The translations under genes and the position numbers were made by a program. From assembly GCA_905233565.1 (NCBI GenBank), contig CAJOCL010000001.1, forward strand, positions 157,101 through 221,100: 64,000 bases of DNA, written 5' to 3'. Source of the stretch: an uncultured Synergistales bacterium. Lineage in GTDB: Bacteria; Synergistota; Synergistia; Synergistales; Aminobacteriaceae. Below, piece by piece: positions 1 through 64,000 of this stretch (positions within the stretch are counted from its first letter, which is position 1; each line of letters starts with the position of its first letter). The notes beneath the pieces were generated by a model. The model had not been told where the DNA came from, ran no database searches, and saw only the letters and a list, made by a program, of their open reading frames with translations.

Positions 1-453
1 ATAATCCCACTCGTAGCCGTTCAAGAATGCGCGTACCCTGTTGCGTTTGTGTGCGTAGGCTTTGCCATTCAATGCGATCATGTCTTTCACTGCGTATACG
101 TATTCGTGCTGATCCCTGTCGTCAGTGAATCTGAGATTTTCCCTTCCTGAAAGAATGTCTTTGATTTTTGACGGGACATCATATATCACATCTCCCGGCT
201 TGAAGTGCGATAATTCCCTGTCCCAGTCTGTAACGGCGTCCCAGTTTCCCAAAGGCCCGAACATTCCCGGCAGCGGCCCGTCAGACCTGAGCCAGCATAA
301 ATGCCCCTCAGTTTCGGCAATCTCAATCGGGTAAGTGTGCTGCCATGCCCATAAGCCGAAAAAAGAATATTCGGCGTAATGAACGGGTGAAGCCTGAAAA
401 TATTTTGTGCAGATGTCTTTGTCCTGCCATGTTAATTTCCTGAAATTCAACAT
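1..453 (-). CDS. DUF2156-family protein (partial; continues beyond window start)
   Basis: Own translation of minus strand from ATG at 451-453: MLNFRKLTWQDKDICTKYFQASPVHYAEYSFFGLWAWQHTY...; open to window edge; resembles DUF2156 N-terminus. Confidence 0.6.
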   Translation of the reverse strand, partial: MLNFRKLTWQDKDICTKYFQASPVHYAEYSFFGLWAWQHTYPIEIAETEGHLCWLRSDGPLPGMFGPLGNWDAVTDWDRELSHFKPGDVIYDVPSKIKDILSGRENLRFTDDRDQHEYVYAVKDMIALNGKAYAHKRNRVRAFLNGYEWDY

Positions 454-509
454 GTAATATTAAATCCTTCCGTGTGAATTATTGTGAATTATTCTATATC
501 CTAACACAA

Positions 510-548
510 AAAAGCGGCTCTCTTTAATTTATCGGGAACCGCCTTAAA
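510..548 (-). terminator. Rho-independent terminator of HU gene
   Basis: GCGGTTC...GAGCCGC stem followed by T-run on minus strand. Confidence 0.6.
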
Positions 549-570
549 TTTCGTTTAGTGTCGTTGAAAA

Positions 571-864
571 TTATTTTCCGATCGGTGCGTCAAGAACGCT
601 GTCTTTGAGGTCTTTGCCCGGCCTGAAGACGGGGACTTTCTTTGCAGGAATGAGAACGACCTTTGAAGGATCCTGAGGATTGCGACCTTCTCTCTCTGCT
701 CTTTCTCTGACCTCAAATACTCCGAAGCCTACGAACGTACACTTATCGCCTTTTGCGAGCGCTCCCTGAATCTGTGCGAAGACTTCATCAACTACGGGGG
801 CTACGTCCTTTTTGCGCATGTCGAGTTTTGCAGTGATTGCGTCAATAAGTTCTGCTTTTGTCAT
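571..864 (-). CDS. HU-family DNA-binding protein
   Basis: 97 aa MTKAELIDAITAKLDMRKKDVAPVVDEVF...GFGVFEVRERAEREGRNPQ, classic HU/IHF. Confidence 0.95.
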   Translation of the reverse strand: MTKAELIDAITAKLDMRKKDVAPVVDEVFAQIQGALAKGDKCTFVGFGVFEVRERAEREGRNPQDPSKVVLIPAKKVPVFRPGKDLKDSVLDAPIGK

Positions 865-1103
865 GATTTACACCTCCTGATGAAAAAGTTTGCTTTATTT
901 ATTTTGTCAAATTTTAAGGTAATCTGACAACCTTAAACGGCTCTAATACCGCTTTCAGAGTGCATTATACGGTAAACAAACAAATAGCGCAATTCCCTTC
1001 ATCATTGAAATTACTGTTTTTTTTGCGTTTTTATTCGCTTTATATTTTCATGGCCGGTTATTTTCGATATGCCCTGCGCAATAATTTCACTGCCTTGTAC
1101 CGA

Positions 1104-1131
1104 TTGATTGAACCCTTAATTAAGCTATAAT
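1104..1131 (+). promoter_or_regulatory. Putative promoter of rnf operon
   Basis: TTGATT - 16 nt - TATAAT, ~65 nt upstream of rnfC ATG. Confidence 0.5.
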
Positions 1132-1197
1132 ACATTTATACAAAAAATATCGTTTTTTATAATTTATAAATTTATTGAGAGGGGTGTCATATACACA

Positions 1198-2556
1198 ATG
1201 AACCTGCCTACTTTTTTAGGGGGAGTACATCCTCCTGAAGGCAAAGCCCTCACGGAAAATAAGGCCATTGAGATTTTACGGCCTGAAGATCCGCGAGAGT
1301 TCGTTTATCCGTTATCCCAGCATATCGGTGCGCCGTGTTCTCCTGTTGTTGCGAAGGGTGATTCTGTACTTGCAGGACAGAAAATCGCTGATACTGACGC
1401 TTTTGTTTCAGCCCCGATATTCTCCGCTGTATCAGGCACAGTCAAAGAGATTGCGCCCAGAATGACCGTTTCGGGAAGTGTCGAAAACTGTATAGTCATT
1501 GAGAGCGACGGGAAATATTCACCGGCTCCCTCGCTTCTTGACGAACTCGGACACAAGCCCCAGCCGTCAGAATATATCAAGCTGATACGTTCAGCCGGCA
1601 TTGTCGGAATGGGCGGAGCATGTTTCCCGACGCACGTAAAACTTTCACCGCCTAAAGACCGCGTTATTAAGTGGCTGATTGTAAACGCTGCTGAATGTGA
1701 ACCGTATTTAAGCTGTGATAACAGGCTCATGATTGAAAGTCCTGACGAAATTATTAGGGGATTGGGCTACGTTCTTGAAATTTTCCCGGAAGCTCAGGGA
1801 GTTATTGCAATTGAAAACAACAAGCCTGAAGCTATAGCGACAATGACGGAGCATAACAAGAATCCCAGAATTAAGATCATGCCTCACAAGGTCAAATATC
1901 CTCAGGGTGCAGAAAAAATGTTAATCTGGTCGGTAACTGGCCAGGAAATTCCGTTAGTTCCTGCATTGCCCGCAGATGTCGGCTGTATCCTGCTGAATAC
2001 CCGTACGGCGTGGCATATCTGCAAGGCTGTTGAAGAGGGAAAGCCCGTAACCGAGCGCGTAATTTCAGTAACCGGCGATGCTGTTGTCGAGCCGAAAAAT
2101 GTTGAAGTTCCTCTGGGTATTCCTGTGCGTGAACTTATAAATTTCTGCGGAGGCTTCAAAGATGAGCCGGTGAAAATCATTGCGGGCGGTCCTATGATGG
2201 GGCTTGCAATGCGTTCGGTTGATGTACCCGTCGTAAAAGGAACTTCGGGAATACTTGCTTTGACCAAGAATTTAGCTTACATGGCTGAAGAGAGCGCGTG
2301 CATAAGGTGCGGAAAATGTATCGAATCATGTCCCATGCACTTAAACCCGACATTCCTTGATCATGCGGTCAGGCGCAGGGATTACGAAACTTTCGAGGCA
2401 TTTAACGGCATGAACTGCATTGAGTGTGGCTGCTGTACGTATAACTGCCCGGCTTCGAGATTCTTAACTCAGACCTGCAAAGAAGGAAAAGCGGCCGTCA
2501 ATGCTGCAAGACGGAAGGCAGCAGCTCAGGCTAAAGCGAAACAGGAGGCGAAATAA
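1198..2556 (+). CDS. rnfC: Electron transport complex subunit RnfC
   Basis: 452 aa; GMGGACFPTHVKL, two CxxCxxCxxxCP ferredoxin motifs; first gene of CDGEAB order. Confidence 0.95.
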   Translation: MNLPTFLGGVHPPEGKALTENKAIEILRPEDPREFVYPLSQHIGAPCSPVVAKGDSVLAGQKIADTDAFVSAPIFSAVSGTVKEIAPRMTVSGSVENCIVIESDGKYSPAPSLLDELGHKPQPSEYIKLIRSAGIVGMGGACFPTHVKLSPPKDRVIKWLIVNAAECEPYLSCDNRLMIESPDEIIRGLGYVLEIFPEAQGVIAIENNKPEAIATMTEHNKNPRIKIMPHKVKYPQGAEKMLIWSVTGQEIPLVPALPADVGCILLNTRTAWHICKAVEEGKPVTERVISVTGDAVVEPKNVEVPLGIPVRELINFCGGFKDEPVKIIAGGPMMGLAMRSVDVPVVKGTSGILALTKNLAYMAEESACIRCGKCIESCPMHLNPTFLDHAVRRRDYETFEAFNGMNCIECGCCTYNCPASRFLTQTCKEGKAAVNAARRKAAAQAKAKQEAK

Positions 2557-2561
2557 TCATC

Positions 2562-3509
2562 ATGTCAGCAAAACTTGTAGTATCATCATCACCTCATGTG
2601 CATTCAGATTTCAGCACTCAGAAAATTATGTGCATGGTCATTCTCTCGCTTATTCCTGCGGGAATTATGGGCGTTTATTTTCTTGGCCTGAGATCCCTAG
2701 CGGTCATAGCGGCCTGCATAGTTGCCTGTGTCCTGAGCGAATGGGCATGGCAAAAATTCGTTATGCACAAGAAAAGCACCGTATCAGACCTTTCAGCCGT
2801 AGTTACGGGGCTTCTGCTTGCTTATAACCTGCCTCCCACAATGCCAATATGGATGGCAGTATGCGGAAGTATCTTCGCAATAATCATAGTCAAGCAGTTT
2901 TACGGCGGAATCGGCGGAAACATCGTAAACCCTGCATTAGCAGCAAGGGCAATGATGCTTATCTCATGGCCGACAGCAATGACTACATGGACATTAAACG
3001 GAATTTCAGGAGCAACGCCCTTAGCGGCCATGAAAGCAGGCCAGACGGTTAATCTATCAGTCTGGAACATGATGGCCGGAAACATGGGAGGCTGTATCGG
3101 CGAGACATGCTCAATTTTATTGATACTCGGCGGATTGTATTTAATCTGGGAGGAAGTCATTTCGTGGCGTATTCCCGTAGTTTATATTGCAACAACGGCG
3201 ATACTTGCATCGCTTTTCGGTCACGGAAGTGCTTTATGTGAAATTCTGACGGGCGGTCTTTTAATCGGAGCATTTTTCATGGCTACGGATTACACGACAT
3301 CGCCGATGACTGCTAAGGGACAGTATATTTACGCGTTCGGCTGCGGACTTCTCACGGCTTTGATAAGAACGTGGGGCGGTTATCCTGAAGGCGTATCGTT
3401 CTCAATTTTAATAATGAATGTTGCAGTACCGTTAATCGACATGTACACCGAACCGAGAACTTTGGGCGCACCTAAAAGCAATTTCTTTAAGAGAATGGGG
3501 GGCAAGTAG
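2562..3509 (+). CDS. rnfD: Electron transport complex subunit RnfD
   Basis: Membrane protein; GNIVNPALAARAMMLISWP and MATDYTTSPMTAKGQYIYAFGCG motifs. Confidence 0.95.
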   Translation: MSAKLVVSSSPHVHSDFSTQKIMCMVILSLIPAGIMGVYFLGLRSLAVIAACIVACVLSEWAWQKFVMHKKSTVSDLSAVVTGLLLAYNLPPTMPIWMAVCGSIFAIIIVKQFYGGIGGNIVNPALAARAMMLISWPTAMTTWTLNGISGATPLAAMKAGQTVNLSVWNMMAGNMGGCIGETCSILLILGGLYLIWEEVISWRIPVVYIATTAILASLFGHGSALCEILTGGLLIGAFFMATDYTTSPMTAKGQYIYAFGCGLLTALIRTWGGYPEGVSFSILIMNVAVPLIDMYTEPRTLGAPKSNFFKRMGGK

Positions 3510-3511
3510 AG

Positions 3512-4117
3512 ATGTCAGAAGAAGTAAAAAATGACAAAGTATCTTTCAGCGATGTAATGAAAAAAGCCCTTCATTTAGGGGGAACGTTATTCGCCGTAAC
3601 AGCGGTAACAGGACTTATTCTCGGGCTTGTCGAGAACATAACTTCAAAGGCAATTCTTCAGGCCGAAATTGAAGCCCGCAACGAGGCTTTCAGAATCGTT
3701 ATGCCGTCAGCAAAGAATTTCGAGGAAGTAAAAGCCGAAGAAGATTCATTTGTTACTGCCGTAGTTAAAGGGACGGCCGATTCAGGTCTTGAGGGCTGGT
3801 GCATTTCCGTAAATTCAAAAGGTTACGGCGGTTTATTGAATTTTGTTGTCGGTATAACTAAGGACGGAGTTGTTAAAGCAATAAATATCTTGAATCATTC
3901 AGAAACTCCCGGACTTGGCGCGAAGTCAACAGAGCCTGAATTTTACGGCCAGTTTGCAGAAAGAGAGAAGTTTCCGCTCACAGTCGTTAAGGGCAGCACG
4001 TCAGCCCCTGACGAGATAGTGGCAATATCAGGAGCAACAATAACATCAAATGCAGTAGTCAGCGGAGTTAATGCGGCAGTTGAATACTGGAGAAAAAATC
4101 TAAAGGGGGCTGAGTAG
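3512..4117 (+). CDS. rnfG: Electron transport complex subunit RnfG (FMN-binding)
   Basis: HSETPGLGAKSTEPEF and SGATITSNAVV flavinylation-type motif. Confidence 0.95.
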   Translation: MSEEVKNDKVSFSDVMKKALHLGGTLFAVTAVTGLILGLVENITSKAILQAEIEARNEAFRIVMPSAKNFEEVKAEEDSFVTAVVKGTADSGLEGWCISVNSKGYGGLLNFVVGITKDGVVKAINILNHSETPGLGAKSTEPEFYGQFAEREKFPLTVVKGSTSAPDEIVAISGATITSNAVVSGVNAAVEYWRKNLKGAE

Positions 4118-4118
4118 C

Positions 4119-4835
4119 TTGAGTCAGGGAAAAATAAAAATCATTGCTAACGGCATACTTGCGGACAATCCGACATTCGTTCAGTGTATAGGACTATGCC
4201 CGACGCTTGCGGTTACGACAAGTGTTGCTAACGGCTTGGGAATGGGTATCGCTGCAACGTTCGTTCTGGTAGCGTCAAACATAGTAATATCTCTTCTCCG
4301 TAAGATAGTGCCGGATGAAGTCCGTATCCCGATTTTTATCGTTGTAATAGCAGGTTTCGTTACTGTCATTGAGTTTATGATGAAGGGATTTGCGCCCGAG
4401 TTAAACAGGTCTCTGGGAATATTTATCCCGTTAATTGTCGTAAACTGTATCATTCTTGCACGTGCTGAGGCCTTTGCTTCAAAGAACGGAGTTTTTGATT
4501 CGGCACTTGACGGCATAGGAATGGGATTCGGTTTCACGATCGCTTTAATGTTTTTGGGATCAATCCGCGAGATACTCGGGTCAGGTACGTTTTTCGGAAA
4601 TCCCGTAGTCAGCTTTGAACCTGCATTGTTAATCGTCCTTGCACCGGGCGGATTTATAGTTCTTGGAATCTGCATGGGAGCTTTCAGGGCGTTACAGGCA
4701 AGGGCGGCGAGAATGAAGGGGCTGGGCGCGACACCTGCTGAGGCAAGGCCGATGGGCTGCGGAGCGTGCATAATGGCGAAATTCTGCGCAAAGAGTGCCG
4801 AAGACGCTTCAAAATGCGAGGAGGCGAAATCGTAA
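4119..4835 (+). CDS. rnfE: Electron transport complex subunit RnfE
   Basis: NPTFVQCIGLCPTLAVTTSVANGLGMG; TTG start. Confidence 0.95.
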   Translation: MSQGKIKIIANGILADNPTFVQCIGLCPTLAVTTSVANGLGMGIAATFVLVASNIVISLLRKIVPDEVRIPIFIVVIAGFVTVIEFMMKGFAPELNRSLGIFIPLIVVNCIILARAEAFASKNGVFDSALDGIGMGFGFTIALMFLGSIREILGSGTFFGNPVVSFEPALLIVLAPGGFIVLGICMGAFRALQARAARMKGLGATPAEARPMGCGACIMAKFCAKSAEDASKCEEAKS

Positions 4836-5423
4836 ATGTCAATTACAGAATTATTCCTGCTTTTCATAAGCTCAATATTCGTACACAATATATTGCTTTC
4901 ACGTTTCTTGGGGTGCTGTCCGTTTATGGGAGTAAGCTCTAAATTGAAGACGGCTCAGGGAATGGGTGCCGCTGTCGTATTCGTAATAATGCTTGCATCG
5001 CTCATGACATGGATTACGTATAACTATCTTTTAGTACCCTTGCACCTTGAGTATTTATACACTCTTTCGTTTATACTCGTAATTGCGGCGTTGGTGCAGT
5101 TTGTTGAACTTGCGCTGAAAAAATTAAATCCCGTTCTTTATAAATCGCTGGGAATATTCCTCCCGCTGATTACGACTAACTGTGCAGTTTTAGGCGTTGC
5201 GGTTCTTAACATGAATGAGGGTTACGGATTGGCTGCCTCGCTCGTAAACGCTTTAGGCTCATCACTGGGATTCCTGCTGGCAATCTCATTAATGGCCGGA
5301 ATACGTGAAAGAATCGAGACGAACGAGGGCATTCCCGACAGCCTTCAGGGTCTGCCTATGGCTTTGATAACAGCCGGCTTGATGTCAATAGCCTTCATGG
5401 GCTTCACGGGAATCATAAAATAA
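4836..5423 (+). CDS. rnfA: Electron transport complex subunit RnfA
   Basis: NNILLSRFLGCCPFMGVSSK-type N-terminus; LPLITTNCAVLGVAVLN. Confidence 0.95.
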   Translation: MSITELFLLFISSIFVHNILLSRFLGCCPFMGVSSKLKTAQGMGAAVVFVIMLASLMTWITYNYLLVPLHLEYLYTLSFILVIAALVQFVELALKKLNPVLYKSLGIFLPLITTNCAVLGVAVLNMNEGYGLAASLVNALGSSLGFLLAISLMAGIRERIETNEGIPDSLQGLPMALITAGLMSIAFMGFTGIIK

Positions 5424-5435
5424 CAAGGGGAGGCT

Positions 5436-6275
5436 TTGAACATGAACGTATTACATGTAATGGTAACGCCGCTTGCATTAATGGGAATAATGGGCGGTGT
5501 ATTCGGTGTTTTGCTTGCTATAGCGTCAATAGCCTTCAGGGTACATCAGGATGAGAGAATCGGGCTGATACGTGCTGCCCTGCCCGGAGCGAACTGCGGG
5601 GGCTGCGGTTATCCCGGCTGCGACGGTTACGCGTCAGGAGTTGTCAATGAAGGTGCGCCCGTGAACAAATGCAGCGTAGGCGGTGCAAAAGTTTCGGAAA
5701 TAATTGCGTCAATAATGGGCGTTGAAGCCGGAGCAAGCGTCCCTATGCGTGCATTCCTGAAATGCAAGGGAACTTGTGAGGCATCGCCGAGACAGTTAAT
5801 CTATGACGGCATAAATGACTGCAAGAGTGCCGCAGTAATTCCCGGCGGTTCGCCTAATTCATGCCCGTTCGGCTGCATAGGCTTGGGGACATGCGTAAGC
5901 GTCTGCCAGTTCGGCGCGCTCTCAATGGGTGATGACGGACTGCCGAAAGTTGACGTTTCAAAATGCGTTGGCTGCGGTGCATGTGTCGAAAACTGCCCGA
6001 AGGGAATATTTACCCTTGTCCCTGCAACTGCTGATATTATTGTAGCCTGTAACTCTCATTGGAGAGGCCCGGCGGTTAAAACCGTCTGCAGTGCCGGCTG
6101 TATCGGCTGCGGAGTATGCGCGAAAGTCTGCCCGTCTCAGGCAATCGAAATCGTTAATAATCTGGCAGTCATCGATCAGAACAAGTGCATAAAGTGCGGA
6201 AAATGCGCCCAGAGATGTCCGGCAAAATGTATAAAGACCGGAGAGTCTTTCAGCGTTATGGAAAAATCAGCATAA
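5436..6275 (+). CDS. rnfB: Electron transport complex subunit RnfB
   Basis: ALPGANCGGCGYPGCDGYA plus several CxxCxxCxxxCP motifs. Confidence 0.95.
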   Translation: MNMNVLHVMVTPLALMGIMGGVFGVLLAIASIAFRVHQDERIGLIRAALPGANCGGCGYPGCDGYASGVVNEGAPVNKCSVGGAKVSEIIASIMGVEAGASVPMRAFLKCKGTCEASPRQLIYDGINDCKSAAVIPGGSPNSCPFGCIGLGTCVSVCQFGALSMGDDGLPKVDVSKCVGCGACVENCPKGIFTLVPATADIIVACNSHWRGPAVKTVCSAGCIGCGVCAKVCPSQAIEIVNNLAVIDQNKCIKCGKCAQRCPAKCIKTGESFSVMEKSA

Positions 6276-6292
6276 TTTTTTTGAAAAAAATA

Positions 6293-6333
6293 AAAACCCT
6301 GTCCGTGAAATTTTTCGGGCAGGGTCTTTTTTT
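6293..6333. terminator. Bidirectional Rho-independent terminator between rnf operon and RND operon
   Basis: CCCTGTCCG...CGGGCAGGG with A-run on one side and T7 on the other. Confidence 0.8.
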
Positions 6334-6340
6334 ACTCGTT

Positions 6341-9300
6341 TTATTCTTTTTTATCGTCAGGGCATGGAACGTTATACGCAATGGCCGTCATAACGGGAAC
6401 AACAAGCAGCGTCAGTATGGTACTCACCGTCAAGCCTGCCATAATGGTTACGGCCATAGACCCGAACATAATATCCCAGATTAAAGGGAACATTCCTAAA
6501 ACCGTAGTTATTGCCGACATTGATACGGGTCTGAGCCTTGATATTCCGTCTTCAACTATAGCTTCGTACTTGTCCCGTCCTGCTGCAAAATCCGCGCTCA
6601 CCTGATCAAGCAGTACAATCGTGTTTTTCGCAAGCATTCCGATGAGTGAAAGCAATCCTACGATGGCCATGAAGCTCACGTCCATTCCTGCAGCCCATAA
6701 GCCTAAAACAACGCCGATTAATATCAACGGCAATGAAAGGAATATTATTATTGTCTGCCTGAAAGCGTTGAACAGGAACACCATTATTATAAACATGATT
6801 AATATTGCTGACGGGAAAGCTACCGCCATTCCGGCTATTGACTCGTCAGAAAGTTCCCTCTCTCCGCCCCATTCAATCGAATATCCTAAAGGCAGCTTTA
6901 TCGCTTCAATTTCAGGCTTTATTCTCGCTATCATTGAGTCCGCGTTTTTTCCGAATTTGACCTCGCTCATCGCCGTTATCATTCTGCTTCTGTCCCTGTG
7001 AATTATGATATTGTCTTCAAATACAGTATCAAGTTCCGTAAAAACTGTTCCTAACGGTACTGATTTGTTGATTGTCGGTGACCAGACGAGAAGCGAGCTT
7101 AAAAGTGAAATATTATTGCGCTCTTCGGGCTTGAAAGCGGCAGTTATTGCCAAAGATTTATCGCCTTCCCTGAATGCTCCGATTGTAGCTCCTGTTGTTG
7201 CCATCTGCATTGACATGTTTATGAGGGGACGGCCGAGACCTAAATTCTGCATCTGGTCTTTGAGAATTTTCGGGCGTATGACTTCGACACGTTCGCGCCA
7301 GTCCGTTCTCCTAAATTGAGATGAGCCGTCGCGTTCCATGATTTCGAGTGCCTGTTTTGCAAGCCATCTTAAAGTATCGGGATCATTTCCGTAAAATCTC
7401 ACGCCTATTTTTTCGCTCATTCCGCTGCCCCTTGCGAAAAGCCTGCAATGTCCGTCAACTTCCGGCATATTCTGCTCAATATAAGCCTGTGCCTTCAGGA
7501 GCATGGCTCGTGTGTCTTTAGCGTCCTTCATTTCAATCATTAACTGTGAAAATGCCGTGTTGTTTTCAGGCGGCGAATATGTCAGCATGAATCTTAAACC
7601 GCCCCCGCCGACGAACTGGGATATATTGTTTACTCCTCCCTGTGATTTGATATAGTCGGCAAGTTCCTGAGTCCTCTTCTCCTGAGCCTCTATTGATGTC
7701 CCTTCCTGAGACCATAAATCAATATTGAAATAAACCGTCTCAGCGTCAGGAAAGAATGATGTCTCCATTGTTGAGAATATATACATTGATACCGTGAACA
7801 TACCTATTACGACAAAGACAGTTAAAGTTCTGTGTCTCAGGCAGCCTTCAAGAATTGACCTGTAAGCCCTGAATAAAAATCCGCCGTAAGGATCGCCGTC
7901 TTTCTTTTCGGGTTTTAACATTGCCTTGCCGAGAACGGGAGCGATTATTAACGCTGCTAACCAGCTCAGCATCATTGAAATACCGACAACCTGAAACAGG
8001 CTTTTAAGAAATTCGCCGGCCTGAGCCTTTGACAATCCTACGGGGGCAAATGCAAGAACAGCTATGAAAGTTCCGCCGAGCATCGCCCATATTGAGCCGT
8101 TCACGGAATCTGACGCAGCATCTTCGATCGTCATTCCCTTTTCAACGCCCACTAACATTCCCTCAGCGACTACTATACCGTTATCGACAAGAGAACCCAA
8201 AGCTATAATCAATGCTGCAAGCGATACGATCTGAAGGGTTATGCCCATGTAGTTCATGATTAAAAAAGTTCCTGCAACGGTTATCAACAGAACGAGGCCG
8301 ATAATCAGACCTGAACGCAATCCCATGAAAACAAGCAGAACACCGACAACTATAGCGAGCGATTCAAGAAGGTTAATGATAAAGTCGTTGACTGATTTCG
8401 TTACCTGCTCAGACTGCATATATATCGGTGTAAGTTCAATTCCAACGGGTCTGAATGCCTCAAGTTCCCTTAATCTTTTTGATACGGCTACACCCATGTT
8501 TACGACATTTCCGCCCTCAACCGTTGAAATTCCTATTGCGAGCGCAGGACGGCTGTTAAATTTCAGCTTGAAATTCTGCGGGATAACGTAATCACGCCTT
8601 ACGGTTGCGACTTCACGGAGGCGCGTTAAATTTCCCCCTGAACCGCCGATAACCAAGTCTTCAATATCTTCAACGCTTAATATTGCCCCAGTCGGTGAGA
8701 TTCTTATATACCTGTCGCCGAGCGTGATATTTCCCGTTGCTGAAAGCATATTCTGCTGTGTCAGTGCAGCAAATACCATGAGGGGCGAAATTCCAAGCGA
8801 TGACATTCTTGAAGCTGAAAACTCTATGTATACTGCTTCAGTCTGTTCACCTAAAATTTTTACGCTCGCAACTCCCGGAACAAGTACTATATTTTTCTTT
8901 AGGAAATCGGCATAATCATATAATTCTTTCATTGTATAGCCGTCCCCCACTAAGGCATAATACTGCCCGTAGACTTCACCGAAATCATTGTTAATAACTA
9001 TGGTTGTCCCTGAAGGCATGTATATTTGAGCGTCATTGACTTTCTGCCTCAGCTTGTCCCATATCTGGGGGAGCTGATCTGATGTGTATTCGTCCTTTAT
9101 GTCAACATAGATTATGGCCATTCCGGGAGTTGAACGCGATCTTATGTGCTTTATTTCGCCCATTGCCTGTATTGCGTCCTCAATCCTCGCCGTAACTTCC
9201 TGTTCAACTTCATACGCGCTTGCTCCGGGATATAACGCGCTGACTACTGCCGTCTTAATCGTAAATGAAGGGTCTTCAAGTTTTCCGATCTCGAAATACG

Positions 9301-9382
9301 CCATAACACCGCCGATTAATGTCAATAAACAAAGGAATAATATTACGTTGAATCGTTTAATGCTTGCTCTTGCAATATCCAT
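6341..9382 (-). CDS. RND efflux transporter permease (AcrB/HAE1-like)
   Basis: 1013 aa; GSLVDNGIVVAEGM, RLRPVSMSAITTVLGMFPL motifs of AcrB family. Confidence 0.93.
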   Translation of the reverse strand: MDIARASIKRFNVILFLCLLTLIGGVMAYFEIGKLEDPSFTIKTAVVSALYPGASAYEVEQEVTARIEDAIQAMGEIKHIRSRSTPGMAIIYVDIKDEYTSDQLPQIWDKLRQKVNDAQIYMPSGTTIVINNDFGEVYGQYYALVGDGYTMKELYDYADFLKKNIVLVPGVASVKILGEQTEAVYIEFSASRMSSLGISPLMVFAALTQQNMLSATGNITLGDRYIRISPTGAILSVEDIEDLVIGGSGGNLTRLREVATVRRDYVIPQNFKLKFNSRPALAIGISTVEGGNVVNMGVAVSKRLRELEAFRPVGIELTPIYMQSEQVTKSVNDFIINLLESLAIVVGVLLVFMGLRSGLIIGLVLLITVAGTFLIMNYMGITLQIVSLAALIIALGSLVDNGIVVAEGMLVGVEKGMTIEDAASDSVNGSIWAMLGGTFIAVLAFAPVGLSKAQAGEFLKSLFQVVGISMMLSWLAALIIAPVLGKAMLKPEKKDGDPYGGFLFRAYRSILEGCLRHRTLTVFVVIGMFTVSMYIFSTMETSFFPDAETVYFNIDLWSQEGTSIEAQEKRTQELADYIKSQGGVNNISQFVGGGGLRFMLTYSPPENNTAFSQLMIEMKDAKDTRAMLLKAQAYIEQNMPEVDGHCRLFARGSGMSEKIGVRFYGNDPDTLRWLAKQALEIMERDGSSQFRRTDWRERVEVIRPKILKDQMQNLGLGRPLINMSMQMATTGATIGAFREGDKSLAITAAFKPEERNNISLLSSLLVWSPTINKSVPLGTVFTELDTVFEDNIIIHRDRSRMITAMSEVKFGKNADSMIARIKPEIEAIKLPLGYSIEWGGERELSDESIAGMAVAFPSAILIMFIIMVFLFNAFRQTIIIFLSLPLILIGVVLGLWAAGMDVSFMAIVGLLSLIGMLAKNTIVLLDQVSADFAAGRDKYEAIVEDGISRLRPVSMSAITTVLGMFPLIWDIMFGSMAVTIMAGLTVSTILTLLVVPVMTAIAYNVPCPDDKKE

Positions 9383-9388
9383 GATTAA

Positions 9389-10546
9389 TTATTCCTCCGA
9401 CGGCCTTACTTTCTGCCCCTCATGAAGGAAATAAACGCCTGCTGTTACGATTACGTCACCTTCACGAAGGGTATTCCCCTCAATCTCAACTGAAGCATCA
9501 TTCTGAATCTGCCCGACTTTGACGGGAACTCTTGAGACCTGGCCGACAGCGTAACGCCATACGTAATTATTTCCGTCCTCGTTCAGTATTGCCGTAACGG
9601 GGACTGAGAATTTTGCGCCGTCTTTTTCCGGGTTATTCTTTCCGCCTGAAAAATCCAGTTCAACATTCGCCGGCATTCCGGGAAGTATCCGCATATCTCT
9701 GGCTTCAGTCATTACTGCCGTAATCGGGTAAGTATTCGCTGACGTTGCCTGCGTGGCTATTTCTTTCAGAGTAAGATGAAAAGTTCTTTCGGGGACTGCC
9801 TCAAATCTCGCGTTTATTGTGAATAAATCCGCATTGTCCCTCAGTTCCCGTATACTCCTGACGTTCGGTATTGGCGCGGTGAGAATATCATTATCGGGAA
9901 TATTGAAGACTATTTCAAGAGTTTCAAGATCCTGAAGGCTGAATATAGTCTGCTTTGCCGTAACGTCCTGAAAATTTTCGACCGTCCTGTCAGCAATAAT
10001 TCCCGAAAACGGCGCACGGAGTTCAGTATCACGGAGTGCATCGCGGGCGGATTTCAGGTTTGCATTTGCGGCATTTACGGCTGCCTTCATTACTTCAACC
10101 TGAGTTTTGTACGTGTCATACTGGGATTTTGAGATTACTCTCTGTTTGTATAAATTTTCGTATCTCTTGAAATCTGCCTGAGCGTTATTGAATTGTGCCT
10201 GAGCCTGTGAAAGTGAACTTTTTGCCTGTGAAATTGCCGTGTTGAAATCTCTCGGATCAAGGGTTGCGAGAAGAGTGCCTTTTTTAACGCTGCTGCCGTT
10301 TTCCACATAAATTTTGCTTAACGTTCCCGACACTCTGAATGATAAGTCTGCGCGTTTTCCGCCCTGAACTTTGCCGAAATATCTCCGTGTAAATATTTCA
10401 TTGCCGCCCCTTAAAGTGATTATTCTGACGGGTCTTATAATTTCGGGTTCAGGTTCTTTTGTATGGTTCCGCCTCATTGTGTCAAGGCCGTAACATATAC
10501 CGGCAATTACTGCTATTCCGAATAAAATTTTGATAAAGTTTTTCAT
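9389..10546 (-). CDS. RND efflux periplasmic adaptor (membrane fusion) subunit
   Basis: HlyD/AcrA-like lipoyl and hairpin: VKKGTLLATLDPRDFNTAISQAKSSLSQAQAQ; RAPFSGIIADR. Confidence 0.92.
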   Translation of the reverse strand: MKNFIKILFGIAVIAGICYGLDTMRRNHTKEPEPEIIRPVRIITLRGGNEIFTRRYFGKVQGGKRADLSFRVSGTLSKIYVENGSSVKKGTLLATLDPRDFNTAISQAKSSLSQAQAQFNNAQADFKRYENLYKQRVISKSQYDTYKTQVEVMKAAVNAANANLKSARDALRDTELRAPFSGIIADRTVENFQDVTAKQTIFSLQDLETLEIVFNIPDNDILTAPIPNVRSIRELRDNADLFTINARFEAVPERTFHLTLKEIATQATSANTYPITAVMTEARDMRILPGMPANVELDFSGGKNNPEKDGAKFSVPVTAILNEDGNNYVWRYAVGQVSRVPVKVGQIQNDASVEIEGNTLREGDVIVTAGVYFLHEGQKVRPSEE

Positions 10547-10597
10547 TAAATCAGCCTCTCATTAAACATAATGATAAACATAAAATTAAATAATATA

Positions 10598-10634
10598 AAA
10601 AAACTCCCCCTCTATAGTCCGCCGAGAGGGAGTG
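10598..10634 (-). terminator. Rho-independent terminator
   Basis: ACTCCCTCTC...GAGGGGGAGT followed by T7 on minus strand. Confidence 0.65.
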
Positions 10635-10662
10635 AGGAAATATATACCTACCTCAAAAAATA

Positions 10663-11286
10663 CTAGTTGGCTTTCCTTGAGCGTACTACCCTTTTTGCCG
10701 GAACAGTGCTGCTTGACTTTCTGGGAGCTGATTTTTTCTGTTCCTGTGCTGCAGTGTTCGAGCGTCCGAGTGCGTATGATGCACCTTTTGCGGGTGTTGA
10801 ACCGGCCGGAATTGCTGAGAAGGTCTTCTGAGTTGCCTCAGTAGTGCCATCGTATTCAGTGCCGTGAATTAAATTTCCGAGCATGTCGTAATGTCTCAGG
10901 TATGTTACGGCGAACTGCTTTCCGTCGGGCGTGTACTCATATCCGTACTCGGTGAAGTAGAGGCTTCCGGCTTTTTCCGGTGAAATTCCGAACTTTGACA
11001 TAAGAAGTTCAATTGTTTCATTCTTTACTGTCGTGTTCGTGTAGTACTTACGTGAAACTGCGAAGGGTACACCGTTGCTGTCCTTGCCGTAATCAAGCAG
11101 GTACCAGGTCATTTTGTTCTTGTCCTGTCCGAGTGCCTTCTGCTTCGCTGCATCCCAAGCCATTGAAGGAACTGCCATAACAGCTACAAGTCCGATAATT
11201 AAAGCGCATACTGCAAACTTTTTCATAATTTTAACGCACAGCCTTTCATATGAAAGATTAAAATTGTTTAAGTTATTGTAACACAT
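10663..11286 (-). CDS. Exported hypothetical protein (signal peptide, Ser/Lys-rich C-terminus)
   Basis: MKKFAVCALIIGLVAVMAVPSMAWDAAKQK signal peptide at internal Met (actual start likely ~11226). Confidence 0.6.
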   Translation of the reverse strand: MCYNNLNNFNLSYERLCVKIMKKFAVCALIIGLVAVMAVPSMAWDAAKQKALGQDKNKMTWYLLDYGKDSNGVPFAVSRKYYTNTTVKNETIELLMSKFGISPEKAGSLYFTEYGYEYTPDGKQFAVTYLRHYDMLGNLIHGTEYDGTTEATQKTFSAIPAGSTPAKGASYALGRSNTAAQEQKKSAPRKSSSTVPAKRVVRSRKAN

Positions 11287-11289
11287 TAT

Positions 11290-12762
11290 TTAATAATGCG
11301 GTACAGCCCCAAGAGCGTAAGATATCCGCCTTTCGTATCCGTCTGAAGGGATATTGTATATTTTTCCGTCTATAATAATTTCAGTTGAGCCGCCTCCGTC
11401 AAGATTAAGCGCGTAAATTAAGCCCTGACCGCGCATAATTTCCGTAAGTTCTGAAATTGTCGCTCCTGATGAGTGCATACCGTTCCGACCGTCTACGGCC
11501 ATGAATACCCATGAACCTTCAGCGTTAAGCCCTACGGCGGATCTGGGGTGCCTCGCCGAAATAAGGGAAGTGTTGAAACTTTCCTCATACGCTGCCGGCC
11601 TCCCGTTGTCAATCAACATGGGCCCCGCCTGTATAACGTTGTTCATGTCGGGCCAGTAATTAGCCTCTTCAGTGGCTTCTGCAACGGCAAAAAGGACTTC
11701 ATCGTCATCATTCCATGCCATACAGCCCCTCATGTCAAAAGGCAGAGTGAAATTTCTTCCCCTCACTCTCAGCGCTCCTATAGGGTAGCCCTTTCCGCCC
11801 TTTAATATTCCGAAAAATCCTGCGTTTATTGCAGCCTGTACGTTATTTTGCGAATAAATTGCTGAAAGCGTCCTTAAATCCGTAGGGCCTTCGCTTGCTG
11901 CAATCGGCATTATCCTGAAATAGCTGGGATCTATGACAAGCATTATCCAGAATACCGGGACTATCCGGGTTTTAGGATTTGTCATTGAAGGTATTATTCT
12001 GGTCTTTAACCCCCTTGCCCCTGCAATTGTCTCAAGCCTTCGTATATCGTCATAATTTTCAAGTTTTTGGCTTCTTACGCTGTAGCTTCCGTTCAGTCCT
12101 GCAATGCTGACATCGTAGCCTTCATCTCTCAATGAGGCTTTGAAATAATCGGCTGCAGCTTTGCTTTTTATGCCGTCAGCGTAAAATCTCCATGACGGAA
12201 TCCCGGAAGGCACTCCCTCGCGGTGAATGTGAACTCTTAGCCCCTTAATGGGATTTCTTATTATGTCAAAGCTGAAATTTGATGATGCTCTACCCAGACG
12301 CTGCAATATCGTACGTATTTCATTGAGGCTGATGTTTGTATTGCCGGCGAATTTTTCATTTTTGAAATCCGAGAGAGTGAATATAGCCGGATTCATTCTT
12401 GACGCTATGACAAGACATCCGCGCTCAAAGGGTGTTAAATTTTTTTCGTCCTTAAAGCCTGTCGGGTAATCCGTGAGAAGTCCGGCCTCAAATGTAAGTC
12501 CCAGACTTTCAATGCACCATCTGAGGGCATCGCGCCGTGTTACGGGCGAATCCAGTTTTGTTACCGTGTCCGAAACGTAGCCGGTACGCAGAAGAAAGCC
12601 GGGAGCGTCATTATACGGTGCTTCAGGTGAACTGCTCCAGTCTATTCCGCGAGCAGCAAGAAGACCCGTTAAAAAATCATATTTTGTTGCTGCTCCTGAA
12701 ATCCCCGTACTTAGCAGCAATATCAGTATTGCTATACAGGAACGCTTGAAATTTTTTGACAT
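11290..12762 (-). CDS. Phosphodiester glycosidase (NAGPA-domain) family exported protein
   Basis: AAINAGFFGILKGG...YPIGALRVRGR...RHPRSAVGLNAEG...ALNLDGGGSTEI; start chosen at MSKNFKRSCIAILILLLS signal peptide rather than upstream TTG (12786). Confidence 0.8.
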   Translation of the reverse strand: MSKNFKRSCIAILILLLSTGISGAATKYDFLTGLLAARGIDWSSSPEAPYNDAPGFLLRTGYVSDTVTKLDSPVTRRDALRWCIESLGLTFEAGLLTDYPTGFKDEKNLTPFERGCLVIASRMNPAIFTLSDFKNEKFAGNTNISLNEIRTILQRLGRASSNFSFDIIRNPIKGLRVHIHREGVPSGIPSWRFYADGIKSKAAADYFKASLRDEGYDVSIAGLNGSYSVRSQKLENYDDIRRLETIAGARGLKTRIIPSMTNPKTRIVPVFWIMLVIDPSYFRIMPIAASEGPTDLRTLSAIYSQNNVQAAINAGFFGILKGGKGYPIGALRVRGRNFTLPFDMRGCMAWNDDDEVLFAVAEATEEANYWPDMNNVIQAGPMLIDNGRPAAYEESFNTSLISARHPRSAVGLNAEGSWVFMAVDGRNGMHSSGATISELTEIMRGQGLIYALNLDGGGSTEIIIDGKIYNIPSDGYERRISYALGAVPHY

Positions 12763-12790
12763 TTTAGACTTTAACCTCGCAATCAAAATT

Positions 12791-12808
12791 TATATCAGAC
12801 CTGATATA
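12791..12808. promoter_or_regulatory. Perfect palindrome TATATCAG-AC-CTGATATA overlapping a TATAAT -10 box
   Basis: 8-bp perfect inverted arms; TATAAT at 12805-12810 on + strand. Confidence 0.6.
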
Positions 12809-12817
12809 ATTTAATTC

Positions 12818-12958
12818 AGCCCCTGCGGGTTCTCGTGATACTGATTAAGTTCTGAGCCAACACTCGCTTCTATTCAGGCTTATGCCGCAGACTCAAATGT
12901 CTTTATTAGGGACGGGTCAGAACACTCACTACACGGTTTCTGCGGAGGCATTTTTATT
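12818..12958 (+). ncRNA. Candidate structured orphan small RNA (family unassigned)
   Basis: TATAAT at 12805; long-range closing stem GCCCCTGCGG...CTGCGGAGGC, nested GTTCTGA (12849-12855)/TCAGAAC (12917-12923), followed by TTTTTATTTT. Confidence 0.45.
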
Positions 12959-12975
12959 TTGTAATTATATTCCCT

Positions 12976-15900
12976 TTAACGCCTGAATAAATCTCCCAGT
13001 TCCTCAAGACCTCTCTTTATTCCCTTTTGAACTTCCTCGTTTACTCTGTCTTTAACTTGCTGCCTGATTTGCTGCTGCCTTGTCTGAGTCTGCGTTTGAC
13101 GTGTCTGAGTCTGCGTTTGGGTTTGCGTTTGGGTCTGATTCTGAGGCTGTGCAGGCCGGGTATTTGTCCTTATGTTCAAATTTTTCTTAATGCTGTCAGG
13201 GAGCGCGTCAACTGCCCTGTCGATTATCTTCTCTTCAATTGTTGTTGCCCTGCTCTGACTTGCTGATTTATCACCGCTCTGCTGTGTCTGTGTTTGTGCC
13301 TGAAGAGTTGAAGGGCCGATTTTTAAGCCTGAGAATGAAGGCGATGATGCTTTGCCGGAAATTTTTAGATTAACCGTCCTGAAGTCCCCTGTAGAAGCCG
13401 TCTTGTTAGCTCCGCTCAGTCCTCCGGTAAGAAACGCTTTCAAGCCGTCCTGAAAACTGCTTGTCCCTCCTTTGAACAAAGCCTCAAGACCGCCCATCGT
13501 ACCGCCCTGAATTGCGTTTATAAGCTGGTAATTTATGCTGCTTTCCGTCAAAAAGTTAATGGTTGCGCTGTCCTTGCTGAAGTCAAAAACTCCGTTCTGG
13601 GTTAATTTAGCGTATCTGTACATAGGATCGCCGTTGTTTGCGTTCACGATTGAACCGGCTTTAACCAAAAGTTTACCCGTCTGAAGCGTCAGAGGGGCAT
13701 TGACACTGGCGTATCTTATTCCGTTTGTCTTGTGTATTCTTGCAAGAATGTCAAGCCACTTGAAACCCGTTATGGCTCCCGATCCCATAGAAAAATTCCC
13801 GGAGCCTGAATATTTAACGCCGTTATTGACATCTCCGTTTACTTTGAAAGTAAGTTTGCCCCTTCCCGTAATCTTCCCTTCAAGCCCTCCTGAAGCATCC
13901 TGAATTAATCCGTTCACGTCAACCCCCGAAGCGTTTATCTCATCAGTAAATTTCATATTTTTCAGGTTGAATGATAACGTATTTTTCAAAGTTCCGCCGT
14001 AAAGTTTGGCAGTTCCGCCCTTTGACGAAAAATTATTCCCTGTGTATGACAGAGGCAGATTTATGCTTGAAAGTTTCAGCCCGAACGCGCTCAATGAAGG
14101 TGCTGTTATTGAGCCTTTTCCCGTCATGCTGTTTTCATTTCCCGTTAATGTGAAAGCCAGCCCGGCAGTGCCTGAAATTTTCCCGTTCATGGCCGGGTAT
14201 CCGCGCAGTAAATTTTCAAGTTTTATATTATTGCCGTTTAATGAAATATTAATCTTCATTGACGGCGTAATCTGAATTTTACCTGTTGCTTTGACTTCAG
14301 CCCCTTCAACTTCAGCATGTACATTTTTCAGTGAAATGTTATCCGTGTTGCCTGAAAGTTCAGCAATTATATTTTTGAGCAGAAATCCCATTGCGTTTAA
14401 TTCCGGTACATTAGCACTAAGATTTACTGAAGGTTTTGAATTTGAGCCTGCAATTTTCAAAGTTCCTGAAACGCTGCCTTTCAAGTCAACGCCTGATGAT
14501 GCCGAGAGCGAGGCAATATCTAAATTGCTGAATCTGAAATTAAAATCAAGCGGCGATTTTCCTGAAACTGACGCAGTACCCGATCCCGTTATATTACCTG
14601 AACCGCTGCGGGCGTTGAAGCCTCCTAATATCAATTTATCGCCGTTTTTGCTCAAAACTGCATTGACGCTTGAGAATGTTACGCCGCCTGCAATTATTGA
14701 TTTTGCAGAGGCAGTTATGCTTATCTTCTCAAGTTTTGCTAAATCCCCGTTTAACGCCGTTGTCAGTTCTATATCTTTGGCCGTAACCATATTCATGGCC
14801 TGAAGGTTGGGAGATGACGCGAGGAAATTGACGGACGGATTATTGACGCTGCCCTGAACTTTCAAACCTGCATTTACAGTCCCTTTTAATTCGTATTGAT
14901 CTATATCGGGGACATAATTTTTAAGGGATGCAGGGGACATTGTTATTGTAGCGTTAATATTCAGATTCGGATTTGAAGAAGGAAGAGGGCCTATCGTTCC
15001 GCTTAAATTAACGGGCATTCCGTTTAATGTCCCTTCAGTTTTTATGAGGGTTAAATTTTTGTCGGCAAACTTGAAATTTATAACCGGCTTTGTTATTTTC
15101 TGACCCCAGCCGGAAAACTCAGGACTGTTAATCGAGCCTGTTATATTCGGGCTTGACGCTGTGCCTTTAAGGGTTATTGAAGCCGTTATCTTCCCTGAAA
15201 GTTTGTACTGCGGTGCATCGGGAATCATGCTTTCAACGCGTTTAATATCAAGATTTGCTAATTTCGCCGTCAAATTCATGACAGGTTTTGTCAGCACTGA
15301 AGCTATACTCCCGTTAAGATAGCCTGATGCGCCCTCAAAATTAAATTTCCCGTCAACATGAGCCGTATCGCTTTTAGCAAGTTTCATTTGTGCCTTTATG
15401 TTCGTGAGTGCCCTGCCGTCATAAGAAATTCTGGGGGCAGTGAAATTAACAAGACCGCTTAACGAATTTACGGGGCCGCTGACGTTTGCGCTGAAAAGTG
15501 AAATTTTGCCTTTCAATGCTTTAAGTTCAGGGATGTTAAGTATTTTGTCCAAGCCGTCTAAACGTGCCTCCCTTCCGTCAAGTTTTATCATTACTGAAGC
15601 GGGTTGATTCGGCCTTGCTGCGAGCGCGATTTCGCCCTGAACGGGTATATTGAGGGCGTTTGCCTGAAAGTTGCTCAGTGATACTCTGTAATCAGAATAA
15701 TTTATATTTGTGCTTAACCTTTCGACTGGGAAGCCGTAAATTTTTTTGCCTTTATAATCAACGGTGCCTGAAACTTTCGGGTTATCAGTATTGCCGGTTA
15801 TGTCAGCCGTGAAATTTGCCGATCCGCTGAAATCCTGAGCCTTCAATAATGACGGGTAAAGAGCAGTAATCTCTTTGATGTCAAGATTTTCTGCTGACGT

Positions 15901-16638
15901 GTGAATATCAAGTTTTCCGCCGATTAATCCACCTGTTGCCAGAATTTTGCATGTTCCGAGAGTAAGTTCGGCTATGTTCGCAGCCGTTAAGCCTGCCGAT
16001 TCTCCCATGTCAATTCTGCCTTTTAACGGGAGGCCGTTTAATGATGCGTCTATGTCGATATCAAATGCCGGAATTTCCGCGCCTATTTCATTTACTTCAA
16101 TTACTCCGAATTTAGATGTAAATCTGCTGTCCTGCAGAGTAAATCTGTCAACGGGAATATCGGGCATTGAATTATTATCATCAGCAAAAGCTGTTGAAAC
16201 GAAAATATTTTGTGACGGCTGTGAGGAAAACTTTATATTTCCAAGATTATTTACTGTCTCCGCGAGCCTGTCAATATCCATGCTTATACCGCCCAATGAA
16301 ATTTCGGAGAGCCTTAATTTTCCTGCTAGTAATGCAGAAAAGTTTATACGTCCCGTAAGAAATCCTGCTGAAAATATTTCATGACCGTTGCGCCCGTCAG
16401 TTATACCGAAATTATGGAGTGTATAGCCTTTTATCGGGTTGCCCGTTATTTTTTCAGCTCTCAGGTCAAGTTTGTAATTCTCAGTGAGATAATTTTTTGC
16501 TAGATTTAATGTGATATTTCCGCCTATATCCGCGAATGAAAGAAGCACCCCTGAAATTATCAGCACGAAAAACATCACAAGAAAAAATTTCAGAATGCCG
16601 CCGCTGTGTCTTTGTCTGCGCCTAATTCTTCTTGACAT
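12976..16638 (-). CDS. AsmA/TamB-like large envelope protein
   Basis: 1220 aa, N-terminal TM then repeated beta-rich AsmA/TamB-type segments (GSVNNPSVNFLASSPNLQA, GTASSPNITGSINSPEFSG). Confidence 0.75.
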   Translation of the reverse strand: MSRRIRRRQRHSGGILKFFLVMFFVLIISGVLLSFADIGGNITLNLAKNYLTENYKLDLRAEKITGNPIKGYTLHNFGITDGRNGHEIFSAGFLTGRINFSALLAGKLRLSEISLGGISMDIDRLAETVNNLGNIKFSSQPSQNIFVSTAFADDNNSMPDIPVDRFTLQDSRFTSKFGVIEVNEIGAEIPAFDIDIDASLNGLPLKGRIDMGESAGLTAANIAELTLGTCKILATGGLIGGKLDIHTSAENLDIKEITALYPSLLKAQDFSGSANFTADITGNTDNPKVSGTVDYKGKKIYGFPVERLSTNINYSDYRVSLSNFQANALNIPVQGEIALAARPNQPASVMIKLDGREARLDGLDKILNIPELKALKGKISLFSANVSGPVNSLSGLVNFTAPRISYDGRALTNIKAQMKLAKSDTAHVDGKFNFEGASGYLNGSIASVLTKPVMNLTAKLANLDIKRVESMIPDAPQYKLSGKITASITLKGTASSPNITGSINSPEFSGWGQKITKPVINFKFADKNLTLIKTEGTLNGMPVNLSGTIGPLPSSNPNLNINATITMSPASLKNYVPDIDQYELKGTVNAGLKVQGSVNNPSVNFLASSPNLQAMNMVTAKDIELTTALNGDLAKLEKISITASAKSIIAGGVTFSSVNAVLSKNGDKLILGGFNARSGSGNITGSGTASVSGKSPLDFNFRFSNLDIASLSASSGVDLKGSVSGTLKIAGSNSKPSVNLSANVPELNAMGFLLKNIIAELSGNTDNISLKNVHAEVEGAEVKATGKIQITPSMKINISLNGNNIKLENLLRGYPAMNGKISGTAGLAFTLTGNENSMTGKGSITAPSLSAFGLKLSSINLPLSYTGNNFSSKGGTAKLYGGTLKNTLSFNLKNMKFTDEINASGVDVNGLIQDASGGLEGKITGRGKLTFKVNGDVNNGVKYSGSGNFSMGSGAITGFKWLDILARIHKTNGIRYASVNAPLTLQTGKLLVKAGSIVNANNGDPMYRYAKLTQNGVFDFSKDSATINFLTESSINYQLINAIQGGTMGGLEALFKGGTSSFQDGLKAFLTGGLSGANKTASTGDFRTVNLKISGKASSPSFSGLKIGPSTLQAQTQTQQSGDKSASQSRATTIEEKIIDRAVDALPDSIKKNLNIRTNTRPAQPQNQTQTQTQTQTQTRQTQTQTRQQQIRQQVKDRVNEEVQKGIKRGLEELGDLFRR
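13070..13150 (-). repeat. Low-complexity Gln/Thr dipeptide-coding repeat (QTQTQTQT) within TamB-like gene
   Basis: Repeated gtctgagtctgcgtttg / gggtttgcgtttg units; protein NQTQTQTQTQTQTRQTQTQTRQQQ. Confidence 0.8.
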
Positions 16639-16730
16639 AAAAAATAATTCCCCCTTTTTGAATGAAATAATTATAATCCATTAAACGTGATATATTTATG
16701 CAATAATCAAAAATAACAGGAGATTTTTTT

Positions 16731-18500
16731 ATGCCGTTAATATTCTTTATATTCCTCTTAGTCATTGCATTTATATTCAGAGCCTCAGAAGCGCGGGCAT
16801 GTATGACCGTCCTGGTAGGCCGTAACGCGTCATCTACGGGTGAAGTTCTCGTAGCTCATAATGAGGACGCGCCCGGAAGGTACACAATGCAGACTCATCT
16901 TGTCCACAAGGTCAGGAGGCACCCGGACACAAAGACAAAGTTTGAACCTGATCTCGCAGAATTGGAACTCCCTGAAACACGGATGAATTTATTCTGGTCA
17001 GAAGCAAAGAATTACGACCCGGAGAATCCCGGCCCTTCATTCTGTGATATGTACATAAACGGTCATGGGGTAGTCATATGTTCAAACAACTGTGAAAAAT
17101 CCCGCGAGGATAACCCGGAACTTACTGACGGCGGAATCGGCTACGGATTGAGGCGGATTGTCGCGGAGTCAGCACACACTGCAAAAGAAGCTGTTGAAAT
17201 TGCCTCAAGACTGGTTGACAGATACGGCTATTCGTCAAGCGGAAGAAGTTACTCATTCGCCGACAAAGAAGAAATTTACGTGATGCAGATCGTTCAGGGC
17301 AGGCATTACGCTGTACAGAGAGTGCCTGATGATGAAGTTGCAGTTATCCCGAATCACTACACTATTCACGAACCTGACAGGAAAGCTCACGGATACAGCG
17401 AACTTGTTAATTACGCAATAAAACGCGGCTGGTACAATCCCGAAGACGGAGCATTTGACTTCAAGAAAGTTTATCAGGCTGAAGATTCATACGCCCATGA
17501 AAAGAACACGCACAGGCACGTGAGGGCGTTTGATATTATTCTTGACATGGATTTTTCGTGCCTATTGAATAAGGACTGGGAGCCTCTGCCGTTTTCAGTA
17601 AAGCCGGCGCATAAAGTCAGCATAAATATGCTGAAAAAAATTCTGCGTACTCACTTTGAAGATACATCATCGTATAAATCGGGCGAAAATACTCCGCATT
17701 TCCAGAAGCCTTTAACAGTCTGCAACATTGACACGCTGGAAAGCACAATCGTACAGATAAGGCACAACCCCGACAGAATAGTTATACGCAAGGCACTCGG
17801 AAGACCGTGTTTATCGCCGTATGCAGCGTGGTATTTCGGCATTCCTTCAATTCCTGAAGGTTACGAGGACAAAGACCCAGATACGGCATTGTCGGAACAC
17901 TTCAAGAATAACCCTGATGATATGGATTACAGAAATAACGCATGGTACAGGTTAATTGAAATTCAGACGGCGTGCGATATTCTTTACGATGAAAAATCAG
18001 AATTTGTCCGTTCTGAAATCAAAAAACTTGAGGACGAAATGGAGCGCAGATTTGAGCCTTTGGATTCTCAAATTGACCTGAGAATACGCAACAGGCCGGA
18101 TATTGCAAAAGCCATGATGGAAGGTTCAGTTATAAGCAGCCTGAAAGACGTTATGGATTTCGCGGATAAAATGAAAAAATCTCTGGGAATAATAACCTGT
18201 GAGGCCATGAACTGCGTTGAAAAAAACGGAACTTTCAGCGTAAAATTTCCTGCTTCTTCAATGAATATTGATGATCTTGAAATTTCTGAATGTCTCTGCG
18301 GCCCTTCATATGAAAAATACGAGAACTGGTCAAAGTGTTCAAGAATTTATCATGACAGCGGCTCTAACATTCTTGATTTTCAGGGCGGTAAATGGCTGAA
18401 TGACGCTGTACCGTGCTTTACGGATTTATATATCATGTTCACCGACAAATCAGGAAAGAAACACGCAGGAACAGTAAAAGCCAGAGTGAGGAATCAATAA
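16731..18500 (+). CDS. C69-family dipeptidase
   Basis: CMTVLVGRNASSTGEVLVAHNEDAPGRYTMQTHLV N-terminal Cys nucleophile after signal peptide; GGIGYGLRRIVAESA. Confidence 0.88.
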   Translation: MPLIFFIFLLVIAFIFRASEARACMTVLVGRNASSTGEVLVAHNEDAPGRYTMQTHLVHKVRRHPDTKTKFEPDLAELELPETRMNLFWSEAKNYDPENPGPSFCDMYINGHGVVICSNNCEKSREDNPELTDGGIGYGLRRIVAESAHTAKEAVEIASRLVDRYGYSSSGRSYSFADKEEIYVMQIVQGRHYAVQRVPDDEVAVIPNHYTIHEPDRKAHGYSELVNYAIKRGWYNPEDGAFDFKKVYQAEDSYAHEKNTHRHVRAFDIILDMDFSCLLNKDWEPLPFSVKPAHKVSINMLKKILRTHFEDTSSYKSGENTPHFQKPLTVCNIDTLESTIVQIRHNPDRIVIRKALGRPCLSPYAAWYFGIPSIPEGYEDKDPDTALSEHFKNNPDDMDYRNNAWYRLIEIQTACDILYDEKSEFVRSEIKKLEDEMERRFEPLDSQIDLRIRNRPDIAKAMMEGSVISSLKDVMDFADKMKKSLGIITCEAMNCVEKNGTFSVKFPASSMNIDDLEISECLCGPSYEKYENWSKCSRIYHDSGSNILDFQGGKWLNDAVPCFTDLYIMFTDKSGKKHAGTVKARVRNQ

Positions 18501-18502
18501 TC

Positions 18503-19099
18503 ATGTCTTCGGGAATGCCAAAAAATATAAATATTCTCAAACAGCTTTTTAAGCTGGGCCCTAAGAAAGCAATAATAATTCTGATTTCCGCCGTGTTAAT
18601 CTATTTCATGAACGGCGGTAATATTCCGACACAAAATATCAATGACAATGACGCAATAAATAACAGCGATATAGTTTCAGGCATAGTAACGAGAGTTGTT
18701 GACGGTGATACGGCTGTAATAAAAGTTGACGGACAGGAAAGACGGGTAAGGCTTCTCGGAGTTGATACGCCGGAGACCGTACACCCTAACAAGCCAGTAC
18801 AATTTTTCGGGAATGAGGCTAGCAGTTTCACAAAGAAGAGCTTAAACGGCCGTCAAGTCTGGCTTGAATATGATGAGAATCCGCAGGATAGATACAAAAG
18901 GCACCTGGTTTATTTATGGCTTTCAAAACCTTCAGTAATAAACGAGAACACAATACGCGAATATATGTTCAATGCAAGATTATTGCTCGGCGGTTATGCA
19001 AAAGTCATGATAATAAAGCCTAATAAACGCTACGAGGCTCTGTTCAAGAAATTTCAGGACGAGGCAAAAAAATCAAGATTAGGAGTATGGCAGCAGTAA
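18503..19099 (+). CDS. Thermonuclease-family (SNase-like) protein
   Basis: VTRVVDGDTAVIKVDGQERRVRLLGVDTPET...LGVWQQ. Confidence 0.9.
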   Translation: MSSGMPKNINILKQLFKLGPKKAIIILISAVLIYFMNGGNIPTQNINDNDAINNSDIVSGIVTRVVDGDTAVIKVDGQERRVRLLGVDTPETVHPNKPVQFFGNEASSFTKKSLNGRQVWLEYDENPQDRYKRHLVYLWLSKPSVINENTIREYMFNARLLLGGYAKVMIIKPNKRYEALFKKFQDEAKKSRLGVWQQ

Positions 19100-19133
19100 A
19101 AAATAAACTTTTGTTCATTATATTAAGAATTAT

Positions 19134-19161
19134 TTGACAACATTTTTAGTTCACGTATAAT
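19134..19161 (+). promoter_or_regulatory. Strong sigma70-type promoter of arg operon
   Basis: TTGACA - 16 nt - TATAAT upstream of argC. Confidence 0.75.
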
Positions 19162-19198
19162 ATTCTCCAAGAAATTTAGACGGAGAATATTTATTATT

Positions 19199-20122
19199 AT
19201 GAAAAAAGTATTTATTGACGGGAGCGCAGGGACTACAGGGTTAAAGATTTATGAACGTCTGAGCCTGCGCAAAGATATTCAGTTAATAACGCTCACTGAG
19301 GAAACGCGCAAAGACATTAACGCACGCCGTAACGCGCTCAATGAGGCCGATATAGCGTTCTTGTGCCTCCCTGACGATGCCGCAAAAGAATCCGTATCAC
19401 TCGTAAGCAATCCTGACACGGCAATAATTGACACTTCAACGGCTCACAGGGTAAATCCCGAATGGGTCTACGGGCTTCCCGAACTTAAAGGACAGAGGGA
19501 AAAAGTCAGAGCTTCAAAGCGTGTAGCTAATCCCGGCTGCCACGCTACGGGATTTATTGCGCTGATTGCCCCGTTAGTTCAGAACGGAATTATTGAACGT
19601 GACGAAAAATTATCGTGCTTCTCGCTGACGGGTTATTCAGGTGGCGGAAAAAAGATGATTTCACAGTACGAGGCCGACGGAAGGGATAAACTTCTTGACG
19701 CTCCGAGACAGTACGGAATAACTCAGAAACATAAGCACCTCCCCGAAATGGCAAAAGTAAGCGGACTTGATATACTGCCTGTATTCTGCCCGATTGTCGC
19801 GCCGTATTTTGCAGGAATGGAAGTTACGGTTACGCTTCACGGATATGACATTAAGACGGTTAAAGAATGCTATTCAGATTATTATCATGACGGAGTTATT
19901 TACTTCACTGAGAATGATGAGTTTTCTGAAAACGGCTTTATTTCAGCAGGAGCGTTTGAGGGCCGTGATGATCTTGAAATCACGGTGCATGGAAATGATG
20001 AGCGTATTCTGCTTGTTTCGCGTTTCGACAACTTGGGGAAGGGCGCATCAGGTGCAGCAATTCAGAACATGAATATTCTGCTTGGAATTGACGAAAAAAC
20101 GGGGCTTAAAGTAAGGAGCTGA
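19199..20122 (+). CDS. argC: N-acetyl-gamma-glutamyl-phosphate reductase
   Basis: KKVFIDGSAGTTGLKIYERL...VANPGCHATGFIALIAPL. Confidence 0.93.
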   Translation: MKKVFIDGSAGTTGLKIYERLSLRKDIQLITLTEETRKDINARRNALNEADIAFLCLPDDAAKESVSLVSNPDTAIIDTSTAHRVNPEWVYGLPELKGQREKVRASKRVANPGCHATGFIALIAPLVQNGIIERDEKLSCFSLTGYSGGGKKMISQYEADGRDKLLDAPRQYGITQKHKHLPEMAKVSGLDILPVFCPIVAPYFAGMEVTVTLHGYDIKTVKECYSDYYHDGVIYFTENDEFSENGFISAGAFEGRDDLEITVHGNDERILLVSRFDNLGKGASGAAIQNMNILLGIDEKTGLKVRS

Positions 20123-20127
20123 AAATC

Positions 20128-20976
20128 ATGAAAGCAACAGAACGCGCAGAAATTCTCGTGCAGGCTCTGCCTTATATCAAAAAGTACACGGGGAAAATAG
20201 TAGTCATAAAATACGGCGGAAATGCAATGATTAATGATAATCTGAAACTTCAGGTTATGGAAGATATTGTTTTGCTTCGTCTTGTCGGGGTTAATGTCGT
20301 ACTTGTTCACGGCGGAGGCCCGGAAATTAACGCGCTTATGGACAGGTTGGGGAAAAAGCCTGAATTTGTTGACGGCCTGAGAGTTACGGATCAGGAGACT
20401 ATTGACATTGTTCAAATGGTCTTGGCAGGAAAAATAAATAAATCGCTCGTAAGTCTTCTTGAAACAAAAGGCGGAAGGGCTGTAGGGCTTTCAGGTATTG
20501 ACGATAAATTAATCGAGGCAAAATGCAAAGATGAGAGATTAGGGCTTGTCGGCGAGATAACAAAGATTAACCCGGAATGTGTCTATGGTCTTTTAACAAA
20601 AAATTATATTCCCGTAATCTCTACGATAGCATGCGGTGAAAACGGCGAAATTTTCAACATTAACGGCGATACGGCAGCGGCATATATAGCAGGTGCGCTG
20701 AAGGCTGAAAGATTGATAATGATGACTGATATTGCGGGAATTTTGCGCGACCCTAAAGACCCGTCAACATTAATTCCTGAAATAACTGTTTCAGAAGCTA
20801 AGAGGCTCAGGGAATCGGGCGTTATTTCAGGCGGAATGATACCTAAATCCGAATGCTGCATAAAAGCAATCACTGAAGGAGTCAACAAAGTTATAATAAT
20901 GGACGGTCGTGTACCTCATTCAATATTGATAGAGCTGCTGACTGATGAGGGCGCGGGTACGATGTTTTTAGCTTAA
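20128..20976 (+). CDS. argB: Acetylglutamate kinase
   Basis: IVVIKYGGNAM...VLVHGGGPEINALM...GGMIPKSECC. Confidence 0.97.
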   Translation: MKATERAEILVQALPYIKKYTGKIVVIKYGGNAMINDNLKLQVMEDIVLLRLVGVNVVLVHGGGPEINALMDRLGKKPEFVDGLRVTDQETIDIVQMVLAGKINKSLVSLLETKGGRAVGLSGIDDKLIEAKCKDERLGLVGEITKINPECVYGLLTKNYIPVISTIACGENGEIFNINGDTAAAYIAGALKAERLIMMTDIAGILRDPKDPSTLIPEITVSEAKRLRESGVISGGMIPKSECCIKAITEGVNKVIIMDGRVPHSILIELLTDEGAGTMFLA

Positions 20977-20997
20977 AAAACGGAGATGATGTTAAAC

Positions 20998-22158
20998 ATG
21001 AACATTCAGGAACTTGACAGGGAATATGTAGCAGGAACTTACAGCCGCTTTCCCGTAGTAATAACGGCTGGCAAAGGCTCATTGGTTACGGACATTGATG
21101 GGAATGACTATATAGATCTTACTTCAGGAATCGCAGTAAATTCATTCGGTGCCTGTGATGAAGTCTGGTATAAGGCGATATGTTCACAGGCCGCAAAAAT
21201 TCAGCATATGTCAAACTTATTCTACACTGAACCCTGCGCAAAACTCGCACATATGCTTTGTGAAAGAACGGGAATGAAAAAAGTATTTTTTTCAAACTCA
21301 GGAGCGGAAGCAAATGAATGCGCGGTAAAGACTGCAAGAAAATACGCAGCCGATAAAAAAGGCGGGGACTATTACACGGTTATAACGCTGAAAAACAGTT
21401 TTCACGGACGGACAATAACGATGCTTTCGGCAACGGGGCAGGATCATTATCACGAGTTATTCAGGCCGCTTACGCCGGGATTTGTACACGCTGAACCCGA
21501 CAATATAGACTATATGAAGACGCTTGCAGATGCTCACAAGACTGCAGCAATAATGATTGAATGCGTTCAGGGCGAGGGCGGTGTTGTGGCGTTAAGCCAA
21601 GAATATGTCAAGGCCGTTGCTGAGTTTGCAAAAGAGAATGATATTATTCTTATTGTTGACGAGGTACAGACAGGCAACGGACGTTCAGGACAGTTATACA
21701 GCTACATGAATTACGGGATTGAGCCTGATATAGTTTCGACGGCTAAGGGGCTTGCGGGCGGTCTTCCTTTGGGGGCAACGTTAATGGGCGAAAAGGTAAA
21801 AGATACCCTGAAAGCTGGGGATCACGGATCGACTTTCGGCGGAAATCCCGTAGCCTGTGCAGGAGGCGTTAGCATTCTCGAACGAATTGACAAGGCTTTG
21901 TTGTCAGGAGTCAGGGAAAAGAGCAAATTCCTTTTTGAGACGTTCAAAGGGGCTCAGGGAATTGAGCAGGTTTCAGGAATGGGGCTTATGATGGGGCTGA
22001 AGACGACTAAACCGGCTAAAGAAGTTGTTAATGCCTGTATTGCTGAAGGCGTTTTGTGTCTGACGGCAAAAGACAGAGTGAGATTGCTGCCTGCGCTTAA
22101 TATTCCTGATGACCTGTTAAAGAAAGCTGCTGAAGTAATCAAGAAGTGCTGTGCTTAA
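20998..22158 (+). CDS. argD: Acetylornithine aminotransferase
   Basis: class III aminotransferase: NSGAEANECAVKTARKY, LIVDEVQTGNGRSG, HGSTFGGNPVACA. Confidence 0.93.
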   Translation: MNIQELDREYVAGTYSRFPVVITAGKGSLVTDIDGNDYIDLTSGIAVNSFGACDEVWYKAICSQAAKIQHMSNLFYTEPCAKLAHMLCERTGMKKVFFSNSGAEANECAVKTARKYAADKKGGDYYTVITLKNSFHGRTITMLSATGQDHYHELFRPLTPGFVHAEPDNIDYMKTLADAHKTAAIMIECVQGEGGVVALSQEYVKAVAEFAKENDIILIVDEVQTGNGRSGQLYSYMNYGIEPDIVSTAKGLAGGLPLGATLMGEKVKDTLKAGDHGSTFGGNPVACAGGVSILERIDKALLSGVREKSKFLFETFKGAQGIEQVSGMGLMMGLKTTKPAKEVVNACIAEGVLCLTAKDRVRLLPALNIPDDLLKKAAEVIKKCCA

Positions 22159-22232
22159 AATCTTGCAAAACGGACAAAGAAAATCTAAAATTGTCTGGAT
22201 ATTTTGAAACATGAAAGGACTTGAAATCTATC

Positions 22233-23411
22233 ATGCCCAAACTCAGCGACAGAGTAGGAACTTTCACCGACTCAGTTATACGCCGTATGACAAGAATCTG
22301 CAACAAGTACGGAGCCATTAACTTATCGCAGGGCTTCCCCGACTGGGATCCGCCCAAAGAAATGCTGGACTCTTTGGCAAAAGCAGCTTACACGGGGCCG
22401 CACCAGTACGCAATAACTTTCGGCGCGAAAAACTTCCGTGACGCAATCTGCGCAAAACAGAGCAAAGCAATCGGCCGCGAAATTGACCCCGAAACGGAAA
22501 TCGTAATTACATGCGGTTCAACCGAAGCAATGATGGCCGCAATGATGACGATATGCAATCCGGGCGATAAAGTTATGGTATTCTCTCCGTTCTATGAAAA
22601 TTACGGGGCTGACTCGATTTTGTCAGGAGCATCGCCGATTTACATTCCTTTAGTCCCTCCGACATATGACTATGATATTAACCTGATTGAAGAAGGTTTC
22701 AAGAAGGGCGCAAAAGCTATCGTTATATGCAACCCCTCGAACCCGTGCGGAAAAGTCTTCACCGTTGAAGAGCTTACGGAAATCGGAAATCTTGCACTCA
22801 AGTATGATGCATATATCGTTACTGATGAAGTATATGAACATATAGTTTTTGACCCTTACAAGCACGTACACGCTTCGGCACTTCCTGGAATGTTCGACCA
22901 CGTAATAACATGCAACTCGCTTTCAAAAACGTACTCGATAACCGGCTGGCGTTTGGGATATTTGATCGGCCCTGCTGATGTTGTTGACGGAGCGAGGAAA
23001 GTTCACGACTTCTTGACGGTTGGAGCCGCTGCACCTTTGCAGGAAGCTGCAACTCAGGCTTTCTTGCTGCCTGACAGTTATTATGACGAACTAAAAGAAA
23101 AATACACGCATAAGAGAGACAGATTTCTTGCAGGTCTTGACGAGGCCGGATTAAAGCACAATATACCGCAGGGATCTTATTTCGTAATGGTCGATATTTC
23201 AAACTTCCTTGAACTTCCGCAGTTCAAAGGCTGGAGCGATCTTGAGTTCTGCGAATGGGTCATAAAAAATATAGGCGTTGCGGCCGTACCCGGCTCAAGT
23301 TTCTTCAAAGAGCCTGTAAATAACCTGATACGCTTCCATTTTGCGCGCTCAGACGAAACACTTGACGAGGCAATAAGGCGTTTAAGGAAAATGGCCGAGC
23401 TTCTGAAATAA
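22233..23411 (+). CDS. PLP-dependent class I/II aminotransferase
   Basis: INLSQGFPDWDPP, VCNPSNPCGKVF-type, SLSKTYSITGWRLGY. Confidence 0.92.
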   Translation: MPKLSDRVGTFTDSVIRRMTRICNKYGAINLSQGFPDWDPPKEMLDSLAKAAYTGPHQYAITFGAKNFRDAICAKQSKAIGREIDPETEIVITCGSTEAMMAAMMTICNPGDKVMVFSPFYENYGADSILSGASPIYIPLVPPTYDYDINLIEEGFKKGAKAIVICNPSNPCGKVFTVEELTEIGNLALKYDAYIVTDEVYEHIVFDPYKHVHASALPGMFDHVITCNSLSKTYSITGWRLGYLIGPADVVDGARKVHDFLTVGAAAPLQEAATQAFLLPDSYYDELKEKYTHKRDRFLAGLDEAGLKHNIPQGSYFVMVDISNFLELPQFKGWSDLEFCEWVIKNIGVAAVPGSSFFKEPVNNLIRFHFARSDETLDEAIRRLRKMAELLK

Positions 23412-23426
23412 TAATAAATAATAATC

Positions 23427-24473
23427 ATGAAGATACTTGTGGCGATGAGCGGAGGCGTTGACAGCAGCGTCACCGCTTATCTTTGCAAAATTAAATATGA
23501 CGTCTGCAAAGGTTCAACAATGATTCTTGCTGACAGTTCTGCTGACAGCGTAAGTGATGCTGAGGCCGTATGCAGTATACTCGGAATTGAACACGAAGTT
23601 ATTAACTTAGCTGAGATGTTCAGAAAAAAAGTTATAGAAAAATTCATAAATGTTTATGAATCCGGCGGAACTCCTAATCCCTGCATTGAGTGCAACAAGT
23701 TTCTGAAGTTCGGGGAATTTCTTAGACATGCTGAAGTCTGCGGCTTTGAAAGAATTTCAACAGGTCATTATGCCGTAATTGAACGGGATAATTCAGGCCG
23801 TTATCTTTTGAAAAAGGCTGCCGATTTATCAAGGGATCAGAGCTATGTTTTATACATGCTGAATCAGGAAGTTTTAGCGCGTGTTGATTTTCCTTTGGGC
23901 GGAATGCTTAAATCTGAAGTCAGGGAACTTGCATATAAACTGGGTTTCAAAAACGCAAAAAAGCATGACTCACAAGATATTTGCTTCGTACCTGACGGCG
24001 ATTACCCTTCATTCATTGAGGCATATACAGGGAAGATTTACAAGTCAGGAAATTTTATAGATAAATCAGGAAATATATTAGGCACTCACAAGGGGATAAT
24101 ACATTACACGGCAGGACAGAGAAGGGGATTAGGCGTTGCGGCAAAATCAAGGCTCTATGTATCAGAGATTGACGCAGGGAAAAACACAATAACCCTTGTT
24201 CCTGAAAATGAAGCAGGCTTATATGTAAAAAAAATCACTGTCAGCGATGTCAATATAATTGCGTTTGACGAACTGCCCGAAAACTTCAGAGCATCCGTAA
24301 AGACAAGATACAGGCAGAAAGAAATTCCGGCGGTTATTAACCGAACCGGAATTAATGAGCTTGTTATTGAGTTTCATGAAAATCTGAAAGCCCCCGCGAT
24401 CGGTCAGGCCGCCGTTATTTATGACGGTGATTACGTCATCGGCGGAGGCACTATTTCAGGGCTTCTTGATTAA
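23427..24473 (+). CDS. mnmA: tRNA-specific 2-thiouridylase MnmA
   Basis: MSGGVDSSV; TPNPCIECNKFLKFGEF; STGHYAV; DSQDICFVPDGDY. Confidence 0.93.
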   Translation: MKILVAMSGGVDSSVTAYLCKIKYDVCKGSTMILADSSADSVSDAEAVCSILGIEHEVINLAEMFRKKVIEKFINVYESGGTPNPCIECNKFLKFGEFLRHAEVCGFERISTGHYAVIERDNSGRYLLKKAADLSRDQSYVLYMLNQEVLARVDFPLGGMLKSEVRELAYKLGFKNAKKHDSQDICFVPDGDYPSFIEAYTGKIYKSGNFIDKSGNILGTHKGIIHYTAGQRRGLGVAAKSRLYVSEIDAGKNTITLVPENEAGLYVKKITVSDVNIIAFDELPENFRASVKTRYRQKEIPAVINRTGINELVIEFHENLKAPAIGQAAVIYDGDYVIGGGTISGLLD

Positions 24474-25257
24474 TTGTCTCGTTCATGCTCCCTGGTCTGT
24501 AGCCTTTAAGGTCAAGAGTAATGTACGAAAATCCGAGCTTTTTCAGATCATCATAAATTTTTGACCGTATATCAGCCTGAATAATTTTCGTGAAATCTTC
24601 GGGAAGTATTTCAATTCTCGCTATACTCCCGTGAATACGCACCCTGAACTGTACGAATCCCAATTCACTAAGCAGGTTTTCAGCCTGTTCAACCATGTTC
24701 AGTTTTTCACGCGTAATCTCTTCCCCGTAAACAAATCTTGACGCTAAACAGGCAAACGAAGGCTTATCCCATGTCGGGAGGCCGAGAGCGCGCGACATTT
24801 TACGGATTTCAGATTTTGTTATGTTGCAGACCCTCAAAGGGCTGATTATCCCAAGTTCTTCAAGAGCCTTAATGCCCGGCCTGTAATCGGTTAAATCATC
24901 AGGGTTTGAGCCGTCAATAACTGTTGATATTCCGTTCTCGTGCGCTGCCTGCAAAATTTGCGTGAAAATTGCCCTTTTGCAGAGATAACATCTTACAGGC
25001 GGATTTTTGGTGAAGCCGTATATTTTTCTTTCGTCTACTGGAATTATTATCTGTTTTATTCCGTTCTTTTCACAAAAAGCCTTTGCCTCGTTAATTTCAC
25101 TTTTAGCCGTGAAAGATGATGTTATTGTCGCAGCGATGGCCTTATCTCCTAAGACATCATGGGAGACTTTCAGCAGCAATGTACTGTCAACCCCTCCTGA
25201 AAAAGCGACTGCAACGCTCCCGAGTGATCTTATATATTCCTGAAGTATCTTGAGCAA
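24451..25257 (-). CDS. larE: ATP-dependent sacrificial sulfur transferase LarE
   Basis: VAFSGGVDSTLLLKVSHDVLG...RCYLCKRAIF...DGSNPDDLTDYRPG...FACLASRFVYGE. Confidence 0.9.
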   Translation of the reverse strand: MLKILQEYIRSLGSVAVAFSGGVDSTLLLKVSHDVLGDKAIAATITSSFTAKSEINEAKAFCEKNGIKQIIIPVDERKIYGFTKNPPVRCYLCKRAIFTQILQAAHENGISTVIDGSNPDDLTDYRPGIKALEELGIISPLRVCNITKSEIRKMSRALGLPTWDKPSFACLASRFVYGEEITREKLNMVEQAENLLSELGFVQFRVRIHGSIARIEILPEDFTKIIQADIRSKIYDDLKKLGFSYITLDLKGYRPGSMNETINQEALK

Positions 25258-25349
25258 AATAATATCCCTCCTTCTATCACTTGTTATAATATTACATTAC
25301 AAACTAATTTCATGAAAGGCAAAAATTTTTATCTCGTTAAGTATTAATC

Positions 25350-26366
25350 ATGAAAAGCAGCATGACTATTAAAGATATTAAGCAGCTTCCTAAAAACTCA
25401 GAATTTGAAGTTCTCGGCATAATTTCTAAATTTACGCGCCGTAAAGACAGAAACGATAATCCGTTCTGGGAGATTACAATTTCTGACCCCACCTGCGATA
25501 TTGACGGCAAAGTCTGGCCTGCGTCAACATGGCGGAATACTCAGGGCGGTGATGATTTCCCGATTGACCCGGATAACTGCGGACTGAAATTTGAGGGCTC
25601 AAGCGTCAGGGTTCAGGGTCTTATTGCAGAATACAGAGAGCAGATACAGTATAATTTCACTGAAGTCTGTTATCTTGACCAGAACGATTACCCGCCTAAT
25701 TCTTTTGTCAGGCGTTCGCCGTTAAAAAGTGAATATCTTGAAGACAAATTCTTAAATTTAATTGCTGAAATCAAAGATACAAAGCTAAGAGAGTTCACTG
25801 AAAACGCATTTTTCAAGCACGGTTTATGGGAAAAATTCAAAACATGGCCGGCAGCAGTAACGCTTCACCACGCTTACACGGGCGGACTTCTTGAACATTC
25901 AGTTTCAGTTGCCATCGGCGCAATGGATCTGGCGCGTCATTATTCGGATTTCATGATACCCGTTAATATGGATATAGTAATCGCAGGTGCTTTGCTCCAT
26001 GACATCGGCAAACTTGAGGCCTATTCGATTTCGCCCGTTACGCAGATGACGGCAAGCGGCAACGCAATAGATCATATTGCTTTGGGTTACAGCATGTTCA
26101 TGAGGATTGCAGAGGCTGAAAACCTCGACAGCAATACGGCTTTGCTGCTGGGGCATATAATCATAAGCCATCACGGAAGACTTGAATACGGTTCGCCGGT
26201 AATGCCCGTCATTCCTGAGGCTTTTATCGTGAATGCCGCAGATGATACTGATTTCAAGCTGTCTTACTGGAAATCACAGATTGAAAGCCTGAATAACCAG
26301 AGTGATATGACTGATTACCTGCCTGCGGTTGAGCGCAGACTGTGGCGCGGTTCAAGCACAAAATGA
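25350..26366 (+). CDS. OB-fold/HD-domain 3'-5' exoribonuclease (YhaM-like)
   Basis: N-term OB-fold, LHHAYTGGLLEHSVSVA...GALLHDIGKLEAY...HIIISHHG. Confidence 0.85.
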   Translation: MKSSMTIKDIKQLPKNSEFEVLGIISKFTRRKDRNDNPFWEITISDPTCDIDGKVWPASTWRNTQGGDDFPIDPDNCGLKFEGSSVRVQGLIAEYREQIQYNFTEVCYLDQNDYPPNSFVRRSPLKSEYLEDKFLNLIAEIKDTKLREFTENAFFKHGLWEKFKTWPAAVTLHHAYTGGLLEHSVSVAIGAMDLARHYSDFMIPVNMDIVIAGALLHDIGKLEAYSISPVTQMTASGNAIDHIALGYSMFMRIAEAENLDSNTALLLGHIIISHHGRLEYGSPVMPVIPEAFIVNAADDTDFKLSYWKSQIESLNNQSDMTDYLPAVERRLWRGSSTK

Positions 26367-27283
26367 GCAGCGTTTTCACAATAACAAGAGATGATGACGG
26401 GCGGAGATTGGACAGGACTTTACGTTCAATGTTCAAGACCGTAACTCTCGGTTCGATAATGAGCGCAATACGGAGGGGCGAAATACGCATAAACGGCTCA
26501 AAAGTCCGTGACGTAAGCAGAAGGCTCAGTGAAGGTGATGAATTGTCCGTAACTTGGAAAATTAACCAAAAACATGAAATCCCGAAGAATACAGGCTGGG
26601 GAAAAATACGGGTGATTTATCAGTCTGAAAGCGTTTTGATATTAAACAAACCTTCAGGAATGTTAGTTCAGCCCGACACAAAGAACGGCGACAGCGTAAT
26701 CTCCCGTGTATGGGGAGTTATGGGCAGCAAAAATGCTTCTGCCGTTCACAGGTTAGACAGGAACACTACGGGAGTTCTTGCCGTTGCTCTTCATGGTGAT
26801 TCACTTAGGGCAATGGAGGAACTTTTCAAGTCAAGAAGAGTACGCAAATTCTACATGGCCGTAACGGTCGGAAAAATGCCTGACGAAATCACGATCGATG
26901 CACCTCTTCTCAAAGACTCTGAAAATAATCTCGTTAAAGTCAGCTCTGACGGCCTGAAAGCCGTAACTCACTGCAAGCGCCTGAGCTATAACGGTGAATA
27001 TTCTTTAGTAATGCTTGAATTATTGACGGGCAGAACCCATCAGGCACGTGTTCACGCTGCATATTCAAAGCACCCTATACTTGGAGACAGAAAATACGGC
27101 GATTTTGATTCAAACAGAAAAGAAAAGAATGTTGCGCGCCCTTTCCTTCACGCCTATAAACTGCAATTCCCCGATAATCTTCATGAGTCATTAAGCTGTG
27201 TTGAAGGTAAGAGCTTTATTGCAGAACTGCCTGATGACATGAAAAATTTTATTGACGAACGGGGGCTGAATTATGAGGCTTAA
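26363..27283 (+). CDS. RluA-family pseudouridine synthase
   Basis: S4-like N-term; NKPSGMLVQPDTKN; HRLDRNTTGVL; LLTGRTHQARVHAA. Confidence 0.92.
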   Translation: MSSVFTITRDDDGRRLDRTLRSMFKTVTLGSIMSAIRRGEIRINGSKVRDVSRRLSEGDELSVTWKINQKHEIPKNTGWGKIRVIYQSESVLILNKPSGMLVQPDTKNGDSVISRVWGVMGSKNASAVHRLDRNTTGVLAVALHGDSLRAMEELFKSRRVRKFYMAVTVGKMPDEITIDAPLLKDSENNLVKVSSDGLKAVTHCKRLSYNGEYSLVMLELLTGRTHQARVHAAYSKHPILGDRKYGDFDSNRKEKNVARPFLHAYKLQFPDNLHESLSCVEGKSFIAELPDDMKNFIDERGLNYEA

Positions 27284-28412
27284 AGGTCTTGTATTAAGAA
27301 TAATAATCGCGCTGATAATCTCATATGCTGCATACATAATTACTGATAATATCGCCGTAAATAACTGGAACAACAGCGAATCTTTAATAGTTCAGGTCAT
27401 CGAAGCAGGTGAAGAGAGCGTTGTAACTTCAGATAATGATAATAATGAAGACAATGAAGACAGATATGAAACTTTGCAGCGAGATACGGTCATGAACATA
27501 TTATCAGGCAATGACGCAGGAAAAACAATAAACGTTAAAACCGTAAGATTAGCGGGAAGCAGTCTTAACGTATCAGCAGGGAACAGATATTTATTAGTCT
27601 GGGATACTTTTGAAGACGGCCATGTACAATACTCGATCGCCGATGCTTTCAGGGTTCCTTCTGTGCTGTGCGTTATATTTCTTGTCTGTACGCTGTTAAT
27701 GGCTTTCACTGGCTGGCGCGGATTTTTCGCACTTCTCGGGCTCGGAGCGTCAATATTCATTCTTGTTTTTGCGATGATTCCCCTTGTCGTTCGGGGCTGG
27801 GATTCAGTGTGGCTCGCAATAGCGTCGGTTTTCATAATTTCAACAATAACTATATTATGTGTCGTCCGTCATTCAAGATACAGGATTGCGGCACTGACAG
27901 GGACATTGGGCGGTGTAACAGGCGGATTCCTCTGCGGTGCCGTAATGGTCTACTTGTGGAAATTGACGGGCTTGGCCGGTGAAGGTTCTGCGCTGCTTGC
28001 GTCAACACTGCCTTTTTTGAACATGAGGGGATTATTGCTTGCGAGCGTATTAATAGGCTCAATCGGTGCCGTTCTCGATGTCAGCATTTCGATAACCGCC
28101 TCAATGTCTGAATTTGTAGATTACGACGAGAATATACACTTGGACAGGCTTTTAATTGCGGGCTTAAACGTCGGTACTGAAGTTCTCGGAAGCATGATTA
28201 ACACCCTAATACTTGCATATATGGGTAGTGCGCTGCCTATGGCCGTATTGATAAGCAGTGCAGGGGCTGAACTTTCAGGAATATTAAACGATCCATATAT
28301 AGCTCAGGAAATTGTACAGAGTTTAGCCGGGACATTGGGGTTATTGTTCACGATTCCCGCATCGGCTTTCAGTTTTGTTACTGTCCATTCATTGAGGCGT
28401 GATGATGATTAG
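27273..28412 (+). CDS. YibE/F-family membrane protein
   Basis: AxAGxLGGVTGGFLCG, GAVLDVSISITASMSEF...LNVGTEVLGSMINTLILAYMGSALP. Confidence 0.88.
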   Translation: MRLKGLVLRIIIALIISYAAYIITDNIAVNNWNNSESLIVQVIEAGEESVVTSDNDNNEDNEDRYETLQRDTVMNILSGNDAGKTINVKTVRLAGSSLNVSAGNRYLLVWDTFEDGHVQYSIADAFRVPSVLCVIFLVCTLLMAFTGWRGFFALLGLGASIFILVFAMIPLVVRGWDSVWLAIASVFIISTITILCVVRHSRYRIAALTGTLGGVTGGFLCGAVMVYLWKLTGLAGEGSALLASTLPFLNMRGLLLASVLIGSIGAVLDVSISITASMSEFVDYDENIHLDRLLIAGLNVGTEVLGSMINTLILAYMGSALPMAVLISSAGAELSGILNDPYIAQEIVQSLAGTLGLLFTIPASAFSFVTVHSLRRDDD

Positions 28413-29337
28413 GGCGGTTATAGATGTCGGAAGCAATTCAATAAAAATGCGGGCAGCGCGGATAACTCAAGGACAGATTAAATTAATCTGTGATGAAACT
28501 GAAGTCGTAAAACTCGGACGCGGAATGAATGCCGGCTCTTCACCTCAGCTCAGGGAAGACAGCATGAAGCGTTCATGTGATGCCGTAAAGAGGATGGTAA
28601 AGAAAGCTGAAAAATACGGCGCAGAAATTTTCATCGCAGGAACAATGGCTTTGCGCACCGCAAAAAATGCCGATGAGTTTCTGAAAATGGTTAAATCTTC
28701 AACAGGCCATGAAGTTCACGTTTTGACGGGAGAACAGGAAGCTCGTTATTCTTGGAAGGGAGCAACTGAAGGGTTTAACATTAACGGTAATACGGTAATG
28801 TTTGATACGGGCGGAGGAAGTACTGAATTTGCTTACGGAATTTCAGGAGTAATGAAAGAAGTTGTAAGCATTCCCGTAGGAGCAGTTAATTTGACTGAAA
28901 AATTTTTTTCAAACAGCACTGAACCCGTTAAACTTTCAACGTGTGACAACGCCGTGAAATATATTCAGGATATATTAAACGGACATAGTATAGTTAAAAC
29001 TGCGTCATCTTTAAGCGCAAATATTATCGGTGTCGGCGGCGGAGTAGTGGCGATGTCGGGCGTAAAGAATGCCTGCGAGTATTTCATGCCGTCAAAACTT
29101 CACGGCAGTATTTTGACGCTCAGGGACGTAAAAAGCCAGATAAAATTATATTCAAGCCTTAAACTTGATGAACGCGAGGGTATTATAGGATTACCGCCCA
29201 GCCGTGCCGATGTCATATTAGGCAGTGCATGTATAGTATATTCGCTGCTTAACGTTCTTGGAGCCGGCAAATTCACCGTAAGCATAAACGGATTACGGCA
29301 AGGCTTGCTGTTAAGTGATGTGTTCAGTGATATATAA
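28399..29337 (+). CDS. Ppx/GppA family phosphatase
   Basis: AVIDVGSNSIKMR; MFDTGGGSTEFAY; SIPVGAVNLTEKF. Confidence 0.9.
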   Translation: MMMIRAVIDVGSNSIKMRAARITQGQIKLICDETEVVKLGRGMNAGSSPQLREDSMKRSCDAVKRMVKKAEKYGAEIFIAGTMALRTAKNADEFLKMVKSSTGHEVHVLTGEQEARYSWKGATEGFNINGNTVMFDTGGGSTEFAYGISGVMKEVVSIPVGAVNLTEKFFSNSTEPVKLSTCDNAVKYIQDILNGHSIVKTASSLSANIIGVGGGVVAMSGVKNACEYFMPSKLHGSILTLRDVKSQIKLYSSLKLDEREGIIGLPPSRADVILGSACIVYSLLNVLGAGKFTVSINGLRQGLLLSDVFSDI

Positions 29338-29387
29338 TTATTATAAAATTCTTGTAAATTTTTCTTTTTTGTGAGGTGATAAAAAGA

Positions 29388-30272
29388 ATGCTTTTTGAGC
29401 TTATGACTAACGGAACAATAGCGCGTCTTCCTTCTGAGAATACGCCCGATAATGAAAAATCCGTGATGCTCCTGCTTCCTCATAACAAATATCTTTTAGG
29501 CAGCAATAAAAATTCAGGGAAATGGACATACGGAGAAAATAACGGGAAAGAATGCAGGACAGAAAATATATATTTATATGACGGCCAGCCTGTTTCGCTC
29601 CTGAACGAATCCGCAGCACCTACTATTTTAACGGCCGGAACGGTTGATATATTGCGCAGGGAATTGTTGGCGTTGTCAGATCCTCCCGGAAATCACACGA
29701 GCGCGGTTTTAATGATGCGTACATTAATGCGCGGCCATGAAATTTTCAAGTCAGAGAATGCAGATTATCTTGACGAGGAAAAATTCATGTCGTTCTTGAA
29801 AACTGACAGCATTTTTGAGCGTCTTTACTGGACTCTGAGATTTGCGCTTAACAGGGGGGAAATGGAGACTTTAACGCGCCTGAAAGTATGGCTCCGGGCC
29901 GGGCCTGAGGTATTTTCGCAGTCAATACCTGAAAAAATGCGCTTATGGTTTTCGATTCTCGGACTTCCTGACGGAGACGGAATGAAAGAGCTTGAGGAGC
30001 TTAAATTTACGCAGCTTGAGTTAAAACGTATCGCGGATCAGAACGCTTCGCCCATTGTAGTATATAATCCTGCATCGGGCTGGCTTGTTCTCGGACGTTT
30101 CGGAAGATATAAAGATACGATGTTTTTCATGTGGGCATATTTCACACATGAGCTTTGGAACGAACTTCGTGAACGCAGAAAATTCACGGTTCAGGAAATT
30201 TTGCAGGCATCATGGGGAGAGTATGACACTCGGCAGGCAATGTCTGAGCGGGCAAAATATAGAATATTTTAG
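29388..30272 (+). CDS. Uncharacterised protein directly upstream of ftsE
   Basis: ORF with SD GAGGTG upstream of ATG 29388; no family recognised. Confidence 0.7.
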   Translation: MLFELMTNGTIARLPSENTPDNEKSVMLLLPHNKYLLGSNKNSGKWTYGENNGKECRTENIYLYDGQPVSLLNESAAPTILTAGTVDILRRELLALSDPPGNHTSAVLMMRTLMRGHEIFKSENADYLDEEKFMSFLKTDSIFERLYWTLRFALNRGEMETLTRLKVWLRAGPEVFSQSIPEKMRLWFSILGLPDGDGMKELEELKFTQLELKRIADQNASPIVVYNPASGWLVLGRFGRYKDTMFFMWAYFTHELWNELRERRKFTVQEILQASWGEYDTRQAMSERAKYRIF

Positions 30273-30292
30273 GGAGCAGATGACTTAAAAGA

Positions 30293-30976
30293 ATGAATAT
30301 AAACTTTTCCGGAGTAAGCAAGATATTTGAGCCTGATATAGCCGCACTTGTTGATATAAATCTTAATATAGAGCAGGGGGAATTTGTCTACATAATCGGT
30401 CAGACCGGTTCGGGAAAATCAACCCTGTTAAGACTCATTACGCGTGAGCTTCTGCCTTCAAGGGGAGTTGTAGCCGTCGGAGGCGTTGACATGAGGAAAA
30501 TAAATACTTCAGATATACCGTATTACCGCCGTGATGTAGGTCTTGTTGCTCAGGATTTCAGGCTGATACCCAGTCTTACGGTATATGAAAATATAGCGTT
30601 TGTAATGGAGGCAATGTCAGTGCCTAAGAAACTTGTTGCAGAGAGAACGAGAGCCGTAATTAACCAGGTCGGCTTATGGCGCAGGCGTACGATGAGGCCG
30701 TCCCAGTTATCAGGAGGGGAACAGCAGAGAGTAGCTATAGCGCGTGCGCTTGCAAATTCGCCTTCATTGTTCATAGCTGACGAACCTACGGGAAATTTGG
30801 ACTTCACTACGGCTTCGGAAGTAATGAAGATACTTTTTGCCATAAACGCCGCAGGCGTAACGGTAGTGATGTCAACGCACAATCAAAGCATAGTGAACAG
30901 CTCAAGGCGGCGCGTCATTGAGCTTGTCGGAGGCCGTTTAGTTCGTGACGAGAAGGGGGGTACTTACGTATCATGA
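30293..30976 (+). CDS. ftsE: Cell division ATP-binding protein FtsE
   Basis: Walker A GQTGSGKSTLL, LSGGEQQRVAIARAL, followed by ftsX. Confidence 0.95.
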   Translation: MNINFSGVSKIFEPDIAALVDINLNIEQGEFVYIIGQTGSGKSTLLRLITRELLPSRGVVAVGGVDMRKINTSDIPYYRRDVGLVAQDFRLIPSLTVYENIAFVMEAMSVPKKLVAERTRAVINQVGLWRRRTMRPSQLSGGEQQRVAIARALANSPSLFIADEPTGNLDFTTASEVMKILFAINAAGVTVVMSTHNQSIVNSSRRRVIELVGGRLVRDEKGGTYVS

Positions 30977-31869
30977 CGGCATTGAAATATATACTGCGCG
31001 ATATGGTTCGTCTTGTCGTTCATCACTGGGTCTTGGGGCTTTTAACCCTCATAACTGCCGGCGTAATGCTCTGGATACTCGGAGTAACAACGCTTCTTTC
31101 GCTGAATATCGAAAACATGCTGACGAAGCTTGAAAGTGAACTTGCCGTTCAGGCTTATTTGGTTAAAGATAACACTCTTGATGTCGAGGCAGTTTCAAAA
31201 AAAATACAGTCCCTTGAATATGTGGCATCAATGAAGGCATTTTCACCGGCTGACTCTCTGGCAAAATTACAGGAAAAAATGGGTTCACAGTCCCGCGCCC
31301 TCGAAATGCTCGGAGATAATCCGATCCCTTGGAATTTTGAAATTCACGTGAACAGGGCTGAAGATGTCGCACCGCTTGTAAACGCCCTCAAAGAAATGCC
31401 GGAAGTTGAAGACGTAGTTTATGCGGGAATGGTAGTGCGCAGAATTTCGGCATTGTCGAGGATAGCTTCAAGAGTTGCAATGATCATGTTTATATTGTCA
31501 GTCGTCATAACTTCATTAGTTGTCTATAACACTATACATATTTCGCTTTATTCGAGGCGTGAGGAGATCGGCATAATGTATCTTGTTGGCGCAACAAGGG
31601 CATATATAGCGACACCGTTTGTCCTTGAAGGTACGCTGCTCGCGTTTTTCGGAGCGTTGATAGCCTGCGGTGGAATAATAGCCGCTTATTTTCCCGGCAT
31701 TGAGCTGATACGTGAAAATCTGCCGTTATTGACGAATATACTGCTGACTGACAGGGGCATAATCTGGAGATTCTGCGCTTTGCTTGCAGGATTCGGCGCA
31801 ACATTGGGCTGGGTCTGCAGCTATCTTGTTGTTTCACGTTTCATAAATTCAATAACGAGGCCCGAATAA
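30973..31869 (+). CDS. ftsX: Cell division permease FtsX
   Basis: FtsX ectodomain and SRREEIGIMYLVGATRAYIATPFVLEG. Confidence 0.93.
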   Translation: MTALKYILRDMVRLVVHHWVLGLLTLITAGVMLWILGVTTLLSLNIENMLTKLESELAVQAYLVKDNTLDVEAVSKKIQSLEYVASMKAFSPADSLAKLQEKMGSQSRALEMLGDNPIPWNFEIHVNRAEDVAPLVNALKEMPEVEDVVYAGMVVRRISALSRIASRVAMIMFILSVVITSLVVYNTIHISLYSRREEIGIMYLVGATRAYIATPFVLEGTLLAFFGALIACGGIIAAYFPGIELIRENLPLLTNILLTDRGIIWRFCALLAGFGATLGWVCSYLVVSRFINSITRPE

Positions 31870-31871
31870 TC

Positions 31872-33023
31872 ATGAGACGCAGAATAATATCATTGCTTCT
31901 TGTGCCTGTTGTTTTAATTTCTTTATTTGCGTCAAGAAGAACAAGCATAGACAGTCAGATAGCGGCTGAGGAAAAGAAACGCAGTGATTTAGCGCGTCAG
32001 GTTCAGAATTATAGAGCGCAGATAAAGAAAATGGGCGCAAAAGTTGAAGGCTTACTGACGAAAGTTAATGAGCTTCAGCAGGATGAAAGTGTTGCGCGTC
32101 AGGAATTGACTGTCTTGGAACTTCAGAACAAGAAGATTCAGGAGAATATAGACGAGCTTAGTATCTACATGAAAGCCGAACAGGTGAAAATTGACGAATT
32201 AAGCGCACAGATGAGCGAGAGGCTTCTCGATATTTACAAGTACGGCAACGCAGGACGGATGAGAACGCTTTTCGCTTCCCGTTCAGTCCTTGAAGCCGTT
32301 GATAACGCGTATATTCTCCAGCGCGTAAATGAACGTGATGAAGCAATATTGTCGCAGCTGCAGGAACGTGTCCAGAATATGGATCTTTCGCGCCGTACAA
32401 TGGACGAACACCAGGCACGTTTGAAGGAAAAAAGCATCGCAGTTCAGGATCAGCGCGATAAATATAACCAGAGCATACGCGAGACAAACAGGTTTATAAC
32501 ATCCCTGCAGAATCAAAAGGCACTTGCCGAAAAGGCAGTCCGCGAGGCTGAAGAGGCACAGAGAGCAGCAGGAGCAATGATAGCCGAATTACAGCGTAAA
32601 CGTTCAAGATCATATCTCCCGGCAACGGGCAAAGGCTCAAAATTTGACTGGCCTGTCCGCGGCGTAATGTCAAGCGCATACGGAACGAGAATACATCCGA
32701 TCTTGAAGCGCAAAATTCTGCATTCGGGAATCGATGTCGCAGCACCGAACGGAACGCCCGTTAAAACTGCAGGGCCGGGAGAAGTCATATATAACGGCTG
32801 GCTCAGAGGCTACGGGCGCGTAATAGTCATAGATCACGGGCGCGGTTATTCAACCCTTTATGCTCATTTGTCCGCGAGCCTTGTGCGTGAAGGTCAGATT
32901 TTGAGGGAAGGAGCAGTCATCGGGCGCGTAGGACGAACGGGAAACACTACGGGTCCCCACCTTCATTTTGAAGTCAGGCATTACGGAACGCCGGCAAATC
33001 CTATAAAGTATCTTAAACGCTAA
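31872..33023 (+). CDS. EnvC-like coiled-coil M23 peptidase, catalytic residues intact
   Basis: Coiled coil plus LytM domain: ILHSGIDVA, LYAHLS, GPHLHFEV (HxxxD and HxH retained). Confidence 0.9.
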   Translation: MRRRIISLLLVPVVLISLFASRRTSIDSQIAAEEKKRSDLARQVQNYRAQIKKMGAKVEGLLTKVNELQQDESVARQELTVLELQNKKIQENIDELSIYMKAEQVKIDELSAQMSERLLDIYKYGNAGRMRTLFASRSVLEAVDNAYILQRVNERDEAILSQLQERVQNMDLSRRTMDEHQARLKEKSIAVQDQRDKYNQSIRETNRFITSLQNQKALAEKAVREAEEAQRAAGAMIAELQRKRSRSYLPATGKGSKFDWPVRGVMSSAYGTRIHPILKRKILHSGIDVAAPNGTPVKTAGPGEVIYNGWLRGYGRVIVIDHGRGYSTLYAHLSASLVREGQILREGAVIGRVGRTGNTTGPHLHFEVRHYGTPANPIKYLKR

Positions 33024-33027
33024 GGAA

Positions 33028-34245
33028 GTGAGAATGATGAAAAAATATATAGTGCTTTTAGTGCTGACTTTTTTTGCGCTGAATGCAGCAAACATAGACA
33101 GGCAGATAAAAAATCAGCAGCGCAGTCAAAGCGAAATGAGGCGGAAAATACAGCAGTACAATGCTATAGCCCGTCAGAAATCAAAAGAATCAAAAAATCT
33201 GCTCAGTCAGTTATCGCGCTTGAGGCAGAACGCTAACGAGTCAGAATCGAGAATGACCCACCTTGAGAGCGAAAATACAAGGTTACAGGCCTCCGTTCAG
33301 GAATTGAACGCGAATATAATACGCGTAAATGAGTCAATGAATCATATATTAACAATATTGCGCGGAAGGCTGGCGGAAATTTACAAGCATACTCCCAATG
33401 AAAGCACGCTCGGATTAATTCTCAGTTCGGGCGGGCCTCATGATGCAGTCAATACGGCTTACATGCTGAATATTTTTGCACGTCAGGATATTGACATGTT
33501 CAAGGAACTTGCGGACAGGGAACGGGAGCTTAATGAAGCAAAAGCCAAACTTGAGGCCGACAAGACACAGATACAGCGTCAGACGGACGAATTAAAGCGG
33601 AAACGTGAGGAATTTGACACGGCGGTAAAACGTACTGACAGTTTATTGAAGAGCGTTCAGAGTGAACAGAAAAAAGCCGAAGCCGCAGCGCGTGAACTTG
33701 AAAGCGCTCAAAGAGCTGTAGGCAGCAAAATAAACGCCCTTATGGCTCAAAAGAAACGCTCATCATCAGTAAAAATAACGCCGTCAAAGGGCGGAAAATC
33801 AAACTCTTCATCGTCTTCAACACCCCGTACTCAGACAAGCTCCCCTTCAGGTACGGTTAAGTCTCTTTCATGGCCGGTTAACGGCACTGTAACAATGCAG
33901 TACGGCTCAAGGATTCACCCTATATTCAAGACAAAAATATTTAATTCAGGAATAGACATAAGAGCCTCAGCGGGCGCACCTGTAAAGGCAGCAGGGCCGG
34001 GAGAAGTTCTTTATCAGGGTTGGCTCAGGGGCTTCGGGCAGGTTGTAATAATAGATCACGGCGGAGATTTGTCGACAGTTTACGCACATTTGGGCGGCAC
34101 GTCAGTACGTGAGGGACAGGCCGTAAAAGCAGGAACGGTTATAGGCCGCGTAGGCAATACCGGGACTGATTCGGAGTACGCGCTTCATTTCGAGGTAAGG
34201 CGCAAAGGTTCAGCAGTAAATCCAATGAATTATCTGAAGCGTTAA
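33028..34245 (+). CDS. EnvC-like coiled-coil M23 domain protein, degenerate catalytic residues
   Basis: IFNSGIDIR (H->N), VYAHLG, EYALHFEV (HxH -> AxH). Confidence 0.88.
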   Translation: MRMMKKYIVLLVLTFFALNAANIDRQIKNQQRSQSEMRRKIQQYNAIARQKSKESKNLLSQLSRLRQNANESESRMTHLESENTRLQASVQELNANIIRVNESMNHILTILRGRLAEIYKHTPNESTLGLILSSGGPHDAVNTAYMLNIFARQDIDMFKELADRERELNEAKAKLEADKTQIQRQTDELKRKREEFDTAVKRTDSLLKSVQSEQKKAEAAARELESAQRAVGSKINALMAQKKRSSSVKITPSKGGKSNSSSSSTPRTQTSSPSGTVKSLSWPVNGTVTMQYGSRIHPIFKTKIFNSGIDIRASAGAPVKAAGPGEVLYQGWLRGFGQVVIIDHGGDLSTVYAHLGGTSVREGQAVKAGTVIGRVGNTGTDSEYALHFEVRRKGSAVNPMNYLKR

Positions 34246-34291
34246 TGCTGTATAATTCGTGAATAAAATTAAGGCAGGTGCAGACTAAACA

Positions 34292-35506
34292 TTGAGAATG
34301 AAAAAGAAAATATATATCTTCATAGCATTAATAATAACATTAACAGGTTTTTTGTACGGATACAGTGCAAACTCTGCGGATTTTTCAGAATCAGATTTCA
34401 ACCGTATATCGCCCTTCAGCGTACGTTCATTATGGCTTCTCCGTCAGGTACGCTACATAATTGAGAGCTATCAGGTTGACGCGGACACAAAGAAAGTTAC
34501 GGATGAGGAACTTCTTCACGGTGCAGCGCGCGGAATGGTCGAAGCCTGGAAAGATCCTTATACCCGTTTTGTTTCGCCTTCACAGCTGAAAGATGAGGAA
34601 ATCGAACTCGAAGGGAAATACGGCGGTTTAGGAATGTATATCGGCGAGAGGGACGGACAAATTTTAGTCATAAGCCCTATGGAAGATTCACCGGCTGAAA
34701 GAGCGGGGTTAAAGCCGAAAGATCAGATCGTAAAAGTTGATGACACTGTAGTTGTAGGCTGGACATCTGACCGCGTAGTCCAGAAATTAAGGGGAGAACC
34801 TGACACTAAAGTTACTCTCTGGGTACGCCGTGAAGGTGAAGACGAACTTTTGAGCTTTGAGATTACGAGGGAAATAATCAAACTTCACAGCGTAAGATAT
34901 GAAATGTTATCAGATGATATAGGCTATCTGAAGCTCACGCAGTTCAAGCACAATACAAGCGAGGAAGCCCGTAACGCAGTCAGGGATTTAATGCGTCAGG
35001 GAATGCGCGCGCTTATTCTTGATCTCCGCAACAACGGTGGAGGACTTCTCGACGCAAGCGTTAAAATATCAAGTTTCTTTCTCAGGGACGGCCTTATCGT
35101 AGAAACTCGCGGACGTTCGGAACGTGCAAACGATAAATATTACGCAGACAGAAATCAATATTTGACTAATATGCCGCTTATAGTTCTGATTAACGGCGGA
35201 AGTGCGAGCGCAAGCGAAATAGTTGCAGGTGCATTGAACGACAGGGGACGCGCAAAACTTGTCGGCGAAAAGAGTTTCGGAAAAGGAAGCGTTCAAACGT
35301 TATTCCCGTTGACAGACGGCAGCGGAGTTTACGTAACTATAGCGAGATATTACACTCCTTCAGGGAAATTGATAGATCATGTAGGTCTTTCGCCTGATAT
35401 AGAAGTCAAGGGAGAACCTGACAGGGACAAGAGCAAAGATGCTCAGTTAAAGCGGGCAATCGAGGAAATTAAAAAGTCCCTGCGTTCAGTGGCAGGCCGT
35501 AAATAA
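34292..35506 (+). CDS. ctpA: C-terminal processing peptidase (S41, PDZ)
   Basis: PDZ domain; INGGSASASEIVAGALNDRGRAKLVGEKSFGKGSVQ. Confidence 0.93.
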   Translation: MRMKKKIYIFIALIITLTGFLYGYSANSADFSESDFNRISPFSVRSLWLLRQVRYIIESYQVDADTKKVTDEELLHGAARGMVEAWKDPYTRFVSPSQLKDEEIELEGKYGGLGMYIGERDGQILVISPMEDSPAERAGLKPKDQIVKVDDTVVVGWTSDRVVQKLRGEPDTKVTLWVRREGEDELLSFEITREIIKLHSVRYEMLSDDIGYLKLTQFKHNTSEEARNAVRDLMRQGMRALILDLRNNGGGLLDASVKISSFFLRDGLIVETRGRSERANDKYYADRNQYLTNMPLIVLINGGSASASEIVAGALNDRGRAKLVGEKSFGKGSVQTLFPLTDGSGVYVTIARYYTPSGKLIDHVGLSPDIEVKGEPDRDKSKDAQLKRAIEEIKKSLRSVAGRK

Positions 35507-35538
35507 GATAATAATTTTTTAAGGAGAGATTAAAAATT

Positions 35539-36831
35539 TTGAGTACGAAAAAAAATGTAGATTTACTTGTAGGCGCACAGTGGGGCGATGAGGGAAAAGG
35601 AAAAGTCGTTGACATGCTCGGTTCTGATGTTGACGTTTTTGTACGTTATCAGGGCGGAGCGAACGCAGGACACACCGTAGTTTCAGAAGGCCAGAAAGTA
35701 GTATTTCACCTTCTGCCTTCAGGAATGCTTTATCCCGGAAAACTCTGCATACTTGGGAACGGTCTTGTAATTGATCCTGAACAGTTCCTGAACGAAGTTA
35801 ACGAGCTTCTTTCACGCGGACAGGACAAGGCGAGATTAGCCGTCAGCCCTCATGCTCATGTAGTCATGCCGTATCACAAAATGTTGGACAGGCTTCAGGA
35901 AGAGGCAAGGGGTAAAGGCCGCAAGATAGGAACAACGGGGCGCGGTATAGGGCCGTGCTATGTAGATAAATATTCGCGCTCAGGGTTAAGGATAGAGGAC
36001 ATTATAAACGCTGATGTCCTGCGTGAAAAACTGACGTATATACTTGAAGAAAAAAATCAGATATTCACGAAGTTATATAATCAGAGGCCGTTAGCATTCG
36101 ATGAGATTTACGAACCGGCGAAAAGATGGGGAGAAGAGATCGCCCCTTACGTTGACGACACCCGCAAGATGCTTAGGCTTGCTGTTGACGAGGGCAAACA
36201 CATTTTGCTTGAAGGCGCACAGGCTGCATTGCTTGATATAGATCACGGCACGTATCCTTATGTAACAAGTTCTTCAACTTCAGCATCAGGAGCTTTCACG
36301 GGTACAGGGCTGGCGCCGAATGACCTTTCAAGAGTAATCGCAGTAGTTAAGGCTTACACAACAAGAGTCGGTGAAGGGCCGTTCCCTACGGAAGATTTCG
36401 GGGAAGACGGCGAAAAGCTCAGGGCAAACGGCGGTGAGTACGGAGCTACGACAGGAAGGCCGAGACGCTGCGGATGGCTTGATATTCCGGCACTGCGCTA
36501 CTCAATGGAACTTAACGGCGCAAACGTCATAGCACTTACGAAACTTGACGTATTAACGGGAATGGGCGGAATCAAAGTCTGCACGTCATATGAGCGTGAC
36601 GGTGAAAATCTGACTTCATGGCCGACTGATACGGGTACGCTGAGCGAAATTAAGCCGGTTTATGAAATTCTGCCCGGCTGGGACGAGGATATAACGAACT
36701 GCAAGAGTTTTGACGAACTCCCCGAAAACGCTAAATCATACGTGAAATTTATTGAAAATGCCTTGAACGTTCCCGTAGGATTAATCGGTGTCGGCGCGGA
36801 CAGAATGCAGACGATAAACAAGGGAATGTAG
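35539..36831 (+). CDS. purA: Adenylosuccinate synthetase
   Basis: VGAQWGDEGKGKVVD...GANAGHTV; TTG start. Confidence 0.97.
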   Translation: MSTKKNVDLLVGAQWGDEGKGKVVDMLGSDVDVFVRYQGGANAGHTVVSEGQKVVFHLLPSGMLYPGKLCILGNGLVIDPEQFLNEVNELLSRGQDKARLAVSPHAHVVMPYHKMLDRLQEEARGKGRKIGTTGRGIGPCYVDKYSRSGLRIEDIINADVLREKLTYILEEKNQIFTKLYNQRPLAFDEIYEPAKRWGEEIAPYVDDTRKMLRLAVDEGKHILLEGAQAALLDIDHGTYPYVTSSSTSASGAFTGTGLAPNDLSRVIAVVKAYTTRVGEGPFPTEDFGEDGEKLRANGGEYGATTGRPRRCGWLDIPALRYSMELNGANVIALTKLDVLTGMGGIKVCTSYERDGENLTSWPTDTGTLSEIKPVYEILPGWDEDITNCKSFDELPENAKSYVKFIENALNVPVGLIGVGADRMQTINKGM

Positions 36832-36835
36832 ATAC

Positions 36836-37315
36836 TTGTACGTACCTGATATAGATTTTCTGACATCAGATGATATTCCTGACATATTAAGAATCAATGC
36901 TGAATCACAATGTTCATGGCCTGAAGAAGTCATAAGGTCAGATCTGAGTGATAATTCAAGCAGCGAGATAACTTACTTGGGGGCTTTCGCTTCAACTGCG
37001 GAGGCTCCCCTTTTAGGCTATGCAGTTTTGGGGCGTGAAAAACGTGAAGGGCTGTTAATGGCTCTCATAGTTGACAGGATATATCAGCGCAGGGGTATAG
37101 GCCGTCAGCTGCTCGTAGCCGTAAGCGACTGTGCAATGTATCTGAAATTCAGAAGGCTTAAGCTGAAAGTCAGGAAATCAAATTCAGCAGCAATATCACT
37201 TTATTCACAGATGTCTTTTGTCGGCGAAACGGTCAGGCGCGGTTATTATTCAAACGGTGAAGACGCCGTAATCATGAGTGCTAAACTTCCGCTGAAAGAG
37301 AGAGCCTTAAATTGA
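36836..37315 (+). CDS. rimI: Ribosomal protein alanine N-acetyltransferase (RimI-like GNAT)
   Basis: GNAT core YQRRGIGRQLLVAV...RKSNSAAISLYSQMSFVGETVRRGYY. Confidence 0.8.
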   Translation: MYVPDIDFLTSDDIPDILRINAESQCSWPEEVIRSDLSDNSSSEITYLGAFASTAEAPLLGYAVLGREKREGLLMALIVDRIYQRRGIGRQLLVAVSDCAMYLKFRRLKLKVRKSNSAAISLYSQMSFVGETVRRGYYSNGEDAVIMSAKLPLKERALN

Positions 37316-37554
37316 GGGTATATATTCCTTTTGATGACGGCTCAAGTGTTTCTTTTGACGGAAAAAGCTTCACGATTCACAGCAAGCCTAAAGATATTGA
37401 TTACGCTGATGACCCGGACGCAGGAAAGCCCAGTAAGGCAGAAGATGCCTGGAACTTGAAATGGACTGAGCTTGTACGTGCGCTTGAAAATGCGTATAAG
37501 CGTCAGGAAAGTATAAAGAAATCGCAGAGCATGAAAAAAATCTACAAGCCTTAG
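37312..37554 (+). CDS. Small hypothetical protein
   Basis: 80 aa, TTG start overlapping rimI stop; operon position. Confidence 0.5.
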   Translation: MRVYIPFDDGSSVSFDGKSFTIHSKPKDIDYADDPDAGKPSKAEDAWNLKWTELVRALENAYKRQESIKKSQSMKKIYKP

Positions 37555-37592
37555 TGCTGAGATGTCTATAAAATTAGTTAGGAGGAATATAA

Positions 37593-39362
37593 ATGTTTGT
37601 CAAAATCGTATGTACAATCGGTCCGGCCAGTGAAAATTATGACACGTTAAAATCAATGGCAGAAGCCGGAATGAACGTAGCACGCCTGAACTTTTCACAC
37701 GGAGATTACGAAGGCCATGAAAACAAGCTCAATATGATAAGGCTTGTTGAGCGCGACACAGGAAAGCCCATAGCCGCGCTGCTCGACACAAAAGGCCCCG
37801 AAATCCGCACAGGACACATGCAGAACGGTGAAATAATGCTCAATCAGGGTTCTGAAATCGTAATATCTTCATGTGATGAGCCCTTTGAAGGAACGCCCGA
37901 AAGAATATGGGTTAATTACAGGCTCATGGCTCAGGAAGTCAGGCCGGGTCAGAATATCTATATTGATGACGGCGCATTGAATCTCGAAGTCGAAAGAGTA
38001 GAAGGCGATGAAATTACATGTAAAGTCATCGTCGGCGGCTCCCTGAGAAACACAAAAGGCATAAATCTTCCCGGAGCTGATATAACCCTCCCAGCTCTCT
38101 CTGAAAAAGACAGGCAGGATATTTCATGGGGCATTCAGCACGGAATGGAATATCTTGCAGTCTCATTTGTCAAAACAAGACAGGATATTCTTGACGTACG
38201 AAGGCTTGTTCAGGAATACGGTTCAGGCATGAAGATACTTGCGAAAATCGAAACGCGTCAGGCAGTTGATAATTTCGCTGATATTGTTGACGTTGTTGAC
38301 GGCGTTATGGTTGCACGCGGAGATTTAGGGGTTGAAATTGCAACCGAAGATGTCCCGTTAGTCCAGAAAAGAATAATCGAAATGTGCCGCGTAAGGGGAA
38401 AAGCCGTTATCGTTGCAACTCAAATGCTGGATTCAATGATACGCAATCCCAGACCGACACGCGCAGAAGCCAGTGATGTTTCTAATGCCGTTCTTGACGG
38501 TACAGACGCTGTTATGCTTTCAGGCGAAACAGCATCAGGAAAATATCCCGTTGAGGCAGTCAGGACAATGCGGAAGATCGTAGACCGCGCAGAAAAAGAG
38601 CTTCAGATTTGGGGAAATCACAAGAACAATGAGCAGAATCCTCTTGAGCTTGAAGGTATACCCGTCCCCGATGCGGTATCAGGCGCAGCAGTATTAATCG
38701 CAAAACAGATAAAAGCTCCCGCGATAATATCCCTTTCACGTTCAGGATTAACCGCAAAAATGATAAGCAAGCACCGCCCCGAATGCCCGATACTCGGCCT
38801 CACTCCAAGCCAGCAGACATGGCGCGAGCTGGCTTTATGGTGGGGAGTGCAGCCCGTAAGGCTCTCTGAAATGTCCGACATTAACGTTGCAGCCCGCGAG
38901 GCAGTAACAACCTGCGTAAACAAGGGCATTCTTCCTGAAGGTGAACTCGTTGTAATAACTGCGGGCGTTCCCGTAGGCCGTCCCGGTTCAACAAACGTTG
39001 TCGAAGTTCTCACTACAGGGACGATATTATTATCAGGCACCCCTTTATCTCACAAAAACGCAACGGGTAAAGTCTGTATTGCAAGAACTCCAGAAGAGGC
39101 AATCGAAAAGGCAACTCCCGGATGTATTCTCGTTGTCAGGCAGTTAAATGAAGGTTACAGGCCGGTACTGGATAAAGTGGGAGCTGTTCTTTTTGAGAGC
39201 GGATTATTATTCTCTGAAGGAAATTCCCTCGCTATGGATTATAACCTGCCGTGTATTGTCGGTGTTGCTGATGCTTTTTCAACGCTTATGGACGATGATC
39301 TGATTTCGATTGACGGAACTCGCGGCCTTGTTTATCGCGGCTCGGTCAGGCTTGTTGTGTAA
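37593..39362 (+). CDS. pyk: Pyruvate kinase with C-terminal PEP-utilising-like domain
   Basis: TIGPASENYDTL...VMVARGDLGVE...TRAEASDVSNAVLDGTDAVMLSGETA; 589 aa. Confidence 0.96.
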   Translation: MFVKIVCTIGPASENYDTLKSMAEAGMNVARLNFSHGDYEGHENKLNMIRLVERDTGKPIAALLDTKGPEIRTGHMQNGEIMLNQGSEIVISSCDEPFEGTPERIWVNYRLMAQEVRPGQNIYIDDGALNLEVERVEGDEITCKVIVGGSLRNTKGINLPGADITLPALSEKDRQDISWGIQHGMEYLAVSFVKTRQDILDVRRLVQEYGSGMKILAKIETRQAVDNFADIVDVVDGVMVARGDLGVEIATEDVPLVQKRIIEMCRVRGKAVIVATQMLDSMIRNPRPTRAEASDVSNAVLDGTDAVMLSGETASGKYPVEAVRTMRKIVDRAEKELQIWGNHKNNEQNPLELEGIPVPDAVSGAAVLIAKQIKAPAIISLSRSGLTAKMISKHRPECPILGLTPSQQTWRELALWWGVQPVRLSEMSDINVAAREAVTTCVNKGILPEGELVVITAGVPVGRPGSTNVVEVLTTGTILLSGTPLSHKNATGKVCIARTPEEAIEKATPGCILVVRQLNEGYRPVLDKVGAVLFESGLLFSEGNSLAMDYNLPCIVGVADAFSTLMDDDLISIDGTRGLVYRGSVRLVV

Positions 39363-39363
39363 T

Positions 39364-40206
39364 ATGTTCATTAATCTCGTAAATTTCAGAAGCCTGATTG
39401 ACATTGCAATAGTATCATTCATCATATACAGAATATTAGTTCTTCTTGTCGGTACACGTGCCGTCCAGTTATTGAAGGGTCTGTTATTTTTGATATTGCT
39501 GCAATTTGTATCTTCTCTCCTTCATTTCAGGCTTTTAACATGGTTTTTGAGAACTTCCCTTCTTGCCATAGGTATTGCAATCCCGATGGTATTTCAGCCC
39601 GAATTAAGGAAAATGCTCGAGGAAATCGGAAGAGGCCAGTTTTACTCAACAAGCCGGAAAATGTCATCAGACGAGGCAGAAGTAAGAGTAAGTCAGATAA
39701 CAGGAGCATTGAATTACCTGAAAGCCCATAAAATCGGCGCGCTTTTAGTTTTTCAGCAGGATGTCGGACTGGGAGATTACACGCAGACAGCAATACAGTT
39801 ACAGGCAAAAATAACGCAGGAGCTTATAATCTCCATTTTCTGGAAAGATAATCCACTTCATGACGGTGCCGTAATTCTTGACAAATATAATTTAATCGCG
39901 GGGGGCTGTTATCTCCCCTTAGCTGATGCGCCGGAAATCTCAAGATGGTACGGAACAAGGCACAGGGCAGCACTCGGAATCTCAGAAGTCTCTGATGCAA
40001 TTGTATTAATCGTCTCGGAACAGCGCGGAGATATATCGCTGGCAGTTAAGGGCAAACTGTCAAAGAACCTGAAAGAATTTCAGATTGAACGGCTTTTGAA
40101 ACATTATTTTTCAGGCGGTCAGATGTCTGCAAACTGGGGGCAGAGACTGAAGGACATGTTCTGGGTAAAGAACGCGGAACAGGACGCAAGAGGCTTGGTA
40201 AAATGA
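39364..40206 (+). CDS. cdaA: Diadenylate cyclase CdaA
   Basis: DAC domain NPLHDGAVI and RHRAALGISEVSD; start ATG 39364 directly after pyk stop. Confidence 0.94.
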   Translation: MFINLVNFRSLIDIAIVSFIIYRILVLLVGTRAVQLLKGLLFLILLQFVSSLLHFRLLTWFLRTSLLAIGIAIPMVFQPELRKMLEEIGRGQFYSTSRKMSSDEAEVRVSQITGALNYLKAHKIGALLVFQQDVGLGDYTQTAIQLQAKITQELIISIFWKDNPLHDGAVILDKYNLIAGGCYLPLADAPEISRWYGTRHRAALGISEVSDAIVLIVSEQRGDISLAVKGKLSKNLKEFQIERLLKHYFSGGQMSANWGQRLKDMFWVKNAEQDARGLVK

Positions 40207-41450
40207 CCCTATCAAACAAATTAAAGAATCTTGACATGAACGAAATACTCACATCACCGCAGGCATTATGGATAGTTTCCATATTGTCAGCAATATTCAT
40301 GTGGGTATACGTTACGGGGCTTGATGAAAGTTCATACGTTACGCGGAAATTTTCATGTCCTTTGGAATATCGGGGGCTTGACTCGCAGTCAATGCTGAGG
40401 AGCAGGCTTTCAGAGGTTGACATTGAAATTAAAGGCCCTGAAGAAGCTATGATGATGCTTAATTATGACATGGTGCGCGCTTTCGCTGACGCAAGGAATT
40501 TAGTACCCGGAAAAAGATACACTGTTGATATAAACGTTGAAATACCTTCAAATTTAACGCTTATTTCGTGCTTCCCGTCTCAGGCAGTGCTTGACATAGT
40601 GAGGCAGGTAACGCGCTTAATGACCGTTGAGACCGTTCTGCCTGAAAATATTCCTGAAGGCCAATATCTTGAAGGTGTCGAGATAATCCCGAAAGAAGTC
40701 GGCATAAAAGGAGCTGAGGACGATGTAGCAAAGGTCGGGAGCGTCCGTGTTACGCCGTCAGTCGAGGAATTACAGGCAGGGCGTGAAATGCTGATGCCCG
40801 TTAAATTTTCACAGTCTGAGCCGTTCGAGGGGTCTGTAACCATAGAGCCGGCGCAGGTAAGATTTCGCGGAAATCTGGCGCGGGGGCTGCCGAGAAAAAG
40901 AGTTCCCGTTATAGTGAGGCTGGCGGGAAAACTTGACGATGATTACGAAGTTCATTCAACGGTAACTGAGCCTTCAGACGTTCAAATTGAGGGGAAAGCC
41001 GAAGACCTCGCAAAAATTGAAGCGGTAAACACTGAAATTATAAATATTTCAATGATGAACTCTGACGGTACAATGATAGTTCCGCTGAGACAGCCTGATA
41101 TTGACGGGGTATCGCTTGTCAACACGTCATCCGTAAAAGTCAGGCTGCAATTAAGCGAAGTAAGAGCCGAAAAGATGATAGCAAACATCCCCGTAGAGTT
41201 CAGGCAGACCGATACGCCCAATAACTGGCTGTGCAGTCCGCCCAATGTCGCAGTAACGATTGAGAGCAGACCGTCAGCAATAGAAAAATTTGACGCTGGA
41301 AACATGAGGCTTAAAGCGTTTGTAGATATGTCAAATATATTCATGACACCTGCAACTCTTCCTGTCAGGGCAGAGATAAATTCAGGGGACATTTACAGAA
41401 TAGTGAAGATTGAGCCTCAGAATGTAGTTGTCAACAAAATTCAAAAATAA
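40203..41450 (+). CDS. YbbR-domain protein (CdaR-like)
   Basis: TM then multiple YbbR repeats; overlaps cdaA stop by ATGA. Confidence 0.88.
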   Translation: MTLSNKLKNLDMNEILTSPQALWIVSILSAIFMWVYVTGLDESSYVTRKFSCPLEYRGLDSQSMLRSRLSEVDIEIKGPEEAMMMLNYDMVRAFADARNLVPGKRYTVDINVEIPSNLTLISCFPSQAVLDIVRQVTRLMTVETVLPENIPEGQYLEGVEIIPKEVGIKGAEDDVAKVGSVRVTPSVEELQAGREMLMPVKFSQSEPFEGSVTIEPAQVRFRGNLARGLPRKRVPVIVRLAGKLDDDYEVHSTVTEPSDVQIEGKAEDLAKIEAVNTEIINISMMNSDGTMIVPLRQPDIDGVSLVNTSSVKVRLQLSEVRAEKMIANIPVEFRQTDTPNNWLCSPPNVAVTIESRPSAIEKFDAGNMRLKAFVDMSNIFMTPATLPVRAEINSGDIYRIVKIEPQNVVVNKIQK

Positions 41451-41569
41451 AAATTTCCCCCCTTGCATATTTTGTGAGGGGGCTTAATTTATATAATCTG
41501 TGTTATGATAAATTGAGTTTCGTAAAAGTAGGGCGATATTTTTTGCTCTAATATGTATTTATCAATGTT

Positions 41570-43010
41570 AGGAGGTTTGCTTTATGAGGCAAAAACATTT
41601 TTCTATTTCCATTATTATGTTCGTATCCTTATTACTTTTTCTGTAACGGTATTAGGAGGGGGGTGTGGTTCATCTACGCATAATATTTCACAAACTCCGA
41701 ACGAAATTTTCTCCGGCACATGGTCAATGACGAGCGGAACCGCGCAAATCACAATGAACGGTGAAACAGACAACCTCACATTTAAAGACTTCGATTTCAA
41801 TTTTTCCAGCTGCGACCTTGAAAGCACCGATGGCACTGCGATTCTCTCTTCGTTCACTATCATGAAGGGGTCTAAGAGCGGCTACATATCAGCATTCTTA
41901 GACAACGAAAATATAATCACTGAACGCAGCGGCGATTTATGGACATTCACAATGGAAGGTGCTAAAACCTTAAGCATGGAGCTTCTATCAGAGACAGAAG
42001 CCAATATCACTGGAGTTATCGATAACGTCATAGATCCTAACGGCGATCCTATAGCCTGTAACGTAAATATACTCATGAAGAAAGATACTGCTTCAACACC
42101 TGCACTTGATGTTGATGGTATACTTCCCGGACTTTGGCAGACAGTTGACTCAAACGGCAAATACTCAGAGAGCGGAGGAACTATGATAATTCAGGGAGAA
42201 GTTCATTCGTTTAATGACGTGTTCTCATTATTACTTTTTGCTAGTGTAGACATTGAGGGTGGAACTACCGATTCTATTATGCAGACCATGGCAAAGTTTT
42301 CAGGTGACAAAATGTCAACACGAATTCTGTTGGGCTTTCCAACTACGTCTAAATTCTCGCGCATGTTCGCAAATATTTATAAATTTGAGCATACTATCGA
42401 CAAGGATCAATTAGAGTTTTACGCGGTGAAGATTAATGACGAGAATACGGCTTCACTCATAATGCATGAAATAGATCAAAGTCCTAATGAGAGTGAAGAT
42501 GCATTCCAGTTTGAAGGACACGCCGTCATGTCACTGCATAAGAAGCCTGATAATATGACCGTAAATCTTAATGATATGGCAGGTTCTGTCTGGAGTGCTC
42601 AGGATGGCAACGCAGCTTTAGTCACTTACACCGCTCCTCTCTCCTATGAAAACACTGTCTCCTCGCATATTGATGAAATTGAAGCTGGTTCATTGAAACT
42701 CACAATCAATAGCGCGGACATTTCTGATAACTCTTTGAACGCCGTACTTACAGGGACTTTGAATAGTGCTGAGGGTACATATGATATAAATAATATACCT
42801 ATGAAATTCCAATGGCTAAAATATTACAATGTGTGGTACGAAAACTCTCATCACGTAGTGAACGGCAAAAGGTATTACGTGTACTCCACACTGTCGCTCT
42901 TGACGGAAGATTCTGCGGTATTAATTGCCCTTTTAATGGAAGATGAGGATACCACTGAAAAACAATATTATATCCACATAGGCTCTACCCTCAAGAAAGA
43001 AAATCAATAA
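41570..43010 (+). CDS. Putative lipoprotein of unknown function; SD-linked start out of frame with body
   Basis: Body ORF contains VTVLGGGCGSST lipobox-like motif; AGGAGG at 41570 with ATG 41584 in a different frame (MRQKHFSISIIMFVSLLLFL*). Confidence 0.6.
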
Positions 43011-43035
43011 ACTTCAAGAAAATAATTTCAGCATT

Positions 43036-43073
43036 AATCCCTTCGAAATATTAACTAATCGGGGGGATTTTTT
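43036..43073 (+). terminator. Rho-independent terminator of lipoprotein gene
   Basis: AATCCC...GGGATT followed by T-run. Confidence 0.5.
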
Positions 43074-43127
43074 ACTTGTACAACTCATAGTTTGAGGCTC
43101 ATATGAAGAAAAAATTCGTTGCCGGAA

Positions 43128-43405
43128 AGGGTTTGTCAATAGTTTTGTGTAATTAATTTTCATATCCCGAAAACTCTATCAGCTCCGAATAGAATGGCAA
43201 ACTGATTTAGTGCCAGTCCCCAGTTTCTAATCGGCATAGTCCATTTTTTAGCGGCTTTATTTATTGCAAGATACATAATCTTGATTATCGCTTCATCATC
43301 AGGAAAAGCTACTCTATTTTTCGTAACTTTTCTCAACGAGGCGTTCAACGACTCAATAGCGTTAGTTGTATAGATTACACGCCGTATTTCTTCAGGATAT
43401 TTGAA
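43128..43405 (-). mobile_element. IS256-family (Mutator-type) element remnant: terminal repeat plus 3' end of transposase
   Basis: [74 protein letters not shown]; adjacent TGTCAATAGTTTTGTGTAATT resembles an IS256-type end. Confidence 0.88.
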
Positions 43406-43497
43406 ACGCTATAAACATCAATAGCTTCTGCGATAATTTCACTCAACATTGTATAAATTCGGCTTCAGAAATTCACAGGACGGAATATCTCTGTTCA

Positions 43498-43748
43498 CGT
43501 TCAATCGGCGTAATTGACCGCGCAATCAACAAAATCTCTTCTCAGCGCGCAAAAATCGGCGCATTCATTAACGGTCTTGAACACACAATGGAAATCTCAC
43601 AAGCGCAGAGAGCAGAATACGCGATGCAGACATGGCCCAAACAATGATGGAATTTGTAAAACTTCAGGTTCTCAATCAGTCCGGTACTTCAATGCTTGCA
43701 CAGGCTAACCAGCTTCCTCAGTCCGTTCTCAGCCTTTTAGGAAGTTAG
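43498..43748 (+). pseudogene. Flagellin C-terminal remnant in two frames
   Basis: Frame 1 [31 protein letters not shown]; frame 2 (from 43605) [47 protein letters not shown]. Confidence 0.9.
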
Positions 43749-43752
43749 AGGC

Positions 43753-43803
43753 AAAAAAAATACCTCCACTTAACTCAATTTTAAGAGGAGGTATTAAATT
43801 TTT
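43753..43803. terminator. Bidirectional terminator (metK side and flagellin-remnant side)
   Basis: AATACCTCC...GGAGGTATT with A8 / T6 flanks. Confidence 0.75.
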
Positions 43804-43809
43804 TAACTG

Positions 43810-45012
43810 CTAAATTCCCGCAGCTTTTCTTAATGCTTCTGCCCTGTCCGTCTTCTCCCAGCCCGGCAGATTAGGAAGGTCAATCCTTCCCATATGTCCG
43901 TATGCAGCAAGTGCTTTATACTGAGGCTTTCTGAGATCCAGATCCCTGATTATCGCAGCCGGCCTGAAGTCAAAATGTTCACGGAGCAGCACGGCAATTC
44001 TTGAATCGTCAATTTTCCCAGTCCCGAAAGTATTCACGTTAAGCGAAACAGGTTCAGCAACTCCGATCGCATATGCAACCTGTATCTGGCATTCGTCCGC
44101 AATCCCGGCCGCAACTATGTTCTTTGCTGCGTAACGCGTCATGTACGCACCGCTCCTGTCAACTTTCGTCGGGTCTTTCCCTGAAAACGCACCGCCCCCG
44201 TGAGGTATCCAGCCGCCGTAAGTGTCGACAATAATCTTCCGTCCCGTCAATCCTGAGTCAGCCATAGGCCCGCCCTTGACAAATCGCCCTGTAGGATTGA
44301 CAAAAATACGCGTGTTTTCGTCAATTAAATTTGCAGGGACTATAGGTGTTATTACGTGTTCGATTATGTCAGCACGGATACGTTCCAAAGTTGCTTCAGG
44401 GTGGTGCTGTGCCGATATTACGATCGTATCTGCGTGAACTGCCCTGCGGTTTTCGTATTTCAATGATACCTGAGTTTTTCCGTCAGGACGGAGATACGAT
44501 AATGTGCCGTTCTTTCGTACTTTTGTGAGCTGACGCGCCAGTGCATGGGATAAAGCAATCGGCATCGGCATAAATTCTTTTGTCTCGTTCGTTGCGTAAC
44601 CGAACATCATACCCTGATCCCCTGCGCCCGTCTTTGCTATATCCTGCTCCGTTATTGTAGTGTCATCGCGGACCTCAATGGCGTTGTCAACTCCCTGTGC
44701 AATGTCGCCCGATTGTTCGTCTATTGCAGTCAAAACTGCACACGTCTCGCCGTCAAATCCGTATTTCGCCCTCGTGTAACCAATCTCGTTAATCGTATCG
44801 CGTGCAATCTTCGGGATGTCAACATAAGTTTTAGTGCTTATTTCACCCGCAACAACTACAAGCCCCGTTGAAACAAGAACTTCACAGGCAACCCTTCCCA
44901 TCGGGTCATCGCTGAGAATGGCATCAAGAACGGCATCTGAAATCTGATCTGCAACTTTATCGGGGTGTCCTTCCGTTACTGACTCTGACGAAAATATGAA
45001 ACTGTCTGACAT
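43810..45012 (-). CDS. metK: S-adenosylmethionine synthetase
   Basis: [52 protein letters not shown]. Confidence 0.98.
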
Positions 45013-45052
45013 TTTCTATAAATCCTCCTGTTTAAGATTAATATATAAATAC

Positions 45053-45093
45053 ATAAAAAAATGTACCCTCCTGAATAATTCAAGAGAGTACAC
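45053..45093 (-). terminator. Intrinsic terminator of SAM riboswitch expression platform
   Basis: GTACTCTCTTGAA..TTCAGGAGGGTAC stem then T7 (minus strand). Confidence 0.8.
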
Positions 45094-45111
45094 GCTGATT
45101 TTTTTGTCCCT

Positions 45112-45228
45112 CTCTCTCATCACTCAGCTTTGACTTGCTGCCGGTATTGGCACCTGTTCTCTGAAAAAATCCAGATTTGACAGGTTGCCGGGCTTCATGG
45201 GGCCGGTCCCTCCGCCTCTCTCGATAAG
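45112..45228 (-). ncRNA. SAM-I (S-box) riboswitch upstream of metK
   Basis: Minus strand CTTATCGAGAGAGGCGGAGGGACCGGCCCCATGAAGCCCGGCAACC...GGTGCCAATACCGGCAGCA...GATGAGAG, near-consensus S-box. Confidence 0.95.
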
Positions 45229-45257
45229 AGTTATATTATTTTTTACGGTCTAATATT

Positions 45258-45866
45258 CTACTTTGAGTACAACTCGACCGCAAGTATTTCTGTTACGTCA
45301 ATAGGCAGTTCCTCGCGCATAGGCTCGCGTACAAGTTTCGCGCTGAACTGTGCTTTATCCGTCTCAAGATACGGGACATTGAACGACGCAAGGCCGTTGA
45401 AATTCGCATCAATCAGGGGATTAGTGCGTGTTTTTTCCTTGAGCGTTATTACGTCATTGACTTTTACGCCGTATGAAGGAATATCGACTTTTGAACCGTT
45501 CACGAGAATATGACCGTGTGTTACGAGCTGCCTTGCCTGACGGATTGAACGCGCAAAGCCTGTCCTGTAAACAAGATTATCAAGCCTGCATTCAAGAGCC
45601 TTCAAGAGCGCAACGCCTGTCATTTCGTCGCTTTTGCTTGCCTCGCTGAAGTAACGTGCAAACTGACGCTCAAGTATTCCGTAATAAGCCTTAATCTTCT
45701 GTTTTTCCAAGAGCTGAAGTCCGTACTGTGAGACTTTCTGCCCCATACGTGCCGCCGAATTTGTATTCTTTTTTGAATCCGTGCGCTTCAATGCTTTCGG
45801 GTGTCCGCAGACATTAACGCCGAGATGACGGCATAATTTGAATCGAGGTTCCCTACGTGTTGCCAT
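45258..45866 (-). CDS. rpsD: 30S ribosomal protein S4
   Basis: [19 protein letters not shown]...[34 protein letters not shown]; start trimmed from ORF track. Confidence 0.96.
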
Positions 45867-45946
45867 GAAAATTAAAACACTCCCTAAAGTAATATTTTTT
45901 TCATATTTTGTTGAGTTTATCACCGGCTTCTGAAAATGTAAAGTTT

Positions 45947-46486
45947 TCAGACATTGCGCCACAATGTAAGCATAAATTCAATGAAACTTTTAACCGTGAA
46001 AGTTCTGACTATAAATGCAATAAATGATATACCGACGCAGCACAGGACGAAATTTTTTTCCCCTCTGCTCATTTCGCCGATTTTCTTTGACATATGAAAA
46101 ACGTGCATCCCGACACTTCTCTTCCATGGGATCAAAAAAGGAACCGTACCGCACCAGGCATCCTCGAGAATATGCAGAACGCAGCCCATAAGCCAAAATC
46201 CGGCGCATGCCCAGACATCAAAGTGAGCGTTACGGCCGTCGACAAGTACTGACAATCTCGGCACTATCCAGCCCGAACGCTGAAAGCATACGCAGGCCAT
46301 TAACAGCCACGGAATAAACCAGTGTGTATAACGTCTGTGATACCTGTTACGTCTTTTTCCGAAAAATACATATTCCGATGAGTCCGGGAACGTGCTGCCT
46401 AAAAAACTGAATGTTGCCGCCAACGGCGACCCCGTAGCACCGATTACAAATGCAAATGTTGATAATCTGTGTCCTTTACCTGTCAT
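45947..46486 (-). CDS. YdjM-family membrane-bound metal-dependent hydrolase
   Basis: [25 protein letters not shown]...HRRYTHWF...[12 protein letters not shown]. Confidence 0.75.
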
Positions 46487-46498
46487 TTTTCTTAAATC

Positions 46499-47305
46499 TC
46501 ACTTTTTCAATCTCACAACTCTCGCAATTATTAATATCATCGTATTCATTAATATAACACCTGCACCGGCCGGAATATTGAATATAAACGAGGCAATCAG
46601 GCCAAAAACAAAAGCAATGAATGATATTATGCCCGACATTATGACCAATGAACGGAAGCCGGAAGCGATAATTTTAGCCGTTACTGCCGGAAGTATTATA
46701 ACGCCCGAGATTAAAAGGGTGCCTGTTAATTTCATTCCCGCAACAACGATCATTGCGGTTAAAACTGAAATTATAAGCTGGTAAAACGCCGTATTTATTC
46801 CCAGTGAACGCGCATAATCTTCATTGTAAGTGATTAAAAACAGCCTGTTATAAAGCACTATAAAAACAGATATGACTATGAACGACAAAATCACAGACAG
46901 CAATAAATCATTTTCAGTAACTGCAAGAACGCTGCCGAACAGGTAAGAACTCATGTTTGAGGCTGTCCCCGTCAGCGATGATACTGCTATTCCTGCTGCA
47001 AGTGCCGAAGATGACGCTGCAGCTATTGCTATATCACCTGCAGTTTTGTATTTTCTGCTCACGAACATGATAACGAATGACGCAATAAATACTGACGGCG
47101 CGGCAACATACATGGCCGGAATTTTCAGGGCTGATGATAACGACAGAGACGCGAAGCCGATTTCAGATAATCCGTGACCGATTAAAGAATAATGCTTTAA
47201 CACTAAAATTACTCCCAAGACGGAGGCACACACGGATATTAACGAACCTGCTATTAAAGCCCTGTAAACAAAAGGATAAGACAGCAAGTCAATAACTTCA
47301 TTCAT
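46499..47305 (-). CDS. Metal ABC transporter permease (ZnuB/MntB type)
   Basis: GVILVLKHYSLIGHGLSEIGFASLSLS; ABC-3 permease features. Confidence 0.9.
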   Translation of the reverse strand: MNEVIDLLSYPFVYRALIAGSLISVCASVLGVILVLKHYSLIGHGLSEIGFASLSLSSALKIPAMYVAAPSVFIASFVIMFVSRKYKTAGDIAIAAASSSALAAGIAVSSLTGTASNMSSYLFGSVLAVTENDLLLSVILSFIVISVFIVLYNRLFLITYNEDYARSLGINTAFYQLIISVLTAMIVVAGMKLTGTLLISGVIILPAVTAKIIASGFRSLVIMSGIISFIAFVFGLIASFIFNIPAGAGVILMNTMILIIARVVRLKK

Positions 47306-47935
47306 TTATTGTATTGAAATCCTCCCGCCTGAAATTTTTATTATCCGCCCTTCAGATATTCCGTCAATGTCTGAAATATCGTGAGTTACCATTACGACCG
47401 CGCAGCCTCCTGATAATATATTCCTTATTACGTTGAATAAAACCTCGTGGCTCTGGGCATCAAGACCTGCGCAGGGTTCATCAAGCAATAATAATTCAGG
47501 ATTTCCGCAGATTGCGCGCGCAAGAAAAACGCGCCTCAATTGACCGCCTGAAAGTGTCCTGATTTCTTTATCTGCGAGATCATATATTCCAAGTTCCTTC
47601 ATGGCCGTTAAAGCCCGTTCAGTGTCATCATGAGTGTAAAATAATTTTCCGTGCCTCTGAGTTCCCGTTATGACGATCTCAAACGCCCTTGCAGGAAAAT
47701 CCCTGTCAGCATCTTCATACTGCGGAACATATGACATTTTGCCGGTACGTTCAAGGCTTCCCGAACTTAGCGGCAGTAATCCGGCAATAGCTTTAATGAG
47801 CGTTGATTTTCCCGAACCGTTAGAACCCGTAATAAAAATCATTTCGCCTTCATTTGCTGTCATTGAAACGCCATTAACTGCCGTAACATCGCCGTATTTT
47901 ATTACGGCATTGGAAAGGCGTAATCTTTCAGTCAT
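47306..47935 (-). CDS. Metal ABC transporter ATP-binding protein
   Basis: GSNGSGKSTLIKAIAGLLP, LSGGQLRRVFLARAI; start at MTERLRLSN. Confidence 0.93.
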   Translation of the reverse strand: MTERLRLSNAVIKYGDVTAVNGVSMTANEGEMIFITGSNGSGKSTLIKAIAGLLPLSSGSLERTGKMSYVPQYEDADRDFPARAFEIVITGTQRHGKLFYTHDDTERALTAMKELGIYDLADKEIRTLSGGQLRRVFLARAICGNPELLLLDEPCAGLDAQSHEVLFNVIRNILSGGCAVVMVTHDISDIDGISEGRIIKISGGRISIQ

Positions 47936-48761
47936 GTAACGCCTCTTTAATATTTCTGTAATTCTCGCGCATAATGTCTGTAAACTTAACCGAATCATCA
48001 GGGAGGTTATGACCCGTCCAGAAAGTCAGAATATCCGCGCCGGTCTCGCTGCTTATTGAGCGTAAAATCTGAGTAACTCCGCCGTAATCCGCGAAAATAT
48101 AGCGCGTCCCGTGTTCACGTATGTATCTCATGACTTCGGCCATGCGCCTCAATGAAGGCTCATTCTCACCGTCATATGCACTGACGTATTCAAAACCGTA
48201 ACGCCTCATGAAATAGCCGCCCGAAAATTCACCCGCAAAAACTAAAGCAATGTTATTTTTTTTCATGTTCATGAAATCATCATCAATTTTCTGAAGTTCT
48301 GAACAGTAAATTTCTGCGTTTTCCCTGTAAATCTCAGCGTTGCCAGAATCTGCACTGCACAAGCCCGTTAATATGTTCATGACCATTTTTTGAGCCAGCG
48401 ACAAATCAAGCCATATATGAGGATCGTTATCAGTAAGCGCGATATTTTCAGAAGCGTCAATTATCAGGGTTTCAGAAAGTGATGAAGATATTTTTTCCGC
48501 CCATTGTTCCATATATTTACCCGTGAATATGAAAACGTCAGAATCGTTCAGTGCCTTAATTTCCATAGGCGACGGCTCATAATCATGAGGTTCAACGCCC
48601 GGACGGATCAATAATTTAACGTCTGCTAGATTTCCCGTTATTGACCGCGCGAAGTCATAAACCGGGTACATACTGCAAATAACTGAAATGTTGGCAAACG
48701 CGCCTGATGCTGTGAGTGAAAATGCTGCAAGAAAAATTATTGTTTTTAATCTAAATTTCAT
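47928..48761 (-). CDS. Metal ABC transporter substrate-binding protein
   Basis: Signal peptide; GVEPHDYEPSPMEI, DPHIWLDLSLAQKM (cluster A-I SBP). Confidence 0.9.
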   Translation of the reverse strand: MKFRLKTIIFLAAFSLTASGAFANISVICSMYPVYDFARSITGNLADVKLLIRPGVEPHDYEPSPMEIKALNDSDVFIFTGKYMEQWAEKISSSLSETLIIDASENIALTDNDPHIWLDLSLAQKMVMNILTGLCSADSGNAEIYRENAEIYCSELQKIDDDFMNMKKNNIALVFAGEFSGGYFMRRYGFEYVSAYDGENEPSLRRMAEVMRYIREHGTRYIFADYGGVTQILRSISSETGADILTFWTGHNLPDDSVKFTDIMRENYRNIKEALHD

Positions 48762-48807
48762 TAATATAACATGTCCTGAAGAAAAATTTTAAGTTATTAT
48801 ATCAGAG

Positions 48808-49329
48808 ATGTTTATTTTCATTTCCGGTGAAGAGAGAAGCGGAAAAAGTTATTATGCTGAAAAAAGGCTTTCTGAACTTTCGGGCAGTCCTAAAATCTAT
48901 ATCGCAGCCGCAAAAATTTATGATGACGAAATGAGGGAACGCGTTAAAAATCATCAGGAAATGCGGAAAGATAAAGGCTTCATTACAATTGAATGCCCGT
49001 GTAATTTAGGCAGCGTTAAAATTCCGAAAGATTCAGCAGTCTTGATTGAAAGCCTGACTTTGTGGACAGCTAATGAAATGTTCACGGATGACGGCATAAA
49101 GCCGTGTAATTATGTAATTTCAAAGATATATCATGATTTCATGAACATATTTGAGCGTTCATGTAATATTATTCTTGTCGCTGATGATATATTTTCTGAC
49201 GGGGTTAAATACGGTTCTGAAACTGAAAAATATATCAGGCTGCTTGCTGAAATGCACATAAAATTTGCGTCAATAGCCGATGAAGTAATCGAATGCGTTT
49301 CGGGATTATATATAGCTTATAAAAAATAA
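48808..49329 (+). CDS. Adenosylcobinamide kinase/guanylyltransferase CobU-like
   Basis: FISGEERSGKSYYAEKRL...IYIAAAKIYDDEMRERVKNHQEMRKDKGFITIE...LIESLTLW. Confidence 0.82.
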   Translation: MFIFISGEERSGKSYYAEKRLSELSGSPKIYIAAAKIYDDEMRERVKNHQEMRKDKGFITIECPCNLGSVKIPKDSAVLIESLTLWTANEMFTDDGIKPCNYVISKIYHDFMNIFERSCNIILVADDIFSDGVKYGSETEKYIRLLAEMHIKFASIADEVIECVSGLYIAYKK

Positions 49330-49379
49330 ATTATTAAATTATAATGAGCATGATAAATTAATTTTTGAAAATGTAAAAC

Positions 49380-49910
49380 ATGAATGAGCGTTCAGAATTA
49401 AATTTCAAAGTGAATAACAGTGATGAAGCTTCCGATTATGAAAAACTTATCGGCCAGATTTTGACGAGGGTTAATCAGTTATCCCCGTCAGGTTTTGAAC
49501 AGCTCATTACGGATTTATTAATACGAATGGGCTACGAAGTTTACAGGAACGCCCAGAGAAGGAACAGCTTTTCAGCAATTCAGGGAATAATAATCGAGGA
49601 CAGGCCGGGTTACAATCCGATTTACATTCAGACAAGAAAACTTGAAAAAGGCAGCATAATAACAAGCTGGAACATGCAGAGCTTCGGCGATGCAATCGAA
49701 CGCAAGGCAGGGCGCGGACTTTTGGCGACGAACGCAAATTTTTCAAAGCCCGCACAGGATTACGCAAAGAAAAAGCATATTATCTTAATTGACGGGCATA
49801 TACTGGCACGTTTGATGATAGTGCATAATTTCTGCGTAAACGTCAGGGAAGTTGTCGAAATAAAATCGCTTGACCCTGCAGCATTCAAAGATTATGAAAA
49901 TCAACGCTGA
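49380..49910 (+). CDS. Mrr-like restriction endonuclease-fold protein with degenerate active site
   Basis: LSPSGFEQLITDLLIRMGYEV...NPIYIQTRKL...GRGLLATNANFSKPAQDYAKKKHIILIDGHILARLM. Confidence 0.75.
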   Translation: MNERSELNFKVNNSDEASDYEKLIGQILTRVNQLSPSGFEQLITDLLIRMGYEVYRNAQRRNSFSAIQGIIIEDRPGYNPIYIQTRKLEKGSIITSWNMQSFGDAIERKAGRGLLATNANFSKPAQDYAKKKHIILIDGHILARLMIVHNFCVNVREVVEIKSLDPAAFKDYENQR

Positions 49911-51013
49911 TTAAAAATCTTATCAGAAAGTTCAAGGGCTTTCAAAGCTGCCGTATCCATATCATAATATTTATACTCACCGAGACGGCCTGCAAAAATT
50001 ATGTCCGGGCATTTTCCGCGTGCAAGTTCCCTGTAACTCTCGTAAATTGCGTTATTCTTTTCATTATTAACGGGGTAATAAGGCTCATCACCGCGCTTCC
50101 ATTCGGAAGGAAATTCACGGCTGATAACAGTTCCTTTTGTTTCGAGATTCAAGTAGAAGTGCTTATGTTCAACGCTCCTCATGTAAGGTACGCTTTTATC
50201 AGTCCAGTTTACTACGGCGTTCCCCTGAAAATTATCAGTGTCCGTCATGATTTCATGCTCAAATCTCAAAGTTCTGTATTCAAGGTGGCCGAGAGAATAA
50301 TCGAAATATTCATCAATCTGCCCCGTGTATATTATATTTTCTGCAATTCCCTGAAGTTCATTTCTGTTTTTGCAAAAATCGCAGTTGAGCCTTACTTCAC
50401 AGCCTTCTAACATTTTTTCAATAATTTTCGTGAAGCCGTCAACGGGTATTCCCTGATACAGCGCGTCAAAATAATTATTGTCATATTTGAACCTTACGGG
50501 CAGCCTTTTTATTATGAATGCAGGAAGTTCGTTGCATGGCCGCCCCCATTGTTTTTCGGTGTATTCTTTTATCAAGCGTTCGTAAATGTCAATTCCAACG
50601 AGGCTTATTGCCTGTTCCTCAAGATTTTTAGGCTCTTTGATTCCGGCCATGCGCCTTTGTTCGTCAATTTTAGCCTTTGCCTCTTCAGGAGTTTTTACGC
50701 CCCACATTTTGTTGAAAGTGTACATGCTGAACGGGAGGGAATATATTTCACCCTTGTAATTTGCTATCGGTGAATTGGTGTACCTGTTGAAGACGGCAAA
50801 ATCATTCATGTAATCCCAGACTCTTTTGCTGTTCGTGTGGAATATATGTGCGCCGTACATGTGAACTTGAATATTAATTATATTTTCGGTGTATATATTT
50901 CCGCCTGCGTGGCTGCGTTTGTCTATGACTAATACGGATTTCCCGCGCTTCTTTGCCTCGTGTGAAAATACTGCACCCGTTAAACCTGAACCGACAATAA
51001 GATAATCGTACAT
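49901..51013 (-). CDS. glf: UDP-galactopyranose mutase
   Basis: YDYLIVGSGLTGAVFSHEAKKRGKSVLVIDKRSHAGGN...YGAHIFHTN. Confidence 0.95.
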   Translation of the reverse strand: MYDYLIVGSGLTGAVFSHEAKKRGKSVLVIDKRSHAGGNIYTENIINIQVHMYGAHIFHTNSKRVWDYMNDFAVFNRYTNSPIANYKGEIYSLPFSMYTFNKMWGVKTPEEAKAKIDEQRRMAGIKEPKNLEEQAISLVGIDIYERLIKEYTEKQWGRPCNELPAFIIKRLPVRFKYDNNYFDALYQGIPVDGFTKIIEKMLEGCEVRLNCDFCKNRNELQGIAENIIYTGQIDEYFDYSLGHLEYRTLRFEHEIMTDTDNFQGNAVVNWTDKSVPYMRSVEHKHFYLNLETKGTVISREFPSEWKRGDEPYYPVNNEKNNAIYESYRELARGKCPDIIFAGRLGEYKYYDMDTAALKALELSDKIFNQR

Positions 51014-51107
51014 GATTTTTCCTTTTCTTAATTATAATTAAAGTTAAAATAAGCTGATGATATAATTTTGTCAAATTCCAGGTTATTTATCGAGGGGGAA
51101 AAATTTT

Positions 51108-52334
51108 ATGCCGTTACACATAGTTACTGAAGCAGAAAGGTGCCTTCAGTGCAAAAAGCCTTTATGTCAGGAGGGCTGCCCTGTTCACACGCCCATACCG
51201 CAGGTTATACAACTTTTCAAAGAACATAAATTAATGGAGGCAGGCGAGATATTATTCAGGAATAACCCGTTATCGCTTGTCTGTTCTGCCGTCTGCAACC
51301 ACGCGAAGCAATGCGCAGGACACTGCATCAGGGGACGGAAAGACAGCCCCGTACATTTTTCAAGCATAGAGAATTATATTTCAGATATGTATCTTGACCG
51401 TATGCACGCTTCAGTGCCGTTAAAGAGGGTTGACAAAAAAGTCGCCGTAATCGGTGCCGGCCCTGCAGGGATAACAGTAGCCGTAACTCTTGCCCTTGAG
51501 GGTTATCACGTAACAATATTTGAATGGAAGAGCAAAATCGGCGGTGTAATGCAGTACGGTATACCTGAGTTCAGGCTTCCGAAAAGCATTCTTGACCGCT
51601 ACGAAAAGAGGCTCGAGGAAATGGGCGTTCAGATACGGTTAAACGCAACAATAGGCAGTGTCCTCATGATTGATGATTTGTTCCGTGACGGTTACGACTG
51701 TGTTTTTGTCGGAACGGGCGCGGAAAGGCCGAGAACGCTCGGAATAAGGGGCGAAAGTTTAGGGAATGTTCATTTTGCCATGAATTACCTTGCTAACCCG
51801 AAGGCTCATCACTTGGGACATAAAGTAGCAGTTATAGGCGTTGGCAACGCGGCTATGGATGTTGCGCGTACGGCACTCAGGAACGGCACCCACTCAGTTA
51901 TTTTATACGCAATGGGAAAAGAGATCGCGGCTAGTTCAAGCGAAGTTGCATATGCGGAACTTGACGGCGCGGAAATTCAAACGGGTATGCAGGTTCAGGA
52001 AATTACGGAAGAAGGGCCGGTGTTCTGCAGGACTATATACGGCGAAAATGATGAGATTATAGGCCATGAGGACGAGAGAATACAGGTTCACGCGGACTCA
52101 ACTATAATATCAATAAGCCAGATTCCCAGAGGCAAACTTGTAAGGACTACAAGCGGATTGACGGCTTCAGAAAACGGGCTTTTAATTGTTGACGAAAATT
52201 ACATGACGACAAGAAGGGGCGTTTTCGCTGCCGGCGATGTAATTACGGGAGCAAAAACTGTAGTACATGCCGTTGAAGGGGCAAAGAAAGCGGCTCAGTC
52301 AATGATTAAATTCATGAACGAAAATAATCAATAA
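51108..52334 (+). CDS. NAD(P)-binding oxidoreductase, glutamate synthase small-subunit (GltD)-like
   Basis: CLQCKKPLCQEGCPVHTPIPQ; VAVIGAGPAGITVAVTLA; GIPEFRLPKSI; FAAGDVITGAKTVVHAVEGAKKAA. Confidence 0.9.
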   Translation: MPLHIVTEAERCLQCKKPLCQEGCPVHTPIPQVIQLFKEHKLMEAGEILFRNNPLSLVCSAVCNHAKQCAGHCIRGRKDSPVHFSSIENYISDMYLDRMHASVPLKRVDKKVAVIGAGPAGITVAVTLALEGYHVTIFEWKSKIGGVMQYGIPEFRLPKSILDRYEKRLEEMGVQIRLNATIGSVLMIDDLFRDGYDCVFVGTGAERPRTLGIRGESLGNVHFAMNYLANPKAHHLGHKVAVIGVGNAAMDVARTALRNGTHSVILYAMGKEIAASSSEVAYAELDGAEIQTGMQVQEITEEGPVFCRTIYGENDEIIGHEDERIQVHADSTIISISQIPRGKLVRTTSGLTASENGLLIVDENYMTTRRGVFAAGDVITGAKTVVHAVEGAKKAAQSMIKFMNENNQ

Positions 52335-52347
52335 AGCGTAAAATAAT

Positions 52348-52390
52348 AACCGTACACAAAAAAATTTGCATGTACGGTTAATTTTTATTA
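52348..52390 (+). terminator. Rho-independent terminator
   Basis: AACCGTAC...GTACGGTT then AATTTTTATT. Confidence 0.75.
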
Positions 52391-52420
52391 TTAAATAAAA
52401 TCACGGGTGATAAAAATACT

Positions 52421-53044
52421 ATGCTGACTCTGAATACAGCCAGTAAATCTGTTAAGGACTCCGCTAAAATTATTAAGGACGCAATCAGCAGAAGCAATGA
52501 TGATGAGATCAAAATACTTATCGGAGAGCCGGGCAGTGCTGAAAATATCAAGAAAATATTAGAATCTAACGGATTTAACGATATAATCCCTGAAGATGAT
52601 GACGGGGAATTATACATTACGGCCTCAAAAGTTCAAGTTAATCATGAAAATGTTAATCATGAACCTGCAGCATTAAGGCAGGCTGTAACTTCTGATTCAA
52701 TCCCTTCAAAAACGCCCGTTCCTTCAAGTACGGGTGTATTAATCTCATGCCGTAACAGGGAATATAATTCATCATTCATGAAAAAATTTTTATCATCACT
52801 TGTACAGTCCAATAACAAACCTGATGTTATCGGCCTGCTTGATTCAGCCGTTAAAATAGCGGCCTATAATTCGCCCCTGTGTACATTCCTGAAAAAACTA
52901 GAGGCTTCGGGAGTTCAGATACTTATTTCAGAGTCATGCTCAGACAGGCTTGGGATCGGAGGCGCAGCCGGTGCAGGGGTAATAACGGACATGAGCGAAA
53001 TAATAGACGAAGTATTTTCGTGCGGAAAGGTCATAAGCATATAA
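52421..53044 (+). CDS. YedF-like (TusA-like + DsrE-like) protein lacking catalytic cysteines
   Basis: N-term LTLNTASKSVKDSAKIIKDAI...ENIKKILESNGF aligns by eye to TusA; C-term TGVLISCRNREYNSSFMKKFLSSL...LEASGVQILISESCSDRLGI...VITDMSEIIDEVFSCGKVISI aligns to YedF DsrE. Confidence 0.65.
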   Translation: MLTLNTASKSVKDSAKIIKDAISRSNDDEIKILIGEPGSAENIKKILESNGFNDIIPEDDDGELYITASKVQVNHENVNHEPAALRQAVTSDSIPSKTPVPSSTGVLISCRNREYNSSFMKKFLSSLVQSNNKPDVIGLLDSAVKIAAYNSPLCTFLKKLEASGVQILISESCSDRLGIGGAAGAGVITDMSEIIDEVFSCGKVISI

Positions 53045-53050
53045 ACAAAA

Positions 53051-53536
53051 ATGAAAGTCAAGGCAGTATATCCGGGTTCATTTGACCCGATAACGAACGG
53101 TCATATATACATAGCCGAGAGGGCGGCGGCAGTCTTTGATGAAGTAATAGTGAGTGTTCTTGTCAACGAGCGCAAGACTTCGGCATTCAGCGTCAATGAA
53201 CGCTGCGAAATGGCCCGCGAAAGTCTTTCACACGTGAAAAATATCACCGTCGACAGCTTCAACGGCCTTTTAATTGATTACGTAAGACAGAAAAACGCAG
53301 GAGCCATTATCAGGGGATTACGAGCAATGAGCGATTTTGAATATGAATTTCAAATGGCCATGATGAACAGAAAACTTGCGCCTGAAATTGAGACATTCTT
53401 CATCGTTACTGACCCTAAATATTCATATGTATCAAGTTCAAGCGTCAGGGAAGTTTTTAATTTCGGCGGAACCGTCAAAGATTTAGTCCCCGACGGTGTC
53501 TATAATAAATTAATTGAGCGTTATTCAGTTCATTGA
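53051..53536 (+). CDS. coaD: Phosphopantetheine adenylyltransferase
   Basis: AVYPGSFDPITNGHIYIAERAA; IIRGLRAMSDFEYEFQMAMMNR. Confidence 0.97.
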   Translation: MKVKAVYPGSFDPITNGHIYIAERAAAVFDEVIVSVLVNERKTSAFSVNERCEMARESLSHVKNITVDSFNGLLIDYVRQKNAGAIIRGLRAMSDFEYEFQMAMMNRKLAPEIETFFIVTDPKYSYVSSSSVREVFNFGGTVKDLVPDGVYNKLIERYSVH

Positions 53537-53549
53537 AAGTCAATAAAAA

Positions 53550-53768
53550 TTATGCCGTAGCCATAATTGCTTCGGCGTTTTCTTTTTCCGGCATCTCGTC
53601 AAGGTCATAAATCTCAAGTCTCATGTGAATCTCATTCAGAGCCTTCATAGCCGCAGATACAGTCTCGGCAACCCGCTGACATTTTTCCACTACAGATTTA
53701 GCCTCAGCCCCTTGAGATTTCATGTACTCTTCGTAATCGTCCCATGTCTTTACATCTTCAATTTTCAT
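53550..53768 (-). CDS. Small acidic protein, third gene of putative TA cassette
   Basis: 72 aa; start codon overlaps stop of upstream gene (TAATG). Confidence 0.55.
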   Translation of the reverse strand: MKIEDVKTWDDYEEYMKSQGAEAKSVVEKCQRVAETVSAAMKALNEIHMRLEIYDLDEMPEKENAEAIMATA

Positions 53769-54046
53769 TACTGTACACCTAAAATTTTTTCAGCCTCACT
53801 TAATGATATAAACTCCCTGCAGTCAGGGTCATTATCAATTTCATTTAACATCTGCAAATCTATATCATCAGGCTCCTCTTCAGGAATTGAATCCCAATCT
53901 TTCATTCCGCGCCCGAACTCATTAGAAATTATGCGCCAAAGCCTTAAAGTGTCATTCATGTTCATAACAGTTACTGCGCCTAGTATTCTTTCTTTGAGTG
54001 CATTCAATTTTGTCTGCCTCCGTTCTCGTTTATCCTTTGTAGACAT
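53768..54046 (-). CDS. Putative antitoxin-like protein
   Basis: 92 aa, overlaps toxin 3' end by 17 bp; basic N-term, acidic C-term ending SLSEAEKILGVQ. Confidence 0.5.
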   Translation of the reverse strand: MSTKDKRERRQTKLNALKERILGAVTVMNMNDTLRLWRIISNEFGRGMKDWDSIPEEEPDDIDLQMLNEIDNDPDCREFISLSEAEKILGVQ

Positions 54047-54263
54047 CTCCGCGCTTGTCTATTTTCATTATAAAAATAACGTACCCTTCCTTGTCAAAAA
54101 TTATTCTGTAACTCCCAACACGCAAGCGATACCCCTCGCGCCCCTGAAGTCTTACTATATCGCCTTGAGGAATACGGTCAATTGCGTCCATGATACGCTT
54201 TCTAACAAAAATATTCTGTCTCTCCAGAAATTTTACGGCTTGTTTTGAATATTTTATCTCCAT
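54030..54263 (-). CDS. RelE/ParE-family toxin
   Basis: MEIKYSKQAVKFLERQNIFVRKRIMDAIDRIPQGDIVRLQGREGYRLRVGSYRIIFDKEGYVIFIMKIDKRGDVYKG. Confidence 0.88.
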   Translation of the reverse strand: MEIKYSKQAVKFLERQNIFVRKRIMDAIDRIPQGDIVRLQGREGYRLRVGSYRIIFDKEGYVIFIMKIDKRGDVYKG

Positions 54264-54279
54264 TTCAACACCTGCACAT

Positions 54280-54314
54280 AAAAAAAGCGGGACTCCCACA
54301 CTCGGAAATCCCGC
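54280..54314 (-). terminator. Rho-independent terminator of SLH porin gene
   Basis: GCGGGATTTCC..GGAGTCCCGC then T7 on minus strand. Confidence 0.8.
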
Positions 54315-54362
54315 CATAATTTCAAGTTTTCGTTAATGCTTTTCTTAACTTCACCGCTCAGA

Positions 54363-56027
54363 TTAGAACGTTACCGCAGTCCTGAATCTGATGATGTTGT
54401 CCTTCTGCTCGTCAAGAGCGCCGTTATCGCTGTCAACATGTACGTAGTTGAGACCCATTGTTGTTGCGTCGTTGAGCTTGTACTGTACACCTACGCCGAA
54501 CTCAACAGGCTTTACGCCGTTGCTTGCGCCCCAATCTCCGTCCATCTTGTAGCCATAGTAGAACAGGTGTGTTGCCCACTTCTCGTTCCACTGCTGACCG
54601 AGCAATACTCTCCAGTACTTGAGGTCGTCCTGTAACTGAGCTCCGCCGCCTACGAACGGTTTAAGAGTTGTGCTTTCGCTCGGGAATATCGTGCTCATTC
54701 CCTGAGGTGCCCAGAAGCCCGCGTCATACTGGCCGTATTCAAGCCATAAGCTGGTGAACTTGAGTGCTTCCTGCTTTACGTCAAGCATGACTGCCCAGTG
54801 GTTCGCGTCATCGTTATTGCGTAAATCACCGTTGATAGTGTGATCATCACGCAAACCATAGCCGTAATCAACCCATGCAGGCGTTGCGTTGACTCTCTCG
54901 CCATTGATCTTCTGATGATAGAAGATACCCTTGAAGGCGATGTTGTCATTGAAGTTGAAACGAAGTCCGCCAAAGATTGTCCACAAGTTCTTAAAGTTCT
55001 TATCGCCCGCGTAGTTCAAATACTCACCACGATTATTGTCGAACTGGGGAGCTGTCGATGCATTATCACCGAAGAATACCTGACCGCCGAGATCAAATCC
55101 GATCTGCTCAGTGAACTGCATTTCGGCCATTGCAAAAATCTCCCATGTCTTCTGGTTAGCAGTGGCGTAAGGCGAAAGGTACACTGAAGGATCGCCGGCA
55201 TTTACCAGAGCACCACCATCGGGCATTCTGTTTGAATGCGAGAAGTAAACCAAGAATGAACCAAGTCCGAAATTCTTCTCTAACGCAAAGCCAGTTTCTG
55301 GTATATCGGTAAGTACTGAGTCTCCAAGCCAGCTTCCGGTTGCAGGTGCGCTCAGACGATAAGCCTTACCTTTATCATACAGGAAACGTCCAACTGTGAG
55401 CCTTGAGTCCATGAAGAACGGCATCGTAACATAGAACCTGTCCATATATGCACCATTGTCTGTCTTACCGTTATTGCCCTGCTCATTGCGAAGCCTTGCA
55501 CGGAAGAAGTACTCATCGTTTTCGCCGAACGTACGCTCGAAGAACAGTCTTGCTTCATCAAACTTGACTTCTCCATCGCCGTTTCCGCTGAGTGCGCTCT
55601 CACCGCTCCTGTTCATAACATCGAGCACTAATGAGCCGTGAATGTGCCATCCGCCGAGCCTGTTTTCAAGTACCGATACTCTCTCGTCAAGCTCATCAAC
55701 TCTTACGCCGAGTGCATCAAGTTCATCTTTGAACTCAAGAACTAATCTCTTGAGCATCTCAACGTCCTGCTTGCTTGCTTTGGTCATATCAACAACTGCA
55801 AGAGCCCTTGCTAATGCTGAAGCCATCTCGTAACGGGTTGTCTGCTGCTTGCCCTTGTAAAGGCCGTCAGGATAACCTGAGAGAATGCCGTGTGCTGCGA
55901 GCTGACCGATTGCGTCATATGCCCAGTGGTTCATCGGAACGTCCATGAAAGGGTTCGTTTCCGCAAGAACCGGAGCCGCGAATGCTGCTACCATTGCGAT
56001 AGCTGCTAAAACTGCTACTTTTTTCAT
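54363..56027 (-). CDS. SLH-domain outer membrane porin (OmpM-like)
   Basis: Signal peptide; SLH NPFMDVPMNHWAYDAIGQLAAHGILSGYPDG; coiled-coil; beta-barrel C-term ending in F (IIRFRTAVTF). Confidence 0.92.
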   Translation of the reverse strand: MKKVAVLAAIAMVAAFAAPVLAETNPFMDVPMNHWAYDAIGQLAAHGILSGYPDGLYKGKQQTTRYEMASALARALAVVDMTKASKQDVEMLKRLVLEFKDELDALGVRVDELDERVSVLENRLGGWHIHGSLVLDVMNRSGESALSGNGDGEVKFDEARLFFERTFGENDEYFFRARLRNEQGNNGKTDNGAYMDRFYVTMPFFMDSRLTVGRFLYDKGKAYRLSAPATGSWLGDSVLTDIPETGFALEKNFGLGSFLVYFSHSNRMPDGGALVNAGDPSVYLSPYATANQKTWEIFAMAEMQFTEQIGFDLGGQVFFGDNASTAPQFDNNRGEYLNYAGDKNFKNLWTIFGGLRFNFNDNIAFKGIFYHQKINGERVNATPAWVDYGYGLRDDHTINGDLRNNDDANHWAVMLDVKQEALKFTSLWLEYGQYDAGFWAPQGMSTIFPSESTTLKPFVGGGAQLQDDLKYWRVLLGQQWNEKWATHLFYYGYKMDGDWGASNGVKPVEFGVGVQYKLNDATTMGLNYVHVDSDNGALDEQKDNIIRFRTAVTF

Positions 56028-56295
56028 TATGAAAACCCCCTATATTAAATTGTCAATATACTGGATCGTCTTTTACGCACTCAGTCTTTTCACTTCAAGC
56101 CCTGAGTCTGTCGGGGGGTTCGGAAAGTTACCTTGTTTCCTTTCTGCACCTTCTCGCAGTGAGAGGCTTGTTTCAAATCCGACCTCCTGCGTCCTCTGCA
56201 AAACTCTTTTCCTTAATGGCTGAACGGGGATTCTTGCACCTCATTTTCTTTGCCGTCTGGTTTACTTAAGTTTTTGCGTCGGTTTTGACGATCTT

Positions 56296-56318
56296 GTTCT
56301 ACGTATTTCCCGTAGAAC
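56296..56318 (-). promoter_or_regulatory. Perfect 8-bp hairpin at predicted 5' end of porin transcript
   Basis: GTTCTACG-GGAAATA-CGTAGAAC on minus strand, ~8 nt downstream of TATTAT (56331-56326). Confidence 0.6.
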
Positions 56319-56395
56319 GGTGCATATAATACAGCAGACCTTCTAATTTGCATATAGGTAAAATTACGTATAATTTTTATCAGTGTTTATTATGA

Positions 56396-56433
56396 GAATA
56401 AAAAAAGCCCCCCTGAGAGAGCTTCAAGGGGGT
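56396..56433 (-). terminator. Rho-independent terminator of alaS
   Basis: Minus ACCCCCTTGAAGCTCTCTCAGGGGGGCTTTTTTT. Confidence 0.7.
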
Positions 56434-56477
56434 ATTTGCAACGCTTAATAAGCAGTAATGAAAAGCAGGGCTGTTTT

Positions 56478-59123
56478 TCATTTAACCTGATTTTTAACAA
56501 GTTCATGAATGAGCTTCAAAGCCTCTTCAAGTTTTGAACCTTCACGGCCTCCGCCCTGAGCAAGATTTTTGCGCCCTCCGCCTTTTCCGCCGAGAACGGA
56601 ACAGGCAGCCTTTACGAGTTCCCCTGCGTTCAGCCCCATAGATACGGCCTTGTCATCGGCCATGACGACGAGCTGACATGAATTATCTTCAGTGTTCAGG
56701 GAGGCAAGAATTACGGCGTTTGCTTCGGGTCTTGAACGTGCCTTGTCGCCTATGTCGCGCAGCATGTTCGCAGGAATGTCGGGGAATCTTCCTGTCTGCA
56801 GCAATACCCCGTTAATCTCCTCGCGTTCCAGGAAACTTTCGGAGTTGCTGAGAAGTTCGCGGAGTTTAACCGCCTGAATTTCTGCCTTCATTGTCTTCAG
56901 CTCTTCAACGAGTGATTTAGCTTTGTCATTGAGGCCGTCTTCATCAGTTGAGAGAAGGGCGGTCATTGACTTTCTGAGGGCAAATAATTTCTGAAGCAGC
57001 ATAACTACATTCATTCCCGTAACGGCTATGATTCGTCTTGTTCCTGAGCCTATACTCTCCTCACGCAAAATCTTAAAACTTCCAATGTCGCCCGTTCTTT
57101 TTACGTGAAGGCCGCCGCAAAGTTCCATTGAAAAACCGTGAACGTCAACAACCCTGACTATATCGCCGTATTTTTCGTCAAAAAGTGCCTTAGCTCCGAG
57201 CGTCTGAGCCTCTTCCTTTGAGTGTTCTGAGATATTGACATCAATGTTTGAAAGAATTTCAGCGTTTATTATTCTTTCTGCCTCTGAAATCTCATCATCG
57301 GTAACGGCTGAATGATGAGTGAAATCGAATCTCAGAAATTCACCCGTAACAAGAGAGCCTGCCTGCCTCACGTGCCTGCCGAGAACGCGCCCCAGAGCCT
57401 CGTGTAAAAGGTGTGTTGCCGTGTGATTGCGGCGGATTGCCGATCTTCTTTCATCGTCAACGAAACATATGGCCTCATCGCCTAAATTAATAACGCCCTG
57501 AGACTGAGATTTAACGGTGTGAACGATAATTTTTCCGTGCGGTATTGTGTTGAGGACATCGAGGGTTAAGCCGTTTACTTTTATTGTCCCCGTGTCTCCG
57601 ACCTCTCCGCCCCTTTCAGCATAAAACGGTGTTGTATCGAGGACGATTTCAAATTCTTCTGAATCCGTGTTTATCGTGTCAAGCCTGCCCTGAGATGTTA
57701 TTATTGCGATGATTTTTCCGCTGTCCGTTGATTTTTCGTAACCGGTGAAATTTGTTGAACCTGTTTCGTTTTCGATTTCGTTGTAGACATCTCCTGCCAA
57801 CGCGCTTTTTTTCTGCTTGCTTGAAGATCTTGCACGTTCGCGCTGTTCGTTCATGGCCGACTTGAAGCCCTCTTCATCGAGAGTGAAGCCCAATTCTCCT
57901 GCCATTTCGCGTGTAAGTTCAGGGGGGAATCCGTAAGTATCATAGAGAGTAAAAATAACGCTGCCCGGAATTTCCGTTATTCCCTGAGCTTTCAGGCGTG
58001 AAGTTTCAGCGTCAAATAATTCTGTACCCTGTTTAAGAGTTTTGTTGAATTTTTCCTCTTCAAGATTGATTATCTGTTCTATAACGGGTCTTTGGGTGAT
58101 TAACTCCCTGTAAGGCTCTCCCATTATATCAATTAATATAGGCATGTATTCATTCAGGAACATACCTTCAAAGCCAAGCAGTTTCCCGAATCTCACGGCA
58201 CGGCGCAAAAGCCTGCGAAGAACATAGCCCGGCCCGTCATTTGATGGCAGTACGCCGTCAGCAAGCATAAAAGCAACGCTCCTCACATGATCCGCAATAA
58301 CCCTCACGGCCATGTCATCGCGTGAATTAAGGCCGTATTTTATCCCTGCCCTTTCGCATGTATGCTCGATTAACGGTGTGAACAGATCCGTTTCGTAATC
58401 CGTATCGACACCCTGAACAACTGAGGCCAGACGCTCCAAGCCCATGCCCGTATCAATATTTTTATGAGGCAGAAGGGGAAGGCTTCCGTCTTTCTGTTTG
58501 TCAAACTGAGTGAAAACAAGATTCCAGATTTCCATATACCTGTCGCAGTCGCAGCCGACACCGCATGTAGGCTTACCGCAGGAATATTTTTCGCCCCTGT
58601 CGTAATAAATCTCGCTGCACGGCCCGCAGGGTCCAGTATCGCCCATAAACCAGTAATTATCGTCTTTACCAAACCTGAAAATTTTATTTTCAGGGAGTCC
58701 GACTTCTTTGTGCCATACGTTGAAAGCCTCGTCGTCATCGAGATATATAGTTGCGTATAATCTCTCAGGATCAAGGCCGACCCTTTCGGTCAGGAACTCC
58801 CAAGCCCATGTTATTGCCTCGTGCTTGAAGTAACTCCCCCAAGAAAAATTGCCGAGCATTTCAAAAAATGTATGATGCCTTGCCGTTCTTCCTACGTTTT
58901 CAATATCGTTTGTCCTGACACATTTTTGACAGGTTACGACACGGGGGTACTCAGGCTTTTTAATGCCGAGATAATAGGGCTTGAGGGGTACCATTCCGGC
59001 AATCGTAAATAACAGTGAAGGGTCTTCAGGAACAAGGGAAAAACTGGGAAGGTGTTTAGCTCCTTTTTCTTCCCAGAATTTCACGAACATTTCACGCAGT
59101 TCACTTGCTTTTCTGTATTGCAT
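56478..59123 (-). CDS. alaS: Alanyl-tRNA synthetase
   Basis: LREMFVKFWEEKGAKHLPSFSLVPEDPSLLFTIAGMVPLKPYYLG; HTATHLLHEALG; SMELCGGLHVKRTGDIG. Confidence 0.98.
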   Translation of the reverse strand: MQYRKASELREMFVKFWEEKGAKHLPSFSLVPEDPSLLFTIAGMVPLKPYYLGIKKPEYPRVVTCQKCVRTNDIENVGRTARHHTFFEMLGNFSWGSYFKHEAITWAWEFLTERVGLDPERLYATIYLDDDEAFNVWHKEVGLPENKIFRFGKDDNYWFMGDTGPCGPCSEIYYDRGEKYSCGKPTCGVGCDCDRYMEIWNLVFTQFDKQKDGSLPLLPHKNIDTGMGLERLASVVQGVDTDYETDLFTPLIEHTCERAGIKYGLNSRDDMAVRVIADHVRSVAFMLADGVLPSNDGPGYVLRRLLRRAVRFGKLLGFEGMFLNEYMPILIDIMGEPYRELITQRPVIEQIINLEEEKFNKTLKQGTELFDAETSRLKAQGITEIPGSVIFTLYDTYGFPPELTREMAGELGFTLDEEGFKSAMNEQRERARSSSKQKKSALAGDVYNEIENETGSTNFTGYEKSTDSGKIIAIITSQGRLDTINTDSEEFEIVLDTTPFYAERGGEVGDTGTIKVNGLTLDVLNTIPHGKIIVHTVKSQSQGVINLGDEAICFVDDERRSAIRRNHTATHLLHEALGRVLGRHVRQAGSLVTGEFLRFDFTHHSAVTDDEISEAERIINAEILSNIDVNISEHSKEEAQTLGAKALFDEKYGDIVRVVDVHGFSMELCGGLHVKRTGDIGSFKILREESIGSGTRRIIAVTGMNVVMLLQKLFALRKSMTALLSTDEDGLNDKAKSLVEELKTMKAEIQAVKLRELLSNSESFLEREEINGVLLQTGRFPDIPANMLRDIGDKARSRPEANAVILASLNTEDNSCQLVVMADDKAVSMGLNAGELVKAACSVLGGKGGGRKNLAQGGGREGSKLEEALKLIHELVKNQVK

Positions 59124-59926
59124 TAAGCCTTATCCCCCCTGCCTGATAATTTGTCGATAAACGGCTGAATTAAATCTACAGGAATCGGGAAGAATGTAGT
59201 TGTGTTCCTTTCGCCTGAAATTTCGCGTATTGTCTGCAAGTATCTGAGCTGTAACGTTACTGGTGAACTTTCCATTTTGTGGGCTGCTTCCGAAAGTTTT
59301 TCCGCTGCCTGCAGTTCTCCTTCAGCGGCTATGATTTTCGCCCTGCGTTCGCGTTCCGCCTCAGCCTGACGCGCCATAGCCCTTTTCATTCCGTCAGGTA
59401 ATTCAAGCTCTTTGACTTCAACAGCACTGACTTTTATACCCCAAGGATCCGTACGGTCGTCAATAATCTTTTGTAATTCCTGATTGATTTTTTCCCTTGA
59501 CGATAAGACTTCATCAAGTTCAACTGAGCCTACGACAGAGCGTAAAGTTGTCTGAGCCAGCTGGCTTGTTGCAACGACGTAATTTTCAACTTCAACGACT
59601 GATTTTGCCGGCTCAAGTACCCTGAAATAGACAACGGCATTGACTTTTATTGCAACGTTGTCCTTTGTGATTACTTCCTGAACTGGTACATCAAGCGTCA
59701 GTATTCGCAGGTCAACCGTTACGGCACGGTCAATGAACGGCATAATAAACACGATTCCGGGCCCTCTGCTGCCAACGAGCCTTCCGAGCCTGAATAATAC
59801 TATGCGCCTGTATTCAGGGATTATTTTTATTGCTGACGAAAGGACAAGCAATATAATGAAACCTGCAACGATTATGCTGCCGAGACTTGAAAGCAGGGAA
59901 CCTGCACCGCTTATGTCAATTATCAT
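59123..59926 (-). CDS. SPFH/Band-7 (slipin) family protein
   Basis: [67 protein letters not shown]; start trimmed. Confidence 0.92.
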
Positions 59927-59973
59927 GATTAAAACGCTCCTTTTTGACAAAAATAATTTATTGCATATTATAG

Positions 59974-60333
59974 TTATATTTTTTCGATTATTACCATTGC
60001 GCAGGCGTAATCAGCTTCATGAGTTATTGAGATGAATATTTTTGAATCGGGTATTTCAAGGCTGCCTGAAAGTTTAACGCTTGGGATTCCGTCAGAACGT
60101 AAGAGCCTGAAATTTCCCCCGAACATGACATCGGCCAGATTTTTCCCTGAAGCCTTGCAGAAAGCCTCACGGGCTGCGAATCCGGCGGCGTAACTCTCAT
60201 AGCGTCTATTGCCTTTTGCCTCTGAGTATTCTATTTCGTCAGGGCTGAAAATTCTGTCCCTGAAATGCCCTGAAGATAAGGCTTTTTTCATTCTCTCAAT
60301 GCTGCATAAGTCAACGCCTATTCCTGAAACCAT
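59974..60333 (-). CDS. acpS: Holo-[acyl-carrier-protein] synthase
   Basis: [16 protein letters not shown]...[15 protein letters not shown]...[15 protein letters not shown]. Confidence 0.93.
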
Positions 60334-61451
60334 TTTTTGAACCTGTCAAATAAACCTGTTTCGCCGTCACTGACCGGTGCTTTCATTTCGTCAGCAAGAG
60401 ATTTTATTAACTCTCTCTGTTTATCCGTTAATTTCTTTGGAATTTCGATATATACATGAGCGTATAAATCTCCTGTTGATTTAATGGCTGAATTTACGCG
60501 CGGCATTCCTTTGCCTTTGATTTTCAAAACCTGTGCGTGCTGTGTACCTGCAGGGACGCTGATATTTTCAAAAGTTCCGTCAAGAAGTTTAATCTTCGTT
60601 TCAGTTCCCAAGACTGCCTGAGGATAAGTCAGAATAAGGCTTGTATGAAGATCCGCGCCGTCCCGTTCAAATTCCGGGTTTACTTCGACATCAATAATCA
60701 GGTATAAATCTCCCGGCTTTCCGCCGTTCCGCCCTGCCTCGCCTGCACCTGAAATTCTGAGGCGCATATTACGTTCAACGCCTGCAGGGATTTTTACTTC
60801 AAGTTTGTGCTTTTTTCTGACCTGACCAGTTCCGCCGCATTCATCGCACTTGTCTCGTATGATTTTCCCCGTTCCGTGACAATCAGGGCATGTTGTTACG
60901 CTTACGAACTGACCAAAAAAGCTCTGCTGAGTCTGCCTGATTTGTCCCTGACCGTGACAGCGCGGACACGTTTCGGGTTTAGTGCCGGGTTTTGCGCCCG
61001 TTCCGCTGCAGTGCTGGCAGGTTTCGGACTTCATGACTTCAATATCACGCGTAACGCCCTTTGACGCTTCAAGCAAAGTAACGTGAACAATCTGTTCAAT
61101 GTCATCACCCCTTGAAGGTGAGTTCGGGTCATACTGCCTTCTTGAGGAAAAGCCGCTGCCGAATGCCTGAGAGAATAAATCGCCGAACAGATCGCCGAGA
61201 TCCATTCCGCCCATTCCTCCGAACGGGTCAGAATTTGGCCCTGTCGTCCCGAACTGGTCATAACGTGCGCGTTTTTCAGGGTCATTAAGCACCGAATAAG
61301 CCGCGTTAATCTTCTTGAATTTTTCCTCAATGTCCTTATCGCCCGGATGTGCATCGGGGTGATACTGATGAACTAACTTTCTGTATGATTTCTTTATATC
61401 CGCCTGTGTTGCGTCTCTTGGGACTTCAAGAATCGAATAAAGATCTTCCAA
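60318..61451 (-). CDS. dnaJ: Chaperone DnaJ
   Basis: J-domain YHPDAHPGDKDIEEKFKKINAAYSVL; four CxxCxGxG zinc motifs; TTG start. Confidence 0.97.
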   Translation of the reverse strand: MEDLYSILEVPRDATQADIKKSYRKLVHQYHPDAHPGDKDIEEKFKKINAAYSVLNDPEKRARYDQFGTTGPNSDPFGGMGGMDLGDLFGDLFSQAFGSGFSSRRQYDPNSPSRGDDIEQIVHVTLLEASKGVTRDIEVMKSETCQHCSGTGAKPGTKPETCPRCHGQGQIRQTQQSFFGQFVSVTTCPDCHGTGKIIRDKCDECGGTGQVRKKHKLEVKIPAGVERNMRLRISGAGEAGRNGGKPGDLYLIIDVEVNPEFERDGADLHTSLILTYPQAVLGTETKIKLLDGTFENISVPAGTQHAQVLKIKGKGMPRVNSAIKSTGDLYAHVYIEIPKKLTDKQRELIKSLADEMKAPVSDGETGLFDRFKKWFQE

Positions 61452-61469
61452 AAGTCAATATTCCTCCTT

Positions 61470-61509
61470 AAAAAAATTTACCCCTCTGAATTTATATCAA
61501 CAGAGGGGC
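61470..61509 (-). terminator. Rho-independent terminator
   Basis: CCCCTCTG...CAGAGGGG then T-run on minus strand. Confidence 0.7.
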
Positions 61510-61538
61510 ATTATATTACTCTGTTATTTCAGCTTATT

Positions 61539-62837
61539 TTAACGTCCTGAACGTCTTCTCTGATTGCGTCCCGGATTTTCAAGCCTTTGCTTTAACTCCT
61601 GAGCCGGCCTGTAATCGGGATTAATTGCCAATGCCCTGTCAGCCCAAGTTATTGCTTCGTCCCTTCTGTTCCTGAGCCTTTCAGCCGAGAGACCTGCCCA
61701 GTAAGCCGCCAGATAATTCACTGCCGGTTCAGCCTCATAAGCTGCCGAATAGCTTTCGAGAGCCTGAGTTATCCTGTTCGCGCTGTAACGTGAATATGCC
61801 TCTCTCTGCATTGCGATTAATTCGCGTCTTCTTTCTGCCGGGAGCTTATATGTAAGAATCATTGCGGCTTCTGTTGAACTGTTCGGATCAAAGGCCGGAA
61901 GTTCTTTAATCAGCGTTTCGAGTTCCTGAACATCAGCGGTCTTTTTGAGTGCCTCAGCTTCACGGCTTACGATTGCCGACTCTCTTGCTGCGAGTGCCGA
62001 AGTATTTTCAGTGAGCTTCTTTTCGCGTGCATCTAACTCCTGAGCGCGTGAATTAAGCTCGGCTTCTTTTTTTGCAAGCTCTTCTTCATGAGTTTTTACG
62101 TTGCCTGTTGTGTCGGCTAATTTCTGCTCCTGAGTGCTGACGGCTTTTTCACGTTCTGAAACGGCGTTTTCGCGTGATTTCAGGGCTGCATCGCGTGAAT
62201 TTAATTCTGTCTCAAGTGCTGAGAGCCTTGCGCCCGTGTTTTCGCGTTCGGTCAGGGCTGCTTCACGTTTAACAAGGTCTGCTTCTCTTGCCGTGAGCTT
62301 GTCGGCTGAGTCTTTTGCGGCGATTTTTGAATTGAGATCTGCTTCACGGTTTGCGAGGTCTGTTTCGCGCTTTGCAAGATCTGCTTCACGTCCTGCGAGT
62401 GCTGAGGATGCGTCAGTGAATTTCTGGCTTTCCTGAGCGAATGCCATTTCCCTGCGTGCTAACTCAGCTTCTCTTGCCATTAAATCCATTTCGCGCTTGT
62501 TCATTTGAGTTTCACGACCCAAGAGAACTGCGCTTGTTCCTGAAATTTCGCGGCTCTTGAGAGTAAGGGCAGAGGCACGAGAGACGAAATCTTTTTCCTG
62601 CTGAATGAGTTTCGCTTCACGCCCGGCGAGTTCCTGCGAAAGTGCTTCGAGTTCGGCGGCTTTCTGATTCACGGCATTTTCACGGAGCGTAATTTCATCG
62701 GGCTGTTCCGGCGGCTGAATATCCTGCGAATCTGCGGCGGCCTGCGTAACTTCAGCTTTATCTGCCGATTCGTATGCAGATGCACAAGGTATCAGGAACA
62801 TCATAAACAATATGAGCATTGCTGTCTTCTTAAACAT
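61539..62837 (-). CDS. Exported coiled-coil repeat protein with C-terminal TPR-like segment
   Basis: Signal peptide; iterated (L)xxREAxLxxRE repeats; ITQALESYSAAYEAEPAVNYLAAYWAGLSAERLRNRRDEAITWADRALAINPDY. Confidence 0.7.
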   Translation of the reverse strand: MFKKTAMLILFMMFLIPCASAYESADKAEVTQAAADSQDIQPPEQPDEITLRENAVNQKAAELEALSQELAGREAKLIQQEKDFVSRASALTLKSREISGTSAVLLGRETQMNKREMDLMAREAELARREMAFAQESQKFTDASSALAGREADLAKRETDLANREADLNSKIAAKDSADKLTAREADLVKREAALTERENTGARLSALETELNSRDAALKSRENAVSEREKAVSTQEQKLADTTGNVKTHEEELAKKEAELNSRAQELDAREKKLTENTSALAARESAIVSREAEALKKTADVQELETLIKELPAFDPNSSTEAAMILTYKLPAERRRELIAMQREAYSRYSANRITQALESYSAAYEAEPAVNYLAAYWAGLSAERLRNRRDEAITWADRALAINPDYRPAQELKQRLENPGRNQRRRSGR

Positions 62838-62990
62838 GACAATAATAATCCTCCCTGTTATGGAAAAAATTTTTTATGCTGATAATTCTATAATAACCGC
62901 AGATTTTTCACAAACGCCCTTAGCGTGTATAATATTTTTACCGCGAATTAAATCAAATTTCGTAAATCACAGAAAGGGGAAATTAAAAAA

Positions 62991-63881
62991 ATGTTTAAGC
63001 CGAAAGGTATAGTAATACCCGTAGTTACGCCGTTTGACGATCAGGGTCGTTTTATGGAAGAGGAATACAAAAAATTATTGCAGTACTTCATTGACAACGG
63101 GATTCACGGTGTATTCCCGTTCGGAACGTCAGGAGAGTTTTACGCATTCGACAACGGATTTTACCGCCGTGTCCTCGAAGTAACGTGCGAATATGCACGC
63201 GGAAAAATGGACATTTACGCAGGAGCAAATCATATTACGCCTAAAGGTGCGATCGAACTTGCGAAAATTGCCGAAGAAGTGAAAGTCGATGCGCTCAGCG
63301 TATTAACGCCGATGTTTGTCAGCCAGACACAGAGCGAACTTGAAATTTACTACCGCAAAATCGCCGATTCAACAAGCCTCCCGATCGTAATCTATAACAA
63401 CAAGCCGAAGACAAATGTCGGAGTTGCGCCCGAAACGATCCAGAAACTCGCAAAAATCCCGAACATAATCGCAGTCAAAGATTCAACGGGAGACATGACG
63501 AACAGCGAGGAATATATCAGGCTGACGAGGGATAATCCTGAATTTTGCGTCTTGATGGGACGCGACACGCTGATTTACGCGGCCTTATGGTACGGCGCTG
63601 CGGGTGCTATAACTTCATGCGGAAACATTGCGCCGAGAATTGCCGTTGACATTTACGAGAATTTCAAGGCAGGAAAGTATGACGCTGCACTTGAGGCACA
63701 GTTCAAGCTCAGTGAGCTGAGAATTGCTACAAATATGGGAAGTTTCCCTGTAGTCATCAAAGAAGCTCTGAACATGATCGGCTACAACGTCGGGAAATGT
63801 GCAGAACCCATTCAGCCCTTGACTGATGAACAGCACGCAAAACTTGAGGTCGTATTAAAGAATATCGGCCTTTTGAAATAA
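62991..63881 (+). CDS. Dihydrodipicolinate synthase/N-acetylneuraminate lyase family aldolase
   Basis: GIVIPVVTPFDDQGRFMEEEY; GVFPFGTSGEFYAF; IIAVKDSTGDM; function within family uncertain. Confidence 0.88.
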   Translation: MFKPKGIVIPVVTPFDDQGRFMEEEYKKLLQYFIDNGIHGVFPFGTSGEFYAFDNGFYRRVLEVTCEYARGKMDIYAGANHITPKGAIELAKIAEEVKVDALSVLTPMFVSQTQSELEIYYRKIADSTSLPIVIYNNKPKTNVGVAPETIQKLAKIPNIIAVKDSTGDMTNSEEYIRLTRDNPEFCVLMGRDTLIYAALWYGAAGAITSCGNIAPRIAVDIYENFKAGKYDAALEAQFKLSELRIATNMGSFPVVIKEALNMIGYNVGKCAEPIQPLTDEQHAKLEVVLKNIGLLK

Positions 63882-64000
63882 CTTTTACCCTCCTGCCCCT
63901 TGCTAAACTTAATTTTCGGGGGAGGGGGGGGGGTAACACATAATTCATTTTTTTTGTTAGAATTGTAGGCAAAATAACAACAAGGAGGCAAAGTTTTAAG

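Follow-up and report, generated by a model that had tools for sequence, protein, structure and literature searches.

The element at 12802–12960 on the plus strand of the window (the whole stretch of 64,000 nucleotides that was analysed, from an uncultured Synergistales bacterium) is very probably the bacterium's single 6S (SsrS) RNA, in a clade-specific form with a short arm. The identification as a 6S RNA, taken alone, is near certain to judge from sequence comparison. What appears to be new here is a naturally arm-reduced variant of a known RNA. The ends at 12818 and 12958 are predicted, the start being placed about 7 nt past the −10 and the end inside the U-tail; the predicted length of the window copy is about 140 nt. 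The features are as follows.

11290–12786, minus strand: NAGPA-domain open reading frame, listed start TTG at 12786
12802–12960, plus strand: structured RNA locus: extended −10 promoter, then nested helices closed into a rod, then a U-rich tail
12802–12810, plus strand: extended −10 promoter TGATATAAT, without a −35 consensus; TGNTATAAT in 37 of 37 related loci
12818–12958, plus strand: very probable 6S RNA, short-arm form; same-strand orthologues match RF00013, and model R1 retrieves the 6S RNAs of the order
12819–12844, plus strand: closing stem, 5′ strand (GCC.CTGCGGG, CGTG, TA.TGA)
12849–12858, plus strand: helix P2, 5′ strand GTTCTGAGCC, invariant in the clade
12849–12861, plus strand: proposed template of the product RNA (pRNA), 5′-GUUGGCUCAGAAC-3′, starting opposite C12861; placed by position relative to known 6S RNAs and invariant in all short forms
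12859–12876, plus strand: central bubble, 5′ strand, starting with the clade-invariant AACACTCG; in orthologues it aligns with the bubble of the Rfam 6S model
12862–12866, plus strand: possible collapse helix, 5′ strand ACTCG, with partner CGGGT at 12913–12917
12877–12886, plus strand: mini-hairpin GGC-TTAT-GCC, paired in 97% of cells and changed on both sides in one pair
12889–12902, plus strand: hairpin AGAC-TCAAAT-GTCT, 96% of cells paired
12899–12913, plus strand: alternative 3′-bubble hairpin GTCTT-TATTA-GGGAC, 96% of cells paired
12914–12923, plus strand: helix P2, 3′ strand GGGTCAGAAC, invariant in the clade
12926–12949, plus strand: closing stem, 3′ strand, on the same covariation basis as its 5′ strand
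12950–12960, plus strand: U-rich tail ATTTTTATTTT, recognised by sequence; U/A-rich in most orthologues, with weak conservation
12976–16638, minus strand: gene of a DUF748 protein

Homology to 6S RNA was found in both directions. Direct scans of the window copy revealed no Rfam match even at E 10, and the orthologues of G061, G033, G014, G005, G026 and G027 match RF00013 over model positions 1–187, on the corresponding strand, with 37–44 bits. A search with the Rfam models, proposed as a check in the original prediction, is therefore negative for the window copy and positive, below the cut-off, for its short-form orthologues. No short form attains the RF00013 gathering score of 46.4, which is a curated detection threshold rather than a property of the biology; the gap is bridged by the orthologues. 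In their Rfam alignment the outer helix corresponds to the 6S closing stem, GUUCUGAGCC/GGGUCAGAAC to the inner closing helix, and the next segment to the central bubble. In the other direction, R1, a covariance model built solely from the short RNAs, retrieves all 11 loci of the order previously found by the Rfam 6S model, with E from 8e-12 to 4e-5. It matches 134 of 183 genomes of the order, once per genome except for G018 with two matches, and 42 of the 43 genomes of the genus. No other 6S candidate was found in the genome of the window. The reciprocal matches, together with the order-wide covariation of P2, identify the element as 6S RNA. The loose likeness to 6S mentioned in the original prediction has thus been borne out, and its description of the RNA as an orphan of unassigned family has not. 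The short length and branched terminal arm on which that reservation was based are a derived state of the clade; the ordinary form is found in long-armed relatives within the genus and the family. The length of 6S RNA is about 160–200 nt (PMC8414754), as against about 140 nt predicted here and matches of 119–148 nt in the clade. It is because most of one arm is lost that the RNA is missed by the standard RNA library (Rfam). In 43 of 43 genus genomes searched, the 6S RNA lies below the Rfam cut-off and is therefore missing from annotations that rely on it. The sole gathering-level Rfam match in the window is a SAM riboswitch (RF00162) at 45114–45230 on the minus strand, with 81.6 bits.

When 36 genomes of the genus were searched at the nucleotide level, nearly all contained the element; outside the genus there was no convincing match. 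In 33 aligned orthologues, 98.6% of the pair cells are standard, and six pairs show two-sided changes, in 24 cells; at most one of 500 shuffles attains any of the five measures, and slid structures come nowhere near. Within the clade these changes are located in the closing stem and the GGC/GCC mini-hairpin. The closing stem, which joins the 5′ and 3′ ends, comprises 20 pairs, with 98% of cells paired and five pairs changed on both sides. The GUUCUGA.CC/GG.UCAGAAC helix is invariant throughout the clade; across the order P2 also occurs as GUCUUGA/UCAAGAC, GCCUUGA/UCAAGGC, GUUUUGA/UCAAAAC and GUCCUGA/UCAGGAC; every cell is paired (100%), and three pairs show two-sided changes. Covariation among homologues, another check that had been proposed, is hence seen in the closing stem within the genus and in P2 across the order. 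Conservation of this kind, accompanied by covariation, puts the element beyond chance. No covariation is seen inside the clade for the collapse helix or the hairpins at 12889–12902 and 12899–12913, where it is uninformative because the columns hardly vary. These two hairpins are mutually exclusive, and the second is picked in the best fold of two orthologous loci (L003 and L026).

The pairings described in the original prediction are all in place and conserved with covariation: GCCCCTGCGG at 12819–12828 with CTGCGGAGGC at 12940–12949, with a single C.A mismatch, CGTG at 12834–12837 with CACG at 12932–12935, and GTTCTGA at 12849–12855 with TCAGAAC at 12917–12923. Its two small hairpins, GGC-TTAT-GCC and AGAC-TCAAAT-GTCT, are likewise present. 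The TATAAT noted at 12805–12810 turned out to be part of the extended −10, and the U-tail after the rod was found as TTTTTATTTT at 12951–12960. The reading as a structured RNA that stands by itself, with a promoter of its own and a U-tail, is supported.

The short form shares with 6S/SsrS RNA (RF00013), including the long form of the order, a closing stem with the CTGCGG and CACGG blocks, a P2 with TGAGCC/GGGTCA, the central bubble and the presence in single copy; in the genus, the upstream promoter of extended −10 type is shared with the long form as well. It differs in its sub-cut-off Rfam score and in its apical part. The distance from UGAGCCAACACUC to GGGUCA is 45–50 nt in the ordinary short form, 36 nt in G024 and 21 nt in G036, the last two being separate species, whereas it is about 87–101 nt in the long forms read, including those of the same-genus genomes G018 and G064. 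A form of about 119–148 nt is carried by 40 of the 42 matched genus genomes, and the rest of the order mostly has 175–197 nt. Model matches in the genus measure 142–148 nt in 38 genomes, 133 nt in G024, 119 nt in G036 and 181–184 nt in G018 and G064; in one other family of the order some members have matches of 139–172 nt. The apical arm is cut to one or two hairpins of 3–4 bp, and in G036 it is not a separate arm. The GGC-TTAT-GCC mini-hairpin can be read as the remnant of this arm.

In an rpoB tree the sampled short-form genomes form one clade (100/100), with G018 and G064 outside; G024 and G036 form a sub-clade (100/98), with G036 represented by only 17% of the columns. The short-spacing pattern was scanned for in 84,980 species genomes of bacteria and archaea. 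All 35 loci obtained are in uncultured Synergistaceae or Synergistales, and the titles of nearly all of them name goat, deer, reindeer or sheep samples. The reduction maps to one clade of mainly ruminant-gut Synergistaceae. Since the long-form relatives in the same genus have the arm, its loss here is derived within the RNA family, hence the term variant. Read most simply, the apical arm was mostly lost once and then reduced further. The extra-short form, with 21 nt between the conserved blocks (L043 of G036, 1503–1622, minus strand), is known from one 79% complete MAG, and G024 is an intermediate. On folding, its bubble and apical part give a simple hairpin, in competition with an open bubble. 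The two near-identical long-form copies of G018 (L044 and L045) lie on different contigs of one MAG with 5% contamination and may represent either a real duplication or a strain mixture. In another family (f3), L135 of G120 and L048 of G038 are moderately shortened, with an Rfam match of 152 nt in both and an apical part of 66 nt in L135; this is perhaps an independent reduction.

It is established that 6S RNA, as a mimic of an open promoter, blocks the housekeeping holoenzyme until the polymerase copies a short pRNA from it and sets it free (PMC8876501). A collapse helix, in which the 5′ bubble pairs with the 3′ strand of P2, is believed to assist this release in the 6S RNAs of B. subtilis and Aquifex (PMC8876501). 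From this biology we infer polymerase binding and pRNA templating by the RNA of the clade. Transcribed from its own promoter, it would mimic an open promoter and occupy the housekeeping holoenzyme as growth slows. The polymerase would then copy a short product RNA, predicted to begin with GUUGGCUC, from C12861 back through P2, and the RNA would be released. The freed CGGGU (12913–12917) could pair with ACUCG (12862–12866), like the B. subtilis and Aquifex collapse helix. In foldings with a masked pRNA template, ACUCG/CGGGU forms in seven of the nine ordinary short forms folded, often extended by a second helix, and in both extra-short forms. Its five pairs are clade-invariant, and each is kept in 25–31 of 31 order sequences; L135 has two changes in these segments with the helix intact. 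The folding and conservation support a release of the B. subtilis type, with no claim to proof.

The apical arm of E. coli 6S RNA carries a '−35-like' sigma contact (PMC8876501). Because this arm is nearly gone here, the bubble and the closing stem would be expected to carry the binding, which may be less tight or easier to undo. Apical truncation of E. coli 6S is reported to abolish detectable binding (PMC8876501), so function is not to be taken for granted. Artificial arm-less 78-nt variants of B. subtilis 6S-1 still go through the whole cycle in vitro, at an affinity reduced about 10-fold (PMC8876501). The short form resembles this 6S78 in having a bubble with short flanking helices, a possible collapse helix and a possible small 3′-bubble hairpin; unlike 6S78, in which both arms were shortened artificially, it keeps the closing stem at full length, only the apical arm having been reduced, by evolution. 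We tentatively propose, with the odds rather against it, that a natural 6S RNA without the sigma-contacting apical arm functions through its bubble and closing stem, with an altered mode of polymerase binding, down to the near-armless RNA of G036 (119 nt).

It is unlikely that the RNA is a 6S descendant which now acts differently, with core polymerase (the partner of Ms1) or the holoenzyme of another sigma factor as its target, and perhaps without templating pRNA. The loss of most of the arm that makes the sigma contact in E. coli, almost complete in G036, would fit such a change. However, the pRNA template and its surroundings are clade-invariant, more than expected were templating lost, and RNAs of the B. 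subtilis type tolerate arm loss in vitro. Ms1 of actinobacteria resembles 6S in structure and associates with RNA polymerase, as is proposed for the present RNA, but it binds the core enzyme (PMC9130861), whereas the direct sequence homology of the present RNA is to 6S. The 6S-Flavo RNA (RF01685; PMC2864571) is likewise a lineage-specific 6S-like variant not picked up by the ordinary 6S model; it belongs, however, to Bacteroidetes, and its model gave no match to the present RNA at E 10. A search of a library of papers found none treating 6S RNA in Synergistetes or rumen Synergistaceae, and we make no claim that a shorter 6S RNA has never been described.

The two flanking genes, NAGPA-domain and DUF748, both lie on the minus strand, in agreement with the original prediction. 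For the NAGPA frame, an ATG at 12762 behind a conserved, Shine-Dalgarno-like GCGAGGT block is the more likely start than the listed TTG. The NAGPA gene is a divergently arranged neighbour at every short-form locus tested, and the copies of G018 and G064 are without it; among the locus of the window and L002–L043, with 1.5 kb inspected, the downstream DUF748 gene is matched solely at the locus of the window. This constant neighbour might suggest another trans- or cis-acting RNA, for example a regulator of the NAGPA gene, that merely resembles 6S. We regard that as very improbable in view of the reciprocal 6S homology, the divergent, non-overlapping arrangement of the genes and a genome without any other 6S. 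The mean column identity of the promoter in the related loci is 0.95; it falls to 0.66 immediately upstream and to 0.63 in the spacer. A simple consensus scan of the locus found neither a −35/−10 pair nor a classical terminator, since the extended −10 has no −35 to go with it, and what precedes the U-tail is a long-range stem, not a short hairpin. A perfect 9-bp inverted repeat, TTATATCAG-AC-CTGATATAA at 12790–12809, overlaps the −10; it was not seen in the aligned relatives and is therefore probably due to chance or specific to this genome.

The folding energy of the window copy (z −2.66, with one of 200 shuffles as stable) is moderately unusual, 69 of 2130 equal-length stretches of the window folding as well, so the case could not be made on energy alone. 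That the fold arose by chance between two genes and yields no RNA, for which this place in just the best ~3% might speak, is already contradicted by the R1 matches across the genus, the covariation and the conserved promoter, and is hardly credible. The reverse strand folds almost as well as the plus strand, but was rejected as the RNA strand: its model match is 20 bits vs. 136, and the Rfam matches of the orthologues lie on the strand corresponding to the plus strand of the window.

For the 6S RNA proposed here, the arm loss bears on the mechanistic question of which parts a 6S RNA needs, apical truncation leaving no detectable binding in E. coli and being tolerated by B. subtilis 6S-1 in vitro (PMC8876501). 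A clade with natural arm loss and long-armed relatives in the same genus would offer matched natural RNAs for testing the requirement for the arm. The RNA of this clade may bind more weakly, or its polymerase may have adapted.
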